Below are positions 1 to 64,000 of a DNA stretch of 64,000 nucleotides, in pieces. The notes below the pieces were generated by a model. That model saw only the letters and a program-made list of their open reading frames with translations. It searched no databases and was not told where the DNA came from. The stretch comes from Acidisoma sp. L85 (lineage in GTDB: Bacteria; Pseudomonadota; Alphaproteobacteria; Acetobacterales; Acetobacteraceae). The translations under genes and the position numbers were made by a program. Positions within the stretch are counted from its first letter, which is position 1. Each line of letters opens with the position of its first letter. The stretch spans positions 23,439 through 87,438 of the forward strand of contig NZ_LMUQ01000064.1 in assembly GCF_009765865.1 (NCBI RefSeq), written 5' to 3'.

Positions 1-708
1 CAGGAAGTCACGCGCATTCATGATGAGATACCCGATGCCACTGCTCGCATTGACCTGTTCGGCAACCACTAGCGTCAGCCAGCCGATGCCCACGGCATAG
101 CGCAGCCCGGTCAGAAAGCCGGGCAGGGCGCCCGGTAGCACCACATTCCAGATAATTTCGGAGCGCGTAAGCTCCAAAGTTGTCGCGGCCTCGAGCACTT
201 TGCGGTCGACGCCCCGGATGCCGGCGAAGAGGTTGAGGTAGATCGGGAAGACGGTGCCCAAGGCGATAAGCGCGATCTTCGGCGTCTCGCCAATGCCGAA
301 CCACAGGATGAACAACGGAATGAGCGCCAGATGGGGCAGGGTGCGCGCCATCTGCAAGGTAGCGTCAACGGTATCCTCACCGAGCCGCGAAAGCCCGGCG
401 ATCAAGGCGAAGATCGTGCCCAGCGCCACGCCGATCCCGAGGCCAACCGTGACCCGCACCAGCGACACGAGAAGGTTCGTGATAAGCTGCCCGGTGACGA
501 GCAATTGCCAGAAGCTTTCCGCCACTGTGATGGGCGAAGGCATCAAACGCGTCTGGATTAGCCCGGCCGAGGCCAGACCCTGCCAGATCGCCAGGATCGC
601 AACGGGTACCGCGACACGATGCGCACCGGTGCCCAACTGGCGTAGACCGCTCCAACGGAACGGCGCGCGGGACGTGGCGGAGCGCGAGGAGGAGAGGGCG
701 AGGCTCAT
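1..708 (-). CDS. ABC transporter permease, SsuC/TauC type (partial, cut by window start)
   Basis: The minus-strand frame is open from an ATG at 706-708 to base 1, giving 236 codons; the C-terminus lies outside the window. The product is a polytopic inner-membrane permease of the nitrate/taurine/sulfonate ABC importer class. It carries the conserved EAA loop (E-A-A-T-T-L-E-L-T, then G about 13 residues on) that docks the ATPase. A hydrophobic segment follows an N-terminal tail of about 30 polar residues. It is divergent from an SsuA-like binding protein at 854, so the pair probably imports a sulfonate or related small anion from a shared intergenic promoter region. The ATPase gene is not in the window. 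The substrate is inferred from the family only. Confidence 0.85.
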   Translation of the reverse strand, partial: MSLALSSSRSATSRAPFRWSGLRQLGTGAHRVAVPVAILAIWQGLASAGLIQTRLMPSPITVAESFWQLLVTGQLITNLLVSLVRVTVGLGIGVALGTIFALIAGLSRLGEDTVDATLQMARTLPHLALIPLFILWFGIGETPKIALIALGTVFPIYLNLFAGIRGVDRKVLEAATTLELTRSEIIWNVVLPGALPGFLTGLRYAVGIGWLTLVVAEQVNASSGIGYLIMNARDFL

Positions 709-853
709 CGGACGGAGATGCTCCAACGGGAGGAGAAATCAAGAAAGCACGATTGACCGCGCCTGTATGGTTCAAATACCACAATTCTCACGCGGGTGCA
801 GCATTAGCTGCCTCGCGCGGCTTGCAATCCCCGATTCAACTTAGGGTATCCCG

Positions 854-1798
854 ATGATCCCGCGCCGCTCGCTTCTCACTCTCGCCCCTGCCGCCGCACT
901 CGCCGGGTTGGTGGCCTCGCCCCGGCCAGCGGCTGCCGCAAGCGGCACCGTCCGCATCGGCTATCAGAAATACGGCACGCTCATCCTCCTCAAAGCCGCC
1001 GGTACCCTCGAAGCGTCGCTGGCGCCGCTCGGCTTTGGCGTGAGCTGGCACGAATTCCTGTCCGGCCCCCCGATGCTGGAGGCGATCAATGCCGGTGCCG
1101 TGGATTTCGGTATCACGGGCGAGACGCCGCCGGTCTTTGCCCAAGCCGCCGGCACGCCCTTTGTCTATGTCGCGGCCGATCCGCCGTCGCCCAGCGGCGA
1201 GGGCTTCGTCGTTCCCGGCTCCAGCACCGCGAAGTCGGTCGCGGATCTGCGCGGCAAGCGGATCGTCACCACGAAAGGCGCGAACGCCAATTATCTCCTC
1301 GTGGCGGGTCTCGATAAGGCGGGGCTGAAGCCGGGCGACGTCAAAATCGTCTATCTCGCCCCCCCCGACGCGCTGGCCGCTTTCCAGAGCGGCAGCGTCG
1401 ATGCCTGGGTCGCCTGGGACCCTTTCTTCGCGACCGCTGAGCTGACGGGCGCGCGCCTTTTGGAAGACGGCACCGGCCTCGTGCCGAATCGCCAGTTCTT
1501 CCTGGCCGCCAAGAAATTCGCCGATGAGAGCCCAGCGGTGATCCATGCTTTGCTCAAAGCGGTGGGCGAGACCGAGGCCGCGGTGAAAGCGGATCCCGCC
1601 GCCGCAGCCGCCAAGATCGGACCGGTGACGGGTATTCCTGTGCCGATTCTCGTCCGTTCCTTGAGCCGTCTCGGTTATGGTGTGGGTCCGATCACGCCTG
1701 ACATGATGGTCGATCAGCAGAAGATCGCCGATACCTTCTTCGGCCTTGGCCTTATCAAACAGAAGGTGACCGTGACGGATGCGGTCTGGAAAGGCTGA
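854..1798 (+). CDS. ABC transporter substrate-binding protein, aliphatic sulfonate (SsuA-like)
   Basis: The 314-aa periplasmic protein starts with a Sec- or Tat-like signal (twin Arg near residue 4, then an Ala/Leu-rich core and Ala-rich cleavage region around 25-30). The mature part begins VRIGYQK and has the SsuA/NMT1-like lobes, including the stretches AGAVDFGITGE and DAWVAWDPF that line the binding cleft. It would deliver ligand to the divergent permease at 1-708. The intergenic gap of about 145 bp should hold both promoters. Sulfonate is the likeliest ligand class, but nitrate-, taurine- or thiamine-precursor-binding relatives look similar. Confidence 0.85.
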   Translation: MIPRRSLLTLAPAAALAGLVASPRPAAAASGTVRIGYQKYGTLILLKAAGTLEASLAPLGFGVSWHEFLSGPPMLEAINAGAVDFGITGETPPVFAQAAGTPFVYVAADPPSPSGEGFVVPGSSTAKSVADLRGKRIVTTKGANANYLLVAGLDKAGLKPGDVKIVYLAPPDALAAFQSGSVDAWVAWDPFFATAELTGARLLEDGTGLVPNRQFFLAAKKFADESPAVIHALLKAVGETEAAVKADPAAAAAKIGPVTGIPVPILVRSLSRLGYGVGPITPDMMVDQQKIADTFFGLGLIKQKVTVTDAVWKG

Positions 1799-1903
1799 CG
1801 GCGCGCCAATCAGCCCGGCTGTCGCACTGCATGGCTGCCGCGATCTTGAAAATGCCGGCGCGCGGTCGTTTCTGGCGGCTGCAGCCAGTCAGAGTTTGAA
1901 GCC

Positions 1904-2521
1904 ATGTTCACGGGTATCATCACCGGCGTCGGGACGGTGTCCGAGATCGCCGCCATCGGCGAAGGCAACGACATGCGCCTGCGCCTCGCCGCACCCGAGG
2001 GCAATGCCGACTGGCAGGGCCTGCCGAACCTGGCGCTGGGCGCCTCCGTCTCCTGTTCCGGCTGCTGCCTCACCGTCGTCGAGAAAGGCGAGACCTGGTT
2101 CGCCGTCGATGTCTCGGCCGAGAGCCTGTCGAAGACCACGCTGGGCGGCTGGAAACCCGGGCGGCGCGTCAACCTCGAACGCGCGGTGCGGATGGGTGAC
2201 GAATTGGGCGGCCATATCGTCTCCGGCCATGTCGATGGGCTGGGCGAGGTGCTGTCTGCGACAGCTGAACACGGCTCGACCCGCTGGCGGTTTCGCGTGC
2301 CAAAGGATATCGCGAGTTTCATCGCTCAGAAGGGCAGCGTCTGCGTCGATGGCGTCTCCTTGACCGTGAACGAGGTTCGGGGCGATGTGTTCGGCGTGAA
2401 CATCATCCCCCATACGACGTCGGTCACGACCTTCGCGGATATGCGTGAAGGCGACGCCGTGAACATCGAAATCGACATGCTGGCGCGCTACGTGGCCCGG
2501 CTAGCGGAGGCCAGCGCATGA
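1904..2521 (+). CDS. ribE: Riboflavin synthase alpha chain
   Basis: The 205-aa protein starts with the family hallmark MFTGIITGVG and has two repeated lumazine-binding barrels (about residues 1-95 and 96-195), each with a characteristic SGHVDG-type or NIIPHT-type element. It dismutates two 6,7-dimethyl-8-ribityllumazine molecules into riboflavin. It is the first gene of a tight rib cluster and overlaps the next gene by 4 bp (ATGA). No FMN riboswitch signature is visible in the 105 bp upstream, and ribD, often next to these genes, is absent from the window. Confidence 0.96.
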   Translation: MFTGIITGVGTVSEIAAIGEGNDMRLRLAAPEGNADWQGLPNLALGASVSCSGCCLTVVEKGETWFAVDVSAESLSKTTLGGWKPGRRVNLERAVRMGDELGGHIVSGHVDGLGEVLSATAEHGSTRWRFRVPKDIASFIAQKGSVCVDGVSLTVNEVRGDVFGVNIIPHTTSVTTFADMREGDAVNIEIDMLARYVARLAEASA

Positions 2522-3666
2522 GCCTGATGGAAAGCCTCTCCCTGCACGACTACATCACGCCCGCCGCCGACCTCGTCGAGGAAGCGCGCGCCGGCCGCAT
2601 GTTCATCCTGGTTGATGACGAGGATCGCGAGAACGAGGGCGATCTCGTTATCCCCGCGCAATTTGCGACGCCGGATGCCGTCAACTTCATGGCGCGCCAC
2701 GCCCGAGGCCTGATCTGCCTCGCCATGACGCGCAGCCGGGTCGAGCAGCTCGGCCTGCCGTTCATGAGTTCCCAGCATCGCTCGCGCCACGCCTCCGCCT
2801 TCACGGTATCGATCGAGGCGCGGCACGGCATCAGCACGGGCATTTCGGCCGCCGACCGCGCGCGCACCATCGCGGTCGCGATCAACTCCGACAACCCGCG
2901 CGACGACATCGCGACGCCGGGCCATATCTTTCCGCTGTCGGCGCGGGACGGCGGCGCGCTGGTGCGAGCCGGCCATACCGAAGCGGCGGTCGATATCGCG
3001 CGCCTCGCCGGTCTCAACCCTTCGGGCGTGATCTGCGAGATCATGAACGACGACGGCACGATGTCCCGGCTGCCGGAACTGGTCGCCTTCGCGCAGCGCC
3101 ATAACCTCAAGCTCGGCACCATCGCAGACCTCATCCGCCACCGCCGCCGCACCGAGAAGCTGGTCCGCCGCGCGCATGAGGGCTGGACGAACGAACTCGA
3201 AGGCGGCTCCTGGGCCGTGAAGGTCTTTGCCGACGAGATTTCTGGCACTGAGCACATTGCCTTGGTCAAGGGCGATGTCGCGGCACCCGGCCCGATCTTC
3301 GTGCGCGTCCATAGCGTGGAGCCCGTGGGTGATCTCTTCGGCACGGGGCGCGCTGCCCTCGCGGCCTCCTCGCGGATGATCGCGAATGAGGGGCGGGGCG
3401 TCATCGTCCTGCTGCGCGATACCTCGCCGGGCGCCGTTGCCCGCAAGCTCGGCCTAACCGAGGCCGCGCGTATCGAGGATCACGTGCTGCGCGATTACGG
3501 CATCGGCGCTCAGATCCTGATCGATCTCGGCGTGCGTGAGATGGTCCTGCTCACCAACCACCCGCGCAGCCTGATCGCGCTCGAGGGCTTCGGCCTGAAT
3601 ATCATCGACCAGCGGCCGCTTGAGCAGTTTCCCCTTGAACTCTGGACGGCTGGCAGCGGCGTATGA
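2518..3666 (+). CDS. ribB: 3,4-dihydroxy-2-butanone 4-phosphate synthase with degenerate GTP cyclohydrolase II domain
   Basis: This 382-aa protein has a complete N-terminal DHBP synthase domain (about 10-215): the acidic loop DEDRENEGD at 34-42, RHGISTGIS near 102-110, and the His-containing GHIFPL and AGHTEAAVD segments. It makes the four-carbon unit of riboflavin from ribulose 5-phosphate. The C-terminal half (about 235-382) is recognisable as GTP cyclohydrolase II but lacks the three zinc cysteines: RVHS is followed by VEPVGDLFG and then A-A-L instead of C-D-C. The RQEGRGIGL loop is also replaced. I infer the second activity is lost, as in RibBX-type proteins, so a separate ribA should exist elsewhere. 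It overlaps ribE and ribH by 4 bp each. Confidence 0.92.
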
Positions 3667-4142
3667 GCACCGCCGATTTCGTTCTCGGCGATATACCAAG
3701 CCTCGAAGGTTCGCCGCCCGAGGTCCTCATCATCGCGGCACCCTATTACCGCGACGTGGCGGACGGCATGGTTGGCGGTGCCCGGGCTGTGCTGGAAGAG
3801 GTCGGCGCCTCGCATGAAACCGTTGAGATCGCGGGCGCCTACGAGTTGCCCCAGGCGCTGCGCCTTGTCGCCACCGGGCGCCGCCGCTTCGACGGCTTCA
3901 TCGCGATCGGCTGCGTCGTGAAGGGCGAAACCGATCATTACGACTTCATTTGCCGCGCGGCGATGGACGGGATGATGAATGTCGCCCTCGACCACGCCCT
4001 TTGCTTGGGCACTGCACTCCTGACGGTCGACACGCTCGACCAGGCGCGGGCGCGGTCGGGTTCAGAGCACAACAAGGGTGCGGAGGCGGCGGTCGCGATG
4101 TTGCGCCAGATCGCGCTTGCCCGCCGGCTGGGAAGCGCCTGA
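3663..4142 (+). CDS. ribH: 6,7-dimethyl-8-ribityllumazine synthase
   Basis: The 159-aa lumazine synthase condenses 5-amino-6-ribitylaminouracil with dihydroxybutanone phosphate, supplying the substrate of RibE. Family features seen are the AAPYYRDVADGM phosphate/substrate region near residue 30, GAYELPQAL near 58, and FIAIGCVVKGETDHYDFIC near 80 with the catalytic His. It is translationally coupled: its ATG overlaps the ribB stop, and its TGA shares one base with the nusB ATG. Confidence 0.95.
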   Translation: MSTADFVLGDIPSLEGSPPEVLIIAAPYYRDVADGMVGGARAVLEEVGASHETVEIAGAYELPQALRLVATGRRRFDGFIAIGCVVKGETDHYDFICRAAMDGMMNVALDHALCLGTALLTVDTLDQARARSGSEHNKGAEAAVAMLRQIALARRLGSA

Positions 4143-4639
4143 TGGCCAATGCCCCGCGCCGCCCCCGCACAGCGTCGCGCGTCGCCGCAGTGCAGGCTCT
4201 GTTTCAGACCGAGCAGGCCGGCGAAAGCGCCGAAACCGTGATCGACCAATTCGCTCGTCATCGGCTGGGCGCGACCGAAGGCGGTTTCGAGGATGGCCGG
4301 GTGCCTGACGCCGATGTCCGGCTTTTCGCGGCCATCGTGCGGGCGGCCTCTACCGATCAGCCGCGTATCGACGACCTGATCTCCGAATGCCTGCCGCCCG
4401 AATGGGCCTTCCAGCGTCTTGATCCAGTCCTCCGTGCCCTGCTGCGCGCCGGTGCCGCCGAGCTTGCCATGGCGGGAGGGCCGCCGATCCGCGTGGTCAT
4501 CAACGAATACCTCGACGTCGCGCACGGCTTCTTCACCGGCGACGAGCCGCGCATGGTCAACGGCATGCTGGACGCGCTGGCCCGCCGCAGTCATCCGGGC
4601 GAATTCGCCACGTCCCAATCCGGAACCCTGCCCGGTTGA
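4142..4639 (+). CDS. nusB: Transcription antitermination factor NusB
   Basis: The 165-aa all-alpha RNA-binding protein has the Arg-rich N-terminus (RRPRTASRVAAVQALFQ) that contacts boxA RNA and the C-terminal INEYLDVAHGFF helix typical of NusB. With NusE (S10) it loads onto rRNA leader transcripts for antitermination. I use the ATG at 4142, which overlaps the ribH stop; an upstream ATG in the same frame at 3950 lies inside ribH and is rejected. The ribH-nusB-thiL order is common in proteobacteria. Confidence 0.93.
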   Translation: MANAPRRPRTASRVAAVQALFQTEQAGESAETVIDQFARHRLGATEGGFEDGRVPDADVRLFAAIVRAASTDQPRIDDLISECLPPEWAFQRLDPVLRALLRAGAAELAMAGGPPIRVVINEYLDVAHGFFTGDEPRMVNGMLDALARRSHPGEFATSQSGTLPG

Positions 4640-4660
4640 ACGTGACGCAGCTCGCACCCC

Positions 4661-5653
4661 ATGACGGCTGAGACGGACGGCTCGGCTATGCCGATCATCG
4701 ATCCAACGACTATTCCCTCCGAGTTCAGCCTGATCGGCCGGCACTTCCGGCCGTTGGCCGGGGAGGGCGCGCTCGATCTCGAGGACGATGCCGCCGTGTT
4801 GGCGCCCCCGCCGGGCCGGGAACTGGTGATGGCGGCCGATGCCATGGTCGCTGGCGTTCACTTCTTCCCCGACGACCCGCCCGACGGCATCGCGCGCAAG
4901 CTATTACGGGTCAATCTGTCGGACCTCGCGGCCATGGGCGCGGCGCCGCTGGGCTATCTGCTGACGGTCTCGGCCCCCCAATCGACGGCCGATGATTGGT
5001 TCGCCGGTTTCGCCGCCGGTCTGGCGGCCGACCAGGCCGAGTTCGGCCTGTCGCTATTGGGCGGTGACACCACCAGCACGCCAGGCCCCATCACCCTCTC
5101 GCTCACCATCATCGGCCATGTGGCGCCCGGTCGCGCGATCCGCCGGCGCGGAGCGCGTCCCGGTGATGAGGTTTGGGTCACCGGCACAATCGGCGACGGC
5201 GCGCTCGGCCTTGCCGTTTCGCTTGGCCGCCTGGACGACCCGACCGGCTACCTCAGAGCGCGCTACCGCGTGCCGAGCCCGCGCCTCGGGCTGCCGCTGG
5301 CCGGCCGCGTGCGCGCGGCGATCGATGTTTCGGACGGGCTGCTCCAGGATCTCGGCCATCTGTGCCGGCTTGCCGCTTGTGGTGCCGAGGTGGCAGCCGA
5401 TCAACTTCCGCTTTCCCCCGCCGCGCGCGTCGCCGGTCCTGCCTGGCTGGCGGACTGCCTTGGCGGCGGCGACGATTACGAATTGCTATTGGCGGTGGCG
5501 CCCGGCGAAGGCGAGGCGCTCGCCGCCGACTGCGCCGCCCTTGGCGTGCCGCTCACCCGCGTTGGCCGCTTCGTGCGGGAGACAGGCGTCAGTGTAGTGG
5601 ACAAGGATGGCGCGCCGCTGGCGATATCCCACCACGGCTGGAGCCACTTTTAG
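4661..5653 (+). CDS. thiL: Thiamine-monophosphate kinase
   Basis: The 330-aa ThiL phosphorylates thiamine monophosphate to the cofactor thiamine diphosphate. It has the DDAAVL metal-site motif near residue 44, the VNLSDLAAMGA segment near 84, LLGGDTTSTPG near 132, the catalytic-loop IDVSDGLLQDLGH near 216 and GGDDYELL near 272. A second in-frame ATG nine codons in (4688, MPIIDP) is an equally good start. It sits apart from the thi biosynthetic operon at 35-38 kb. Confidence 0.94.
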   Translation: MTAETDGSAMPIIDPTTIPSEFSLIGRHFRPLAGEGALDLEDDAAVLAPPPGRELVMAADAMVAGVHFFPDDPPDGIARKLLRVNLSDLAAMGAAPLGYLLTVSAPQSTADDWFAGFAAGLAADQAEFGLSLLGGDTTSTPGPITLSLTIIGHVAPGRAIRRRGARPGDEVWVTGTIGDGALGLAVSLGRLDDPTGYLRARYRVPSPRLGLPLAGRVRAAIDVSDGLLQDLGHLCRLAACGAEVAADQLPLSPAARVAGPAWLADCLGGGDDYELLLAVAPGEGEALAADCAALGVPLTRVGRFVRETGVSVVDKDGAPLAISHHGWSHF

Positions 5654-5695
5654 ACCATCGCCGAACGGCCAATAGGCCAGACGCAGGCTGCTTTC

Positions 5696-6214
5696 CTACA
5701 GCGAGCCGCCCGAGAGGCCGCTACCCGGCCCGTTGCTGCTCGGGGTCTGGTTGAAGCGCCCCACATTGCCGAAGAGCTGCTGCAGTACCGAGGCACTCGA
5801 ACCCGGCGACGGCGTCGAGCCTGGCGCCATCGATACCGACTTGGCGTCGCGCTTGTTGTAGGTCTTTACCTGCCGCAGTGTGCCGTTCGGATCGAAGGTC
5901 AGAACCACGACCCGCTGCGTCAGCACACCCGGCAGTCGTCCCACCCGCGGCTGGGTGATCTGACTGATATAGACCCAGCTGTTGTCGTCGAAGGTCTCGC
6001 GCGCTGTCGGTGAACCCAGCAGCGACGTGGCATCCGCGGTCGTGGACGTTCCCGGGATGAGCTGCTTCAGCGAATCCCGGTCCACAGGATTGCCGCGCAC
6101 CGTAGTATTCGCAGCGAAAAGGCTGCAGCCTCCGAGGGATAGCATCAGGGCTACACCAGCAATCGCACCAAAGCAGCGGGCGGATCGCGCAGTGGATGAG
6201 GAACGCAGGACCAC
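5696..6214 (-). CDS. bamE: Outer membrane protein assembly factor BamE (SmpA/OmlA lipoprotein)
   Basis: The 172-aa lipoprotein has an export signal ending in the lipobox LSLGGC (Cys30 is the acylation site). The SmpA/OmlA fold follows, with the typical IPGTSTTADATSLLGSP turn and WVYISQ strand near 80. BamE is a small periplasm-facing subunit of the BAM complex that inserts beta-barrel proteins. The tail after about residue 130 is Ser/Pro/Gly-rich and low in complexity. It is convergent with thiL and divergent from the DUF177 gene, as often seen in alphaproteobacteria. Confidence 0.9.
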   Translation of the reverse strand: MVLRSSSTARSARCFGAIAGVALMLSLGGCSLFAANTTVRGNPVDRDSLKQLIPGTSTTADATSLLGSPTARETFDDNSWVYISQITQPRVGRLPGVLTQRVVVLTFDPNGTLRQVKTYNKRDAKSVSMAPGSTPSPGSSASVLQQLFGNVGRFNQTPSSNGPGSGLSGGSL

Positions 6215-6343
6215 GCGGCGGGATCTCTCTAAGGTCTAGCGGGGCTGGGTGTCATGCCACCGATCCCCTGTCAACGCCTGAGCGACCATCCGGAATGTGT
6301 AAGAGCCGTTGAGGAAGCGGCTGCGGCCTTCCGCGTCGGGCGC

Positions 6344-6349
6344 TATAAT
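6344..6349 (+). promoter_or_regulatory. Possible -10 element, very close to the DUF177 start
   Basis: The hexamer is a perfect TATAAT whose 3' end lies 6 bp before the ATG at 6356. If used, transcription would begin at or near the start codon, giving a leaderless mRNA. The -35 region at 17-bp spacing (CTGCGG) is poor, so the assignment is weak. Confidence 0.3.
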
Positions 6350-6355
6350 CAAGTG

Positions 6356-6883
6356 ATGTCGAAAGCCGCCACACCCCAAGAGCCTGCTCCGGAGTTCAGC
6401 CGCCTCCTGCCCGTCGGGCAGATCGGCGCCCTCGGAACCGAGCGGGAATTGACCGCCACGCCAGAGGAACGCGCGCTCATCGCCAAGCGCCTTGGTCTTG
6501 AGGGGTTGCCCATGTTCTCGGCGACTGTCCGAGTCGCGCAGCAGAAGCGCGGCGGCGGTTTCCTGGCGGAGGGACGGCTGCGGGCAAGGGCGCGGCGGGT
6601 CTGCGTCGTCTCGCTCGATACATTTACCGAGCCGACCGACCACACCTTCTCCCTGCGCTTCGTCACGGAGGACAAGCTCTCGGAACTTGACCCAACGGAG
6701 AGCGAATTGCCGGATGAGGTCGTCTATGACGGCGAGGCGATCGACCTCGGCGAGGCGCTGGTCGAGGAATATGCCTTGGCCCTTGCTCCTTATCCGAAAA
6801 AACCCGGCGCCAAGCTGCCAGTGATCGAGGAGCCGGAGGCCAGTCCTTTCGCGGTTCTCAAGAACCTCAAACTGCCAAACTGA
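6356..6883 (+). CDS. DUF177 (YceD-type) domain protein
   Basis: The 175-aa protein fits the YceD/DUF177 family that precedes rpmF in many bacteria and is implicated in 23S rRNA maturation or ribosomal metabolism. It has an acidic C-terminal half (PTESELPDEVVYDGEAIDLGEALVEEYALA) typical of the family, but the usual CxxC-type strand is reduced to a single Cys (RVCVVSLDTF). I chose the ATG at 6356 because family members begin only shortly before EFSRLL; the upstream frame reaches 6254. A TATAAT at 6344-6349 lies just ahead of this ATG. Confidence 0.8.
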   Translation: MSKAATPQEPAPEFSRLLPVGQIGALGTERELTATPEERALIAKRLGLEGLPMFSATVRVAQQKRGGGFLAEGRLRARARRVCVVSLDTFTEPTDHTFSLRFVTEDKLSELDPTESELPDEVVYDGEAIDLGEALVEEYALALAPYPKKPGAKLPVIEEPEASPFAVLKNLKLPN

Positions 6884-7021
6884 GGCCGCCGCACCCCAGC
6901 CGGTGACCGCATTGGCTTGCTCCTGGCGGAACCGTCTGGTAAGGGGCGCGCCTCCATCAACACGACAGGGTGATGCGGTTTAACCTGCCGCGCATCACGC
7001 GAAGCGAAAGGGGTTTCGGCA

Positions 7022-7225
7022 ATGGCCGTTCCCAAAAGAAAGACCTCGCCGTCCCGCCAAGGGATGCGCCGTAGCCATCACGCGATCCCGACCGAGGCTC
7101 ACGCCGAGTGCGGGAACTGTGGTGAGCTGAAGCGCCCCCATCATATCTGCAGCCACTGCGGTCACTATGACGGCCGTGAAGTTGTAGGTGCGGGCAAGGC
7201 GCTCAAAGGCACGGTCCGGGTCTGA
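7022..7225 (+). CDS. rpmF: 50S ribosomal protein L32
   Basis: The 67-aa basic protein starts with the L32 signature [20 protein letters not shown] and carries a zinc ribbon with Cys30, Cys33, Cys43 and Cys46. It is a large-subunit ribosomal protein. It stands immediately upstream of plsX and fabH, a conserved arrangement linking ribosome and membrane-lipid synthesis. Confidence 0.97.
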
Positions 7226-7237
7226 TCCTCGGCGGCC

Positions 7238-8362
7238 ATGGTGATGCCGTCCGCGACGACCGATACCGCAACGCTCCCATATGCGCTCGCCGTTGATGCG
7301 ATGGGCGGGGATGACGCCCCGGAAATGGTCGTCGCCGGCATAGCTTTGGCTGCGGAACGTCATCCCGGCAGCCGCTTCCTGCTCATCGGCGACGAGACCC
7401 AGCTTGCGGCGCTGCTCGAGCGCTATCCGCGCGCGCGTGCCGTCTGCACGCTGCGCCACGCGGCCGAGGTCATCCTCAACGAGATGAAGCCGACCGCGGC
7501 CTTGCGGTTGCGGGACTCCTCGATGCGTGTCGCGATCGATGCGGTGGCGCAAAGCGAGGCGAGCGCCGTCATTTCGGCCGGCAACACCGGCGCCCTGTTG
7601 GCGCTGGCCAAGATTGTCCTGAAGACGCTCCCCGGCATCGACCGGCCTGCCATGGCGGCGACGGTACCCTCGGCGCGCGCCGATGTCGTCATGCTCGACC
7701 TCGGCGCGAATGTCCTCTGTGACACCCGCAACCTGGTCGAATTCGCCGTCATGGGCGAGATGTATGCCCGTACCGTGCTTGGCATCCCTAATCCCACCAT
7801 CGGCTTGCTCAATGTCGGTTCCGAGGAACTCAAGGGTGACGAGCGGCTGCGGCAGGCGGCCGAAATCCTGCGCGCCAGCCATATGGGTCCTCGATTCCAC
7901 GGCTTCGTGGAGGGGCACGACATTGCTGCCGGTACGACCGATGTCGTGGTTACGGATGGCTTCACTGGCAATATCGCGCTGAAAACCGGGGAGGGCGCGC
8001 TGCGCCTCGTCGGGGGCCTCCTGCGCCAGGTCTTTACCAGCAGCCTTTCGGCGAAGCTTGCTTATCTTCTGGCGCGCGCGGGGCTCGACCGACTGCGCGA
8101 ATGGCTCGATCCCCGCCGCTACAACGGCGCCGTGCTGGTCGGCCTAAACGGGATCGTCGTGAAATCCCATGGCGGCACCGATGCGCTCGGCTTCGCCCAT
8201 GCTATCGACGTCGCCATGAATATGGTGGCCCATGGCTTTACCGCCGGCATCCGGGACGGCCTGCTGCGCATCGCCGAGCTCGACGCCGCGGCGGCGCTTC
8301 TGGCGGCAAGCGAGGCGGCTGCTCAGGACGGGCCGCTCTCCACGCTCGCCGTCGCGACCTAG
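7238..8362 (+). CDS. plsX: Phosphate acyltransferase PlsX
   Basis: The 374-aa peripheral membrane enzyme converts acyl-ACP to acyl-phosphate for phosphatidic acid synthesis. Seen are AVDAMGGDDAP at the N-terminus, the SAVISAGNTGALLALA motif near 112, DLGANVLCDTRNLVEFA near 153 and VTDGFTGNIALKTGEG near 240. The first ATG (7238) and the ATG two codons on (7244) are both possible. Only 12 bp separate it from rpmF and 9 bp from fabH. Confidence 0.95.
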   Translation: MVMPSATTDTATLPYALAVDAMGGDDAPEMVVAGIALAAERHPGSRFLLIGDETQLAALLERYPRARAVCTLRHAAEVILNEMKPTAALRLRDSSMRVAIDAVAQSEASAVISAGNTGALLALAKIVLKTLPGIDRPAMAATVPSARADVVMLDLGANVLCDTRNLVEFAVMGEMYARTVLGIPNPTIGLLNVGSEELKGDERLRQAAEILRASHMGPRFHGFVEGHDIAAGTTDVVVTDGFTGNIALKTGEGALRLVGGLLRQVFTSSLSAKLAYLLARAGLDRLREWLDPRRYNGAVLVGLNGIVVKSHGGTDALGFAHAIDVAMNMVAHGFTAGIRDGLLRIAELDAAAALLAASEAAAQDGPLSTLAVAT

Positions 8363-8371
8363 GCCGCGATC

Positions 8372-9367
8372 TTGGGCGCCTCAGCACGATCGGTCCTGGC
8401 AGGCGTTGGTGGCTTTCTGCCCGCGCGGCTGGTGACGAATGCGATGCTCGCCGAGACCCTCGACACTTCGGATACCTGGATCCGCGAGCGCACTGGGATC
8501 CGCCAGCGCTACCTCATCGGCCCGGACGACACCACGGGCTCCATGGCGACGGAGGCGTCGCGCCGGGCTCTAGCGTCGGCAGGGATAGCGGCTGACGAGA
8601 TCGACCTCATCATTGTGGGCACCAGCACGCCCGACCAGGCTTTCCCATCGGTCGCTGTCCGCGTCCAGGCTGCCCTCGGCATCCCCGGCGGGTTCGCCTT
8701 CGACATCTCCGCCGCCTGCGCCGGCTTTGTCTACGCGCTGTCCCTGGCCGACGACCTCATCCGCGCGGGCCGCGCGCGCGGCGCGCTGGTCATCGGCGCC
8801 GAAGCCTTTTCGCGCATCCTGGATTGGACGGATCGCGGAACCTGCGTACTGTTCGGCGACGGTGCCGGCGCCGTGGTCCTGCGCGCGGCGCCCCCGAGCG
8901 ACGGCGTCGAGCAACCCGGCATCCTCTCCACTCACCTGCACGCTCAGGGCTCCCTGGGCGACATCCTATACGTCGACGGCGGCGTTGGCGTGACCGACAG
9001 CGCGGGGCTGCTGCTTTCCGGCAAGCTTCGCATGAACGGCAGGGACGTCTTTCGTCACGCGGTCCAACGCCTCTCGGAGAGTGTCGAGGAGGCCCTCGCC
9101 GCGAACGGCCTCTCCCACGACGAGATCGACTGGCTTGTGCCCCATCAGGCGAATATCCGGATCATCGAAAGCATGGGCCGCAAGCTGGGCCTGCCGCCCG
9201 AGCGTGTCGTCATCACCGTCGATCGTCATGCCAATACCTCCGCCGCTTCAATCCCTCTGGCCTTGGCCGAGGCATGGACGGACGGCCGCATCCAGCCGGG
9301 TCAACGGATTTTGATGGAGGCCTTGGGAGGCGGCTTGGTCTGGGGTTCCGCGCTGCTGCGCGTCTAG
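8372..9367 (+). CDS. fabH: 3-oxoacyl-ACP synthase III (KASIII)
   Basis: The 331-aa enzyme starts fatty-acid synthesis by condensing an acyl-CoA with malonyl-ACP. The catalytic triad is visible: Cys116 in SAACAGF, His in [11 protein letters not shown], and Asn in [14 protein letters not shown]. The first codon is TTG at 8372, giving [17 protein letters not shown], which matches the normal KASIII N-terminus; no ATG fits. It follows plsX in the same operon. Confidence 0.95.
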
Positions 9368-9482
9368 CACCGAGGCGCTGCTGGCGGCGGCGGCAATACA
9401 ATGCCGCTGCGATCCCTTCATCCAATGTGTTGAAGCTGTTGCATTTCGTTGACTCGCCTCGCGAGAATGTTAACGTTGTTTC

Positions 9483-9797
9483 ATGAGTACCGTGACCCGC
9501 GCGCAGCTTGCCGAGATGATCTACACGCAGGTTGGGCTGTCACGGAACGAATCCGCAAGCCTCCTGGAATATGTTTTGGAACGTATCGCCCGCGCTCTCG
9601 AGGCCGGAGATTCTGTTAAAATCAGTGGTTTCGGAACCTTTTCTGTTAGGCAGAAAGGGCGTCGCGTCGGTCGCAATCCTAAGACCGGCGTCGAGGTTCC
9701 GATCCTGCCGCGGCGTGTCCTCGTCTTCCGCCCTAGCCAAGTACTCAAGGGCGTCGTTAACGGCGAAATCGTTCTCGATGATGGAGAAGACCTATGA
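9483..9797 (+). CDS. ihfA: Integration host factor subunit alpha
   Basis: The 104-aa DNA-bending protein has the HU/IHF fold: the amphipathic helices [20 protein letters not shown], the [16 protein letters not shown] strand with conserved Gly/Phe, and the [22 protein letters not shown] arm that intercalates DNA. It heterodimerises with IhfB. It overlaps the next gene by 4 bp, the usual alphaproteobacterial ihfA-merR pairing. Confidence 0.94.
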
Positions 9798-10387
9798 GCC
9801 AGGCTGTCATTATGCCGGCGGAAGAGGATCTGCTCGGCAGGCAGAAGATCAAGAAAGCACCCAGCGCTTTCCGAACTATCAGTGAGGTAGCGGACGATCT
9901 TCACATACCGCAGCATGTTCTGCGCTTCTGGGAAACGAAATTCACCCAGGTGAAACCGCTCAAGCGTGGCGGCGGCCGGCGCTACTACCGTCCGGAGGAT
10001 ATCGCGCTGCTGCGGCGGATTGCCAATCTGCTCTACACCCAAGGCTATACGATCAAGGGCGTGCAGCGCCTGCTGCGCGAAGGTGGCGGTCGCCTCGCGG
10101 ACGATATCCCGCCGCCTCCCGTCGATGAGCATGACGTCGAAACCGATATGCCCGAGGTTGAGCGCGCCGTCAGCGAAACCGCGTCGGTTCCGTCGCCATC
10201 GCCGCCGCAACGACTGCCGCTGCGCTTCGTGCCGAGATCGGCCGCGATCTTCGCGCCGATTCCGCTGCATGGCACGCGGCCTCTTGAGGCTGGCACTGCC
10301 CAGTTCGATGAGGTCGTGCGTCTGAAACGTGTTCTGAGCGACACCCTCTACCAGCTGGAGACGCTGAAGGACTTGCTGGCGCCGTAG
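9794..10387 (+). CDS. MerR-family transcriptional regulator
   Basis: This 197-aa protein has a MerR-type winged-helix DNA-binding domain at about residues 24-97 ([25 protein letters not shown], then [14 protein letters not shown]). The variable C-terminal half contains a Pro-rich linker and a final helix, with no metal-site cysteines. The family member next to ihfA is widely conserved in alphaproteobacteria; its effector is unknown to me. Overlap with ihfA suggests co-transcription. Confidence 0.88.
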
Positions 10388-10508
10388 AACCGGGCGGTCG
10401 TCACAAGTAATTATATCTCCATCACCCTCGGCGACCGTCGGGGGCGCCGTCTATTGCGCGGTCGAGCGCGACCCATATCCGCTCGACCTGATGGCCGGCC
10501 GAAAGCGA

Positions 10509-10530
10509 GTGTCATGGAACTGACACGGAC
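10509..10530 (+). promoter_or_regulatory. Candidate PhoB box upstream of the phosphate transporter
   Basis: GTGTCAT-GGAA-CTGACAC-GGAC is two 7-bp units repeated every 11 bp. Against the Pho-box unit CTGTCAT these match 6/7 and 5/7. The site also contains the inverted repeat GTGTCA/TGACAC. It ends about 50 bp before the pit ATG. The prediction is by eye; spacing is right but the second unit is imperfect. Confidence 0.4.
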
Positions 10531-10580
10531 AGCCACTTAGCGCGCAGGCTATGGAGCCGCGCAGAAGCTAAGGAATTGGC

Positions 10581-12194
10581 ATGTCAGACGCGACGATGGG
10601 CTCCGCGCCCGCCGCTGGCCGCGATCTCAGCAATGATACGCATCCGGCAACCATACCGGTTTTCGTCCTCCTGCTCGTCTGCGGGATCGGCTACGCCGTT
10701 TACGGCCTCCTCTCGGATATCAACAACACCGGCCAGTCGCCGCTCGCGATAGGCGCCTTCGTGCTGCTCGGCCTGGCGCTGCTGATCGCGCTGGGCTTCG
10801 AGTTCGTAAACGGCTTCCATGACACTGCGAACGCGGTGGCGACCGTCATCTACACCAATAGCCTGCCGGCGCCGGTCGCGGTGGTCTGGTCGGGGATATG
10901 GAATTTCCTCGGCGTTCTCACCTCCTCGGGCGCGGTCGCCTACAGCATCATCGCGCTTTTGCCGACCGATCTCGTGCTCAATGTCGGCAGCGGTTCCGGC
11001 TTCGCCATGATCTTCGCGCTGCTCATCGCGGCGATCATCTGGAACCTCGGCACCTGGTGGCTGGGCCTGCCGAATTCCTCCTCCCACGCGCTGATCGGCT
11101 CGGTGATCGGCGTCGGCCTCGCCAACCAACTCATGGCACCGAGCGGCCAGGCGGCGGCCGGGGTGCAGTGGGGCGCCGCCATCGGCGTGCTCAAGGGCCT
11201 CATCTTCAGCCCCATCGCCGGTTTCATCCTGGCGGCGTTGCTTTTGTTGATCCTCAAATTCCTGGTGCGGAACAAGACGCTCTACACCGCGCCGGAGGGG
11301 AAGAAGCCCCCGCCGCTTTGGATCAGGAGTATCCTGGTGCTGACCTGCACCAGCGTCTCCTTCGCCCATGGCGGCAACGACGGGCAGAAGGGCATGGGCC
11401 TCATCATGCTCATCCTGATCGGCGTCGCGCCGACGGCCTTCGCGCTGAACCGCACTATTCCCGAAAGCAGCACGCCGGGCTTTCTCAAGGTCAGCGAGCA
11501 GGCGTCTCAGGTGTTCAAGACTCACTCCGCCGGGCAGGCGGCGGTCGATCCCTCAGCCGCGCGGCACTTAGTGGACGATGCGCTCAATCGAAAGGACGTC
11601 GTTCAGCCGCAGGTTTTCGCCGCCCTCAGCGTGATTACCGATGACATCCGCAACCAGGTGAAAAGCTACGGTGCCATTCGCCATGTCCCCGCCGCGCAGA
11701 CCACCAATATGCGCAACGACATGTATCTGGCGGACAGCGCCGTCACCGCCATCGGCAAGGAGAAGGGTGCCGTCTCTGGCCCGGAGGCCTCGACCCTGAA
11801 ATCCTACAAGAGCGCCCTGGAAAAGGGCACGCGGTTCATACCAACTTGGGTGAAGGTTTCGGTCGCCATCGCGCTTGGTCTTGGCACCATGGTCGGCTGG
11901 AAGCGCATTGTGAAGACGGTGGGCGAGCGGATCGGCAAGACTCACCTCACTTATGCTCAAGGCGCCGCATCCGAGATCGTCGCCGCGGGCACCATCGGCC
12001 TCGCCGAAGCCTACGGCCTGCCGGTCTCAACCACGCATATCCTTTCGAGCGGCGTCGCCGGCACTATGGCGGCGAATGGTTCGGGCCTGCAGTGGGGCAC
12101 GGTGAAGGCGCTGGGGGCGGCCTGGGTTCTGACATTGCCGGCCGCGATCACCATCTCGGCCTGCCTGTTCTACATTTTCCGCCATCTCTTTTGA
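10581..12194 (+). CDS. pit: Inorganic phosphate transporter, PiT family
   Basis: The 537-aa polytopic membrane protein has both PiT signature repeats: GFEFVNGFHDTANAVATVIYT near residue 72 and, in the C-terminal half, GLAEAYGLPVSTTHILSSG. It would import metal-phosphate using the proton gradient. About 10-12 hydrophobic segments are visible, interrupted by a hydrophilic insert at roughly 295-415. The first segment starts at about residue 25 (TIPVFVLLLVCGIGYAVYGLL). It is a single-gene unit with its own terminator and a possible Pho box. Confidence 0.93.
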   Translation: MSDATMGSAPAAGRDLSNDTHPATIPVFVLLLVCGIGYAVYGLLSDINNTGQSPLAIGAFVLLGLALLIALGFEFVNGFHDTANAVATVIYTNSLPAPVAVVWSGIWNFLGVLTSSGAVAYSIIALLPTDLVLNVGSGSGFAMIFALLIAAIIWNLGTWWLGLPNSSSHALIGSVIGVGLANQLMAPSGQAAAGVQWGAAIGVLKGLIFSPIAGFILAALLLLILKFLVRNKTLYTAPEGKKPPPLWIRSILVLTCTSVSFAHGGNDGQKGMGLIMLILIGVAPTAFALNRTIPESSTPGFLKVSEQASQVFKTHSAGQAAVDPSAARHLVDDALNRKDVVQPQVFAALSVITDDIRNQVKSYGAIRHVPAAQTTNMRNDMYLADSAVTAIGKEKGAVSGPEASTLKSYKSALEKGTRFIPTWVKVSVAIALGLGTMVGWKRIVKTVGERIGKTHLTYAQGAASEIVAAGTIGLAEAYGLPVSTTHILSSGVAGTMAANGSGLQWGTVKALGAAWVLTLPAAITISACLFYIFRHLF

Positions 12195-12210
12195 GGCCGC
12201 CGAACGCCAA

Positions 12211-12243
12211 GGGGCTGCCCGCGAACGGACAGCCCCATTTTTT
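12211..12243 (+). terminator. Rho-independent terminator after pit
   Basis: GGGGCTG and CAGCCCC form a 7-bp GC stem, extendable by CC/GG across a one-base bulge, followed by ATTTTTTC. It lies 17 bp after the pit stop codon. Confidence 0.85.
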
Positions 12244-12262
12244 CAAGCCCAAAAACCTCAGG

Positions 12263-12526
12263 CTAGGTTCCGCCGGAAGCCCCCGCCGATCCGGCGCCGG
12301 ATGAGCCGCCGCTGCCAGGTGCCGCCGGCGCGGCACCGACAGTGTTGGTTCCTGGAACGGTGCCGGTCACCGGGTTGGTCGGCTGCGCTGCGGCTGGCGA
12401 TGCGGCGGGCGACGGTTCAGTCGCCGGTATCTCTTTGGCCGTTGTGCCTTCCGTGTCATTGCAGGCGGCAAGACCAAGCAGCAGAGCCGCCGCGGCGGCG
12501 GCCTTCATGATGCGCGCGGATGTCAT
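12263..12526 (-). CDS. Small secreted lipoprotein (paralogue A)
   Basis: The 87-aa protein has a signal peptide ending in the lipobox GLAAC, so it is probably anchored in a membrane by an acylated Cys. The rest is low-complexity Ala/Pro/Ser/Gly sequence containing PTNPVTGTVPG. I chose the ATG at 12526 because AAAGGAGGAAT sits just upstream on the minus strand; the longer frame to 12595 is rejected. It is a tandem paralogue of the next gene (12692-12901). Function unknown. Confidence 0.75.
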   Translation of the reverse strand: MTSARIMKAAAAAALLLGLAACNDTEGTTAKEIPATEPSPAASPAAAQPTNPVTGTVPGTNTVGAAPAAPGSGGSSGAGSAGASGGT

Positions 12527-12691
12527 TGCGATTCCTCCTTTGAACGACGCCTCGGCCGAGACCGGATTGCCTGGACCAATTGACGATTCATGCAAGGCGA
12601 TCTGAGGCCTCGAAAGCGTCTGTCAACATTCTGGTTTCCCAGAACATTTATCTCACGCGTTCGTGCACACCCGTGTCACGTCCAACAATTG

Positions 12692-12901
12692 TTACGAAGG
12701 CGAGGTCGGTGAAGCGCCCGACGAGTTAGGTCCCGGAACCGTGCCGGTGACCGGATTCGTCGGCGCCGAGACGGCCGGGGAGGCTCCCGGGACGGGCGAA
12801 GTCGGCGCCGGTTCTTTCGCGGTCACGCCATTGTCCTGACACGCGGCGAGCGACAGCAGCGCGAAGGCCGCTGGTGCGGCGATCCAGAGGTGAGACTTCA
12901 T
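12692..12901 (-). CDS. Small secreted lipoprotein (paralogue B)
   Basis: The 69-aa lipoprotein has lipobox SLAAC followed by a Pro/Ser/Ala-rich tail. It shares TAKE and PTNPVTGTVPG with the lipoprotein at 12263-12526, which implies a tandem duplication. I prefer the ATG at 12901, directly before KSHLWIAAPAAFALL; the frame extends to 12961 without a better signal. Function unknown. Confidence 0.65.
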   Translation of the reverse strand: MKSHLWIAAPAAFALLSLAACQDNGVTAKEPAPTSPVPGASPAVSAPTNPVTGTVPGPNSSGASPTSPS

Positions 12902-12986
12902 TGGAGTGGCTCCCAAACGGCTTATGAACCCGGAAAGTTGGGCCTTTCGCCTTGCGGTCAAATCGCAAGATCGTCATAGGCGAGGA

Positions 12987-13868
12987 ATGAGGCGCCTCCA
13001 GGATCTCGGTGCGATCATCGGCGAGGCGGATGCTTTCCTCCTCGATCAGTTCGGCACCCTGCATGATGGAGCGGCGCTCTATCCCGGCGTTGCGGCGGCG
13101 CTGCGGCGAGTGCGGGCATCTGGCGCGCGGGTCCTCATTCTCTCTAATTCAGGCAGCCGCGCATCCCGCAATGCGGCGCGCCTGGCGAGGCTTGGTCTTT
13201 CGCCCGGCCAGTATGACGGCTTTCTGAGTTCGGGTGAGGTCGCGTGGCGGATGCTCTCCGGGCCTCGGCCGCCGAGCCTGCGCGGCGCCCGCCGCTGCCT
13301 GGTGCTGGCGCGCGGTGATGGCCCGGACCTCCTGAATGGCCTCGATCTGCTCCGCGTCCAGGACGCGGCCGAGGCTGACCTCATCCTGCTGCTTGGCAGC
13401 GAGGCGGACCGACTTGGCCTCGATCACTACCGGGAGCGCCTGCTGCCTGCGGCTCGGCGCGGCATTCCCTGCCTCTGTGCCAACCCGGACCGCCTCATGG
13501 TTCTCCCGGGTGGCGCCGAGGCCGCTGCCGCCGGCACGATTGCCGAGGCCTATGAGGCGATGGGCGGCCCGGTGATCTGGATCGGAAAGCCTCACGGCGC
13601 GATTTACGATGAAGCCTTCGCCACCCTGGGCGGTGTGCCGCGGGCGCGCATCTGGGCGGTGGGCGATAGTGTTGAGCATGACGTGGCGGGCGGCGCCCGG
13701 CAGAGCTGCCGGAGCGCGCTCGTTTTGACCGGCATCGCGGCGGCGCTGGACGCGATCGGCCTGGAAGCCGAGATTAAGCGCTTTGGTGCGAGTCCGGACG
13801 TCGTGCTACCCGCCTTTATCTGGCCGGAAGCGCAACCATGCTCTGGCTCGGCGACTGAGGGGAGATAG
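12987..13868 (+). CDS. HAD-superfamily class IIA hydrolase (TIGR01459-like)
   Basis: The 293-aa cytosolic phosphatase-like protein has HAD motif I as FLLDQFGTLHDG, motif II in LILSNSG, motif III Lys in IGKPHGAIYDEA and motif IV in WAVGDSVEHDVAGG. The IIA cap lies between motifs II and III. Its substrate is unknown; relatives act on sugar phosphates or nucleotides. The start at 12987 gives MRRLQDLGAIIGE, close to family length; the frame extends upstream to 12906. It is followed 2 bp later by the Pro/Tyr-rich lipoprotein gene. Confidence 0.82.
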   Translation: MRRLQDLGAIIGEADAFLLDQFGTLHDGAALYPGVAAALRRVRASGARVLILSNSGSRASRNAARLARLGLSPGQYDGFLSSGEVAWRMLSGPRPPSLRGARRCLVLARGDGPDLLNGLDLLRVQDAAEADLILLLGSEADRLGLDHYRERLLPAARRGIPCLCANPDRLMVLPGGAEAAAAGTIAEAYEAMGGPVIWIGKPHGAIYDEAFATLGGVPRARIWAVGDSVEHDVAGGARQSCRSALVLTGIAAALDAIGLEAEIKRFGASPDVVLPAFIWPEAQPCSGSATEGR

Positions 13869-13870
13869 CG

Positions 13871-14098
13871 ATGCGCATGCCGCGACTTCTGAAAGCGGGC
13901 TTGGCTCTGCTCGTTGCGAGCGTCGTCACCGCCTGCTACCCGCCGCCACCGCCGCACTACTACAGACCGCCACCGCCGGTTTATCGCGTGCCACCGCCGG
14001 TCTATCGCGCGCCGCCCCCGCCCGCCTATTATCGGCCGCCGCCTCCTGCCTATCGTCCCCCGCCACCGGGGGCCTATTACCGTCCGCCGGGGTATTGA
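13871..14098 (+). CDS. Pro/Tyr-rich repeat lipoprotein
   Basis: The 75-aa protein has a signal peptide with lipobox VVTAC (Cys22) followed almost entirely by repeats of the form Y-[RH]-x-PPPP. Such PPPPxYR tails are unstructured and probably lie in the periplasm or at the cell surface. It directly follows the HAD gene with a GGGGAG ribosome site. Function unknown. Confidence 0.65.
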   Translation: MRMPRLLKAGLALLVASVVTACYPPPPPHYYRPPPPVYRVPPPVYRAPPPPAYYRPPPPAYRPPPPGAYYRPPGY

Positions 14099-14100
14099 AC

Positions 14101-14298
14101 ATGCGCTCCTTACTTTTCGTTATGACCGCACTTGTCGGCTTCGGCCTGGCTGGTTGTGGTGATTCGGATTCCCTTGCGAAGATGGGATTCCACGGCTCGA
14201 CGGCAGCTAAACCGGATGGCGGGCTGCCAGCGGGTGCCTCCGCGTTCAGCGGCGGCCCTTCGGCTTCCAATGCGCCAAGCCCGATGTCACCGCAGTGA
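14101..14298 (+). CDS. Small lipoprotein of unknown function
   Basis: A 65-aa ORF starting at ATG 14101, two bases after the stop of the preceding gene. It has a short signal peptide (MRSLLFVMTALVGFGLAGC) with a clear lipobox, then a Gly/Ser/Ala/Pro-rich tail. Its frame is part of a longer open frame from 13783, but that portion overlaps two genes. It is likely co-transcribed with the Pro/Tyr-rich lipoprotein. Confidence 0.6.
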   Translation: MRSLLFVMTALVGFGLAGCGDSDSLAKMGFHGSTAAKPDGGLPAGASAFSGGPSASNAPSPMSPQ

Positions 14299-14450
14299 CC
14301 ATGCCTGTGCCGAGGGCGACTAGATAGCCCGCACTCTGTGCAGGTCAGCAACCTTCTGGACAGGGAAGTCGCAATAGGACAGACAGCCGGTCGCGGCCCC
14401 TTGATGTGGCCAGTGGAAGGGGATGGCTGTGCGAGGTCGAAAGCGGTCAG

Positions 14451-16094
14451 ATGCCGGATGATGTTACAATCGGCGACGTCGCCGGTCATCCTTCGACGGA
14501 ATCCGTGATGCCAGCTTCAACGTCGGGTTCGGAGATTCGCGAGGCTGTGCTGCGCCGAGAGATCGCGCAACTCACCCGAGAGCGAAACAAATTTGTTGGT
14601 GAAGTCGAAGAATTGACACGCCAGGTGGCGCTTTCCGGCGCGTCGCCGCAACGCCAGCCGCTCGCACATCCTGTCTCTGCTGCCGATCCCTTTGCTGCGG
14701 CACTGGAGCTTCATGCATTGCGCGAGAGCGGCGCCGCGAAGGATGCTTTGATCAGGGCTCTTTATAGTTCAACCTCCTGGCGCGTCACCGCGCCGCTCCG
14801 GGCGCTGTCCGCAATGCTTGGTCGCGGCACAGCGCTGAACCCAGAAGAAATGCTGGAACGCACGAACCTGAAGTTCGGCACTTCGCTGCCGCCCGGACGG
14901 GGCGTGGCCAAGCCCGAGCCAGCGCTGCGTATCGCGGCGCGCACCCGGAGTTCCACAGAGCCCGAGAAACAAGGCGGCGTTCTGGTCGTCGCGGACTACC
15001 TGCCCCTGTTCGACCAGCAAAGCGGCGGCCTCCGCTTGAAGACCATCATCGGCCTGATCATCGGCCTGGGCTGGGACGTGACATTCTGCTCCTTCCTCAC
15101 AGCGGAGGCGTCGCCTGGCCCGCTCGCGACGCCTGAGGGAATCGCGCGCTACGAGACCGCGCTGCGCGACATTGGTGTCTCCCGCTTCATCTACGGCACC
15201 GAAGCGGCACGCGTTTTCCTGAATGAATCCGGCACACGCATCCGCCACGCGCTGGTGAGCTTCCCGATCGTCGCGACCGAATTCATCCCGATCATCCGCC
15301 TGCATTGCCCCTGGGCGAGAGTTATCTTCGACACCGTCGACTTCCACTATCTCCGCATGAATCGCGAGGCGGAGCTGCGGCAGGACGACGGCATGAGGCA
15401 GGACGCGCGCGTGATGCTGGAACAGGAACTCGCTTGCGTCCGCAGCGCTGACCTCACATTCGCCGTCACGGCGGCGGAGCGCACGGCGCTGCTCGATTTC
15501 GCGCCCGACTCCGTGGTCGAGGTATTGCCGAACGTCTTCACGGTGTCCGGGACCCCGCCCGGTCCCGAGGGCCGCCAGGGCCTGCTCTTTGTCGGCGGCT
15601 TCTGGCATCAGCCGAATGGTGACGCGGTGCTCTGGTTCGCCACGGAAATCTGGCCTTTGTTGCATGCCGCCGCACCCGATCTGGTCTTTCGTATCGTCGG
15701 CGCCAATCCGACGAGCGAGATCCTGGCGCTGGCGAGGCAACCCAATATCGAAGTGCTTGGCTATGTGCCCGAACTCTCGCCTTACCTCGACAATTCGCGG
15801 GTCTTCGTGGCACCGCTCCGCTTCGGCGCGGGGATGAAGGGCAAAGTTGGGCAGAGCCTGGCGCATGGACTGCCTGTTGTGGCCACGCCGGTCGGCGCCG
15901 AAGGCATGCAGCTGGAGGACGGCGTTCATCTCCTCGTCGCCGAAACGCCGGAGGCTTTTGCCGAGCAGGTGCTGCGGCTGCTGCAAGACGACGATCTCTG
16001 GACCGCGCTGCAACGGGAAGGCAGGACGCTCGTCCAGCAAACCCTCTCGGAGGATGTGATCCGCGAACGGCTCAATGGCGTGCTGCGTGGCTAA
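14451..16094 (+). CDS. Glycosyltransferase with N-terminal coiled coil (GT4-like)
   Basis: The 547-aa protein has a predicted coiled coil near the N-terminus (EIREAVLRREIAQLTRER), then YSSTSWRVTAPLRAL, a phrase common in bacterial glycan transferases. The C-terminal GT-B Rossmann domain includes LLFVGGFWHQPNGDAV, FRIVGANP, VLGYVPELSPYLDNSRVFVAPL and GLPVVATPVGAEG. It probably adds a sugar from a nucleotide donor to a cell-surface glycan. Starts are possible at GTG 14406, ATG 14451 and ATG 14508; I use 14451. It overlaps the next glycosyltransferase by 8 bp. Confidence 0.82.
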   Translation: MPDDVTIGDVAGHPSTESVMPASTSGSEIREAVLRREIAQLTRERNKFVGEVEELTRQVALSGASPQRQPLAHPVSAADPFAAALELHALRESGAAKDALIRALYSSTSWRVTAPLRALSAMLGRGTALNPEEMLERTNLKFGTSLPPGRGVAKPEPALRIAARTRSSTEPEKQGGVLVVADYLPLFDQQSGGLRLKTIIGLIIGLGWDVTFCSFLTAEASPGPLATPEGIARYETALRDIGVSRFIYGTEAARVFLNESGTRIRHALVSFPIVATEFIPIIRLHCPWARVIFDTVDFHYLRMNREAELRQDDGMRQDARVMLEQELACVRSADLTFAVTAAERTALLDFAPDSVVEVLPNVFTVSGTPPGPEGRQGLLFVGGFWHQPNGDAVLWFATEIWPLLHAAAPDLVFRIVGANPTSEILALARQPNIEVLGYVPELSPYLDNSRVFVAPLRFGAGMKGKVGQSLAHGLPVVATPVGAEGMQLEDGVHLLVAETPEAFAEQVLRLLQDDDLWTALQREGRTLVQQTLSEDVIRERLNGVLRG

Positions 16095-16788
16095 TATTCT
16101 CGTCGCTGGAATCTACCTCGCCGGCCGGCCCAATACCGCCTCGCATCTGGTGTACGAGTTCGCCACCAGTCGCGCGCATCGGGTGACACAGAGATGGGTC
16201 GCCCTTGCGCTCGAAGGTCAGGATGATTGCGATCTGCCCTTTACCGTTTCCATTTGCACGCGGCGTACGCCGAAGTTCCTGCTCGTCAACGAACTCATCG
16301 CCGATGCCGCGGCTTTCGACTGGATCCTGTTGGTCGATGACGATGTCGAGCTGCCGCCGTATTTTGTCGATAACTTCATTGCTTTCGCCGATCGGTTCGA
16401 CTTTGCCCTGTGCCAGCCGGCACGCACCACGGATAGCTATATCGACCATATGATCGTGATGCAGAGTTCCGGCTTGCTCGCTCGCCGCACGCGCTTCGTG
16501 GAGATCGGGCCAGTCACCGCGATCCGTCGGGATGCAGCCCGGCTGATCCTGCCGGTCGCCGAGGAAAGCGGCATGGGTTGGGGCCTCGATTTCGTCTGGC
16601 CGATGATCATGGAGAAAGCCGGTCTGCGCATGGGCATCGTGGATGCGACGCCGATCGCCCATCGCATGCGCCGCCAGGTCACCGGCTACAATTACGACGA
16701 AGCCGCCCGCGGAATGTCCGAGGTCCTCGCGACCAATCCCTTCATGCCGAGAGACCGCGCCTTCACGGTGCTCGAAACCTATGTCTGA
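16087..16788 (+). CDS. Glycosyltransferase family 2-like protein
   Basis: The 233-aa protein has a short GT-A-like core: FTVSICTRRTPKFLLVNELIADA and the DxD-type metal site in ILLVDDDVELPP. IGPVTAIRRDAARLILP and GWGLDFVWPMIMEKAG resemble family-2-like acceptor-side motifs. The likely start is GTG 16087, overlapping the previous stop by 8 bp; ATG 16075 is an alternative. It is the second of four overlapping glycosyltransferase genes. Donor and acceptor cannot be read from sequence. Confidence 0.72.
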   Translation: MANILVAGIYLAGRPNTASHLVYEFATSRAHRVTQRWVALALEGQDDCDLPFTVSICTRRTPKFLLVNELIADAAAFDWILLVDDDVELPPYFVDNFIAFADRFDFALCQPARTTDSYIDHMIVMQSSGLLARRTRFVEIGPVTAIRRDAARLILPVAEESGMGWGLDFVWPMIMEKAGLRMGIVDATPIAHRMRRQVTGYNYDEAARGMSEVLATNPFMPRDRAFTVLETYV

Positions 16789-17833
16789 GGTGGTGTTGCC
16801 GGAAGCGCCTGAGATTTCGGCGCTGCTCACCACCTACAATCGTGCGCATCTTCTGCCGCGCGTGCTGGCGGCTCTCGCCGCGCAACGCCTCGGGCATGAT
16901 CGCTTCGAGGTCATCGTCATCGACGACGGATCGACGGACGAGACCCAGGCGGTACTTAGTTCCTGGGCCAATCGACTGCCGATGCGCATCGCGCGCCAGT
17001 CGCAAAGCGGACTCGCCGCGGCGAAGAACCTGGGCATCTTCCTCAGCCGCGCGCCGATCCTGGTCTTCCTCGATGATGATGATGTCGCCGATCCCAATCT
17101 GCTCGTTGGTCATCTGGCCGCGCATCTTCGTCATCCGGATTTCAATGTCGCCGTGCTCGGTCACACGGATCTCGAAGCCGAGGTAGCGCGGCTGCCAGTC
17201 ATGCGGCATGTGACCGGCAACGGCGGCCAGCTCTTTTCTCATGGCTGGATGAAGCCGGGCCAGATGCTCAGTTTCCGCGAATTCTGGGGCGGCCGGAGTT
17301 CGTGTAAACGCTCGCTGCTCATCGACCATGGTGTCTTTAACCCGATCTTTCGCTTCGGCTGCGAGGACATTGAACTGGCCTGGCGCCTCAACAAGGTCGG
17401 CCTGCGCGTGGTCTATGAGCCCTCCGCGCGAGCGACGATGATCCGAGGACTTACCTTCGACGATTTCTGCCGCCGCGCGATGCGGCAGGGCCGCTCGCAG
17501 TGGGCCTTCGCGACATTGCACGGTACGCGGGAAGTGCGGGAGTATTGTGAGATCGACCGCGCGCTGGTCACCTGGCCGCAGGTGAAGACGGATTTCGCGG
17601 CCATCCTGCGCTGGGCGGCGAGCCTCGACCGCATGATGCTTCAACGTGGAACCTCGGCACCCCCGCTTTCCGGGGCGACGCAGGCGGAACTCGACGAAGC
17701 CTATTCCACAGCCTTCTTCCTCTGCCGCGCCAAGGGCATTGCGGATGCAGTGTTTCAGCCTCCCATCTTTCGCAGGCCGGAAGAGTTGCCCGTCAGCCGC
17801 ATGGGTTTCCTGGATTGGGGCGTCCGCGCGTGA
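16781..17833 (+). CDS. Glycosyltransferase family 2
   Basis: The 350-aa inverting GT-A transferase has ISALLTTYNRAHLLPRVL, VIVIDDGSTDETQ, the metal-binding LVFLDDDDVADPN, and an acceptor-site CEDIELAWRLNKVGL (ED-x-x-L-AWR type). The ATG at 16781 overlaps the previous stop by 8 bp. It ends in the GTGA overlap with the next gene. A role in surface polysaccharide assembly is inferred from the cluster. Confidence 0.88.
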   Translation: MSEVVLPEAPEISALLTTYNRAHLLPRVLAALAAQRLGHDRFEVIVIDDGSTDETQAVLSSWANRLPMRIARQSQSGLAAAKNLGIFLSRAPILVFLDDDDVADPNLLVGHLAAHLRHPDFNVAVLGHTDLEAEVARLPVMRHVTGNGGQLFSHGWMKPGQMLSFREFWGGRSSCKRSLLIDHGVFNPIFRFGCEDIELAWRLNKVGLRVVYEPSARATMIRGLTFDDFCRRAMRQGRSQWAFATLHGTREVREYCEIDRALVTWPQVKTDFAAILRWAASLDRMMLQRGTSAPPLSGATQAELDEAYSTAFFLCRAKGIADAVFQPPIFRRPEELPVSRMGFLDWGVRA

Positions 17834-18774
17834 CGTCTCTCGCCGAGTTCCGCGTCGCCGTTCTCATTCCCTGCTACAATGAGGCCATCACCATCGGTGG
17901 CGTCGTCGCCGATTTCCAGTCCGCGCTGCCCGGCGCCCGGATCTATGTCTACGACAATAACTCCTCGGACGACACGGTGGAACACGCGCGGGCGGCCGGC
18001 GCCACTGTGCGGATCGAGCGTCGCCAGGGTAAAGGCTATGTCGTCTGCCGCATGTTCGCCGATGTCGAAGCCGACGCCTACGTCCTTGTCGACGGCGACG
18101 GCACCTATGACGCGGCCGATGCCTCCACCATGATCGCCTTGTTGCTGGACCAGCAGCTCGACATGGTCACCGGCACGCGCATCGAGACCGCGAAGGAAAG
18201 CTACCGGCGCGGCCATCGCTTCGGCAACCGGCTGCTGACGGGTCTGGTGCGCGCGATCTTCGGCAGCGGCGTCGCCGATATGCTCTCTGGCTACCGCGTC
18301 TTCAGCCGCCGCTTCATCAAATCATTTCCCGCACTCTCGACGGGCTTCGAGATCGAGACTCAATTCACCGTCCACGCCCTCGAACTCGACATGCCGGTGG
18401 GCGAGGTGCCGACGAGCTATAGTGAACGCCCGCTCGGCTCAGCCTCCAAGCTCCACACGTACCGGGACGGCTGGCGCATCCTGCGCACCATCATCGCCCT
18501 CGTGAAGGACGAGCGGCCGCTGCGGTTCTTCATGATCTGCGCCGCCGCTCTCGTGCTCTTCGCTTTGGCGCTAGGGCTGCCCGTGGTGTCCGAATTCATT
18601 CGCACGGATCGTGTTCCGCGCCTGCCGACTGCGGTTCTCGCCGCCTCACTGATGGGCGTCGCCAGCCTTTCCGCCGTCTGCGGCCTTGTGCTGGACTCAG
18701 TGCAGCACGGCCGCAAGGAAGCGAAACGGCTGGCTTATCTCGCGATCTCAGCCGCTAGTCTTCGATCAGACTAA
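17830..18774 (+). CDS. Glycosyltransferase family 2, dolichyl/polyprenyl-phosphate sugar synthase-like
   Basis: The 314-aa protein has an N-terminal GT2 domain (VAVLIPCYNEAITIGGVV, YVYDNNSSDDT, YVLVDGDGTYD, GTRIE) and conserved DMLSGYRVFSRRFIKSFP, as in DPM1-like enzymes that charge a polyprenyl phosphate with a sugar. Two C-terminal hydrophobic segments (about 232-255 and 268-292) anchor it in the inner membrane. The start is GTG 17830 inside the GTGA overlap; TTG 17815 is rejected. Its stop overlaps the convergent gene by 4 bp. Confidence 0.87.
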   Translation: MTSLAEFRVAVLIPCYNEAITIGGVVADFQSALPGARIYVYDNNSSDDTVEHARAAGATVRIERRQGKGYVVCRMFADVEADAYVLVDGDGTYDAADASTMIALLLDQQLDMVTGTRIETAKESYRRGHRFGNRLLTGLVRAIFGSGVADMLSGYRVFSRRFIKSFPALSTGFEIETQFTVHALELDMPVGEVPTSYSERPLGSASKLHTYRDGWRILRTIIALVKDERPLRFFMICAAALVLFALALGLPVVSEFIRTDRVPRLPTAVLAASLMGVASLSAVCGLVLDSVQHGRKEAKRLAYLAISAASLRSD

Positions 18775-20207
18775 CCGCGGGGTCGTACAAGGCTCAAAAC
18801 CGCGAGGCCGATCAGCAGGTAGCTGATGACGATGGCGGCAAGGACATAACGCGCGATCAAATAGTTGCTGTAGAGGGGTGCCGCTGCGAGATCGGCGAGC
18901 AACCCCGCACTCAGGACGACGACGCAGGGGCGTCGCCGCTCGCGGACAAGGAGCAACAGCGCCGCGCATATCCCGAGGCCGAGTTGCACGGGGTAGGCGA
19001 AGGATACGAAATCGTAGAATCGAATGAGAAGAGAACGAACCTTGGTAATGTCCGGGGTGATCTTTGGAACGGAATAGCTGTTTAACATGCTGACAAAATC
19101 ATCCGGCAGTGGCCGCGAGAGCCCCATTTCGCCATAGACCATCCGGTGCCATTCGGCGGGTTGCAAATACAGTTCGGAACTCCGCGCATAGACAATGGCC
19201 AGCGACAGCGGATCGCGAAGGAAGGCGCTCTCAACGAGCGCGCTCGCCGCGTGATCGACCTTAGCGGTGTAGTCCTCGTGAACATTCAGCTTGTCGCGGA
19301 GAAACTGCTGCAAGTCGTCCGGTGACTGGCCCCAGACCTGTGTGACCCGCTTGTCATAGTCGCCAAGCTTGAGGCTTTGAAATTCGGCGGGCGTCACTTC
19401 TAGGCCGGCATGCCGGAAATCGGCGATCTGCAAAGCAGGCGCGAAGACGCCGGCAAGGAAGACTCCCGACAATTTGGTCGCAAAGACCTCGCCGTGGAAC
19501 CGCTGCGCGAATACCAGACTATTGGCCGCGAGGAGAAGGCCGACCGCGACGAAGGGTATGGAGGCGGCGAGCGCCAGCTCAATCCACTGCCGGGCCGAAA
19601 GCCGCAGGCACCACATAGCGGCGATCAAGACCACCGTAAGTTCCATGATCAGGGCATAGGCGACCCGCAGGAATACAGCCGCGACACCCGCCGCAAGCGC
19701 CAGCATCAACCCGATCATCTCAGTCCGTATTGCTGAGCCCCGCGTCACGATCGAATGAAGGCCGAGGAGGAAGATCATGAAGCAGGCGAAAGAGGCAAAA
19801 TCCGTCATGAAGAAGCGGGTGTAGATTTCCACGACGGGATCCAGGCAGACGACTGCGGCGGTGATGGCATAGAGCGTCTGCCAGGACCTGAAATCACGGA
19901 AGAACAGGCGCGTTGCCCAGATGATGCCGCCGAGCAGGATCGTCTGGATAAGGATAAAGGCACTGTAGCCGTGGCTGTGGCGCAACAGATAGTTGACGGC
20001 GAAGCCGAAGCTCCAGGAACGGTCTGGCGGAATCCAGCCATTGTGTCCTGTCGTCAGATAGGACACGGAGTCGCCCTGGAAGAACCGCGGCACAAAATCG
20101 ACTAGCAGAAACGCCACAATGATCAGGGCATAGAAGAACGTCTTTGGGCGGCCCAGATTGTCGCCGTTCAATGGATCCGGCCACTCCGGATGTAAATCGT
20201 CAGCCAT
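18771..20207 (-). CDS. Polytopic inner-membrane protein of unknown function
   Basis: The 478-aa protein has about 9-11 hydrophobic segments and a large soluble loop around residues 250-390, a topology like that of lipid-linked-sugar glycosyltransferases (GT39/GT83 or GtrII types). The region after the first segment (PRFFQGDSVSYLTTGHNGWIPPDRSW) carries acidic residues where such enzymes have their catalytic Asp, but I cannot identify a family motif with certainty. I use the ATG at 20207 (MADDLHPEW) rather than 20294. It is divergent from the membrane protein at 20364. Confidence 0.7.
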   Translation of the reverse strand: MADDLHPEWPDPLNGDNLGRPKTFFYALIIVAFLLVDFVPRFFQGDSVSYLTTGHNGWIPPDRSWSFGFAVNYLLRHSHGYSAFILIQTILLGGIIWATRLFFRDFRSWQTLYAITAAVVCLDPVVEIYTRFFMTDFASFACFMIFLLGLHSIVTRGSAIRTEMIGLMLALAAGVAAVFLRVAYALIMELTVVLIAAMWCLRLSARQWIELALAASIPFVAVGLLLAANSLVFAQRFHGEVFATKLSGVFLAGVFAPALQIADFRHAGLEVTPAEFQSLKLGDYDKRVTQVWGQSPDDLQQFLRDKLNVHEDYTAKVDHAASALVESAFLRDPLSLAIVYARSSELYLQPAEWHRMVYGEMGLSRPLPDDFVSMLNSYSVPKITPDITKVRSLLIRFYDFVSFAYPVQLGLGICAALLLLVRERRRPCVVVLSAGLLADLAAAPLYSNYLIARYVLAAIVISYLLIGLAVLSLVRPRG

Positions 20208-20363
20208 TAAAACACATCTCCAAGCCAGGCCAGCCCCCACACTGGCTATGCCAATAGACTTGGTGCTGCTCTTGCGCCAGTTCCTCCTGTCCATTGCTCA
20301 AACCAATATGGCAAAGCCGAGAGTCTCAGCCTATCCACAGGATGGAGACGAGGGAGTATCGGT

Positions 20364-21785
20364 GTGGAATCCTGGTCGAAAACGCTTTGGCCCAGTCGTC
20401 ATGGTTTGACGATCGTGTTTGTCCTCGCATTGGCCGTGCAGGTTCAAGCGGCCATGACTCTGCGTGGCCTTTATGCGGACGGGGCTTTCTTCGGCACTCA
20501 GATCCTGGCGTCTCGCGGCATCGATGTTTTCCAGCCGGCGCGCTGGGTCGGCAGCGTTATCCTGCAACTGCCCGTGGTGACCGCGATGGGCCTGGGGGTG
20601 CGCGGCACGCATAGGCTGATGCTGGCCTTCAGCCTCTCCACCAATCTGCTGCCTGGTCTCGGCTTTCTGCAGTGCCTGGCGATCCTGCCGAAGCTAGACC
20701 GACGTTTTTTCGTCTTCCCCGCCTTTGTCTACTTTGCCGGAACGCTCAGCGCCGGCTTTGCGAGCGTGACGGAGGGGCTGGTTGCGACCGCCTATCTCTG
20801 GGTGCTCCTGTGCCTGCTCGTCTTTGGGCGGAGCACGCTATGGCGGTCCCTCGCGATCCTGTCGCTCTCGATCGGCACGCTTCGCTTGCATGAGGAGGTG
20901 CTGTTTCTCGGCCCTATCCTCGCGGCGGCGAGCTACTTTCGTCTGAAGACCGAATCGCGCCGCTTCGATCGTGCCATCCTCGTCGTCGCGACGGTGGCGT
21001 TGCTGGGTGGTGCCGCGATCGGGGCGGCCGGAGTCGTTTTTCCCCGCTATGCGGGTGGACCCGGTGATTTTGCCTCGAACTTCTTGCACTTCCATTGGCT
21101 CTACGTGCCGGGAGCCGGCGTGAACCTGCCGGCTCTGCTCGGCATCCTGGCGGCGCTCGCCATGCTGCCAGCCATTGCGGTCCCCGCAATGGCTGGCGCC
21201 GCCTTCGGCGTCTTCACGGTGGTCGCCGCGGTGCTCTCCGTCGCGGCCTTCCGGTTCGACTGGCTGACTGTCCCCGCGGCGCAGTTCTTCGCGCGGGACA
21301 ACGCCGCCTTCATTTCCTTGGTTCTCATGATCCTCCTGCTCGTCGCGCGGCGTCATCCGATGCTTGCCGATCGGCTATTCACGGCGCCGCTGGGCGGCAT
21401 CGTGATGGCATTGGGTCTCGCCGTCAGCCTTTGGCACGTCTCCGCGACTGTAAAGTGGGACACCTTCCGCGAGGCTTTCGCTCAAAGATTGGCGGCCGAG
21501 ACGGGAGTCATCCCCTGGTCGCGGATGCTGATGCCACCGGGGTCGCGAGACGCGAAACTCTCCGCGATGATGGTCTGGCCCTGGACCAACCCGGATCTCA
21601 GCCTTCTCGTCCTGCCGCGCCACTGCGTGAGATCGATTATTGCCAACCCGCGGCCATCGAGCTGGCAGCCCTACAACCCCGCCGATCCGCGAACCATGCC
21701 CGCGATCCCGGGCATTAAATACGTCTACCTCCTGCCGCCGGATCACCAATCCGCGGCATGCGCCGACGCTCGATCAGCGCCCTAG
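20364..21785 (+). CDS. Polytopic membrane protein, paralogue 1
   Basis: The 473-aa protein has roughly ten hydrophobic segments. It shares an N-terminal block (LRGLYADG, then FSLSTNL, RRFF-FP and FAS) with the gene at 22623-24020, with which it is convergent across an insertion sequence. Both keep a conserved region near the C-terminus (MVWPWTNP here, RFSWPWTSG in the partner). The stop TAG (21783-21785) lies in the CTAG target site of the IS. Neighbouring glycosyltransferases suggest a role in glycan transfer or export, but no known motif is recognised. Confidence 0.72.
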   Translation: MESWSKTLWPSRHGLTIVFVLALAVQVQAAMTLRGLYADGAFFGTQILASRGIDVFQPARWVGSVILQLPVVTAMGLGVRGTHRLMLAFSLSTNLLPGLGFLQCLAILPKLDRRFFVFPAFVYFAGTLSAGFASVTEGLVATAYLWVLLCLLVFGRSTLWRSLAILSLSIGTLRLHEEVLFLGPILAAASYFRLKTESRRFDRAILVVATVALLGGAAIGAAGVVFPRYAGGPGDFASNFLHFHWLYVPGAGVNLPALLGILAALAMLPAIAVPAMAGAAFGVFTVVAAVLSVAAFRFDWLTVPAAQFFARDNAAFISLVLMILLLVARRHPMLADRLFTAPLGGIVMALGLAVSLWHVSATVKWDTFREAFAQRLAAETGVIPWSRMLMPPGSRDAKLSAMMVWPWTNPDLSLLVLPRHCVRSIIANPRPSSWQPYNPADPRTMPAIPGIKYVYLLPPDHQSAACADARSAP

Positions 21786-21800
21786 GCTCCGGACCCATAA
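21785..21800 (+). repeat. IS left terminal inverted repeat
   Basis: GGCTCCGGACCCATAA, pairing with the right end (GGGTCCGGACTCATAA on the minus strand) with two mismatches. It is preceded by CCTA, so TA is duplicated at both ends. Confidence 0.85.
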
Positions 21801-21855
21801 AGTTGTTGGAGCGACGCGGGCGCTGTGATCCACCCTTTCCTGCTGAGGGGAGAGG

Positions 21856-22613
21856 ATGATGGCGCAAGGGTTTTGGTTGAGCGATGCTCAGTGGGAGCGG
21901 TTGTCGCCGCTGCTGCCGAACAAGCCGCGTGGTGCGGCCCGGGTCGATGATCGACGAGTGATCAGCGGCATCGTGGTGGCGCTTCAATCGGGCGGGCGGT
22001 GGATCGACGTACCGGCCGAGTATGGCCCGCGCAAGACGCTCTACAATCGCTTCGTGCGGTGGTCGGCCAAAGGCATCTGGCGGCAGCTATTCGAGACCTT
22101 GGCCGCCGCTGGTGGCCCACCTGCCGAGGTACTGCTCGACAGCACCCACGTGAAAGCGCACCGCTGTGCTGCTGGAGGAAAAGGGGCTTCAGCGCCCACG
22201 CACTGGGCATCAGCCGAGACGGACGCACGACCAAGATCCACGCGCTAAGCGATGGCCAGGGGTGGCCGCTGGCGTTCCTGCTGACGGGCGGACAGGCAGC
22301 GGACTGCCGCGCGGCCGAAAGCCTGCTGCGGGGCCTTGCCCCATCCACTCTGGTCATGGCCGACCGGGCCTATGACACCAACGCCGTTCGTCAGCAGATC
22401 GAGAACCAGGGTGCGGTTCCGAACATTCCATCCAAGCGCACCCGCCGATGGAAGAGTTGCTTTAGCCCCGTGCTCTACCGCGGCCGCAACGCCATCGAGC
22501 GCATGTACTGTCGCTTGAAGGACTATCGCCGGATCGCGACCCGCTACGACAAACTCGCAGCCAATTTCATCAGCGCTATCTACCTCGCCGCAACCGTCAG
22601 CTTTTGGTTATGA
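21856..22613 (+). CDS. IS5-family transposase, made by -1 frameshift from two ORFs
   Basis: The first ORF (21856-22248, 130 aa) holds the N-terminal helix-turn-helix region and the first catalytic Asp in LLDSTHVKAHR. The second frame, open to 22613, carries ALGISRDGRTTKIHAL, the second Asp in MADRAYDTN, and the third-site RNAIERMYCRLKDYRRIATRYDK (the Y-R-E-K signature). A -1 shift at the AAAA run 22179-22182 joins them into a protein of about 252 aa. Programmed frameshifting is normal for the IS427 group, so this is probably functional rather than a pseudogene. A GGGGAGAGG ribosome site precedes the start. Confidence 0.85.
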
Positions 22614-22623
22614 GTCCGGACCC
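22608..22623 (-). repeat. IS right terminal inverted repeat
   Basis: TTATGAGTCCGGACCC on the plus strand, complementary to the left terminus in 14 of 16 positions and followed by TAG. The transposase stop (TGA at 22611-22613) lies within this repeat. Confidence 0.85.
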
Positions 22624-24020
22624 TAGCTGGCACACCCACCCGCCGCCGCGCGCGACTGGAAGGGTGATGGCCAAGTGCCCGGACGATAGGGATCCATCGG
22701 CTCCCAGCCGCCGGTAAAGGGGCTCGCGATGAGGGTGTGAATCTTGGGCTGCGGCGCCAGCACCAGGCTCATCAGCCCGCTGGTCCAGGGCCAGGAGAAG
22801 CGAGCGATGGCCTCGGCCTGCTTGGGCGGGAGCCGCCTCACCAACTGGGCAAGCGGCACCACGCCGCGCTCCGTCCGCAGCGCGGTCTCGAAGCCGCTGA
22901 TATAACCGCGCCAATCGCGTGTGGCACGAAAGTCGATCACGGCGAGAGCGAGAGCGAGCATCGCGCCTAAAAGGAGCGGGAAGGCGAGGCTCGTCGGCCA
23001 CCGCCCGGGGTGATTCGCCAATACCAGGCAAAGCCCCATCGCCGGCAGGCTGAGCAAGGCACCGTTGTTGCGGGCGGCAAAGGCGGCGGCGGGCGCCGCC
23101 GGCAATTCGCCTGCCGCGACGGCCACGGACGCACCCGTCGCCGCGATCGCAAAAGCCAGCACTCCAAACCACCGCGACGGCCGCCAGGACGCCAGCGCGA
23201 CAGCGGCGAGACCCAAAAGGCCCAACAAGGCCGGAACATTGAGACCCTGCTCGGTCGCGAAAAACCATCGCAGCGACAGCACATCGCTCACGAAGCTTGC
23301 TCGGTTGCCCGGCGTATGGGGAAGCAGGATGTAGCCCAGTTCGACCGCACTCGACAGCGCCAGCAAAGCCGCCACGACCAGCAGTCCTCGCTCATAGGGC
23401 GTGCCGACAAGCTTGCGGCGGCGCAGGCAGGTCGCTGTCAGGATCGGTCCGAGATAGGCCATCGCCTCATGCAGCCGAAGCGCGCCCAGGCTCAACACAA
23501 GGATCGCCGCCGCGTGACCGGGGGTGAGCGGCGCAAAACGCAGGAGGAAGAACAGCACCCAGGCGTAGGCGGCTGCCGTCGCGCCGTCCGCGACGCTCGC
23601 GAAGGCCGAACCCATCGAGCCGCCGAGGAAGACGAAGACCGGGAATAGGAAGAACCGCCGCTCAGTTTTGGGCAGCAGCCAGAAACACGTCGCGGTCAGG
23701 AGCAGTGGCACCAGATTGGTCGAGAGGCTGAACAGCAAAGCCACGCCGCGCGGGCTATCCAGCCCGAAAGCCATCCCTGCCGCGACCGGCGCCTGCATGA
23801 TGAATTGTGCTGTCCAGCGGGACGGTTCGACGATCGCCATGGCGCCATGGGCATAGATGCGCGCCGCATAGAAGACGCCATCGGCATAGAGGCCACGCAG
23901 CGCTATCCCGGCATCGATCTGCGCCGCAAAGAGCAGGCCGAGGCCCGCCGCGAGACACACCCAGCCGAAGGCTTCGAGCGAAATTTGTCGATAGCTTAGA
24001 AGCAGGATTCGATCCATCAC
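22623..24020 (-). CDS. Polytopic membrane protein, paralogue 2
   Basis: The 465-aa protein has about ten hydrophobic segments. It aligns along its length with the gene at 20364-21785 (LRGLYADGVFY, LLFSLSTNLVP, KTERRFFLFPVFVF, GSAFASVADG). Its TAG stop (22625-22623 read on the minus strand) comes from the IS target site. The family is not one I recognise. A role in the surface-glycan locus, for example as lipid-linked sugar transferase or export component, is inferred only from context and topology. Confidence 0.72.
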   Translation of the reverse strand: MMDRILLLSYRQISLEAFGWVCLAAGLGLLFAAQIDAGIALRGLYADGVFYAARIYAHGAMAIVEPSRWTAQFIMQAPVAAGMAFGLDSPRGVALLFSLSTNLVPLLLTATCFWLLPKTERRFFLFPVFVFLGGSMGSAFASVADGATAAAYAWVLFFLLRFAPLTPGHAAAILVLSLGALRLHEAMAYLGPILTATCLRRRKLVGTPYERGLLVVAALLALSSAVELGYILLPHTPGNRASFVSDVLSLRWFFATEQGLNVPALLGLLGLAAVALASWRPSRWFGVLAFAIAATGASVAVAAGELPAAPAAAFAARNNGALLSLPAMGLCLVLANHPGRWPTSLAFPLLLGAMLALALAVIDFRATRDWRGYISGFETALRTERGVVPLAQLVRRLPPKQAEAIARFSWPWTSGLMSLVLAPQPKIHTLIASPFTGGWEPMDPYRPGTWPSPFQSRAAAGGCAS

Positions 24021-24080
24021 GATAAACTATCGTAACGGATCGAGATCGCAATATGAAGTCAGGCTACAACCGCGTGAGAA

Positions 24081-24113
24081 AACTCCTGGACGGCTCGCCC
24101 GCGCGCGCCGTCC
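24081..24113 (-). terminator. Possible terminator after ilvC
   Basis: GGACGGC (24088-24094) and GCCGTCC (24107-24113) form a 7-bp stem with a 12-base loop. Read on the minus strand it is followed by AGGAGTTTTC, so the T-run is short. It lies just beyond the ilvC stop and would separate it from the next minus-strand gene. Confidence 0.4.
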
Positions 24114-24126
24114 ACCGTAACGAAAG

Positions 24127-25167
<1,041 letters not shown>

Positions 25168-25220
25168 CTAGAAAGTTTAAGGCGAGGTCAGGCTAGGCTA
25201 GGCGGTGGGGCGTGTACATC

Positions 25221-25305
25221 CGTCATGGCACGCGAAGGCGTGCCATCCACGCCTTCTTCGTCGGGCAAGCAAGGCGTGGATGCTCGGCCTGCGCCGAGCA
25301 TGACG
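25221..25305 (+). repeat. Composite palindromic repeat, copy A
   Basis: The element opens with CGTCAT and closes with ATGACG. Inside lie hairpin 1 (GGCACGC-GAAG-GCGTGCC), a central stem (ATCCACGCCTT pairing with AAGGCGTGGAT) and hairpin 2 (GCTCGGC-CTGC-GCCGAGC). The single strand can fold as a cloverleaf-like cruciform. It lies between ilvN and ilvC. Related copies are at 30593-30694 (reverse orientation), 51673-51702 (one arm) and 59204-59290. Confidence 0.85.
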
Positions 25306-25336
25306 ATGGTGGTGGAGTTGACCACGTAAAGGCGCA

Positions 25337-25852
25337 CTACTCGATCGTCCGCGTGCCGCGAGCGATCGCGGCGATGCCGCTGCGGGATAGCTCGACGAGG
25401 CCGAGCGGGCGCATGAGGTCGAGGAATGCGTCGATCTTCTCCGTCGCGCCGGTCAGCTCGAAGACGAAACTCTCGATCGAGGTATCGACGATTTTGGCGC
25501 GGAACGCCTCGGCGATCCGCAGCGCCTCCATGCGCGGCTCACCTCGGCTGACGACCTTGATCAGCGCCAGTTCCCGCGCGACATGCGGACCCTCGACGGT
25601 AAGGTCGGCGACCTTATGCACAGGAACAATCCGGCTGAGCTGCGCCTTGATCTGCTCGATGACCTGCTCGGTGCCACGCGTCACCACAGTGATGCGGCTG
25701 CGGCCCTTGTCGTCGATCGGTGCGACCGTGAGGCTGTCGATATTGTAGCCGCGCCCCGAGAACAGCCCGATCACGCGCGCCAGCACGCCGGCCTCGTTCT
25801 CAACCAGCACGGCGATGGTGGCGGAGCGCAAGGCCCCGGTCTCGCCGAGCAT
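25337..25852 (-). CDS. ilvN: Acetolactate synthase small (regulatory) subunit
   Basis: The 171-aa subunit carries an N-terminal ACT domain (ATIAVLVENEAGVLARVIGLFSGRGYNIDSLTV) that binds branched-chain amino acids for feedback inhibition. The second ACT-like half contains ELALIKV. It overlaps the catalytic subunit by one base (TGATG), so translation is probably coupled. The symbol ilvH is equally used. Confidence 0.95.
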   Translation of the reverse strand: MLGETGALRSATIAVLVENEAGVLARVIGLFSGRGYNIDSLTVAPIDDKGRSRITVVTRGTEQVIEQIKAQLSRIVPVHKVADLTVEGPHVARELALIKVVSRGEPRMEALRIAEAFRAKIVDTSIESFVFELTGATEKIDAFLDLMRPLGLVELSRSGIAAIARGTRTIE

Positions 25853-27666
25853 CAGACCAGCACCATGCCCGCATTGGTAACTTCGGCATTGTCGCGGTTC
25901 TTGTCGGGCCCCAGCAGCATCTCGTTATGGGCGGCGCCCGAGGGGATCATCGGATAGACGTTCTCGCCCTGATCCACCGCGATATCCGCGATCACCGCCT
26001 TGTCGCAGGCGATCATTTCCAGGATTACCCGGTCGAGATCGTCGATCGTATTCGCGCGCATCCCCACGCCGTGGAAAGCGTCCGCGAGCTTCACGAAATC
26101 CGGCAGCGCCTCGCTGTAGCTTTCGGAATAGCGGCCGCCATGCAGCAGCTCCTGCCACTGCCGCACCATGCCCATGTACTGGTTGTTCAGGATGAATACC
26201 TTCACCGGCAGGCGATACTGCGCGACTGTCGCCATCTCCTGGATATTCATGAGGATGGAGGCTTCGCCCGCGATATCGATCACCAGTGCGTCGGGATGAG
26301 CCACTTGCACGCCCATCGCGGCCGGCAGCCCATAGCCCATGGTGCCGAGGCCGCCGCTGGTCATCCAGTGATTCGGCTTCTCGAAGCCGAAATGCTGGGC
26401 GGCCCACATCTGGTGCTGGCCGACCTCGGTCGTGATGAAGGTCTCGCGGCCGCTCTGCTGCGTCAGCTCATAGAGGCGCCGGACCGCATGCTGCGGCTTG
26501 ATGATCGCGCCCGTGGCCCGCGACTGCTCGAATTTCAGGCTTTCGCGAGCGCGCCAGCCATCGATCTGCCGCCACCACGTCGCCAGCGCCTCCCGATCGG
26601 GGCCGCCGTCACTGCGGATCGCGGCCAGCAGCGCCTCCAGCACCAGCCGCGCATCGCCCACGATCGGCACGTCCACCACCACATTCTTGTTGATGTTGGA
26701 GGCGTCGATATCGGCGTGGATCTTCTTGGAATTCGGGCTGAAGGCATTCAGCCGCCCCGTTACCCGGTCATCGAAACGGGCGCCGATATTGATGAGCACG
26801 TCGCAGCCATGCATGGCCATATTGGCCTCGTAGGTGCCGTGCATCCCCAGCATTCCGAGGAAATGCGGATCGCTCGCCGGCAGGGCGCCGAGGCCCATCA
26901 GCGTATTGGTGCAGGGGATGCCAGTCTCCGCCACCAGCTGGGTGAGCAGGCGGGACGCCTCCGGCCCGGCATTGATGATGCCGCCGCCGGTATAGAGCAT
27001 CGGCCGATGCGCCGACCGGATCAGTGCAGCGGCGCGGGCGATCTGCTCGCCATCCGGCGCGGTGCGCGGACGGTAGCTGCGGTGGCCGTTCGCAGATGCC
27101 GAAACGTAAGGCGCCGGGTTGATCAGAATATCCTTCGGCAGATCGACCACCACCGGGCCCGGCCGCCCGCTGGAGGCCACATAGAAAGCCTCATGCACCA
27201 CGCGGGCGAGGTCTTCCGGCTTTTTGACCAGGTAGTTGTGCTTCGTCGCCGGCCGGGTGATGCCGACGGTATCGGCTTCCTGGAACGCATCATTGCCGAT
27301 CAGATGCGTCGGCACCTGGCCCGTCAGGCACACGACGGGGATGGAATCCATCAGCGCATCCACCAGCCCCGTCACCGCATTGGTGGCGCCGGGACCGCTC
27401 GTCACCAGCACGCAGCCGGTGCGGCCGGTGCTGCGGGCATAGCCTTCGGCCGCATGCACCGCCGCCTGCTCATGGCGCACCAGCACATGGCGAATGGCGT
27501 TCTGCTTGAAGATCGCGTCATAGATCGGCAGCACCGCGCCGCCCGGATAGCCGAAAATAACCTCGACGCCCTGTTCCTTCAGCGCGCGCAGGAGGACCTC
27601 GGCACCCGGTGCCAGGTCTGCGTTCGGGAAAGGGCCGGTCGAGCCGGCGTGCGGGGTGGCGGTCAT
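25852..27666 (-). CDS. ilvI: Acetolactate synthase large (catalytic) subunit
   Basis: The 604-aa ThDP enzyme condenses two pyruvates (or pyruvate and 2-oxobutyrate). It has the N-terminal VEVIFGYPGGAVLPIYDAI with catalytic Glu in RHEQAAVHAAEGYARSTGR, the FAD domain core (LGMLGMHGTYEANMAM, GARFDDRVTGRL) and the ThDP motif GLGTMGYGLPAAMG...DIAGEASILMN, where the usual GDGS motif reads GEAS. I use ATG 27666 (MTATPHAG) instead of the track start at 27747. A separate promoter in the 64 bp after miaA is possible but not identified. Confidence 0.95.
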   Translation of the reverse strand: MTATPHAGSTGPFPNADLAPGAEVLLRALKEQGVEVIFGYPGGAVLPIYDAIFKQNAIRHVLVRHEQAAVHAAEGYARSTGRTGCVLVTSGPGATNAVTGLVDALMDSIPVVCLTGQVPTHLIGNDAFQEADTVGITRPATKHNYLVKKPEDLARVVHEAFYVASSGRPGPVVVDLPKDILINPAPYVSASANGHRSYRPRTAPDGEQIARAAALIRSAHRPMLYTGGGIINAGPEASRLLTQLVAETGIPCTNTLMGLGALPASDPHFLGMLGMHGTYEANMAMHGCDVLINIGARFDDRVTGRLNAFSPNSKKIHADIDASNINKNVVVDVPIVGDARLVLEALLAAIRSDGGPDREALATWWRQIDGWRARESLKFEQSRATGAIIKPQHAVRRLYELTQQSGRETFITTEVGQHQMWAAQHFGFEKPNHWMTSGGLGTMGYGLPAAMGVQVAHPDALVIDIAGEASILMNIQEMATVAQYRLPVKVFILNNQYMGMVRQWQELLHGGRYSESYSEALPDFVKLADAFHGVGMRANTIDDLDRVILEMIACDKAVIADIAVDQGENVYPMIPSGAAHNEMLLGPDKNRDNAEVTNAGMVLV

Positions 27667-27730
27667 AACGGCGTCCTTGCCTAGGCGGGAATAGGGTGGG
27701 CGCCGGTAATGACGGGCTGGGAAAGCCGCG

Positions 27731-28720
27731 TCAACGCCTTTCGACAATAAAACGCGTCAGATCAGCCATTCGCCTTTCCGAAAGTTGCGTGACATCGCCA
27801 ATTCGCGAACTAATCATTACCGTATCCTGGATTTCGGCGAGAGGATGATGCCGGAACCAGGTCGATTGCCGCTTGACGTAACGATTGGAGTTGGTGACTG
27901 CACGCTGCACCGCCTCGGCGATCGGCAGCTCGCCCCTCAGATGCGCCGCAAGCTCCGGCACGCCAAGGGCGCGCATGGCCGGCAAGGCCGGATCGAGCGC
28001 TTGGCCCATTAAAGCCTCGACCTCCGCGAGCGCTCCGGCCTCCACCATCTTGCCGAACCGCAGGGCGATTGCCGCTTGGAGCTCCTCACGCGGCGGGTCG
28101 AGTTGGATAGCGGCGAACCGCCAGTCGGGTGAGGCGAGGGCAGGGCTCGCTTGCCACGCGGCGAGGCCACGCCCGGTCGCCAGTAGCACCTCATAGGCCC
28201 GCGCGATCCGCTGGCCGTCGTTTGGAATGAGCCGCGCCGCCGTCTGCGGATCCTTGATGGTGAGACGGGCGTGCAGCGCGGCAGGGCCAATCTCCGCGAG
28301 CATCGCCCGCGCCTGCGACCGGATCGCAGGGTCGATCGCAGGGATATCCGCCAAGCCCTGAAGGAGAGCCGAGAAATACAGCCCCGACCCACCGCAAATA
28401 ATGGGCAACCGCCCCGCGCCTCGCGCTTCCGCCTTCGCCCACAGCGCCGCCCCGCGCCACCAGGCCACGTCACCCGGCAGCGCCGCCGGTCGAACACCAT
28501 ACAACGCATGCGGCACCCGCGCTTCGTCTTCCGGCGACGGCCGCGCCGTCAGCACACGAAGCTCTCGGTAAATCTGCATGGAATCCGCGTTGATCACAGT
28601 TCCGCCCAGCCGCTCGGCCAGCACCAGAGCGAGAGCCGACTTTCCGCTGGCCGTCGGACCGGCGATGAGCAGGGCGAGCGGCGTCTCAGCCACGCCACGG
28701 CGTTCCGGCTCTTGCGTCAA
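27731..28720 (-). CDS. miaA: tRNA dimethylallyltransferase
   Basis: The 329-aa enzyme prenylates A37 of tRNAs reading UNN codons. It has the P-loop GPTASGKSALAL near residue 20, DSMQIYREL near 46, the IICGGSGLYFSALLQG segment near 107 and NSNRYVKRQSTWFRHH near the C-terminus. It lies 29 bp from the divergent serB start and upstream of ilvI on the same strand. Confidence 0.95.
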   Translation of the reverse strand: MTQEPERRGVAETPLALLIAGPTASGKSALALVLAERLGGTVINADSMQIYRELRVLTARPSPEDEARVPHALYGVRPAALPGDVAWWRGAALWAKAEARGAGRLPIICGGSGLYFSALLQGLADIPAIDPAIRSQARAMLAEIGPAALHARLTIKDPQTAARLIPNDGQRIARAYEVLLATGRGLAAWQASPALASPDWRFAAIQLDPPREELQAAIALRFGKMVEAGALAEVEALMGQALDPALPAMRALGVPELAAHLRGELPIAEAVQRAVTNSNRYVKRQSTWFRHHPLAEIQDTVMISSRIGDVTQLSERRMADLTRFIVERR

Positions 28721-28749
28721 CAGGGCCGCGCCGCCAGTCTCCGCGCCCC

Positions 28750-29625
28750 ATGCGCTATATCCTCACCCTCGTCGCCGACCGCCGCGCCACCACGCTCTCC
28801 CCTGCCATGATCGACCGGGTTCGGGAAGCGGTGGTAGGCGCCGAGCCCGTCATTCTCAGCCGTGGCGAGGCCGCCGATATTCCCTGTGCCGAGTTGCCGG
28901 ATCCCATCGCCATCCAGCGCGCGCTGGAGAACGCCCCGGTCGATGCCATCACGACCAAGGCGCGGGGCCGCCGCAAGGGCCTGCTGATCGCCGACATGGA
29001 CAGCACCATCGTCACCAGCGAGACCCTCGACGAGGTCGCGGCTTTCGCCGGGCTCAAGGACCAGATCGCCGCCATCACCCGCCGCAGCATGAATGGCGAG
29101 ATCGATTTCGCGGATGCGTTGCGCGAGCGTGTCGGCATGCTGCGTGGCCTGGGCCTCGACGCGCTCGACCGTACCTGGGCGGCGACGAAACTGACTCCGG
29201 GCGCGCGCGAACTCGTGGCGACAATGCGGGCGCATAACGCTGTCACCGCCCTGGTCTCTGGCGGCTTTACGTTTTTTACCGAAAAAGTCGCGGCGCTGGT
29301 TGGCTTCGACGTCAACCGCGCGAATATTTTGGAGGATGACGGCACGTCGCTGACCGGCCAAGTGCGCGAACCGATTCTCGATCGCGACGCCAAGCGGGCG
29401 ACGCTTGAAGAATTGGCGGCCGCCCGCAATCTCAAGCTTGCGGCGACTTTGGCGGTGGGGGATGGCGCCAATGACCTTACAATGTTGGCGACGGCGGGTT
29501 TGGGCGTCGCCTTCCATGCCAAGCCGATCGTCGCGCGCGAGGCCCGCGCCCGTGTCGATCACGCCGATCTGCGTGCGCTCTTGTTCGCCCAGGGCTACCC
29601 TGCCTCAGCCTTCGTGACGCCCTAA
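28750..29625 (+). CDS. serB: Phosphoserine phosphatase
   Basis: The 291-aa HAD phosphatase makes L-serine from phosphoserine. A short N-terminal ACT-like region precedes motif I LLIADMDSTIVTSETLDE near residue 78; motif II is ALVSGGFTFF, and motif IV is VGDGANDLTML. Only 29 bp separate its ATG from that of divergent miaA, so any promoter must lie within or very near the neighbouring coding region. Confidence 0.95.
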   Translation: MRYILTLVADRRATTLSPAMIDRVREAVVGAEPVILSRGEAADIPCAELPDPIAIQRALENAPVDAITTKARGRRKGLLIADMDSTIVTSETLDEVAAFAGLKDQIAAITRRSMNGEIDFADALRERVGMLRGLGLDALDRTWAATKLTPGARELVATMRAHNAVTALVSGGFTFFTEKVAALVGFDVNRANILEDDGTSLTGQVREPILDRDAKRATLEELAAARNLKLAATLAVGDGANDLTMLATAGLGVAFHAKPIVAREARARVDHADLRALLFAQGYPASAFVTP

Positions 29626-29640
29626 CCGAGGATCATCGCG

Positions 29641-29805
29641 ATGACAGAGACCCCTATCCGCGACTGGATGCTGCCGAAACTCGCAGCACTAATCGTTGAC
29701 GCCGAGGCGCAGGGCTTCGACCGGGACGCGATTATCGCCGTCATCACCGACATCATCGAAGGCCCGGAATACAACACCGCGATAATCCTGCCGGACGGTG
29801 GTTGA
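29641..29805 (+). CDS. Small conserved-looking protein (54 aa), function unknown
   Basis: An ATG at 29641 preceded by GAGGA opens a 54-codon frame ending TGA at 29805. The protein is acidic and helical (WMLPKLAALIVDAEAQGF, then RDAIIAVITDIIEGPEY) with no signal peptide. It fits exactly between serB and the HAD dehalogenase with short gaps on both sides and the same strand. Codon use matches the neighbours. I do not recognise a family. Confidence 0.55.
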   Translation: MTETPIRDWMLPKLAALIVDAEAQGFDRDAIIAVITDIIEGPEYNTAIILPDGG

Positions 29806-29829
29806 GAGCGCGGGTCAGACGAAACGATC

Positions 29830-30552
29830 ATGGCATTGGAAACCGTCCGAGCCCTGGTCTTCGACGTTTTCGGCACCGTAGTGGATTGGCGCGGCGGCGT
29901 CGCCCGTGAGGCAGCACCGTTCCTGGAGCGGCATGGCGCCGCAAATACCGATCCGCTGAGTTTCGCGGATGCCTGGCGACGCCACTACGCGCCGGCGATG
30001 GAGGAAGTGCGCAGTGGCCGCCGACCCTTCGTCCGGCTTGACGTGCTGCACCGGGAAAACCTCGTTGCCATCTTGCCGGAATACGGCATCGACCCCGCGC
30101 GTGTTCCATCCTCGGAACTCGACACGCTGAATCTCGCCTGGCACCGGCTCGATCCTTGGCCGGATGTAATCGCGGGGCTTCAGCGACTGAAGCCGCGTTT
30201 TATCCTGGCGCCACTCTCCAACGGCAACATCATCCTGATGCTCGACATGGCCAAACGCGCTGGCCTGCCTTGGGACGCGATCCTGGGTGCCGAGATTGTC
30301 CAAACCTACAAACCCGCGCCAAGAGCCTATCTCGGCACGGCCGAGGTTCTGGCCATGCGGCCCGACGAGCTTTGTCTCGTGGCCGCCCACAACTCAGATC
30401 TCGCGGCGGCACGAAGCTGCGGCTTGCGCACGATCTTCGTGCCTCGTCTGCAAGAACACGGCCCGGCGCAAACCATTGATCTCCGCGCAGAGCAGGATTG
30501 GGATCTGCTGGCGGAGGATTTCGTTGACCTTGCGACGAAGCTCGGAGCCTAG
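29830..30552 (+). CDS. HAD-family hydrolase, haloacid dehalogenase type II-like
   Basis: The 240-aa protein matches (S)-2-haloacid dehalogenase-like HADs: nucleophile Asp12 in VFDVFGTVVDWR, APLSNGNIILML for motif II, and the motif III Lys in YKPAPRAYLGTAEVL. Motif IV is the weaker LVAAHNSDLAAARSCGLRT. It could act on a haloacid, but many relatives are phosphatases or phosphoglycolate-like enzymes, so the substrate is open. Confidence 0.85.
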   Translation: MALETVRALVFDVFGTVVDWRGGVAREAAPFLERHGAANTDPLSFADAWRRHYAPAMEEVRSGRRPFVRLDVLHRENLVAILPEYGIDPARVPSSELDTLNLAWHRLDPWPDVIAGLQRLKPRFILAPLSNGNIILMLDMAKRAGLPWDAILGAEIVQTYKPAPRAYLGTAEVLAMRPDELCLVAAHNSDLAAARSCGLRTIFVPRLQEHGPAQTIDLRAEQDWDLLAEDFVDLATKLGA

Positions 30553-30592
30553 GACAAGATGTTCTTTAAACTGAACCGCGCGTATTCCACCC

Positions 30593-30694
30593 CGTCATGC
30601 TCGGCGCAGGCCGGGCATCCACGCCTTCGCTTGCTCGACAAAGGCAAGGCGTGGATGGCACGGGGTGCCCCGCACGCCTTCGCGTGCCATGACG
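30593..30694 (-). repeat. Composite palindromic repeat, copy B (reverse orientation)
   Basis: Read on the minus strand this copy has the order of copy A: CGTCAT, a GGCACG-rich arm, ATCCACGCCTT, its complement, the GCCCGGC/GCCGAGC arm, and ATGACG. The GGCACG arm carries extra GC-rich bases (gggtgccccgcacgccttcg between the two halves). It is in the 190-bp gap before the DUF1697 gene. Confidence 0.85.
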
Positions 30695-30743
30695 AATCTC
30701 TGGATGGCACTTCAGTCTTAGATCATCACGCGTAGAATGCGCG

Positions 30744-31256
30744 GTGACGGTTTATGTCGCACTTCTCCGCGCTGTGAACGTCGGCGGCACGGGCACGCTG
30801 ACGATGAAGGATTTGCGCGCGCTCTGCACGGGACTTGGCTTCGAAAACGTTCGGACTTACATCCAGAGTGGCAATGTCGTCTTCGAGAGCAAGCTATCCG
30901 CGGCCGCGCTGCAAAAGAAGCTGGAGACGGCCTTGTCGGAGAAAACGGGCCCGCAGGCCGGTGTGCTGATCAGGACCGCAGCCGAATTGAGTGCGGCTCT
31001 CGAGGCCAATCCCTTTCCCCGCGCAATGCCCGCGCGGGTCGCGGTGGTGTTTCTGGACAAGCCCGCACCGAGCAATCTGCTCAGCGGTCTTGTCATCCCG
31101 GGACGAGAAGAGGTGAAGGTGGTCGGCCGTGAAATCTTCGTCCACTATCCGGACGGGATAGGGCGATCGAAACTCAAGCTACCGCCTCTCGCGACACAAG
31201 GCACCGCCCGCAATCTCAATACGGTCGGCAAGCTGGTTGTGTTGGCGGAGACATAA
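30744..31256 (+). CDS. DUF1697 family protein
   Basis: The 170-aa protein starts with the family hallmark VALLRAVNVGGTGTLTMKDLR and has GFENVRTYIQSGNVVFES, typical of DUF1697 (ferredoxin-like fold, often induced in stationary or stress settings; function unknown). The initiation codon is GTG at 30744. It stands alone after a palindromic repeat and before a gene-poor tract. Confidence 0.87.
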   Translation: MTVYVALLRAVNVGGTGTLTMKDLRALCTGLGFENVRTYIQSGNVVFESKLSAAALQKKLETALSEKTGPQAGVLIRTAAELSAALEANPFPRAMPARVAVVFLDKPAPSNLLSGLVIPGREEVKVVGREIFVHYPDGIGRSKLKLPPLATQGTARNLNTVGKLVVLAET

Positions 31257-31841
31257 TGGCGACTCGTGGCTGATAGGCTCGCGCTACGCACTACAGACGG
31301 TCGATACCTATAGATCAGATGGTAATACTGCGGGGACGGGGACGCCGCGGTGGTGTCCGTGCAGACTGAACGTATGACGAGTACACTTGTCTTACCCTGC
31401 GACCAATACAATGACCCGCAGCGGCAGCGCCGACAACGCATGCGGCAGGAACGATAAGAGGGACTGCATACCACAATGCATAGTCGAGGAGATGCGGGTC
31501 GTACTGAGTGTCTGCCGCCCAATAGCTGTTTGCGGGCGAGTGGGAGATCACGTTAGACATCGAGCTGCACCTAGCCGTCACGGTTGTTGGAGCGCGCCAC
31601 TGATATCCGTCTATAGCAGCCGGAGGCAAGCCATGATGCGCCTACAACAAGGTGACAATCCGCCGCAGTCGTTGACTGCGGGTGAGGTGCTTCACAACAG
31701 TCGATAGCATTAGTGAATCGCCGCATAATCTGGAGTAGTGCAGCGCTTACGACGCCGAAGGTGAGGTCGTTCTCATCAGGCGGTACTTATCGCGTCCCAC
31801 ACAGAGGCGCTGGAGGCTGGTTTGAGTCCGTGCGAGTAACA
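31257..31841. other. Gene-poor tract of atypical composition
   Basis: These 585 bases between the DUF1697 gene and truA show no recognisable conserved gene and are visibly less GC-rich than the surroundings, with stop codons in most frames. The only candidate is a minus-strand ORF at 31315-31560. It might be a remnant of a lost or imported gene. I see no inverted repeats, tRNA or integrase. Confidence 0.5.
31315..31560 (-). CDS. Candidate small membrane protein
   Basis: An ATG at 31560 opens 81 codons. The product has a polar N-terminus (SNVISHSPANSYWAAD), one hydrophobic segment (LWYAVPLIVPAACVVGAAAAG) and a basic tail. TAGGTG about 9 bases upstream could be a weak ribosome site. Codon use is unlike the window's strong GC3 bias, so it is either imported or not coding. 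The frame also extends upstream to 31629. Confidence 0.28.
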   Translation of the reverse strand: MSNVISHSPANSYWAADTQYDPHLLDYALWYAVPLIVPAACVVGAAAAGHCIGRRVRQVYSSYVQSARTPPRRPRPRSITI

Positions 31842-32615
31842 TCATCCACCCGCCTCCGGAAAAACCGCGACCGCGTAATCTACGCCCGTCAGCGTCAGCC
31901 CATCCGGCGGCGCCGTCGGACCCGCCGCGGCGCGGCTCAAAGCCGCAAGCGCCACCAGCACGCGCTCCGGCGGCCAGGTTCCGTCGCCGACCAGCTTTAG
32001 CGTGCCGACCATGTTGCGCACCTGGTGGTGCAGAAAACTCCGCGCCTCCACCTCGATCACCACGCGGTCGCCCTGCCTAGTCACCACCAAGCGGTCGATC
32101 GTCCGGATCGGCGACTTAGCCTGACAGGCGCTCGCGCGAAACGACGTGAAATCGTGCCGTCCAAGCAAATGCACCGCACCCGCCGCCATCGCCTCGGCGT
32201 CCAGCGGATTGGGCAAGTGCCAGACTTGACCCATCGCGATCGCCGGCCGGGCGGGGCGGTTGAGGATCACGTAGCGATACCGTCGCGACACCGCCGCGAA
32301 GCGCGGGTGCCAGCCCTCGGGTGCGAAGGCCGCCGCCACGACCGCCACCCGATGCGGCAGCATGTGGAAATTCAGTGCCGCCTGAACCCGCGCCGGCGGC
32401 AGCGCCCCCGGTAGCGAGATCATCCCCACCTGTGCAGTCGCATGCACCCCGGCATCGGTGCGGCCTGCGATCGCACACGCCACCGGAACTCCCCTCGCCA
32501 GATGCGAAGCGGCCTGTTCAACCACCTGCTGGATCGAAAGCCCGTTGATCTGTCGCTGCCATCCCACAAAGCCGCTGCCGTCATATTCGAGGCGGAGCGC
32601 ATAGGCCGACGTCAT
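31842..32615 (-). CDS. truA: tRNA pseudouridine(38-40) synthase
   Basis: The 257-aa enzyme isomerises uridines 38-40 in tRNA anticodon arms. It has RLEYDGSGFVGWQRQ near residue 8, the catalytic Asp in AGRTDAGVHATAQV near 50, and FLHHQVRNMVGTL near 200. The ATG at 32615 overlaps the fmt stop (ATGA); the frame open to 32996 lies inside fmt and is rejected. It is the last gene of a def-fmt-truA set. Confidence 0.94.
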   Translation of the reverse strand: MTSAYALRLEYDGSGFVGWQRQINGLSIQQVVEQAASHLARGVPVACAIAGRTDAGVHATAQVGMISLPGALPPARVQAALNFHMLPHRVAVVAAAFAPEGWHPRFAAVSRRYRYVILNRPARPAIAMGQVWHLPNPLDAEAMAAGAVHLLGRHDFTSFRASACQAKSPIRTIDRLVVTRQGDRVVIEVEARSFLHHQVRNMVGTLKLVGDGTWPPERVLVALAALSRAAAGPTAPPDGLTLTGVDYAVAVFPEAGG

Positions 32616-33526
32616 TCCGGCCCCAGCCGCGTGCCTGCTAGAATCGCGAACCCGCGCAGAAACGCGTCCGCCGCCGCCGGTGCCCGCCCCGCGCGCTGCA
32701 AGCGCAGAATCCGCAACGCGCTTTCCCCGCAAGAGACCGTCAGCCGATCGTCCAGCACGATCCCCGGCGGTCCCGGCGGCGAAGTCACGACTTCGGCGTC
32801 CAGCAGCTTGAGGGTCTCGGCACCGAAGGTCGTGAAGGCGCCCGGCCAGGGATCGAAGGCGCGGATCTGCCGCTCGATCTGTGCCGCTGGCTGCTCCCAG
32901 TCGATGCGACCATCCGACCGGCTGAGTCGAGGGGCATAGGTCGCGCCCTCGGCTGGCTGGGCTACCGCGGGTGGATTGCTCTCCAGCACCTCGCAAACCA
33001 ATCGGGCGCCGAGGCTGGAGAGCGCGTTGTGCACCTCACCCAGCCGGACCTGTGGCCCAAGAGGGAGGCGACCCACCGCCAGCATCGGTCCGGTGTCGAG
33101 GCCCGCATCCATCCGCATGATGGTAACGCCGGTCTCCGTATCGCCGGCCAGGATGGCGGCGTGGATCGGCGCCGCACCGCGCCAGCGCGGCAGAAGGCTC
33201 GCATGGATATTGATGCAGCCGCGTCCCGGCACCGCCAGCCAGTCGGGCGGAAGGATGAGGCCATAAGCCGCCACCACGGCTGCCTCCGGGCGCAGCGCCT
33301 GGAAGGCCGCGAGCGCCTCCGCATTGCCGCGCAGCCTCGTCGGATGCCGCACCGGAATGCCTAAACGCTCGGCGGCGACCTGCACGGCACAGGGCTGCGG
33401 TTGATGGCCACGTCCGGCCGGGCGTGGCGGCTGGCAGTACGCCGCGATAATCTCATGCCCCGCCGCCTGTAGCGCCGTCAGCGCCGGCACCGCGAATTCC
33501 GGGCTGCCCATGAAGACGATGTGCAT
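32612..33526 (-). CDS. fmt: Methionyl-tRNA formyltransferase
   Basis: The 304-aa enzyme formylates initiator Met-tRNA. It has HIVFMGSPEFAVPAL at the N-terminus, the formyl-transfer signature NIHASLLPRWRGAAPIHAAIL with Asn/His near 107, MRMDAGLDTGPML and a C-terminal OB domain starting near 208. It is followed by truA with a 4-bp overlap and preceded by def, the enzyme that later removes the formyl group. Confidence 0.95.
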   Translation of the reverse strand: MHIVFMGSPEFAVPALTALQAAGHEIIAAYCQPPRPAGRGHQPQPCAVQVAAERLGIPVRHPTRLRGNAEALAAFQALRPEAAVVAAYGLILPPDWLAVPGRGCINIHASLLPRWRGAAPIHAAILAGDTETGVTIMRMDAGLDTGPMLAVGRLPLGPQVRLGEVHNALSSLGARLVCEVLESNPPAVAQPAEGATYAPRLSRSDGRIDWEQPAAQIERQIRAFDPWPGAFTTFGAETLKLLDAEVVTSPPGPPGIVLDDRLTVSCGESALRILRLQRAGRAPAAADAFLRGFAILAGTRLGPE

Positions 33527-33569
33527 GTCGGCCGCCTCTAAAGCAACTTCAGGAACGCCGCCACCAGGA

Positions 33570-34103
33570 TCAACCCGCTTTGCGGAGCCGGTTCTCCTTG
33601 GCCATTTTGCGCATGATCATATTGCGCTTCAGCGCCGAGAGATGATCGACGAACAGGATCCCGTCGAGATGGTCGATCTCATGCTGCAAGCAGGTCGCCA
33701 ATAGCCCATCCGCCTCGATCGTCTGCTTGCGGCCGTCCAGATCCTCATAGGACACGACAACCCGCTCCGGCCGCGTCACATCAGCGTAGTGGCCCGGCAG
33801 CGAGAGGCAACCCTCCTCCCGCGTCGTCAGCGTTTCGCTGACCTGCTCGACCGCCGGATTGATCAGAGTGATCGGCGCCGGCTTATCGTCGGGCATGAGG
33901 TCGATCACCGCGAAACGCAGGTTCAGCCCGACCTGAGGTGCCGCGAGCCCGATGCCCGGCGCCGCGTACATAGCCGCCATCATGCGGGGCAGCACGGCGC
34001 GGATCTCAGCCAGATCGTCCGGCCTGACCCGCCGGGTCTTGCTCTTCAGCCGCGCATCGGGCGCGCGCAGGATGGGCAGGGGGTCAATCTCGGGCTCGGC
34101 CAT
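33570..34103 (-). CDS. def: Peptide deformylase
   Basis: The 177-aa metalloprotease removes N-formyl groups from nascent proteins. All three motifs are intact: GIGLAAPQVG near 50, EEGCLSLPG with the metal Cys near 96, and QHEIDHLDGILF with metal His pair and catalytic Glu near 139. It stands 43 bp upstream of fmt on the same strand. Confidence 0.96.
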   Translation of the reverse strand: MAEPEIDPLPILRAPDARLKSKTRRVRPDDLAEIRAVLPRMMAAMYAAPGIGLAAPQVGLNLRFAVIDLMPDDKPAPITLINPAVEQVSETLTTREEGCLSLPGHYADVTRPERVVVSYEDLDGRKQTIEADGLLATCLQHEIDHLDGILFVDHLSALKRNMIMRKMAKENRLRKAG

Positions 34104-34276
34104 CGCGGCGATGTAGCGGCACCGGCCCGGCCGATCAATGATACGCGCGGCTGGTCAGGTATCGCTGCCCATTCCCGGCAGCCCTTGCAAGCGCACCCCA
34201 CAATAACCACAATAGCTTGCGGTGATGGCGCCTAACGGGCCTCGCCTGCTTCGCTCTTATGAGGAGGCTCGGCTAA

Positions 34277-34786
34277 ATGAGTTCACGTGTCTTCACGTCG
34301 CCCCTGTTCCTGGGCTTCGATCATCTTGAGCAGATCCTGGAGCGCGCTTCCAAAGCGCAATCCGACGGGTACCCGCCGTATAATATCGAGCAGACGGGTC
34401 CCTCGGGCCTCCGCATAAGCCTCGCCGTGGCTGGCTTCAGCATGGAAGACCTCCAGATCACGCACGAGGACAATCAGCTCGTCATCCGCGGCCGGCAATC
34501 CGAGGACGCGCAGGGCCGGGTGTTCCTCTATCGAGGCATCGCAGCGCGCCAGTTCCACCGCGCCTTCGTTCTCGCCGAGGGAATTGAGATCAAGGGCGCA
34601 TGGCTGAATAACGGCCTGCTCCATATCGACCTTATCCGTCCCCAGCCTGAGACCCGTATCCGCACGATCCCGATCGATTCCGGGTCGCAGCGTGAGGCGG
34701 CGCCGGCACGGCCGAGGCGCGAGGTACGCGACTCGGCGGATGTGGTCGCCGCCGCGGGCATCGCCCGCATTTCCACGACGTCTTGA
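34277..34786 (+). CDS. Small heat-shock protein, Hsp20 (alpha-crystallin) family
   Basis: The 169-aa ATP-independent chaperone has an alpha-crystallin domain at about 34-130 (LRISLAVAGFSMEDLQITHEDNQLVIRG, then YRGIAARQFHRAFVLAEGIE). The tail is Arg/Ala-rich without a clear IxI motif. The next gene is DUF1150, a standard alphaproteobacterial pair. A GAGGAGG ribosome site precedes the ATG. I could not assign a convincing RpoH promoter upstream. Confidence 0.9.
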   Translation: MSSRVFTSPLFLGFDHLEQILERASKAQSDGYPPYNIEQTGPSGLRISLAVAGFSMEDLQITHEDNQLVIRGRQSEDAQGRVFLYRGIAARQFHRAFVLAEGIEIKGAWLNNGLLHIDLIRPQPETRIRTIPIDSGSQREAAPARPRREVRDSADVVAAAGIARISTTS

Positions 34787-34832
34787 GCGGGCGAAGCCTA
34801 AGCGCTTGGCACGCAAACGAGGAGTAACGACC

Positions 34833-35084
34833 ATGGCGAACCAGAACCGATCATCCGAGCCGGTCGGCAGTATCCGGGCGATCGACATTCGCCAGATCAC
34901 GACGGATCAACTCATGCACCTTGGTGTGTCGCGGCTCGCCTATATCAAGCCGGTGACGGTCGAGGGTGAGGATCTCTTCGCCATTCACGCCGCGGACGGC
35001 ACGCCGATGGCCGTCGCCCCGAACCGCGAACTGGCCTGGGGCGCGATTCTCGAGCACGAGATGGTTCCTAGCCTGGTCAATTGA
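34833..35084 (+). CDS. DUF1150 family protein
   Basis: The 83-aa protein matches the DUF1150 family seen next to Hsp20 genes in alphaproteobacteria (IRQITTDQLMHLGVSRLAYIKPV, then FAIHAADGTPMAVA and [18 protein letters not shown]). The start ATG 34833 follows GAGGAG. Its 3' end overlaps the convergent thiE by 8 bp. Function is unknown; co-regulation with the chaperone is likely. Confidence 0.88.
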   Translation: MANQNRSSEPVGSIRAIDIRQITTDQLMHLGVSRLAYIKPVTVEGEDLFAIHAADGTPMAVAPNRELAWGAILEHEMVPSLVN

Positions 35085-35691
35085 TCGCCTCCATCGCGGT
35101 AGCCGCGATCCATTCGCGGAGCCGCGCCGGCGGGTCGGGATTACGCAACACATCGGTCACCGCCGCCACGCTATCCGCGCCAGCCGTCAATGCCGCCACT
35201 CCACGCTCCGGTGTCAGGCCGCCGATTCCGACCAGAGGCGTCTCGCCGACGCGGCGCTTCCAGTCGGTAACCTTGTCCAGCCCCTGCGGCTCCCAAGTCA
35301 TGGCCTTGAGCACCGTCGGGTAGATCGGCCCGAGCGCCACGTAGTCGGGCGCGAAGCTCAAAGCGCGCTCCAGCTCCGCCTCGTCATGCGTGCTGAGACC
35401 CAGACGGATCTCGTGTCGCCGCAGGGCCGGGACATCCGCCGTATCCAGATCCTCCTGCCCGAGATGCACGAAATCGCAGCCTTCATCGATTGCCGCCTCC
35501 CAATGGTCGTTGATGACGAGCTGGGCGTCGAACCCCTCGCACAGAGCGCGCGCCTGCCGGATCTGGCGCCGCAACTCGAGTGGCGTCGCCTCCTTCACCC
35601 GCAACTGCACCAGCCGCAGCCCTTCCGGCAGAAGCCGCACCAGCAGCGCCGCATCGTCGATGATGAGATAGAAGCGGGGCAGGGCGATCAT
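35077..35691 (-). CDS. thiE: Thiamine-phosphate synthase
   Basis: The 204-aa TIM-barrel enzyme joins the thiazole and pyrimidine halves of thiamine. Seen are [10 protein letters not shown] near 26, [25 protein letters not shown] near 58, [13 protein letters not shown] and [11 protein letters not shown] near 154. It is the last gene of the riboswitch-controlled operon and overlaps thiG by 4 bp. Some short alphaproteobacterial homologues are annotated as ThiE-like or TenI-like, so exact activity carries some doubt. Confidence 0.88.
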
Positions 35692-36458
35692 CCGCGAAAC
35701 GCCAAGCCCAGCACCGGTGTCGAGGGCACCGCCATGTCCCGCATCGGCATGGGTTCGGCCAGATAGGCCTGCCGCCCAGCCTCAATCGCCTGGCCGAAGG
35801 CGGCTGCCATGAGCGCCGGGTCACCCGCCCGCGCGACCGCCGTATTCAGCAGCACCGCATCATAGCCCAGCTCCATCGCGGCTGCGGCCTGAGATGGCAG
35901 CCCGATCCCGGCATCAACAACCAACGGGATATCGGGGAAATGCGCCCGCATGGCACGCAACCCATAGAGGTTGTTGAGCCCGCGCCCGGACCCGATCGGA
36001 GCACCCCAGGGCATCAAAACCCGGCACCCAGCCTCGACCAGCCGCTCACCCACCACCAGATCCTCGGTCGTATAGGGAAACACCTCGAAACCGTCGGCCG
36101 CCAGAAGGCCGGCCGCTTCCACCAGGCCGAAAACATCGGGCTGAAGGGTGTCGTGGTTGCCGATCACCTCGAGCTTGATCCAACTCGTGCCGAAGACCTC
36201 GCGCGCCATCTGCGCCGTCGTCACCGCCTCGCGCACCGTATGGCAGCCGGCGGTATTGGGCAGTACGCGCACGCCCAATTCGCGGATGAGCGACCAGAAC
36301 CCCTGGCCCGCCCGTTCCGCCCCGGATTCCCGCCGCAGAGAGACCGTCACCACCTCCGCGCCCGAGCGCCGCACGGCCTCCGCCAGGATCGCCGGGGAGG
36401 GGTAGCCAGCTGTGCCAAGCAGGAGACGCGAGCCGAGGGCGACGCCGTAGAAATCCAT
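35688..36458 (-). CDS. thiG: Thiazole synthase
   Basis: The 256-aa TIM-barrel enzyme builds the thiazole ring from DXP, dehydroglycine and ThiS-thiocarboxylate. It has [13 protein letters not shown] near 8, [10 protein letters not shown] near 35 and [17 protein letters not shown] near 160; [30 protein letters not shown] is split across the phosphate site. I use ATG 36458 ([10 protein letters not shown]), four bases after the thiS stop, rather than 36506. Confidence 0.94.
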
Positions 36459-36462
36459 CGCC

Positions 36463-36660
36463 TCACCCACCCTGCATCGGCGCGAGCACTTCGACCGCAT
36501 GACCATCCCGCAGCATCATCGAAGCCCGCTTTCGGGCGGGCACGAAATCACCATCGACGGCCGTGGCGACAACCGCGTTGCCAAAGCCAAGTTGCTCCAC
36601 CGCATCCGCAAGGGAAGGCCCTGCGATCTCACGCGCTGCGTTGTTGACGAGGATCTTCAT
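36463..36660 (-). CDS. thiS: Sulfur carrier protein ThiS
   Basis: The 65-aa ubiquitin-like protein ends in the required Gly-Gly, which is adenylated and thiocarboxylated to donate sulfur to ThiG. The beta-grasp fold is suggested by [12 protein letters not shown] and [17 protein letters not shown]. Its start lies 32 bp inside the end of thiO, so the two are translationally coupled. Confidence 0.93.
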
Positions 36661-37654
36661 CCATCACCTCCGGATATTGCGTGCCGTGCAGCACATAATC
36701 GGCCGCCCGCGCCGCCAGAGCGGGCGACAACAGAAACCCGTGGCGGAACAGGCCGTTCACGTAGAGCGTCCGGCCAAGCTGCCGAAGCCGCGGCAGATTG
36801 TCGGGAAAGGCCGGCCGCGCATCGGCGCCAAGCTCCAGGATCTCAGCCTCCGCGAAGGCCGGATGCAGCGCATAAGCGGCGTTCAGCAACTCCACCACCG
36901 ACCGAGCAGAAACGCGCCCGCGTTCCGCGCTCTCGATCATCGTCGCGCCCAGCATGAAGACGCCGTTACCGCGCGGCACGATGTAGATCGGAAAACGCGG
37001 ATGCAGCAGCCGGATCGGCCGCGACAGCGTGAGCTCAGGGCAGCGCAACAGCAGCATTTCGCCTTTAACGCCCCGCAGATCGGGCAGCGCGTCAATCGCC
37101 GCGAGACCACAGCAATCGACGATGGGTTCCGAGCTGGTGCCCGGCCTGAAGGTGGTATCGAAATGAATGGCAACGCCGCGCGCTTCGAGCAGCGATGCGA
37201 GCGAAACCAGAGCAGCGCGCGGATCCAGATGCGCCTCCAGCGGGAAGAACAGCGCCGCCCGGAAGCGTCCACCAAGATCGGGCTCGAGCCTCGCGATACC
37301 CTCCGCATCGAGCCGCTGGTGGCCGGTGGTGCGCCGCGCGAAACGGTCGAGATCGGGCGCATCGCGCGCCGGCGCCATTACGAGGGTACCGCGCTGGCAA
37401 GTCGCCGCATGACGTGCTGGCCAATAGGCCAGTGCCTCCATCCCCCAATCGGAGATTAGCGGCTCCGCGCTTTCCTGCTCGCAACCGGGCGCAAGCATTC
37501 CGCCCGCGAGCCAGGAACAGGCGCCGACACCCAATGCCGGGCCACGTTCGATGACACTTACTTCGGCGCCACCCTCGCTCAACGCGAGCGCAGTCGTCAG
37601 CCCCGCCACCCCTGCGCCGACCACCGTGACACTCACGCCGCCACCCCGCTTCAT
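36629..37654 (-). CDS. thiO: Glycine oxidase ThiO
   Basis: The 341-aa FAD enzyme oxidises glycine to the dehydroglycine used by ThiG. It begins with a dinucleotide-binding VTVVGAGVAGLTTALALSEGG and has GACSWLAGGMLAPGCE near residue 45 and, near the C-terminus, the DAO-type block LYVNGLFRHGFLLSPALA. Starts at ATG 37654 and GTG 37636 are both plausible; the frame upstream runs through the riboswitch and is rejected. It is the first gene of thiO-S-G-E. Confidence 0.9.
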   Translation of the reverse strand: MKRGGGVSVTVVGAGVAGLTTALALSEGGAEVSVIERGPALGVGACSWLAGGMLAPGCEQESAEPLISDWGMEALAYWPARHAATCQRGTLVMAPARDAPDLDRFARRTTGHQRLDAEGIARLEPDLGGRFRAALFFPLEAHLDPRAALVSLASLLEARGVAIHFDTTFRPGTSSEPIVDCCGLAAIDALPDLRGVKGEMLLLRCPELTLSRPIRLLHPRFPIYIVPRGNGVFMLGATMIESAERGRVSARSVVELLNAAYALHPAFAEAEILELGADARPAFPDNLPRLRQLGRTLYVNGLFRHGFLLSPALAARAADYVLHGTQYPEVMDEDPRQQRSA

Positions 37655-37702
37655 ACGGCAGGCCGGCGGAGAGACGGATCGCGCCGCTGCGCGGTTGAGA
37701 AC

Positions 37703-37796
37703 CCATCCCTTCGCCAGCATGACCTGGATCAGGTTCGAAGGGTCGCCGCCCCGCAAGTGCGAAGACGGCCTCTCAGCCCCTAAGGGCTCCCCTTGG
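37703..37796 (-). promoter_or_regulatory. TPP riboswitch (THI element)
   Basis: Read on the minus strand, the element has the conserved P2/J segment CTGAGAGG near its middle, preceded by GGGGAGCCC and paired GGGGCT, and the downstream ACCCTTCGAACCTGATC, CAGGTCATGCTGGCGAAGGG block. It ends 48 bases before thiO. In proteobacteria such elements usually sequester the ribosome site when thiamine diphosphate is bound. Confidence 0.95.
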
Positions 37797-37863
37797 TATT
37801 TGTGAGTTTAGGGCCGCGCCATGGCCGCGTCAAAGAGACGCCGGTGGTCCGCCATCTTCTCAT

Positions 37864-38763
37864 TTGATTGCGATAGTGATACGATTTGGTGACTGGCTTC
37901 GTTCCAGCGGCCAGAAGTTTGGGACAGTCACAGTGACGATATCGTCGGCGCTTGCGGATTTGCCTCCCCACCTCGGCCTGGTCCGTACCAAAGACGGACC
38001 TATGGTCTATTTCAAATACGATCATTACATCGGCCGATCCTTGGAGACGTACGGGGAATACAGCAAGCAGGAAGCTGACCTGCTAGCGCGGATGATTTCG
38101 CCGGGGGACGTTGTCGTTGAGGCTGGTGCAAATATCGGTGCTCACACAGTCTCACTTGCGCACCGGCTCGGTCCGCTTGGCCGCCTCTACGCTTTCGAGC
38201 CCCAAAGGATCGTGAACCAGCTGCTCTGCACCAACGTGATGCTGAATGGGCTCCTCAATGTCTGGGTTTTCCGTGCCGGAATGGGCGCGACCGCAGGATC
38301 GCTCGGAGTTCCGGAAGCTGATTTCATGAGCAGCCACAATTTCGGAGGCATCGGGCTCGGAGATGATCTCGGACGCGAATTGGTGCCAATTATGACGCTC
38401 GACGGTCTTGCCCTTGACCGGCTGAGACTTTTGAAAATCGATGTCGAAGGTATGGAGGAAAATGTTCTGCAGGGCGGGCAGGAGACGATCGCACGCCTAC
38501 GGCCAATACTATACGTCGAGAATGATCGGGAGGATCGATCGGCAAGTCTTATCCGACGCATTCTCGGCATGGACTATCGGCTGTGGTGGCACCTACCGAT
38601 GCACTATACTCCCAACAATTTTCGTGGCGTCGAGGAAGATATTTTTCCGGGTGTCGCTTCTATCAACATGATTGGCGTAGCGCGAGAGCAACCGGTGGAC
38701 GATACGGGCTTTCACCCCATCCTGGACGACACGTCCGACTGGCGGAACTGCTTACCGTCTTAA
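37864..38763 (+). CDS. FkbM-family methyltransferase
   Basis: The 299-aa SAM-dependent methyltransferase has DVVVEAGANIGAHTVSLA (motif I), YAFEPQ, a central LLKIDVEGMEENVLQGG block diagnostic for FkbM, and the LYVENDR segment. FkbM enzymes O-methylate sugars or small molecules. The first available codon is TTG 37864, with GTG 37876 a nearby option. Base composition is lower in GC than its neighbours, suggesting acquisition. No partner gene is adjacent. Confidence 0.82.
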   Translation: MIAIVIRFGDWLRSSGQKFGTVTVTISSALADLPPHLGLVRTKDGPMVYFKYDHYIGRSLETYGEYSKQEADLLARMISPGDVVVEAGANIGAHTVSLAHRLGPLGRLYAFEPQRIVNQLLCTNVMLNGLLNVWVFRAGMGATAGSLGVPEADFMSSHNFGGIGLGDDLGRELVPIMTLDGLALDRLRLLKIDVEGMEENVLQGGQETIARLRPILYVENDREDRSASLIRRILGMDYRLWWHLPMHYTPNNFRGVEEDIFPGVASINMIGVAREQPVDDTGFHPILDDTSDWRNCLPS

Positions 38764-38858
38764 GTGGTCAGAGGCATGACGGAGCCGGCTGTCTTATCCC
38801 CGATCTCCACAGGTGATGGCCGCAGACCCGGGACCGTGATCCGAACTATGATGGGGCG

Positions 38859-40373
38859 ATGGATCAGATCGACTCGCCGCTCCTCGGCCTCAGCCAGCGC
38901 CTCCCGCCCAGCAACCTACAGGCCGAGCAAGCCCTGCTCGGGGCGCTGCTCGCCAACAACAAGGCTTATGAACGGGTGTCGGAATTCCTGGCACCTGAAC
39001 ATTTCGCGGACCCCATCCATGGCCGCATCTTCCAGTCGATTTCGCGCCGAGTCGAAGCCGGGCAGCTCGCCGATGCCGTGACGCTGAAGGCCGAGTTCGA
39101 GCATTCCGGCATGCTGGAGGAGGTCGGCGGCACAGCCTATCTCGGCCAATTGCTGACCGCGATGATCGGCATCATCAATGCCGGCGACTACGGCCACACG
39201 GTGCACGACGCCTGGCTGCGCCGCCAGCTCATCGAGGTCGGTGAGGTCCTGGTCAACCGTGCCTTCGGCGCCGAGCCGGAGCTTGATGGCCGTCAGCAGA
39301 TGGAGGCGGCCGAGCAGCAGCTTTTCGACCTTGCGACTCGCGGCGGCTCCGAAGGCGGCTTCATCACCTTCGAGAAGGCGCTCGTTCTCGCGATCGAAGG
39401 GGCGGAGCGCGCTTTTCAGCGCTCAGGCACGGTTTCAGGACTCACGACCGGTTTGCGAGACCTCGACGCTAAAACCGGTGGCATGCATCCGTCGGATCTG
39501 GTCATCGTTGCCGGCCGGCCGGGCATGGGGAAGTCGGCGCTGGCCACGAAGATGGCCTTCGGCGCCGCTCGGGCACTTTTGAATGACGCTCGGGCGGCGG
39601 AGGGGCCGAACGCCATACCGAAAGCCACCGTCGCCATTTTCTCGCTCGAAATGAGCTCGGAACAGCTCGCGTCGCGCCTGCTGGCGGAAGAGGCCCGGAT
39701 CAGCGGCGACCGTATCCGCCGAGGGGACATCGGACCCAAGGACTTCGACCGTTTCGTGGCCGTCAGCCGGGACATTTCGGCGCTGCCGATGGAGATCGAC
39801 GATACGCCTGCCATTACGCTATCCGCGCTGCGCACGCGCTGCCGCCGGCTCAAGCGTAGCAAGGGGCTGGCGCTGGTGGTGATCGACTATCTGCAGCTCA
39901 TGCGCCCCGCCGCCGGCACGCGGCCCGAGAGCCGGGTGCTGGAGATCAGCATGATCACCCAGGGCCTGAAGGCTCTGGCGAAGGAGCTTTCGGTGCCGGT
40001 GATCGCGCTCTCCCAGCTCAGCCGCGCGGTGGAGAGCCGCGAGGACAAGCGCCCGCAGCTCTCGGATTTGCGGGAGTCCGGCTCGATCGAGCAGGATGCG
40101 GACTCGGTCATGTTCATCTACCGCGACGAGTACTACCTGTCGCAACGCGCGCCCAAGCAAATGGCCTATGATTCCGAGGACAAGTTTCAGACAGCTCTGG
40201 AGAAATGGCAGCAGGACATGGAGCGGGTGCACAACAAGGCCGAGCTCTACCTCGCCAAGCAGCGCCATGGGCCGACCGGCAAGATCGACCTCTTCTTCGA
40301 GGGCGAATTCATCCGCTTCGCCGATCTGGATCAGCATCACGACCATGATCACGACCATGATCGCAGGGGCTGA
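38859..40373 (+). CDS. dnaB: Replicative DNA helicase DnaB
   Basis: The 504-aa hexameric helicase has the N-terminal primase-interacting domain (NLQAEQALLGALLANN) and the RecA-like domain with Walker A AGRPGMGKSALA near 218, Walker B LVVIDYLQLM near 345 and VIALSQLSR near 380. RDEYY and KQRHGPTGKIDLFFEG close the conserved part. The extreme C-terminus adds an unusual HHDHDHDHDRRG tail. Confidence 0.96.
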   Translation: MDQIDSPLLGLSQRLPPSNLQAEQALLGALLANNKAYERVSEFLAPEHFADPIHGRIFQSISRRVEAGQLADAVTLKAEFEHSGMLEEVGGTAYLGQLLTAMIGIINAGDYGHTVHDAWLRRQLIEVGEVLVNRAFGAEPELDGRQQMEAAEQQLFDLATRGGSEGGFITFEKALVLAIEGAERAFQRSGTVSGLTTGLRDLDAKTGGMHPSDLVIVAGRPGMGKSALATKMAFGAARALLNDARAAEGPNAIPKATVAIFSLEMSSEQLASRLLAEEARISGDRIRRGDIGPKDFDRFVAVSRDISALPMEIDDTPAITLSALRTRCRRLKRSKGLALVVIDYLQLMRPAAGTRPESRVLEISMITQGLKALAKELSVPVIALSQLSRAVESREDKRPQLSDLRESGSIEQDADSVMFIYRDEYYLSQRAPKQMAYDSEDKFQTALEKWQQDMERVHNKAELYLAKQRHGPTGKIDLFFEGEFIRFADLDQHHDHDHDHDRRG

Positions 40374-40498
40374 GGTGCGGTTCTGACGTCAAAACTGGGC
40401 AGCTTGGTGACAGTCCCCGTGAGTTCTTACTCCGATTCGCCGGTCGCGGCGAAGGGCGTGCCGAACGACCGCCGCCGCATCGGCATTGGAGCCATGGG

Positions 40499-41791
40499 AT
40501 GACCGATGTCGATGTGGCGATCGTCGGCGCGGGGGCGGCGGGACTGGCTGCCGCAACCATGCTGCGGGAGGCGGGACGCTCAACCCTGATCCTGGAAGCG
40601 TCGTCGGCGCCCGGCGGCCGGGCACGCACCAGCTTTCCGCCGGTGCTCGGTGGGGCCTGGCTCGATGAGGGTGCGGCCTGGCTGCACCAGGCTGAGCAGA
40701 ATCCGCTGGTGCCCCTGGCTCGCCAGGCTGGCCACCGTCTAACCCCGGCCTTTCGAAGTGAAAGCCGCCTCTATATCGACGGGCGGCTCGCCACAGCGGC
40801 CGAACACGCCGCCTATGAGCGCGCCGAGGCGCGATGGACCGAAACCGTCATCGCGCGCACCGCTGAGGGCGGCCCAGATATCGACGTCGCCACCGCGGCG
40901 GGTCCACTTCGGCTCAGCGACCCCTGGGTGCCGACCCTGGAAGCCTGGAGCGCCAGCCTGATTGATGCGGTGGATGCGCCCCGTCTCAGCTTGGCGGATT
41001 GGAACACGAATCAGCTCGATGGCACGAACCTGAATCCGCCTAATGGTCTTGGCCGCCTGCTGCGCGACCTTCTCGAAGAGCCCGCCGGTCCAATCCGTTA
41101 CGGCGCGGTCGTGCGTCGCATCGGCTGGAACGGCGGCGGCGTGGCGGTGGAGACGGCCGAGGGCAGCGTCTCGGCCGGGGCGGTCATCGTGACGGTCTCG
41201 ACGGGAGTCTTAGCCTCCGGCCTAATCGCTTTCGATCCCGTATTGCCGGCGGAGGCCCAGGCGGCGATCGCCGATCTGCCGATGGGTCTGCTGAGCAGGG
41301 TGGTGCTGCGGGCGTCCGGCGACGATCGGTTGGGGATGGATGCCGGGACGATGGCGTTCCGGCAGGTGCGGCGGTTCGGTGATCCCTTCATGTCCTTCAT
41401 CGCCTGGCCGCGCGGCACCGATCATGTTATCGGCTTCGTGGGTGGCGACGCCGCCTGGAAGCTCGCGCCCGATCCCGCCGCCGCCACCGATTTCGCCCGC
41501 GCGGAGTGGCGCGCTCTTTTCGGCGCGGAGGCCGACAGCAACTTCGCCCCCGGGAGTTTCACGACCGACTGGGGCACGGACCCCTACAACCTCGGCGCCT
41601 ATAGCTATGCGCGGCCCGGAGGCGCAGGCGCGCGAGCGGCACTTACTCTGCCGCTCGGCGATGGGCGGTTGCTTTTCGCGGGCGAGGCTTGTCGCACGGA
41701 TGGCTTGGCCGGTACGGTGGGCGGCGCGGTGCTGGACGGCCGAAGGGCCGCAGCCGCGATCCTGGAACAAGGAGCGGGCGGCCATCGCTGA
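40499..41791 (+). CDS. FAD-dependent amine oxidase family protein
   Basis: The 430-aa flavoprotein begins with the dinucleotide fold VDVAIVGAGAAGLAAATMLREAG, then APGGRARTS for FAD. The C-terminal LLFAGEACRTDGLAGTVGGAVLDGRRAA is the amine-oxidase FAD-covering motif. The substrate could be an amine, polyamine or carotenoid-like compound; no specific site is readable. It ends 4 bp before the alr start and may be co-transcribed with it. Confidence 0.82.
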   Translation: MTDVDVAIVGAGAAGLAAATMLREAGRSTLILEASSAPGGRARTSFPPVLGGAWLDEGAAWLHQAEQNPLVPLARQAGHRLTPAFRSESRLYIDGRLATAAEHAAYERAEARWTETVIARTAEGGPDIDVATAAGPLRLSDPWVPTLEAWSASLIDAVDAPRLSLADWNTNQLDGTNLNPPNGLGRLLRDLLEEPAGPIRYGAVVRRIGWNGGGVAVETAEGSVSAGAVIVTVSTGVLASGLIAFDPVLPAEAQAAIADLPMGLLSRVVLRASGDDRLGMDAGTMAFRQVRRFGDPFMSFIAWPRGTDHVIGFVGGDAAWKLAPDPAAATDFARAEWRALFGAEADSNFAPGSFTTDWGTDPYNLGAYSYARPGGAGARAALTLPLGDGRLLFAGEACRTDGLAGTVGGAVLDGRRAAAAILEQGAGGHR

Positions 41792-41795
41792 GTCG

Positions 41796-42884
41796 TTGGA
41801 CAGCCGGGGAGCGGTGCTGGAAATCGACCTCGACGCGATCGCCGCCAATTGGCATCTGCTCGCGGCGCGGCATGGCGGAACGGCAAAGACCGCCGCTGTC
41901 GTCAAGGCCAATGGCTATGGCCTCGGCGCGGTCGAGGTGTCGCGGCGCCTCCACCGCGAGGGCTGCCGTCATTTCTTCACTGCCCACCTGGCCGAAGCGA
42001 TCGAGATCCGCCCCCATCTTCCGGGCGCGATGGTCTGCGGCCTGCATGGGCTTGAGGGCGTGGCGGCCGATGAGGTGCTGGGCACCGATATTCTCCCAGC
42101 GTTGAGCAGCGCGGATGAGGTCATCGCCTGGACCGCGGCCGGGCGGCGGCTTGGGCGGCCGCTTCCGGCGCTGCTGCATGTCGATACGGGGATGCATCGC
42201 ACCGGCCTTATGCCCGCTGACCTGGGACGGGTGATGGCGAAGACCGAGGGTCTCGCCGGTCTCGACTTGCGTTACCTCATGACCCATCTCGTCTCGGCCG
42301 ATACGCCCGAGGCGCCGATCAACGGCGGGCAGCTCGCGATCTTCGCCCGGGTGCGCGCGAAATTTCCCGGCGTGCCAACCTCGATCGCCAATTCCGCCGG
42401 GATCTTCCTGGGCGCGGCCTTCGCCTCCGACCTCGCCCGGCCGGGTGTGGCGCTTTATGGCATTGCGCCGGTCGCGGGCGAGCCCAATCCGATGCGTCCC
42501 GTGGCGACGCTGCGGGCGCGCATCATGCAGTTGCGAGACGTGCCGACCGGGCAGGGCGTCGGCTATGACCACACGTGGCGGGCGGCCCGCCCCAGCCGCA
42601 TCGCGACACTGCCGCTCGGTTATGCCGACGGCTATCATCGGGTGCTGGGCAACCGGGCGGAAGTGGCGCTGCGCGGCGGCCTCTATCCGTTGGTTGGCCG
42701 CGTCTCGATGGACCTCGTCACCATCGACGTGACCGACTGCCCGGGTGCCGCGATCGGGGACTGGTGCGAGGTTATCGGACCCTCGGTAAAGCCGGAACGG
42801 CTCGCGGCGCTAGCCGGAACGAATGCCTATGAGATCCTCACCTCCCTGGGCAGACGCTTCAAGCGGGTTTATCGAGGCGTATGA
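41796..42884 (+). CDS. alr: Alanine racemase
   Basis: The 362-aa PLP enzyme supplies D-alanine for peptidoglycan. The Schiff-base Lys is in TAAVVKANGYGLGAVEV, the second catalytic base Tyr in GQGVGYDHTWRA, and LPLGYADGYHRVLGN and VGRVSMDLVTIDVT follow. No ATG fits: TTG 41796 is used here, with GTG 41814 as alternative. It overlaps mlaE by 4 bp. Confidence 0.94.
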   Translation: MDSRGAVLEIDLDAIAANWHLLAARHGGTAKTAAVVKANGYGLGAVEVSRRLHREGCRHFFTAHLAEAIEIRPHLPGAMVCGLHGLEGVAADEVLGTDILPALSSADEVIAWTAAGRRLGRPLPALLHVDTGMHRTGLMPADLGRVMAKTEGLAGLDLRYLMTHLVSADTPEAPINGGQLAIFARVRAKFPGVPTSIANSAGIFLGAAFASDLARPGVALYGIAPVAGEPNPMRPVATLRARIMQLRDVPTGQGVGYDHTWRAARPSRIATLPLGYADGYHRVLGNRAEVALRGGLYPLVGRVSMDLVTIDVTDCPGAAIGDWCEVIGPSVKPERLAALAGTNAYEILTSLGRRFKRVYRGV

Positions 42885-43666
42885 ATTCGATCTTAAGGGC
42901 CGTCGCTGCGATCGGCCGCAGCGCGATCAGTGTGTTGCGGGTTGCTGGCGACTTGGCGATCTTCGCGGTCACCGGCGTTATCAATATCCTTCTGCCACCC
43001 TATTACCCGCGGCTCGTCCTGCGAGCGCTGTTCACGATGGGGTTTTTGTCCCTGCCGGTGGTGGCGCTGACGGCGATCTTCGCGGGCATGGTGATTGCGC
43101 TGCAATCCTATACCGGCTTCGCGCGCTTCTCGGCCCAGTCGGCGACCGCGAGCATCGTTGTGCTGTCTGTGACGCGGGAGCTTGGGCCGGTGCTGGCCGG
43201 GCTCATGATGTCGGGCCGCGCCGGCGCCGCGATGGCGGCCGAACTCGGCACGATGCGGGTCACGGACCAGATCGACGCGCTGACCACGCTCAATACCAAC
43301 CCGATGAAATACCTCGTCGCACCCCGGCTGCTGGCCGGTGTGATCGCGATGCCGCTGCTGGTGATCGTGGCGGATATCCTGGGCGTGCTGGGCGGCTTCA
43401 TTGTCGCGACGGTGAAGCTGGGCTTCGTGCCGGCTTCCTATATCCACAACACCTTCATCATGCTGACCACCGAGGACGTGGTGTCCGGCCTCGCCAAGGC
43501 TGCGGTCTTCGGCTTCGTGATCGCGCTTTCCGGCTGCTATCATGGCTATCGCAGCCGTGGCGGCGCGGAAGGCGTGGGATCGGCGACAACCTCCGCGGTG
43601 GTGATGGCCTCGGTGCTGATCCTCGCGCTGGATTATGGGATGACGGAGATCTTCTTCAGCCGATGA
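42881..43666 (+). CDS. mlaE: MlaE-family ABC transporter permease
   Basis: The 261-aa membrane protein belongs to the MlaE (DUF140) family, with VTRELGPVLAGLMMSGRAGAAMAAELGTMRVTDQIDAL and PRLLAGVIAMPLLVIVADILG. About five hydrophobic segments are visible. It moves phospholipids between membranes for outer-membrane asymmetry. It overlaps alr and mlaF by 4 bp each. A substrate-binding MlaD is not next to it. Confidence 0.92.
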   Translation: MNSILRAVAAIGRSAISVLRVAGDLAIFAVTGVINILLPPYYPRLVLRALFTMGFLSLPVVALTAIFAGMVIALQSYTGFARFSAQSATASIVVLSVTRELGPVLAGLMMSGRAGAAMAAELGTMRVTDQIDALTTLNTNPMKYLVAPRLLAGVIAMPLLVIVADILGVLGGFIVATVKLGFVPASYIHNTFIMLTTEDVVSGLAKAAVFGFVIALSGCYHGYRSRGGAEGVGSATTSAVVMASVLILALDYGMTEIFFSR

Positions 43667-44451
43667 GCGCCTCACCCCCCACGGGCTTGCCGAAGATCCG
43701 CGTGCGCGGGCTGCGCAAGGCTTTCGGCGCGAAGCAGGTGCTGGACGGTATCGACCTCGATGTCATGCCGGGCACTTCGATGGTCGTGATCGGCGGGTCT
43801 GGGACCGGCAAGTCGGTGCTGATCAAATGCATCCTCGGGCTCATCGAGCCGGATGCGGGCAGTATCGAGATCGACGGGGTCGATCTGCTGACCGCCGGCC
43901 GGAGTATCCGCAACGCGGCGCGCAGCGAGATTGGCATGCTGTTCCAGAACGGCGCGCTGTTCGACAGCCTGACCGTGCGCCAGAACGTCGCCTTCGGGCT
44001 GATCGCGCGTCGGCACATGGGCGGACGGCTCGCGTCCCAGCGAGCGGATGAGGTGCTCGGCCAGGTCGGGCTCGCCGCCAGCGTCGGGGACCTCGCGCCA
44101 TCGGAGTTGTCGGGCGGCATGCAGAAGCGCGTGGCCCTGGCGCGGGCCATCGCGGCCAACCCCTCCATTATGTTCTTCGACGAGCCAACGACAGGGCTCG
44201 ACCCGATCATGGGCGCGGTGATCGACGGTCTCATTGTCGATTGCGTGCGGCGGCTGGGCAGCACGGCGGTGGCGATTACCCATGACATGGCCAGTGCCCG
44301 GCGGATCGGCGACAGGGTGGCGATGCTGCATCGCGGGCGGATCATCTGGGAGGGGCCGGCGGCGGAATTGCTCGATAGTCACGACCCGGTGGTGGACCAG
44401 TTCACCCATGGCCGCCGCGAGGGGCCGATTCAGATGGAATTGAGGCGTTGA
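43663..44451 (+). CDS. mlaF: MlaF-family ABC transporter ATP-binding protein
   Basis: The 262-aa ATPase has Walker A IGGSGTGKSVLIK near 49, the Q-loop in MLFQNGALFDSLTV, signature LSGGMQKRVALARAIA near 148, Walker B IMFFDEPTTGLDP and switch His in AITHD. The QNGALFDS phrase is typical of MlaF. It powers the MlaE permease. It ends about 10 bp before a very large inverted repeat. Confidence 0.93.
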   Translation: MSASPPTGLPKIRVRGLRKAFGAKQVLDGIDLDVMPGTSMVVIGGSGTGKSVLIKCILGLIEPDAGSIEIDGVDLLTAGRSIRNAARSEIGMLFQNGALFDSLTVRQNVAFGLIARRHMGGRLASQRADEVLGQVGLAASVGDLAPSELSGGMQKRVALARAIAANPSIMFFDEPTTGLDPIMGAVIDGLIVDCVRRLGSTAVAITHDMASARRIGDRVAMLHRGRIIWEGPAAELLDSHDPVVDQFTHGRREGPIQMELRR

Positions 44452-44460
44452 GGACAGGCG

Positions 44461-44573
44461 CCATCTCCCCTCCTTCTCAGGGAGGGGCCGGGGGTGGGTT
44501 GACGTGCTCGCGGGTTGTGGTTGTGGGCGGGGCCACCCACCCCCGGCCCCTCCCTGAGAGGGAGGGGAGATGG
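44461..44573. repeat. Large inverted repeat between mlaF and radA
   Basis: Arms 44461-44499 and 44535-44573 are complementary over 39 bases with a single mismatch, which would still be a G-U pair in RNA; the loop is 35 bases. The sequence is C/G-rich (ctccctgagagggaggg-like core). It lacks a T-run, so it is not a classical terminator, but could act as a strong RNA hairpin, processing site or dispersed intergenic repeat. Confidence 0.85.
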
Positions 44574-44602
44574 TTCGCGCTGGCTTCTTCTAGGGCCTAG
44601 CG

Positions 44603-46024
44603 GTGGCTCGCGCGGCGTCTCGGTATGTTTGCCAAAATTGCGGCGCTGTTCATGCCAAATGGGCCGGGCGGTGCGAGACCTGCGGCGCCTGGAACAGCAT
44701 CGTTGAGGAGGCCGCGCCAACCGCTTCGAGCGGTGCAGCGAGGACCGGACCTGATCGGCGTATTACTCTCGTCGGCATGCAAGGTGAGGCGGAGCCGCCG
44801 CCGCGGCGTGTGCTGGGGCTCGCCGAGCTTGACCGGGTGCTGGGCGGCGGTCTGGTGCCGGCCTCCGCTATTCTGGTCGGCGGCGATCCCGGCATCGGCA
44901 AATCGACCCTGTTGATGCAGGCAGCAGCGAGCCTCGCGCAGTCGGGCGGTCGGGCGATCTATATCTCGGGCGAGGAATCGGTCGATCAATTGCGGATGCG
45001 CGCGCGGCGGCTTGGTCTCGGCGATGCGCCGGTGGAACTGGCGGCGGCGACCCAGGTGCAGGATATCGCGGCTACGCTGACGGAGGCAGGGCGCGGTGCG
45101 TCCGGCAAGCCCGTCGCGCTGGTCGTCATCGATTCGATCCAGACCATGTCACATGAACTGCTCGACTCGTCGCCCGGCACGGTGGGGCAGGTGCGTGCCT
45201 CGGCGCTCGAATTGATCCGCCTCGCCAAGTCCCAGGGCTTCGCGCTGGTGCTGGTCGGTCATGTCACCAAGGACGGCGCCTTGGCCGGGCCGCGCGTGAT
45301 GGAGCACATGGTCGATGCGGTGCTCTATTTCGAGGGCGAGCGCGGCCACCAGTTTCGTATCCTCCGCGCCGTCAAGAATCGCTTCGGCGCCACCGACGAG
45401 ATCGGCGTCTTCGAGATGACCGAGCAGGGGCTGGCCGAGGTCACCAACCCCTCGGCGCTTTTCCTGGCGGAACGGCGTGGCAATATTGCGGGCAGCGCGG
45501 TGTTTGCAGGGCTTGAGGGCACGCGCCCGGTGCTGATGGAGATCCAGGCGCTGCTCTCCCCGAATCCCGGCGGTGCGCCGCGTCGATCGGTGATCGGCTG
45601 GGATGGCGGGCGACTCGGCATGCTGCTGGCGGTGCTGGAGAGTCGCGGGGGTCTGCGGCTGGCGCAGCAGGACGTATATCTCAATGTCGCCGGAGGGCTG
45701 AGGATCAGCGAGCCTGCGGCTGACTTGGCGGTCGCCGCCGCTATCGCCTCGGCCGCGGCGGGGCAGCCGACCGATCCGAGCCTTGCCTTCTTCGGCGAGA
45801 TCGGGCTTTCCGGGGAGGTGCGGCAAGTGGCGCAGGCGGAGGCTCGGCTGAAGGAGATGGCGAAGCTCGGCTTTACCTCGGCGGCGATGCCGCGCCGGGT
45901 CGGCGGCGGCACACGCAAGCCGCCCAGCCTGCCGCCCGGCCTCGGCGTCATCGAGATCGGCCATGTCACGGATTTGCTGAGCCGGTTTCGGGAGAAGCCG
46001 CCAGTCGTGAAGGCGGCGGAATGA
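44603..46024 (+). CDS. radA: DNA repair protein RadA
   Basis: The 473-aa branch-migration ATPase has an N-terminal zinc finger (Cys10, Cys13, Cys24, Cys27), Walker A GGDPGIGKSTLL near 92, the RadA-specific KNRFG in RAVKNRFGATDEIG near 255, and a C-terminal Lon-like domain (DLAVAAAIASAAAG). The start is GTG 44603. It is the first gene after the large hairpin and overlaps cvpA by 4 bp. Confidence 0.95.
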   Translation: MARAASRYVCQNCGAVHAKWAGRCETCGAWNSIVEEAAPTASSGAARTGPDRRITLVGMQGEAEPPPRRVLGLAELDRVLGGGLVPASAILVGGDPGIGKSTLLMQAAASLAQSGGRAIYISGEESVDQLRMRARRLGLGDAPVELAAATQVQDIAATLTEAGRGASGKPVALVVIDSIQTMSHELLDSSPGTVGQVRASALELIRLAKSQGFALVLVGHVTKDGALAGPRVMEHMVDAVLYFEGERGHQFRILRAVKNRFGATDEIGVFEMTEQGLAEVTNPSALFLAERRGNIAGSAVFAGLEGTRPVLMEIQALLSPNPGGAPRRSVIGWDGGRLGMLLAVLESRGGLRLAQQDVYLNVAGGLRISEPAADLAVAAAIASAAAGQPTDPSLAFFGEIGLSGEVRQVAQAEARLKEMAKLGFTSAAMPRRVGGGTRKPPSLPPGLGVIEIGHVTDLLSRFREKPPVVKAAE

Positions 46025-46599
46025 CCTGGTTCGATTTCGCGATGCTGGCGGTGCTGGCGCTTTCCGCACTGCTCGCCTTCTTTCGTGGCTTCGTGCGGGA
46101 GGTGCTGGGGGTCGGCGCCTGGGTCGGCGCGATCATCATCAGCATCTGGTTCTTCCCCTTCGTCAGCCCGCGATTCGAGCAGTGGATTCACGCCAAGGAA
46201 TTCGCCGATCCGGCGGCCTATGGCGCGGTTTTCCTGGTGGCGCTGATCGTGCTCTCGGTCGTCAGCAGCTGGGTGGGGGCCTTGGTTCGGGGCTCCGCCT
46301 TGGGGGGCGTCGACCGCACGCTCGGTATTGTCTTCGGCCTGGTGCGCGGCGCGGTCCTGCTGGTGTTCTGCTACTTCGCGGCCGGACTCTTTACCACGCC
46401 GCAGGAGTGGCCTGTGCCAGTACGGGATGCGCGCTTCCTGCCTTATGTGTATGAGGGGGCGCGCGACCTGGTGACCTATCTGCCAGCGGGTTACCGGCCG
46501 CATGTGCCCGAGCCGCCGGTGACGGCACCGCCCAGCCTGGGCGATCTGCTACAGCCGACGCCAAAGGGCTCGGCTTTGACGCCCACCCAGAAGCAATAG
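46021..46599 (+). CDS. cvpA: CvpA family membrane protein
   Basis: The 192-aa protein has four hydrophobic segments (about 5-22, 28-47, 65-87, 100-122) and the family signatures FFRGFVREVLGVGAWVGA and GGVDRTLGIVFGLVRGAVLL. The C-terminal tail is proline-rich. CvpA is linked to envelope integrity and sits upstream of purF in many proteobacteria. Confidence 0.92.
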   Translation: MTWFDFAMLAVLALSALLAFFRGFVREVLGVGAWVGAIIISIWFFPFVSPRFEQWIHAKEFADPAAYGAVFLVALIVLSVVSSWVGALVRGSALGGVDRTLGIVFGLVRGAVLLVFCYFAAGLFTTPQEWPVPVRDARFLPYVYEGARDLVTYLPAGYRPHVPEPPVTAPPSLGDLLQPTPKGSALTPTQKQ

Positions 46600-46638
46600 A
46601 CGTGCGGCAATGACTTGCGGCAGAGGGACAGTGACCTG

Positions 46639-48123
46639 ATGGACGCTTCTTCCACCGAATTGCCTTACGAAACCGGCGACGACGACAAGCTGCATGAGGA
46701 ATGCGGGGTCTTCGGCGTCTGGAACGCGATCGACGCGGCGGCGCTGACTGCGCTTGGGTTGCACGCGCTACAGCATCGCGGGCAGGAGGCGACGGGCATC
46801 GCGAGCTATGATGGCGACCGGTTCCATCTGCAAAAGGGTCTGGGACTCGTCGGCGACAATTTCGGGGATGCCAAGGTCATCGCGAGCCTGCCCGGCCATC
46901 GCGCGATCGGGCATAACCGCTACGCGACCACGGGCGACACGGTGCTGCGCAATGTGCAGCCGCTCTATGCGGATTTCGAGTTCGGCGGCTTCGCGGTGGG
47001 GCATAACGGCAATCTTACCAATGCGCTGGCGTTGCGGAAGCAGCTGGTTCGGCGCGGCTGCCTGTTCCAATCGACCACGGACTCCGAGGTCTTCATCCAC
47101 CTCATCGCGATCAGCCTCTACTCGACGGTGGTCGATCGGCTGATCGACGCGCTGAAGCAGGTGGTGGGCGCCTACTCGCTGGTGGCACTGTCCCGCGAGG
47201 CGCTGATCGGGGTGCGCGATCCGCAGGGTGTGCGGCCGCTCATCCTAGGACGCTTGCCGCAGCATGATGGCGGCTTCGGCTGGGTGCTGGCGAGCGAGAC
47301 CTGCGCGCTGGAGATCGTCGGCGCCGAATTCGTGCGGGACGTGGAGCCCGGCGAGATTGTGGTGATCGACGAGCAGGGCGTGCGGAGCATCAAGCCTTTC
47401 AGCCGCACCCGCTCGCGCTTCTGCGTCTTCGAGTATGTGTATTTCGCCCGCCCGGATTCCGTGATGGAGGGCAAGGCCGTGTACGATGCGCGCAAGCAGA
47501 TCGGCGCGGTGCTGGCGCGCGAGTCTGGCGTCGAGGCGGATGTGATCGTGCCGGTACCGGATTCGGGCGTGCCCTCGGCGATGGGCTATGCGGCGGAGAG
47601 CGGCATTCCCTATGAGTTGGGGATCATCCGCAACCACTATGTCGGCCGGACCTTCATCGAGCCGACCGACCAGATTCGGAATCTGGGCGTCAGGCTGAAG
47701 CATTCCGGGAACCGGACGGTACTGGCGGGCAAGCGGGTGATCCTGGTCGATGATTCGATCGTGCGCGGCACGACCAGCCGGAAGATCGTCGAGATGGTGC
47801 GCGCCGCTGGGGCGACCGAGGTGCATATGCGGATTTCCTCGCCGCCGACGACGCATTCCTGCTTCTACGGCATCGACACGCCGGAGCGCGGCAAGCTGCT
47901 GGCGGCAAGGCACGATGTGGCCGAGATGACAGCGCTTATCGGCGCGGACAGCCTGGCCTTCATCTCGATCGACGGACTGTATCAGGCGCTTGGCCAAGCG
48001 AAGCGGGACGCGGCCGAGCCGCATTTCTGCGATGCGTGCTTCACCGGCGACTATCCGATCCCTCTACATGACCTTGAGGGCAAGGCCGAGCGGCAGATGA
48101 GCCTGCTGACGGCGGTCGCCTAG
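46639..48123 (+). CDS. purF: Amidophosphoribosyltransferase
   Basis: The 494-aa enzyme makes phosphoribosylamine, the first committed step of purine synthesis. Cys22 (in LHEECGVFGVWN) becomes the N-terminal nucleophile after propeptide cleavage, as in B. subtilis-type PurF. The glutaminase domain includes GHNRYATTGD and GHNGNLTNA; the PRTase domain has ILVDDSIVRGTTS. The ATG at 46639 is preferred over the TTG at 46615. Confidence 0.95.
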   Translation: MDASSTELPYETGDDDKLHEECGVFGVWNAIDAAALTALGLHALQHRGQEATGIASYDGDRFHLQKGLGLVGDNFGDAKVIASLPGHRAIGHNRYATTGDTVLRNVQPLYADFEFGGFAVGHNGNLTNALALRKQLVRRGCLFQSTTDSEVFIHLIAISLYSTVVDRLIDALKQVVGAYSLVALSREALIGVRDPQGVRPLILGRLPQHDGGFGWVLASETCALEIVGAEFVRDVEPGEIVVIDEQGVRSIKPFSRTRSRFCVFEYVYFARPDSVMEGKAVYDARKQIGAVLARESGVEADVIVPVPDSGVPSAMGYAAESGIPYELGIIRNHYVGRTFIEPTDQIRNLGVRLKHSGNRTVLAGKRVILVDDSIVRGTTSRKIVEMVRAAGATEVHMRISSPPTTHSCFYGIDTPERGKLLAARHDVAEMTALIGADSLAFISIDGLYQALGQAKRDAAEPHFCDACFTGDYPIPLHDLEGKAERQMSLLTAVA

Positions 48124-48129
48124 CGAAGC

Positions 48130-48168
48130 TTGATTCGGCGGATATCCGATCCTATCATTTGGATATCC
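48130..48168 (+). promoter_or_regulatory. vapBC promoter with twin palindromic operators
   Basis: A sigma-70-like promoter is readable: TTGATT (48130-48135), 17 bp, TATCAT (48153-48158). The 8-bp palindrome GGATATCC occurs at 48140-48147 and 48161-48168, exactly 21 bp (two helical turns) apart, flanking the -10. This suits cooperative autorepression by the antitoxin complex. Confidence 0.7.
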
Positions 48169-48182
48169 AGCCGGAAGCGAAC

Positions 48183-48422
48183 ATGCCGCTTTATATCAAG
48201 GATGACCTGACGGCGGCGCTTGTGGGCGAACTGGCGAAGCGGCGTGGCGTCTCCAAACAGGATGCCGTGAAGGCGGCGGTGCAGGCGGAACTCGACCGGC
48301 TTTCTGCGGCTGTCCCGTTGCGGGAACGCCTGGAGGCGTTCTGGGCGGCCAATCCGCTTCCAGCCAAGACGGGGCTACGGGCCGATAAGGCCTTCTTCGA
48401 CGCGCTGTCCGGCGAGGAATGA
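48183..48422 (+). CDS. VapB-type antitoxin
   Basis: The 79-aa protein matches short antitoxins of the Rv0623/PSK family: an N-terminal DNA-binding helix pair (KDDLTAALVGELAKRRGVSKQDAVKAAVQAEL) and a C-terminal toxin-wrapping tail. It overlaps the toxin gene by 4 bp. I choose ATG 48183 since the in-frame TTG 48159 would sit within the operator. Confidence 0.82.
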   Translation: MPLYIKDDLTAALVGELAKRRGVSKQDAVKAAVQAELDRLSAAVPLRERLEAFWAANPLPAKTGLRADKAFFDALSGEE

Positions 48423-48814
48423 CGCTCTTCGTTGATGCCTCCGCAATGATTTGCATGATCGCGCGAGAAGCTGAGGCGCGGCGGCTGGTCGAGGTGCTCA
48501 GGACGGATCCGGAGCGATTGTGCTCCGCGATGTCGAACTGGGAGACCATGGCGGGGCTGTGCCGTTCCTACGAGCTGCCGCTCTCTGATGCCCAGGTGCT
48601 GGTCCAGCGCTTTGTCGATGAGATCGGACTGCGTCTTGTGCCGATCGGACAGCCCGAATGTGATGCGGCTGCCGAGGCCTATCGCCGCTACGGCAAAGGG
48701 CGCCATTCGGCGGCCCTGAATATGGGCGATTGCTTCGCCTATGCCTGCGCCAAAGCGAACGAGGCGCGGCTGCTCTACATTGGAGATGATTTCAGCCGGA
48801 CGGATTTAGGGTGA
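48419..48814 (+). CDS. VapC-type PIN-domain ribonuclease toxin
   Basis: The 131-aa PIN nuclease has the acidic set Asp6 (FVDASAM), Glu42 (NWETM), Asp104 (MGDCFAY) and Asp123/124 (YIGDDF), all positioned as in VapC enzymes that cut tRNA or rRNA. It is translated from the overlapping vapB frame. Its 3' end overlaps the convergent DUF2157 gene by 9 bp. Confidence 0.86.
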   Translation: MTLFVDASAMICMIAREAEARRLVEVLRTDPERLCSAMSNWETMAGLCRSYELPLSDAQVLVQRFVDEIGLRLVPIGQPECDAAAEAYRRYGKGRHSAALNMGDCFAYACAKANEARLLYIGDDFSRTDLG

Positions 48815-49798
48815 GACGACGGCCGCTACAGGTGGCAGGCGCCGGTTGAGCTGCCAGAGGACGACGGCAAGCACCAGGACGATGATCCCGGCCGCGAGGA
48901 CGGTGAGCGGTGTGGCGCCCAGATGCTCAAACCACTGGGTGTAGAAATGGATCGCGCCGAAGACGACGGCGAGGTTGAGCACCCAGCGCCGGTTCGCCCA
49001 GCCAGCCCAGAGGGCCGCGCCGAACAAGGCAATAGCCCAGCCGAGCGCGAAAGCGATGGGCGAGATCGTGACGGCGGGATTGTGACCCAGCCAGCTCACG
49101 TCATCGCCCCATAGCGAGCCGACCCAGAAGCCGAGATTGGTCAGAAACAGCGAGACCCGCGCGACGGTGGTCGCCAGCCGCTCCCAGTCGTGGGTAAGGC
49201 TGCGCGAGACGAGGTGAGCGATCAGGGCCAGGGCCGAGAAGACTAGGACCGTGGCCAGCGGCTGGTTTACTTCGAGGCCGTAATAGGCGGTTTCATAGGC
49301 CGTGGCGCCGCCGAGGGCCGCGAATAGCATCAGCACCGTCAGTCCGGCGAGCAGGCTGCTCCGCGCCAGTACGGCCGCAGCGGCGAAGAGGACCGCGACG
49401 ATCAGATAGGAGGCCGCCAAGCTAAGCGGCGGCTTGCTGACGGGGTCGAAGACGCCTGAGAGCTGGGCGAGGCCCTGCCCGAGCAGAATGATGCCGGCGC
49501 CCAGCAGCAACGCGGCGACGAGGATGCAGATATTAGCGAGCACGCTCCATTGCGCGCGGCCCGACAGGATGAGGCCGAGCCCCGCCGTCATGAGAATGGC
49601 GCCAAGTATCACGCCGGTCAGGGCATTCGGCACCAGGAGCAGCGCGCCGCCGGTGACCGCGATTACGCCGAAACCGATCAGGGCGTTGATGAGGACCATG
49701 CCGGTGTCGCGCCGTCCCAGGCGCGCCAGACGGTCATGCTCCTCGGCGGTGATGGCGCCGTCTCGGAGCAGCTTCGACAGATCGAGCGTGACCTTCAT
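48806..49798 (-). CDS. DUF2157 domain membrane protein
   Basis: The 330-aa protein has an N-terminal soluble helix pair (LSKLLRDGAITAEEHDRLARLG, resembling a SHOCT-like or DUF2157 lead) followed by about ten hydrophobic segments. The first membrane segments read LINALIGFGVIAVTGGALLLV and GVILGAILMTAGLGLIL. No enzymatic motif is visible. Its role is unknown. Confidence 0.75.
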   Translation of the reverse strand: MKVTLDLSKLLRDGAITAEEHDRLARLGRRDTGMVLINALIGFGVIAVTGGALLLVPNALTGVILGAILMTAGLGLILSGRAQWSVLANICILVAALLLGAGIILLGQGLAQLSGVFDPVSKPPLSLAASYLIVAVLFAAAAVLARSSLLAGLTVLMLFAALGGATAYETAYYGLEVNQPLATVLVFSALALIAHLVSRSLTHDWERLATTVARVSLFLTNLGFWVGSLWGDDVSWLGHNPAVTISPIAFALGWAIALFGAALWAGWANRRWVLNLAVVFGAIHFYTQWFEHLGATPLTVLAAGIIVLVLAVVLWQLNRRLPPVAAVVSP

Positions 49799-49926
49799 GG
49801 CGTTTCTTCAGCCTGGGATGTTCGGGCCAAGGTAGCGCGAAAGGCCGCTACCATCCGGTAAATCGCCGCACCAGCGATATTGCCCCATCGACGAGCGCGG
49901 CGGTTTGCTTCCGGCTGGTGCTGGTC

Positions 49927-50706
49927 TCAGTCCCGGTAGCTGGGCTGCTCCCGGTCGAGTTTGCGGCGCATCGCCTGCCAGACGAGCCAGCCGCCGTCAT
50001 TATTCTCGACGAACTGCTTGGTCGTGCGTTTCTGCACCGCCTCGGATGGAATCGACAGGGGTGCGCCGGTGCACTGCGCGGCGACCTGGATGCGGCAGGC
50101 CTGTTCCAGATAGTACATGCGGTTGAAAGCCTCGGCGACGGTGTGACCAAGTGTCAGCAGGCCGTGGTTGCGCAGGATGACGCAGCTCTTGTCGCTGCCG
50201 AGATTCCGCACCAGCCGGTCGCGTTCGCTGAGATTGTCGTCGTCGGCGATGCCTTCGTAGTTGTGCACCACCGTCTGTTCCAGGAACTCCATGCTGATCT
50301 GGTTGAGCGGCAGGATGCCGCCGGTCTGCGCGGCCACCGTCATGCCGGCGAGGGTATGGGTGTGCATGACGCAATGAGCATCCGGCCGACCGGCATGGAT
50401 CGCCGAATGGATCACAAAGCCGGCGGGGTTGACCGGCCAGCGGGTCGGCTGGGCGGGTTCGCCATCGGCATCCACCTCGACCAGCGAGCTGGCGGTGATC
50501 TCCTCGAACAGCAGCCCATAGGGATTGACCAGGAAGCGGTTGCCGTCACCCGGCACGCGGACGGAGAGATGGGTATAGACGGTGTCGGACATGCCGAAAT
50601 GGGCGATGAGCCGATAGGCCGCCGCGAGATCCTCCCGCAACTCACGCTCGCTCGCGATGTGGTCGGCGGCGGGGGCGGCTGGCAGCGACGATGGCAGATG
50701 GTTCAT
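49927..50706 (-). CDS. Class II aldolase/adducin family protein
   Basis: The 259-aa protein has the AraD/FucA-like zinc site: HCVMHTHTLAGMTVA near 135 with two His and a further His in ILRNHGLLTLGHTVAEAF near 200. It starts with a short disordered region. Relatives include fuculose-phosphate aldolase and many uncharacterised decarboxylases; the substrate cannot be named. It is 15 bp upstream (minus) of nothing else in its operon but follows the AhpD-like gene. Confidence 0.85.
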   Translation of the reverse strand: MNHLPSSLPAAPAADHIASERELREDLAAAYRLIAHFGMSDTVYTHLSVRVPGDGNRFLVNPYGLLFEEITASSLVEVDADGEPAQPTRWPVNPAGFVIHSAIHAGRPDAHCVMHTHTLAGMTVAAQTGGILPLNQISMEFLEQTVVHNYEGIADDDNLSERDRLVRNLGSDKSCVILRNHGLLTLGHTVAEAFNRMYYLEQACRIQVAAQCTGAPLSIPSEAVQKRTTKQFVENNDGGWLVWQAMRRKLDREQPSYRD

Positions 50707-50721
50707 GGGGGCTCCTCCTTG

Positions 50722-51132
50722 TCAGAGCGTGGATGCAGCCTCGATGAATTTGGGATCGCTGTCCACGCGATAGGCATTGACGAGGCGGTTGGTGTTGTTG
50801 GCCATGCCGATGACGGCGATGAGCTCCTCGCGCATTTCCTTGGTCATCCCGGCTTTCCGGGCTGCGGCCGTATGGGAGACGGTGCAGTATTCGCAGCCAT
50901 TGGTGATGGAGACCGCGAGGTAGACGAGTTCCTTGGTAAGTGGGTCGAGCGCACCGGGCGCCATGATTTCCTTGAGGTCTTCCCAGGTGCGTTTCAGCGT
51001 CTTGGGGTCGTTCGCGATCATCTTCCAGAAATTGTTGATCCAATCCGTGCCGCGCGTCTGTTTGATGTCGTCGTAAACAGCGCGCACTTCTGGCGAGGCG
51101 TCCGCTTCCTCGATATATTTGCCGAGCGGCAT
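50722..51132 (-). CDS. Carboxymuconolactone decarboxylase / AhpD-like protein
   Basis: The 136-aa protein has the AhpD-type redox motif ITNGCEYCTVSHTAAARKAG (CxxC with a following His) on an all-helical fold. Such proteins are alkylhydroperoxidase-like or carboxymuconolactone decarboxylases. I use ATG 51132 with GGGAGA upstream; ATG 51147 is in the same frame. It is followed by the class II aldolase gene 15 bp later. Confidence 0.85.
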   Translation of the reverse strand: MPLGKYIEEADASPEVRAVYDDIKQTRGTDWINNFWKMIANDPKTLKRTWEDLKEIMAPGALDPLTKELVYLAVSITNGCEYCTVSHTAAARKAGMTKEMREELIAVIGMANNTNRLVNAYRVDSDPKFIEAASTL

Positions 51133-51202
51133 TGGTCTATCTCCCATTGTCGGGGAGCAGCTTTGGCTGGGACGGCGGGGTAGGGTCAAGCGGCTGGCGA
51201 TG

Positions 51203-51574
51203 TCAGGCGATGGGCTCGTGGCAGACGGCTTCGATGTTGTGGCCGTCGGGGTCGAGTATGAAGGCGCCGTAGTAATTCGGATGGTATTCCGGCCGCAGGC
51301 CAGGCGCCCCGTGGTCCCGCCCTCCGGCGGTGAGCGCGGCGTTGTAGAAGTGATCGACGGTGACGCGGTCGGGCGCGGTGAAGGCGATGTGGACCCCGGT
51401 ATGCACGGCGTCCCGCAACGCGATCCAGAAGGCGGCTTTGCCCGCGACCGCGTAGCCCGCGTAGGCGTCGCCAACGGCATAGGCGCGTGCGATGCCGAGC
51501 GGTTCAAGGGCCGCGTCGTAGAAAGCCTGCGACTTGGCGAGATCGGTGACGGGGATGGTGACATGGTCGAGCAT
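51203..51574 (-). CDS. VOC (glyoxalase/bleomycin-resistance) family protein
   Basis: The 123-aa protein has the paired beta-alpha-beta-beta-beta vicinal oxygen chelate fold: MLDHVTIPVTDLAKSQAFYDAALEPLG at the start and FILDPDGHNIEAVCHEP at the end. The metal-ligand His5 and Glu near the C-terminus are present. Its substrate is unknown. It leads a three-gene minus-strand group of small enzymes. Confidence 0.87.
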   Translation of the reverse strand: MLDHVTIPVTDLAKSQAFYDAALEPLGIARAYAVGDAYAGYAVAGKAAFWIALRDAVHTGVHIAFTAPDRVTVDHFYNAALTAGGRDHGAPGLRPEYHPNYYGAFILDPDGHNIEAVCHEPIA

Positions 51575-51672
51575 GAGTTTCTCCCGTGATGGGGGTTAGT
51601 GGAGCATGGGTGTGGTTTGGGTGGAACCGTCGTGCGGGGCGTCATACCGATCCGCGTGGCGTGTCTCCCCAC

Positions 51673-51702
51673 GTCATCCTCGGCCTTCGCCGAGCATGAC
51701 GG
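51673..51702. repeat. Composite palindromic repeat, copy C (single arm)
   Basis: CGTCAT, then CCTCGGC-CTTC-GCCGAGC, then ATGACG: one hairpin arm closed by the same outer hexamers as the larger copies, with the central stem missing. It lies between the VOC gene and the ligD stop. Confidence 0.7.
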
Positions 51703-51741
51703 TAGTGACCGTCAATGGATTGATGAATGCGTCGGTCGGCG

Positions 51742-54288
51742 TTACTTGTCGGATACCGCCGCAATCGCGCTCTTCGTGAGATTCTGTGTGATCTTCGCGT
51801 AGTCGTCCCAAGGGTTGGGTTCGCCGACGGCCGCCATCGCTTTCGGCAGGGTCATGACATTGGCGGCTTTGGTCTTCGCCAATTCATCCCAGGAGAGCGG
51901 CCAGGCGATTGGGGCGCCTTCGCGGGCGCGCGGGGAATAAGGCGCGATGGCGGTCGAGCCGCGTTCGTTGCGGAAATGGTCGATGAAGAGTTTGCCCTGA
52001 CGCTTGGCCTTGCTCATCGTGCCGACATATGTGGCGGGCTCATCCGTCACGATACGATCCACCAGCGCGGCCGAGAAGGCTTTCACCACGGGCCATTCGT
52101 GTTGCGGACGAATGGGGACGACGACATGGACGCCCTTGCCGCCGGATAGCAGCGGCAGGCTTTGCAGGCCGAGCGCATCCAGCACGTCGCGTAAACGGAC
52201 GGCGGCGGTTTTCACGCGTTCGAAACCGAAGCCCTCGTCGGGATCGAGATCGAAGACGATACGGTCGGGCTTTTCCAAAACCTTAAGCGCGCTGCCCCAG
52301 ATATGGAGTTCGATGACGCTCCATTGCGCGCCCGCGATAAGCGCGCGAGGTTCCTCGATATAGAGGTATTCCTCGTTCTGGTGCGTGGTCTTGACGGTCG
52401 TGTGCAGCCAGGCGGGATCCATGCCGCGCATCGGATGGCGCTGAAAGAAACGCTCATGCGCGATGCCGTCCGGGCAGCGGACCAGGCTTAGCAATCGGCC
52501 TTGCACGAAAGGCATCATGCGCGGGGCGGCGAGAGCCAGGTATTTCGCGAGATCCTGCTTGGTGATGCCGGCATCGGGAAAGAGCAGCTTCTCGGGATGC
52601 GTCAGGCGCACGCCGAGATCCTCGGGTTCCGCTGTCATTTTCTGCGTCTTCGCGGTTTTCGGTTTTGGCTTGGCGGGCGCCGAATCGGCCTTCGCCGGCG
52701 TCTCGCGGACCACTTCCTCGGCGGGCTTATCGGCGCGCTGGCCGAGATAGTGGCCCTGGCGGATCTGATTGTCGCGGGTCCAGCCGTTGAAGGCGATTTC
52801 GACCACGATATCGGGCTTTACCCAGCGCGCCTCGCGGATGATCTCGCGCGGGATCTCGATGGCGGGCGGCGTCTTGATGGCGCTTTTCGCAAAGGCCTCG
52901 CCGAGCGTGTTGAGCGTTTCCTCGGAGAAGCCGGAGCCGACGCGGCCGGCGTAGCGTAATTTTTCACCCTCATGGACGCCGAGGATCAGGGAGGAAAAGG
53001 GGCGCGCCTTATCCGATGGTCGGAAGCCGAGCACGACGAATTCCTGGCGATGCGCGACCTTGATCTTGAGCCAAGCTTCGCCGCGTCCGGAGCGATAGGG
53101 GCGGTCGGCGCGCTTCGCGATGACGCCTTCAAGGCCCTTCTCCCGCGCCATTTCCAGCATGGCGGCGCCATTGCCGTCGATGTGATCGCTATAGACGAGA
53201 ACGCCTTCTTTTTGCGCCGGTGCGAGAATCTGCTTCAAGCGTTCCTTGCGTTCGAGCAGGGGTTTGCCGCGCCAATCGGTCTTGCCGTCTTGCAACAGGT
53301 CGAAGGCGTAGTAGACGAGATTGTGGCGGTCTTCCGTCAGGGAGTTTTGCAACGCGCCGAAATTGCTGCGGCCCTCGGAATCCAGCACGACGATTTCGCC
53401 GTCGATCAGCACGCGGTCGAGGTCGAGGGATTTGACGGCGGCGATGATGTTGGGAAATTTCTCGGTCCAGTCGAGACCGGTGCGGGTATAGGCGTGCACG
53501 TCATCGCCGCTGGCCGCGAGTTCCGTGCGGTAGCCGTCATACTTGACCTCGAAGAGCCAGCCGTCGCTTTCCGGCACCGCATCGACGAGGCTCGCGAGTT
53601 GCGGCTCGACGAAGACCGGGCGTTTGCCGCGCTTGCCCTGTGCCTTGGCGGGTGCTTCGCCGCCCTCCTTGCCGCTGCGCCAGGCGCTGCCGGTGGCGGC
53701 GATGGCGTCGAGATCCCGGCCGCTGACGACGCTGTCGGGTTTCTCATCCACCAGGCTACGGGTCTCGTCGGCTTCCTCGTCGCGTTCCTTAATGAGCAGC
53801 CAGTTCTCGCGCTTCTCGTCGCTGGCGTGGCGCATCAGGACCAGCGCCCAGCGGCCGCGCATCTTTTGGCCGAAAAGGTTGAAGGCGATCTTGCCCTTTT
53901 CGAGTTCGGCATGGGGATCGCCGATCGGCTCCCAGCGGCCGGTATCCCACAGCATGACGGTGCCGGCACCGTAATTGCCTTTCGGGATGATGCCCTCGAA
54001 GCCGCCATAGTCGAGCGGATGATCCTCGGTCCGCACCGCGAGGCGTTTATCCTTGGTGTTGAGGCTGGGGCCTTTCGTGACGGCCCAGCTCAGCAGCACG
54101 CCATCGAGTTCGAGGCGGAAGTCGTAATGCAGCCGCGTCGCCGCGTGTTTCTGGACGACGAAGATGCCGATGCCGGGCTCGGTCGATTTGGCGCGCTTGG
54201 CCGCTGGCTTTTTGCCCTCCGGTTCGGGCGTCTCGTTGAAGCGCCGTTTCGCGTTGTAGGTTTCGAGCGAGCCGCGCGCGGTGGCCAT
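51742..54288 (-). CDS. ligD: ATP-dependent DNA ligase LigD (phosphoesterase-ligase-polymerase)
   Basis: The 848-aa repair enzyme has three domains in the order phosphoesterase (about 40-195; His48, His54, Asp56 and His90 match the metal site), ligase (about 230-525; adenylation Lys249 in KYDGYR, then LIDGEIV and GLEGVIAKR), and polymerase/primase (about 568-845; Asp680/Asp682 in FDLDPDEG). It seals and processes double-strand breaks with Ku. Its ATG overlaps the ku stop by one base. Confidence 0.95.
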   Translation of the reverse strand: MATARGSLETYNAKRRFNETPEPEGKKPAAKRAKSTEPGIGIFVVQKHAATRLHYDFRLELDGVLLSWAVTKGPSLNTKDKRLAVRTEDHPLDYGGFEGIIPKGNYGAGTVMLWDTGRWEPIGDPHAELEKGKIAFNLFGQKMRGRWALVLMRHASDEKRENWLLIKERDEEADETRSLVDEKPDSVVSGRDLDAIAATGSAWRSGKEGGEAPAKAQGKRGKRPVFVEPQLASLVDAVPESDGWLFEVKYDGYRTELAASGDDVHAYTRTGLDWTEKFPNIIAAVKSLDLDRVLIDGEIVVLDSEGRSNFGALQNSLTEDRHNLVYYAFDLLQDGKTDWRGKPLLERKERLKQILAPAQKEGVLVYSDHIDGNGAAMLEMAREKGLEGVIAKRADRPYRSGRGEAWLKIKVAHRQEFVVLGFRPSDKARPFSSLILGVHEGEKLRYAGRVGSGFSEETLNTLGEAFAKSAIKTPPAIEIPREIIREARWVKPDIVVEIAFNGWTRDNQIRQGHYLGQRADKPAEEVVRETPAKADSAPAKPKPKTAKTQKMTAEPEDLGVRLTHPEKLLFPDAGITKQDLAKYLALAAPRMMPFVQGRLLSLVRCPDGIAHERFFQRHPMRGMDPAWLHTTVKTTHQNEEYLYIEEPRALIAGAQWSVIELHIWGSALKVLEKPDRIVFDLDPDEGFGFERVKTAAVRLRDVLDALGLQSLPLLSGGKGVHVVVPIRPQHEWPVVKAFSAALVDRIVTDEPATYVGTMSKAKRQGKLFIDHFRNERGSTAIAPYSPRAREGAPIAWPLSWDELAKTKAANVMTLPKAMAAVGEPNPWDDYAKITQNLTKSAIAAVSDK

Positions 54289-55217
54289 CAGCTTGCCTTG
54301 CGCCGGGGTGCCGCTTTGGCTGGGGCGCGTTTGGGCTTCGGCGCGGGATCATTGGCGGGTGCCGCGGCAATCTGCTCGTTTTTCTGGGCGAGGCTGCGCT
54401 TGAGCGCGGCCACGAGGTCGATGACCTTGCCACTGCCCTCCGACTTGCCGTCATCCTCATCAACCGCGAGCGGTTTGCCGGTTTTGGCCTTTTCCTCGAT
54501 GAGGTCGCGGAGGGCCTCGGTGTATTTGTCGTGGAATTTGCTCGCGTCGAATTTCGCGGATTTGCGGGCGATCAACTCCTTGGCGAGATCGAGCAGTTCG
54601 GCATCCGCGTCGACATCGCTGATATCCGCGAAGAGCGGGGCGGCGGAGCGCACCTCATCGGTGAAGCGCAAAGTCTCCAGCATGAGACCGTCGCCGCAGG
54701 GCTTGAGGGCGGCGACATATTCGCGGCCACGCATGACGAATTGGCCGAGGCCCATTTTGTTGGTGGCCCTGAGCGCGTCTCGGAGGATGCAATAGCCTTC
54801 CTCGGCCAGTTCACCGTCCGGCAGAACGTAGTAGGGGCGGTCGAAGTAGATAGGATCGATTTCGCAATGGTCGACGAATTGCACCAGGTCGATGGTCTTG
54901 CGGGCTTCGATCTTGACCGAGTCGAGTTCCTCGTCGCTGAGCAGGACATAGTTGCCCTTGGAGATCTCGTAGCCCTTCATGATCCGGTCGGTATCGACGG
55001 GGCCTGAGCCGGGGGCGACCTTCTCGTAGCGGATGCGCTTGCCGGATTTCGGGTCGATCTGGTGGAAGGAGAGACGGGCGCCCGTCTTGATGGCGGAGAA
55101 GAGCTGCACTGAGACGGTAACGAGGGCCAGCCGGAGCGAGCCTGACCAGACCGGGCGCCCGGCGCCCGGCGGCGTGGTGCTATGGGTCGCTCGGCGGCGC
55201 GAGGCGGGTTTGGCCAT
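54288..55217 (-). CDS. ku: Ku protein (non-homologous end joining)
   Basis: The 309-aa Ku homodimer subunit has the core beta-barrel (RPVWSGSLRLALVTVSVQLFSA, then FHQIDPKSGKRIRYEKV) and the bridge region (DPIYFDRPYYVLPDG). The basic C-terminal tail (PKPKRAPAKAAPRRK) can recruit LigD and slide on DNA. I use ATG 55217 (MAKPASRRR); the track start at 55265 lies inside an inverted repeat. It is directly upstream of ligD. Confidence 0.93.
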   Translation of the reverse strand: MAKPASRRRATHSTTPPGAGRPVWSGSLRLALVTVSVQLFSAIKTGARLSFHQIDPKSGKRIRYEKVAPGSGPVDTDRIMKGYEISKGNYVLLSDEELDSVKIEARKTIDLVQFVDHCEIDPIYFDRPYYVLPDGELAEEGYCILRDALRATNKMGLGQFVMRGREYVAALKPCGDGLMLETLRFTDEVRSAAPLFADISDVDADAELLDLAKELIARKSAKFDASKFHDKYTEALRDLIEEKAKTGKPLAVDEDDGKSEGSGKVIDLVAALKRSLAQKNEQIAAAPANDPAPKPKRAPAKAAPRRKAS

Positions 55218-55222
55218 GCCCT

Positions 55223-55259
55223 GATCTTTCCCAGATACGAGTCGCATGTGGGAAAGATC
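55223..55259. promoter_or_regulatory. Perfect 11-bp inverted repeat ahead of ku
   Basis: GATCTTTCCCA (55223-55233) and TGGGAAAGATC (55249-55259) with a 15-base loop, ending 5 bp from the ku ATG. It could be an operator or an RNA hairpin in the ku leader that blocks initiation. No T-run follows, so it is not a terminator. Confidence 0.6.
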
Positions 55260-55413
55260 GGGCATCCCTCAAGGCATCGGCAAGTTGAGGGCGCGGCGCC
55301 GCAGGGCGGAGGTCGTTGGAGGGGCGGGCTGCTAGCCAAGGATGGCGCATGATTGCTGTGGCGACGCGGTGTGGAGACGACCCCCAGAGGTGACAGGGCG
55401 GCTCCCGCTGGGC

Positions 55414-55431
55414 AATATGTCTAGACATATT
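55414..55431. promoter_or_regulatory. 18-bp palindromic operator upstream of hutH
   Basis: AATATGTCTAGACATATT is a perfect palindrome whose centre GTCTAGAC fits the GT-N-TA-N-AC core of GntR/HutC-type sites. It ends 11 bp before the hutH ATG, overlapping the expected promoter region, and is followed by AGGAGGGG, the ribosome site. Confidence 0.65.
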
Positions 55432-55442
55432 AGGAGGGGTCC

Positions 55443-56978
55443 ATGGCTCTGGTTTTGACGCCGGGCGCGGTGCCGCTCGCGACGTGGCGGCGGATCTACC
55501 GCGAGGGCGCCGAGGGTCTGGCGCTGGCCGAAAGCGCGCGCGGACCGATCGCGGCGAGCGCCGCGGCCGTGGCGGCGATCCTGGCGCGGGGCGAGCCGGT
55601 CTATGGCATCAATACCGGCTTCGGGAAGCTCGCCAGCATTCGCATCGAGACGGCGGATCTGGAGCGGCTACAGCGGAACATCGTGTTGTCTCATGCCGCC
55701 GGCGTTGGCGCGGCGATGCCGCTGCCCATCGCGCGGCTGATGATGGCGCTGAAGCTTGCGAGCCTCGCGCAAGGGGCGTCTGGCGTGCGCCCGGAGACGG
55801 TGGCGCTGCTGGAGGCGATGCTGGCGCGGGATCTGGTTCCGGTCGTGCCCTCGCAGGGCTCGGTCGGGGCTTCGGGGGATCTGGCGCCGCTGGCCCATAT
55901 GACGGCGGCGATGATTGGCGTGGGCGACATCGTGGTTGCGGGCGAGCGGCGGCCAGCGCTGGCAGCACTGGCGGCGGCGGGGCTCGCGCCGCTCACGCTG
56001 GGGCCGAAGGAGGGGCTGGCGCTGCTCAACGGCACCCAGTTCTCCACGGCCTATGCGCTGGCGGCGCTGTTCGAGGGTGAGCTGCTGCTGGGCTCGGCGC
56101 TCGTCACCGGGGCACTCTCGACCGATGCGGCGCGGGGGTCAGACACGCCGTTCGATCCGCGTATTCATGCGCTGCGGCGCCATGTCGGGCAGATCGATGT
56201 GGCGGATGCGTTGCGGCGCCTCATGGCGGGCAGCGCGATCCGCGAGAGTCATTTCACCGGCGACGAGCGGGTGCAGGACCCTTATTGCCTGCGCTGCCAG
56301 CCGCAAGTGATGGGCGCGGCTTTGACCGTGCTGCGGCAGGCGGCGGCGACGCTCGGCACCGAGGCGAACGGGGTTTCCGACAATCCGCTGATCTTCCCGG
56401 AGACCGGCGAGGCGCTGTCGGGCGGCAACTTCCATGCCGAGCCTGTGGCTTTCGCGGCCGATATGATCGCGCTGGCGCTGTGCGAGATCGGCTCAATCGC
56501 CGAGCGGCGGGTCGCGATGCTGATCGATCCGGCGCTGTCGGGGCTTCCGGCTTTCCTCACGCCGCGACCGGGGTTGAATTCGGGCTTCATGCTGCCGCAG
56601 GTGACGGCGGCGGCGCTGGTTTCCGAGAACAAGCAGATGGCCTATCCGGCCAGCGTCGATTCCATTCCGACTTCCGCCAATCAGGAGGATCACGTTTCCA
56701 TGGCGGCGCATGGCGCGCGGCGGCTGTTGCCGATGGCGGCCAATCTTGGTCATGTGCTGGGCGTGGAGTTGCTGGCGGCGGCGCAGGGCTGCGACTTCCA
56801 CGCGCCGCTCGCTTCCTCCGGGCCGCTGGAGGCCGTGCGGCGGTTGCTGCGCGCCGAGGTGCCGACCTTGGATGAGGACCGGCATTTCTCGCCGGATATG
56901 GAGGCCGCTACGGCGCTTATCCGCAGCGGAGCCGTCATGAAGGCCGTCGGCCTTGCGCTGCCGAGCGTCAAGGCGTGA
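55443..56978 (+). CDS. hutH: Histidine ammonia-lyase
   Basis: The 511-aa enzyme converts histidine to urocanate. Ala143-Ser144-Gly145 form the MIO electrophile, and Tyr54 ([10 protein letters not shown]) and the MIO loop [15 protein letters not shown] are intact. [10 protein letters not shown] is also present. It is the first hut gene, preceded by a palindromic operator. It is separated from hutU by about 515 bp containing an antisense small ORF. Confidence 0.96.
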
Positions 56979-57101
56979 TTGCCGTGACTTCTGTGCCGGT
57001 CACAAGACGCGACGACCGAACCTTCATCTGCCCTCGCGGTTACTGGACGGTCAATGCAAAGCGAGTGCATTCCACATGCGCCGCGCGCCCAGCGAATAAT
57101 T

Positions 57102-57383
57102 TTAGCGCACGTTGGGTGGAAGAAAAGGGCCACGGGTTGGCCCGTCATTGAAGTAGTTCCGGTAATGCTCTTGTTGCCGCAAATACGTCATGGGCGGTTC
57201 TTTCGGCTTGCGCATTCGTTCCAAGGTCTGCCTCCAATGGCGCGTGAAGGTCTGAAGAATACTACCATCTTGCTTAGGCTTTGGCGGGCTTTGGGTAGTT
57301 TCGGGGTTGAAGGGTATAGACTCATTGTCGCGTATCGCGGCGCATTTTGATGCGGGCGATGAATCTGCGGGTGGTAGTTGCAT
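57102..57383 (-). CDS. Small protein of unknown function, antisense within the hut cluster
   Basis: The 93-aa ORF starts at ATG 57383 behind a very strong AGGAGG ribosome site, so it is probably translated. The product is polar and rich in Pro, Lys, Arg and Gln, with no signal peptide or membrane segment; it ends [16 protein letters not shown]. Base composition is lower in GC than flanking hut genes. I recognise no family. It is divergent from hutU and convergent with hutH. Confidence 0.6.
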
Positions 57384-57440
57384 CGGAACCTCCTGAAAGC
57401 ATCAGTATACGGGATCGGTCTGAACTCACGCTTAAGGTGT

Positions 57441-57446
57441 TATAAT
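57441..57446 (+). promoter_or_regulatory. Possible -10 element for hutU
   Basis: A perfect TATAAT sits about 49 bp before the hutU ATG in the gap after the antisense ORF. The -35 at the right distance (around GTCTGA) is weak. It would give hutU-hutF-hutD a promoter separate from that of hutH. Confidence 0.35.
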
Positions 57447-57494
57447 GATAACGAAACAAACACGGGTGCGGCGGTTTCTTACGGAGCTCGCTTC

Positions 57495-59162
57495 ATGACA
57501 CGCTTGGACAACAGCCGTCACATCCGTGCTGCTACCGGCACGACGCTGAGCGCGAAGAGCTGGCTGACGGAAGCGCCGCTGCGGATGCTGATGAACAACC
57601 TGGACGCGGCGGTCGCCGAGCGGCCTGAGGAACTGGTGGTCTATGGCGGCATCGGTCGCGCCGCCCGCGACTGGAACAGTTTCGACCGCATCGTGGAGAG
57701 CCTGCGGAAATTGGAGAACGACCAGACGCTGCTGGTGCAGTCGGGGAAGCCGGTGGGCGTTTTCACCACACATGCCGACGCGCCGCGCGTGCTGATCGCC
57801 AATTCCAACATCGTGCCGGCCTGGGCGAATTGGGCGCATTTCCATGAGCTCGATCGCAAGGGCCTCATGATGTACGGCCAGATGACGGCGGGGTCCTGGA
57901 TCTACATCGGTACGCAGGGGATTGTTCAGGGCACTTACGAGACCTTCGTCGAGGTTGGGCGCCAGCATTATGGCGGCGATGTCGCGGGGCGGTGGATCCT
58001 GACGGGCGGCCTCGGCGGCATGGGTGGCGCGCAGCCGCTTGCCGCCGTGATGGCGGGGTTCTCGTGCCTTGCCGTGGAGTGTCAGGCGACGCGAATCGAG
58101 ATGCGGCTGCGTACGCGTTACCTCGATGTCCAGGCGAACGATCTGGACGAGGCGCTTGAGATCATCGCGCGCGCCAAGGCTGACGGAAAGCCGGTGTCGG
58201 TCGGGCTGCTCGGCAACGCGGCGGAGGTGTTTCCGGAGCTGATGCGGCGGGGCGTGAGGCCGGACGCGGTGACGGACCAGACTTCGGCGCATGACCCGCT
58301 GAACGGCTATCTTCCGGCGGGCTGGAGTGTCGCGGAATGGGAGGAGAAGCGGGATCGCGATCCGCAGGCGGTCATCGCGGCCTCGCGCGCCAGCATGGCG
58401 ACGCATGTGCGGGCGATGCTGGATTTCCATCGCGCAGGCGTGCCGGTGCTGGATTACGGCAACAATATCCGGCAAGTGGCGAAAGATGAAGGCGTCGCCG
58501 ATGCCTTCGACTTTCCGGGCTTTGTGCCAGCCTATATCCGGCCGCTGTTCTGCCGCGGCATCGGGCCATTCCGCTGGGCAGCGCTCTCTGGCGATCCGGA
58601 GGACATTTATCGCACCGACGCAAAGGTTAAGCAGCTGCTGCCGGACAACGCGCATCTTCACCACTGGCTCGACATGGCGCGCGAGAGAATCGCGTTTCAG
58701 GGATTGCCCGCGCGGATTTGCTGGGTGGGGCTGGGCGATCGGCACCGGCTAGGTCTTGCCTTCAACGAGATGGTGGCCTCGGGCGAGTTGAAGGCACCGA
58801 TCGTGATCGGGCGGGACCATCTCGATTCGGGTTCCGTCGCCAGCCCGAACCGCGAGACCGAAGCCATGCGGGACGGCTCGGATGCTGTCTCCGACTGGCC
58901 TTTGCTCAATGCGTTGTTGAATTGTGCGTCCGGGGCCACCTGGGTTTCGCTGCATCATGGTGGCGGGGTTGGCATGGGGTATTCGCAGCATGCCGGCATG
59001 GTGATCGTCGCGGACGGCACGCCGGATGCGGCACGGCGGCTGGCGCGGGTGCTGTGGAACGACCCGGCGACGGGCGTTATGCGGCATGCGGATGCGGGCT
59101 ATCCGGAGGCTTTGGATTGCGCGCGGGATAAGGGGCTGGATCTGCCGGGGATCTTAGGGTGA
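57495..59162 (+). CDS. hutU: Urocanate hydratase
   Basis: The 555-aa NAD-dependent enzyme converts urocanate to imidazolonepropionate. It has the NAD-binding [18 protein letters not shown] near 174 and the active-site Cys in [17 protein letters not shown] near 395-410. [15 protein letters not shown] at ATG 57495 is the usual N-terminus; the frame extends to 57378. Length equals the normal family size. Confidence 0.95.
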
Positions 59163-59203
59163 GGGGGAACTAACTCCTTACGGTATTGGCAATGCCTCGC
59201 CGC

Positions 59204-59290
59204 CGTCATCCTCGGCGAAGGCCGAGGATCCACGCCTTACTCGCGGCCCGAAGGTAAGTCGTGGATGCTCGGCTTTCACCAAGCATGACG
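59204..59290 (+). repeat. Composite palindromic repeat, copy D
   Basis: CGTCAT, arm CCTCGGC-GAAG-GCCGAGG, central stem ATCCACGCCTTA versus TAAGTCGTGGAT, a degraded second arm GCTCGGCTTTCACCAAGC, and ATGACG. It has the same plan as copy A with more mismatches. It is between hutU and hutF. Confidence 0.8.
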
Positions 59291-59432
59291 AGTCGCCGCC
59301 ATTTGGTATGTGCCGCATGGCGAAGAATCGCCGCGCAATCAGCTGGCTCGGTTCCACCGTATTTCCGCCGTGGAGAGGTGGAGGGATTATGTTCCGCTTC
59401 TCCGCCACGCCGCCTCGATAAGGATATCGCCG

Positions 59433-60809
59433 ATGCCGTCGCTACTCGCGCCTTCCGCCCTTCTTCCGTCTGGCTGGGCGGAGGATGTGCGGATCGACAT
59501 CGCGCCTGACGGCACAATCGCCCAGGTCCGTGCCGATGCGGTTGAGGGTGCCGGCTGGGATGTGGAGCGCGTGGCGGGGCCTGTGGTGGCAGGGATGCCG
59601 AACCTGCACTCGCATGCGTTTCAGCGGGCCATGGCGGGTCTCGCCGAACGGAGGCGCGATCCCTCCGACAGTTTCTGGACGTGGCGGGAGACGATGTATC
59701 GCGCGGCGCATCGTGTGGGGCCGGAGGATCTCGCTGCGATCGCGGCGATGCTGTTCATCGAGATGCTCAAGGCGGGATACACCACGGTCGGCGAGTTTCA
59801 TTACCTGCACAACGATACCGACGGCGCGTTGTTCGCCGATCCCGCCGAGATGTCGGTGCGGCTGATCCAGGCGGCGGCCGAGACCGGGATAGGGATGACG
59901 CTCTTGCCCGTTCTCTATATGCGCGCGGGGTTTGACGGCGCGCCGCTTGAGCCGGCGCAGCGGCGGTTCGCGATGGATGAGGACCGTATGATGCGATTGC
60001 TCGGATCGCTGCGGCGGCATGCGCGGGGAATGGGCGGGCTGCGCATCGGCCTCGCGCCGCATTCGCTGCGGGCGGTGCCGGTGGAGGTCGTGCGGGCCAT
60101 GACGGCCGCGTTGCCGGATGAGACGCCGATCCACATCCATGTCGCCGAACAGTTGCGCGAGGTTGAGGACTGCCTTGCTAAGACCGGCGCGCGGCCGGTT
60201 GAGCTTCTGATGGTGGAGGCACCGGTGGGTCCGTCCTGGTGCCTCATCCATGCCACTCATGTCGAGCAGAGCGAGATCGAGGATATCGCGGCGAGTGGCG
60301 CGGTGGTCGGGCTTTGTCCCATCACCGAGGCCAATCTTGGCGATGGTCTGTTTCCGCTCGGGCCATTTCTTGCGGCGGAGGGGCGGTTCGGTATCGGCTC
60401 GGACAGCAATATCGCGCTCAATCCGTGGGAGGAGTTGCGGCTGCTGGAATATGGGCAGCGCCTCAGCCAGCGGCGGCGTGGCGTGGGGCTGCCGCCGCGC
60501 GCCTCGGGCAGTGTGGGCGCGGGCCTTTACCATGCCGCGGTGGCGGGCGGCGCAGCGGCGCTGGGGCAGCCGGTGGGTGCGCTCGCGCCGGGGTGCCGCG
60601 CCGATCTGCTGGTGCTGGATCGCTCGCGCCTGACGCAGCCTGAGGCGGAGGGGGATAACCTGCTCGACTGCGCCGTGTTCGGCGGGAGCGGGCTGCCGGT
60701 CCGGGACGTGATGGTGGCTGGTTTGTGGCGGGTGCGCGAAGGACGGCATCCGGCGGAGGAGGGCGTGCGGCCCCGCTTCCTGCAGGCTTTGCGGCACGTC
60801 AACCGCTGA
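59433..60809 (+). CDS. hutF: Formimidoylglutamate deiminase
   Basis: The 458-aa amidohydrolase converts formimidoylglutamate to formylglutamate and ammonia, the five-step hut route. Metal ligands are visible: NLHSHAFQRAMAG, HIHVAEQLREVEDC, IHATHVEQSE and the Asp in GIGSDSNIALN. It is closest to HutF rather than HutI because of the HSHAFQR motif and length. ATG 59433 gives the usual N-terminus; the frame to 59310 overlaps nothing but fits less well. It overlaps hutD by three bases. Confidence 0.9.
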   Translation: MPSLLAPSALLPSGWAEDVRIDIAPDGTIAQVRADAVEGAGWDVERVAGPVVAGMPNLHSHAFQRAMAGLAERRRDPSDSFWTWRETMYRAAHRVGPEDLAAIAAMLFIEMLKAGYTTVGEFHYLHNDTDGALFADPAEMSVRLIQAAAETGIGMTLLPVLYMRAGFDGAPLEPAQRRFAMDEDRMMRLLGSLRRHARGMGGLRIGLAPHSLRAVPVEVVRAMTAALPDETPIHIHVAEQLREVEDCLAKTGARPVELLMVEAPVGPSWCLIHATHVEQSEIEDIAASGAVVGLCPITEANLGDGLFPLGPFLAAEGRFGIGSDSNIALNPWEELRLLEYGQRLSQRRRGVGLPPRASGSVGAGLYHAAVAGGAAALGQPVGALAPGCRADLLVLDRSRLTQPEAEGDNLLDCAVFGGSGLPVRDVMVAGLWRVREGRHPAEEGVRPRFLQALRHVNR

Positions 60810-61414
60810 TGACGATGCGGATTGTCTTGCCGGAGGCGTTCCAGGCGATGCCCTGGCGCAATGGCGGAGGAACCACCTGGGAGATCGCGCGCGGCCGCCT
60901 GGGCACCGAATGGGCGACAGATGGCGCGTGGGATTGGCGCCTGAGCCTGGCGGAGATTGCTTCCGACGGGCCTTTCTCGGTTTTCCCCAATATCGACCGG
61001 CTGCTGACGGTGCTGTCAGGTGAGGGGCTCGCCCTTAGCCTTGGCGATGCGCCTGCGCGAATCCTGCGGCCCCTGGACGCGATTGCGTTCCCGGGTGAGG
61101 TTAGTGCCGTATGCCGTTTGCTCGCCGGGCCGACTCGCGATCTCAATCTCATGGTTGATCGCAGGCTTGCCCGTTACGCGGCGGGACTGACGCGGCCTGG
61201 CGAGATGGCACGGCTTGCGCCGGCTAGGGTGGGGCTGGTCGTCGCGCTGGATGGTCCGGTCGAGATCGGTATGGGCGACGCATCGCTCCTAGTGCCGGAG
61301 GGTGCCGTGGCGATGGTGGAGGCTGGAGAGGAGAGCATGGTTTTGGGCAGGGCGTTCTGGGCGCGGATCGAGGCAATCAGCGAGGAGCAAGACGGTCCGG
61401 AATGTGCCGCGTGA
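60809..61414 (+). CDS. hutD: HutD family protein
   Basis: The 201-aa cupin-like protein has the HutD signature MPWRNGGGTTWEIAR near 14 and WDWRLSLAEIASDGPFSVFP near 43, plus RDLNLMVDR. HutD is thought to moderate hut expression by binding a pathway intermediate. Its ATG overlaps the hutF stop, and its 3' end overlaps the next small lipoprotein gene by 13 bp. Confidence 0.9.
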   Translation: MTMRIVLPEAFQAMPWRNGGGTTWEIARGRLGTEWATDGAWDWRLSLAEIASDGPFSVFPNIDRLLTVLSGEGLALSLGDAPARILRPLDAIAFPGEVSAVCRLLAGPTRDLNLMVDRRLARYAAGLTRPGEMARLAPARVGLVVALDGPVEIGMGDASLLVPEGAVAMVEAGEESMVLGRAFWARIEAISEEQDGPECAA

Positions 61415-61662
61415 GATTCGTCTGCATCATGCTGCTCGGGTTCGTTCTATCCGCGAGCGTTGGCGGCTGCGCCTCGGCCCATCACCGGCATAGCTCGCAC
61501 AGCAAGCACACATACCATTCGTCGCACGGTCACACTGGAACGCATCACAGTTACAAGCACACGTATACTGCGCCGAAGCCGCAGTATCCGCCCGGTTCCT
61601 ACACGCTGCCCGGTGGTCTGCAGTCGGTTTGTACAGGCGGCACGCCGCCGCCCTGCCAGTAG
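61402..61662 (+). CDS. Small His-rich lipoprotein
   Basis: The 86-aa protein has an export signal with lipobox VGGC, then a stretch of about 30 residues with a dozen histidines (HHRHSSHSKHTYHSSHGH), then a Pro/Tyr-rich tail with two Cys. Such His clusters bind Cu, Zn or Ni. It lies between hutD and the divergent copper sensor, so a metal-related role is inferred from composition and place. It begins inside the end of hutD. Confidence 0.6.
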   Translation: MCRVRFVCIMLLGFVLSASVGGCASAHHRHSSHSKHTYHSSHGHTGTHHSYKHTYTAPKPQYPPGSYTLPGGLQSVCTGGTPPPCQ

Positions 61663-61692
61663 CAGCGCGTCTTATCAAGCCTACGCGGCTGA

Positions 61693-61962
61693 CTATCCCC
61701 GCCGCACCAGGTCCCAGAGTTCGAGCACCTTTTCGCGCTGAGCGTCAGTGTCGCCCGCGGTGATGGCGTGCTCTACGCAATGGCTGACGTGGTCGCGAAG
61801 AACTTCTTCCTCCACGCGCTTGAGCGCGGCGCGGACGGCGGAGATCTGGGTGACGAGATCGATGCAGTAGCGGTCTTCCTCCATCATGCGGGCGATCCCG
61901 CGCACCTGCCCCTCAATGCGGCCGAGGCGCTTCAGGCAAGAGGCTTTCGTATCGCTCTGCAT
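61693..61962 (-). CDS. csoR: CsoR-family copper-sensing repressor
   Basis: The 89-aa all-helical repressor (DUF156) has the Cu(I) ligand set Cys33, His58, Cys62 at the spacing of M. tuberculosis CsoR (Cys36, His61, Cys65). It starts [24 protein letters not shown], the family signature. Binding of Cu(I) should release DNA at the twin operators upstream, inducing itself and the ATPase gene. Confidence 0.92.
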
Positions 61963-61970
61963 CTTGTGCT

Positions 61971-62015
61971 TATACCCTGGGAGGGTATATGGGGCAAGAT
62001 ACCCTATGGGGGTAT
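61971..62015. promoter_or_regulatory. Twin CsoR-type operators between csoR and copA
   Basis: Site 1 is TATACCC-N5-GGGTATA (61971-61989); site 2 is ATACCC-N5-GGGTAT (61999-62015 including one more base, core 61999-62015). Both are perfect inverted repeats with the same 5-bp gap and lie 27 bp centre to centre in the divergent promoter region. Confidence 0.82.
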
Positions 62016-62029
62016 GTCGGAGGCGTCGG

Positions 62030-64000
62030 ATGAGCGGTCATCGGGACCATACGGGTCATGGCGCGAGCGGTTGCCATCACGCGGAGAGGGCGAAGGATCC
62101 GGTCTGCGGCATGACGGTCGATCCGGCCGGGGCGAAACACCACACGACGCATGAGGGCGAGACGGTCTTCTTCTGCAGCGCCGGTTGCAGAGCGAAATTC
62201 GTCGCCGATCCGGAACATTATTCAGCCGCAAAGGATGCCGCGCCGCCCGTGGTGGCAGATGGCACGGTTTTTACCTGCCCGATGCACCCAGAAATCCGGC
62301 GACCGAATTTCGGTAGTTGCCCGATCTGCGGCATGGCGCTGGAGCCTGAAACGGCGACGCAGAATGACGGCCCGAATCCCGAACTCCTCGATATGAAGCG
62401 CCGGTTCTGGCTCGGCGTGGTTCTGACGGTTCCGGTTTTTCTATTGGGGATGGGCGGCGATTTGCTCCCGGGCCTGCACAGGCTGGTGTCCGACCGTGTT
62501 TCGGTTTGGGTACAGCTCGTTTTCGCAACGCCCGTCGTGTTGTGGGCGGGCTGGCCGTTTCTGGCGCGAGGCTGGGCATCGCTGCGTAGCCGCAACCTCA
62601 ACATGTTCACGCTCATCGCCATGGGGATCGCGATCGCCTGGGCGTACAGCGTGGTGGCGACCGTCGCGCCGGGGCTGTTTCCGCGTGGCTTCCGGATGGA
62701 AGGCGGCAGGGTCGGGGTTTATTTCGAGGCGGCGGCCCTCATCACGGTTCTTGCCCTGCTCGGGCAGGTTCTGGAATTGCGCGCACGCTCCCAAACCTCC
62801 GGCGCGCTGCGGGCCTTGCTGGATCTGGCGCCGAAAACTGCCCGTCGTATCCGCGATGATGGCGGGGAGGAGGACGTCGCGATCGACGTCATTGCTGTTG
62901 GTGACCTGCTGCGGGTGAGGCCGGGAGAGGCGGTGCCGATCGATGGTGTGGTGACCGAGGGCCGCTCCAGCGTCAGTGAAGCGATGGTGACGGGCGAGCC
63001 GGTGCCGGTTCTGAAAGTCGCGGGCGCGCAGGTCATTGGCGGCACGGTCAACCAGACTGGCGGTCTTGTCATCCGGGCCGAGCGGGTTGGGCGCGAGACG
63101 ATGCTGGCCCGGATCGTGCAGATGGTGGCAGACGCACAGCGGTCGCGCGCGCCGATCCAGCGGTTGGCGGATCGCGTGGCGGGGTGGTTCGTGCCGGTGG
63201 TGGTCGCGATCGCGGTGCTCGCCTTCGCCGTTTGGGCGCTGGTGGGACCGGAGCCACGCCTCACCTATGGGCTTGTCGCCGCGGTTTCGGTGCTGGTGAT
63301 CGCCTGTCCCTGCGCGCTTGGTCTCGCAACACCGATGTCGGTCATGGTGGGTGTGGGCCGTGGGGCGGCGATGGGCGTGCTCATCCGCAATGCCGAGGCG
63401 CTGGAGCGGCTGGAGCGCGTCGATACGCTGGTGTTGGACAAGACCGGGACGCTCACGGAGGGGCGGCCGGTGGTGGCGGAGGTCGCCGTGGTGGCGGGCT
63501 ATGCCGAGGCAGAAGTGCTGAGGCTGGCGGCGGGGGTGGAGCGGGCGTCTGAGCATCCTTTGGCCGCAGCCATAGTGGCGGCGGCGGGGGCGCGCGGGTT
63601 GGTGGTGCCGCAGGTTGAGGCGTTTACTTCCGTTACGGGCAAGGGCGCGGCGGGGTTGGTGGATGGTCGGCATATACTGGTCGGCAATGCGGCGTTTCTG
63701 AGTGATGCGGGCGTTGATGTCGCGGCGGTTGCCGAGCTCGCCGATGGGCTTCGGCAGGGCGGCGCGACCGTGATCCTGGTCGGTGTGGATGGGGTGGCGG
63801 CTGGTGTTGTGGCCATCGCTGATCCAATACGGCAGGGCGCGGTGGAGGTGTTGCGGTCATTGCGGGACGAGGGTTTGCGCATCGTCATGCTGACCGGCGA
63901 CAGCCGCGTGACGGCGGACGGGGTGGCGCAGCGCTTGGGAATCACCGAGGTCGAGGCGGAGGTCTTGCCGGAACGCAAACGCGATGTCGTGGCGCGGTTG
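62030..64000 (+). CDS. copA: Copper-translocating P1B-type ATPase (partial, cut by window end)
   Basis: Visible are 657 codons from ATG 62030. The N-terminus is His/Cys-rich ([17 protein letters not shown]), then a YHS domain ([10 protein letters not shown] near 23, [11 protein letters not shown] near 47) and a heavy-metal-binding HMBD ([26 protein letters not shown], about 81-106). The pump core has TGEPVPV, CPC at 426-428, phosphorylated Asp470 in [14 protein letters not shown] and TGDS. It exports Cu(I). A classic HMA domain is replaced by YHS-HMBD. The C-terminus lies outside the window. Confidence 0.93.

Follow-up and report, generated by a model that had tools for sequence, protein, structure and literature searches.

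How can an insertion sequence sit on the stop codons of two genes and leave both proteins as they were? The question is raised by a 64,000-nt stretch of Acidisoma sp. L85 (NZ_LMUQ01000064.1, positions 23,439-87,438, forward strand), here called the window, in which an 839-bp insertion sequence (IS) of the IS5 family (IS427-like; 21785..22623, plus strand) separates two convergent genes, W1 (20364..21785, plus strand, 473 aa counted from the first start codon) and W2 (22623..24020, minus strand, 465 aa). We consider it quite probable that W1 and W2 formerly shared a CTAG as their stop, that a two-frame IS427-like element of the IS5 family inserted itself into its TA, and that surviving insertions of such elements are enriched near 3' ends.

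The insertion and the two stop codons

The IS is bounded by two copies of a duplicated target TA (21783..21784 and 22624..22625). Its terminal inverted repeats (left, 21785..21800, plus strand; right, 22608..22623, minus strand) read GGCTCCGGACCCATAA and, in reverse complement, GGGTCCGGACTCATAA, with 14 of 16 positions identical. The TAG stop of W1 (21783-21785, plus strand) is composed of the target TA and the first IS base G, while that of W2 (complement of 22623-22625, minus strand) is composed of the last IS base C and the second TA. By direct reading, W1 ends in Ser-Ala-Pro-stop and neither frame contains an internal stop. Excising the IS together with one TA yields a single CTAG in which the stops of W1 and W2 overlap in TA. 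The initial annotation had placed the IS exactly at a CTAG stop common to two convergent genes and held that neither protein was altered, and both points were borne out, since both TAGs can be read directly and both genes stop in place. The CTAG it had seen flanking both ends is present as letters, of which the left G and the right C are IS bases and not part of a CTAG repeat. CTAG is scarce in the window (37 seen versus ~207 expected from base composition). A second convergent pair with stops overlapping in YTAR (CTAA, 18771-18774) lies 3 kb from the IS and is uninterrupted.

The transposase is encoded in two plus-strand frames, orfA (21856..22248; DUF4096, PF13340) and orfB (21999..22613; DDE domain, PF01609), which match the first and second part of the NCBIfam model NF033580 (transpos_IS5_3) with 113 and 144 bits, respectively, both above the cut-off of 110. 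The orfB frame is -1 relative to orfA, the run GGAAAAGGGG lies inside their overlap, and an A-run followed by a G-run is found at the frame overlap in all nine relatives aligned there (11 offered). From the sequence we infer that the transposase may be produced by frameshifting between orfA and orfB. The transposase TGA is part of the right inverted repeat and is separated from the end of the IS by 10 bp (window 22611-22625), so that the stops of the transposase and of W2 are at most 15 bp apart. The length of 839 bp (group ~0.8-0.9 kb), the overlap of the two frames with its frameshift motif and the 2-bp target duplication, TA, are traits of the IS427 group; placement in this group rests on such features, whereas the IS5 family assignment comes from NCBIfam. 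IS630 belongs to the IS630/Tc1-mariner family, whose transposase family differs from IS5; this family was rejected, as no IS630 model was among the listed matches and NF033580 was the sole NCBIfam model above its cut-off. The closest copies include those of Plastoroseomonas, Roseomonas, Gluconacetobacter, Acetobacter and sphingomonads. The genome of strain L85 itself holds one full IS copy plus partial or diverged copies, and a second relative (L010) which was unmatched by the end finder and stands outside all counts. Elsewhere, a 399-bp element (L136:2972-3370) has ends like those of the IS (14/16) and flanks CCA/TAG; it is possibly a miniature derivative or an internal deletion of the IS.

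Target duplication and regeneration of stops

Among 78 distinct related insertions detected by a paired-end finder in loci L001-L224, TA was present on both flanks in 75 and missing from at least one side in three. The sites of the 75 were CTAG (46), TTAG (12), CTAA (10), TTAA (5), CTAC (1) and one cut by a contig end. The initial annotation had allowed for a duplication of either TA or CTAG; TA stands, while a 4-bp CTAG duplication is ruled out, since the 27 insertions at TTAG, CTAA and TTAA are flanked by TA with no four-base repeat. With TA as the duplication, the third letter of the stop has to come from the IS, whose own G directly follows the duplicated TA on either strand, and any TAA or TAG stop within a YTAR target therefore becomes or stays TAG. 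Neutrality is thus not special to CTAG. The finder demands ends starting with GG, which makes the constancy of the terminal G a matter of construction; the TA flanks are not. At two minus-side stops (L063, TTAG; L194, TTAA) the codon was TAA before insertion and is TAG now. In the proposed mechanism, the two-frame element would have inserted in the TA of the CTAG forming the overlapping stop of W1 and W2, the TA would have been duplicated with an IS terminal G placed after it at either end, and the protein would have remained unchanged on both strands, making insertion at a stop silent. Duplicated TA plus the element's first base offers a simple geometric reason for a harmless target preference.

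A preference of this IS group for CTAG, also part of the initial annotation, was confirmed: 44 of 77 insertions lie at CTAG compared with 146 of 608 control YTAR sites outside called genes (p=9e-9). Beyond YTAR, nothing strong was seen as a target motif in the insertion flanks; G is apparently avoided just after CTAG (3/37), and a few other positions are slightly above null. The transposase would accordingly favour YTAR, and CTAG above all.

Enrichment at stop codons

The 78 insertions of the first set were reduced to 62 usable ones by removing 11 with a flank of <600 bp, the three without TA on both sides, the CTAC site and the one cut by a contig end. A replication set analysed with frozen code gave 17 insertions and, minus one already seen and one without TA, 15 usable ones, 13 of them from a single genome (G467). 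Genes were called with a home-made caller, which found 380 genes in 463 kb of the L85 genome and classed 82% of it as coding. A first gene model, which gave 15 stops among the 62 YTAR insertions and a double-sided stop at L221, was replaced by an order-4 model under which L221 is single-sided. Insertions were classed flank by flank and compared with controls from intact sequence or from the same flank-wise procedure, and the excess at stops appeared in both.

In the first set, 17 insertions were at a stop, 41 intergenic and four inside genes. The corresponding numbers for the remaining YTAR sites in those loci were 37, 536 and 131 with the same procedure and 37, 463 and 204 in intact sequence, and those for the 463 kb of the L85 genome 66, 592 and 450. 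Restricted to CTAG, the first set divided into 13 stop, 22 intergenic and two inside, compared with 20/99/65 in the same loci (stop vs intergenic, p=0.018) and 26/158/156 in the L85 genome (p=0.0028). The replication set gave three stop, eight intergenic and four inside compared with 27, 280 and 187 for its controls (stop vs rest, p=0.052; stop vs intergenic, p=0.074) and is weak when taken alone. Pooled, insertions numbered 20/49/8 and controls 48/560/263. The pooled excess over all YTAR was kept at four gene thresholds (p from 4e-6 to 2e-7), while the pooled CTAG-only excess ranged from p=0.078 at the loosest threshold to 0.001. Stratified by tetramer, stop versus intergenic gave a Mantel-Haenszel odds ratio of 3.3 (p=0.00014). 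With one insertion per genome (56 groups; genome labels were assigned manually and a few relatives may remain unmerged), the median was 17 stops (p=2.7e-6; CTAG only, p=0.007). One of the 20 stop cases (L236) also has a cut gene on its other side.

Double-sided stops were found at the standard threshold in the window and in a TetR/YceD pair (L173), that is in 2/44 CTAG insertions versus 1/223 control sites (p=0.071) and in 2/77 YTAR insertions versus 1/871 controls (p=0.019). An occurrence above chance is suggestive, the numbers being tiny. The initial annotation had proposed overlapping convergent stops as safe havens. Enrichment at stops as such agrees with this idea (20/77 versus 48/871), whereas two firm cases are too few to establish a preference for convergent shared stops.

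The stop-site genes look real. Eight of ten scanned stop-site proteins scored above a Pfam cut-off. Two domains reach the last residue, DUF481 (L221 plus side, 332/332) and K_trans_C, the K+ transporter C-domain (L079, 222/222), and others end 10-67 residues before it, namely HemN_C (L202), CarD (L095), YceD and TetR (L173), CMAS (L078) and NTP_transf_5 (L187). In this Pfam scan the L221 minus gene matched no family and L063 gave below-cut-off matches only. The CDS annotated by the depositor of plasmid AP026900.1 stops on the first IS base. Of 12 plasmid loci analysed, eight had both ends found and none is among the 77; by the home-made caller one of the eight insertions is at a stop, in agreement with the depositor's annotation, and seven are intergenic, including one (L271) a few bases beyond an annotated stop. 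Plasmid locus L265 probably represents the same insertion as L019.

Target preference for CTAG alone could produce such a pattern by coincidence, with stops struck only as often as CTAG occurs there. CTAG outside genes is indeed already stop-rich (20/119 in the loci, 26/184 in the L85 genome), and none of the seven CTAG insertions of the replication set was at a stop. We nevertheless regard coincidence as unlikely, as CTAG insertions not inside genes were at stops in 13 of 39 cases versus 24 of 146 controls (p=0.025) and insertions at other YTAR sites in seven of 30 versus 24 of 462 (p=0.0014).

Active targeting, in which the transposase or its complex would sense gene ends beyond YTAR, for example through a terminating polymerase, a terminator structure or supercoiling between convergent genes, appears quite improbable. 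It would fit the convergent setting of 11/17 stop insertions compared with 36/100 control stops (p=0.033; for two more control stops no neighbour was called) and the persistence of the stop excess within the CTAG stratum. Against it stand the flanks, with no strong motif beyond YTAR, and the position of intergenic insertions, 9/32 of which lie within 50 bp of a 3' end versus ~31/376 same-loci controls (p=0.002), as selection predicts; compared with the L85 genome the control value is ~76/415 (p=0.17), both control counts being approximate as they were back-calculated from fractions. Further, insertions inside genes were depleted in the first set (4/62 versus 131/704 controls, same procedure, p=0.014), while three of the 13 insertions in multi-copy G467 are inside genes, making up most of the 4/15 in the replication set. 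That insertions are depleted within genes and lie close to 3' ends speaks for passive survival rather than for recognition of stops, and in our reading the element prefers YTAR/CTAG and selection filters its insertions. Those within genes would be lost and the survivors concentrated at or close to 3' ends, with the window as a double-sided case. A broader proposal, that IS427-type ends regenerate stops and make gene ends, single or shared, a built-in safe haven whose use is possibly actively biased, is tentative and in our judgement doubtful.

In genome G467 (L225-L236, L259) the ends of an IS427-like element were matched 15 times; its 13 usable insertions, of 852 bp each, form a natural set well suited to work on targets.

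Plague (2010) is said to have found an excess of IS between convergent genes. Placement of bacterial IS has been described as non-random relative to gene orientation, with 3' regions as non-disturbing places; the part of that paper available to us contains neither exact stop codons nor regeneration of stops by an IS end (PMC9208149). The IS427 group of the IS5 family in Paracoccus (ISPpa2, IS1248, ISPaes1; 832-865 bp) resembles the 839-bp IS in size, in the 2-bp repeats (10/11 IS427-group rows in trap-plasmid work) and in the overlapping frames and frameshift motif of some members; this likeness is by published description, and the available portion of the source makes no mention of stop codons (PMC3281130). 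As excerpted, a report on MITEPsy1 of Pseudomonas syringae gives CTAG or YTAA insertion sites, comparable to the CTAG of the IS, but the element is 100 nt long, non-autonomous and, according to its authors, flanked by a 4-nt duplication (PMC3189936). IS630 shares the TA in CTAG as target, judging from the title of Tenzen and Ohtsubo 1991 as cited in PMC2170065. Four-base CTAG repeats, reported for a mycobacterial IS5-type element in the excerpt available (PMC9241763), count against a TA-only duplication. No paper on stop regeneration by an IS end was recognised in the open-licence PMC literature, which is weak evidence of absence with subscription papers mostly outside it. The 839-bp IS itself is ordinary; the stop-regenerating geometry together with the enrichment is a modest, testable addition. 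The notion that IS occupy harmless places thereby becomes a prediction exact to the base, open to testing in public annotations and by unselected transposition.

The convergent genes and their relatives

W1 and W2 are paralogues (39% identical) for which no Pfam or NCBIfam family was found. W2 adjoins a gene at 24127-25146, which we take to be ilvC. Three of 59 other genomes contain one W1 homologue each, and none of the 59 has an uninterrupted W1-W2 pair. In three same-genus relatives (L277-L279) the homologue is nearer to W2 than to W1 and lies at or near an ilvC-like gene. Its convergent partner differs from W1 and is placed differently in each (12-bp overlap in L277, gaps of 6 bp in L279 and ~290 bp in L278), and these stretches lack separate counterparts of W1 and of the two genes preceding it.

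That W1 and W2 once ended elsewhere and the IS made their stops is very improbable, even though the left TAG does contain the IS G, since the C before the left TA and the G after the right TA mean that both TAG stops predate the IS, the W2 tail beyond the last aligned block measures 21 residues versus 21-25 in its homologues, and protein lengths are alike (473, 465, 462 and 441 aa for W1, W2 and homologues, leaving out L013, where the longest frame is not the homologue). The W1/W2 homologue at L013:1501-2760 (genome G002) carries one in-frame TAA and may, as far as its sequence indicates, be a broken copy.
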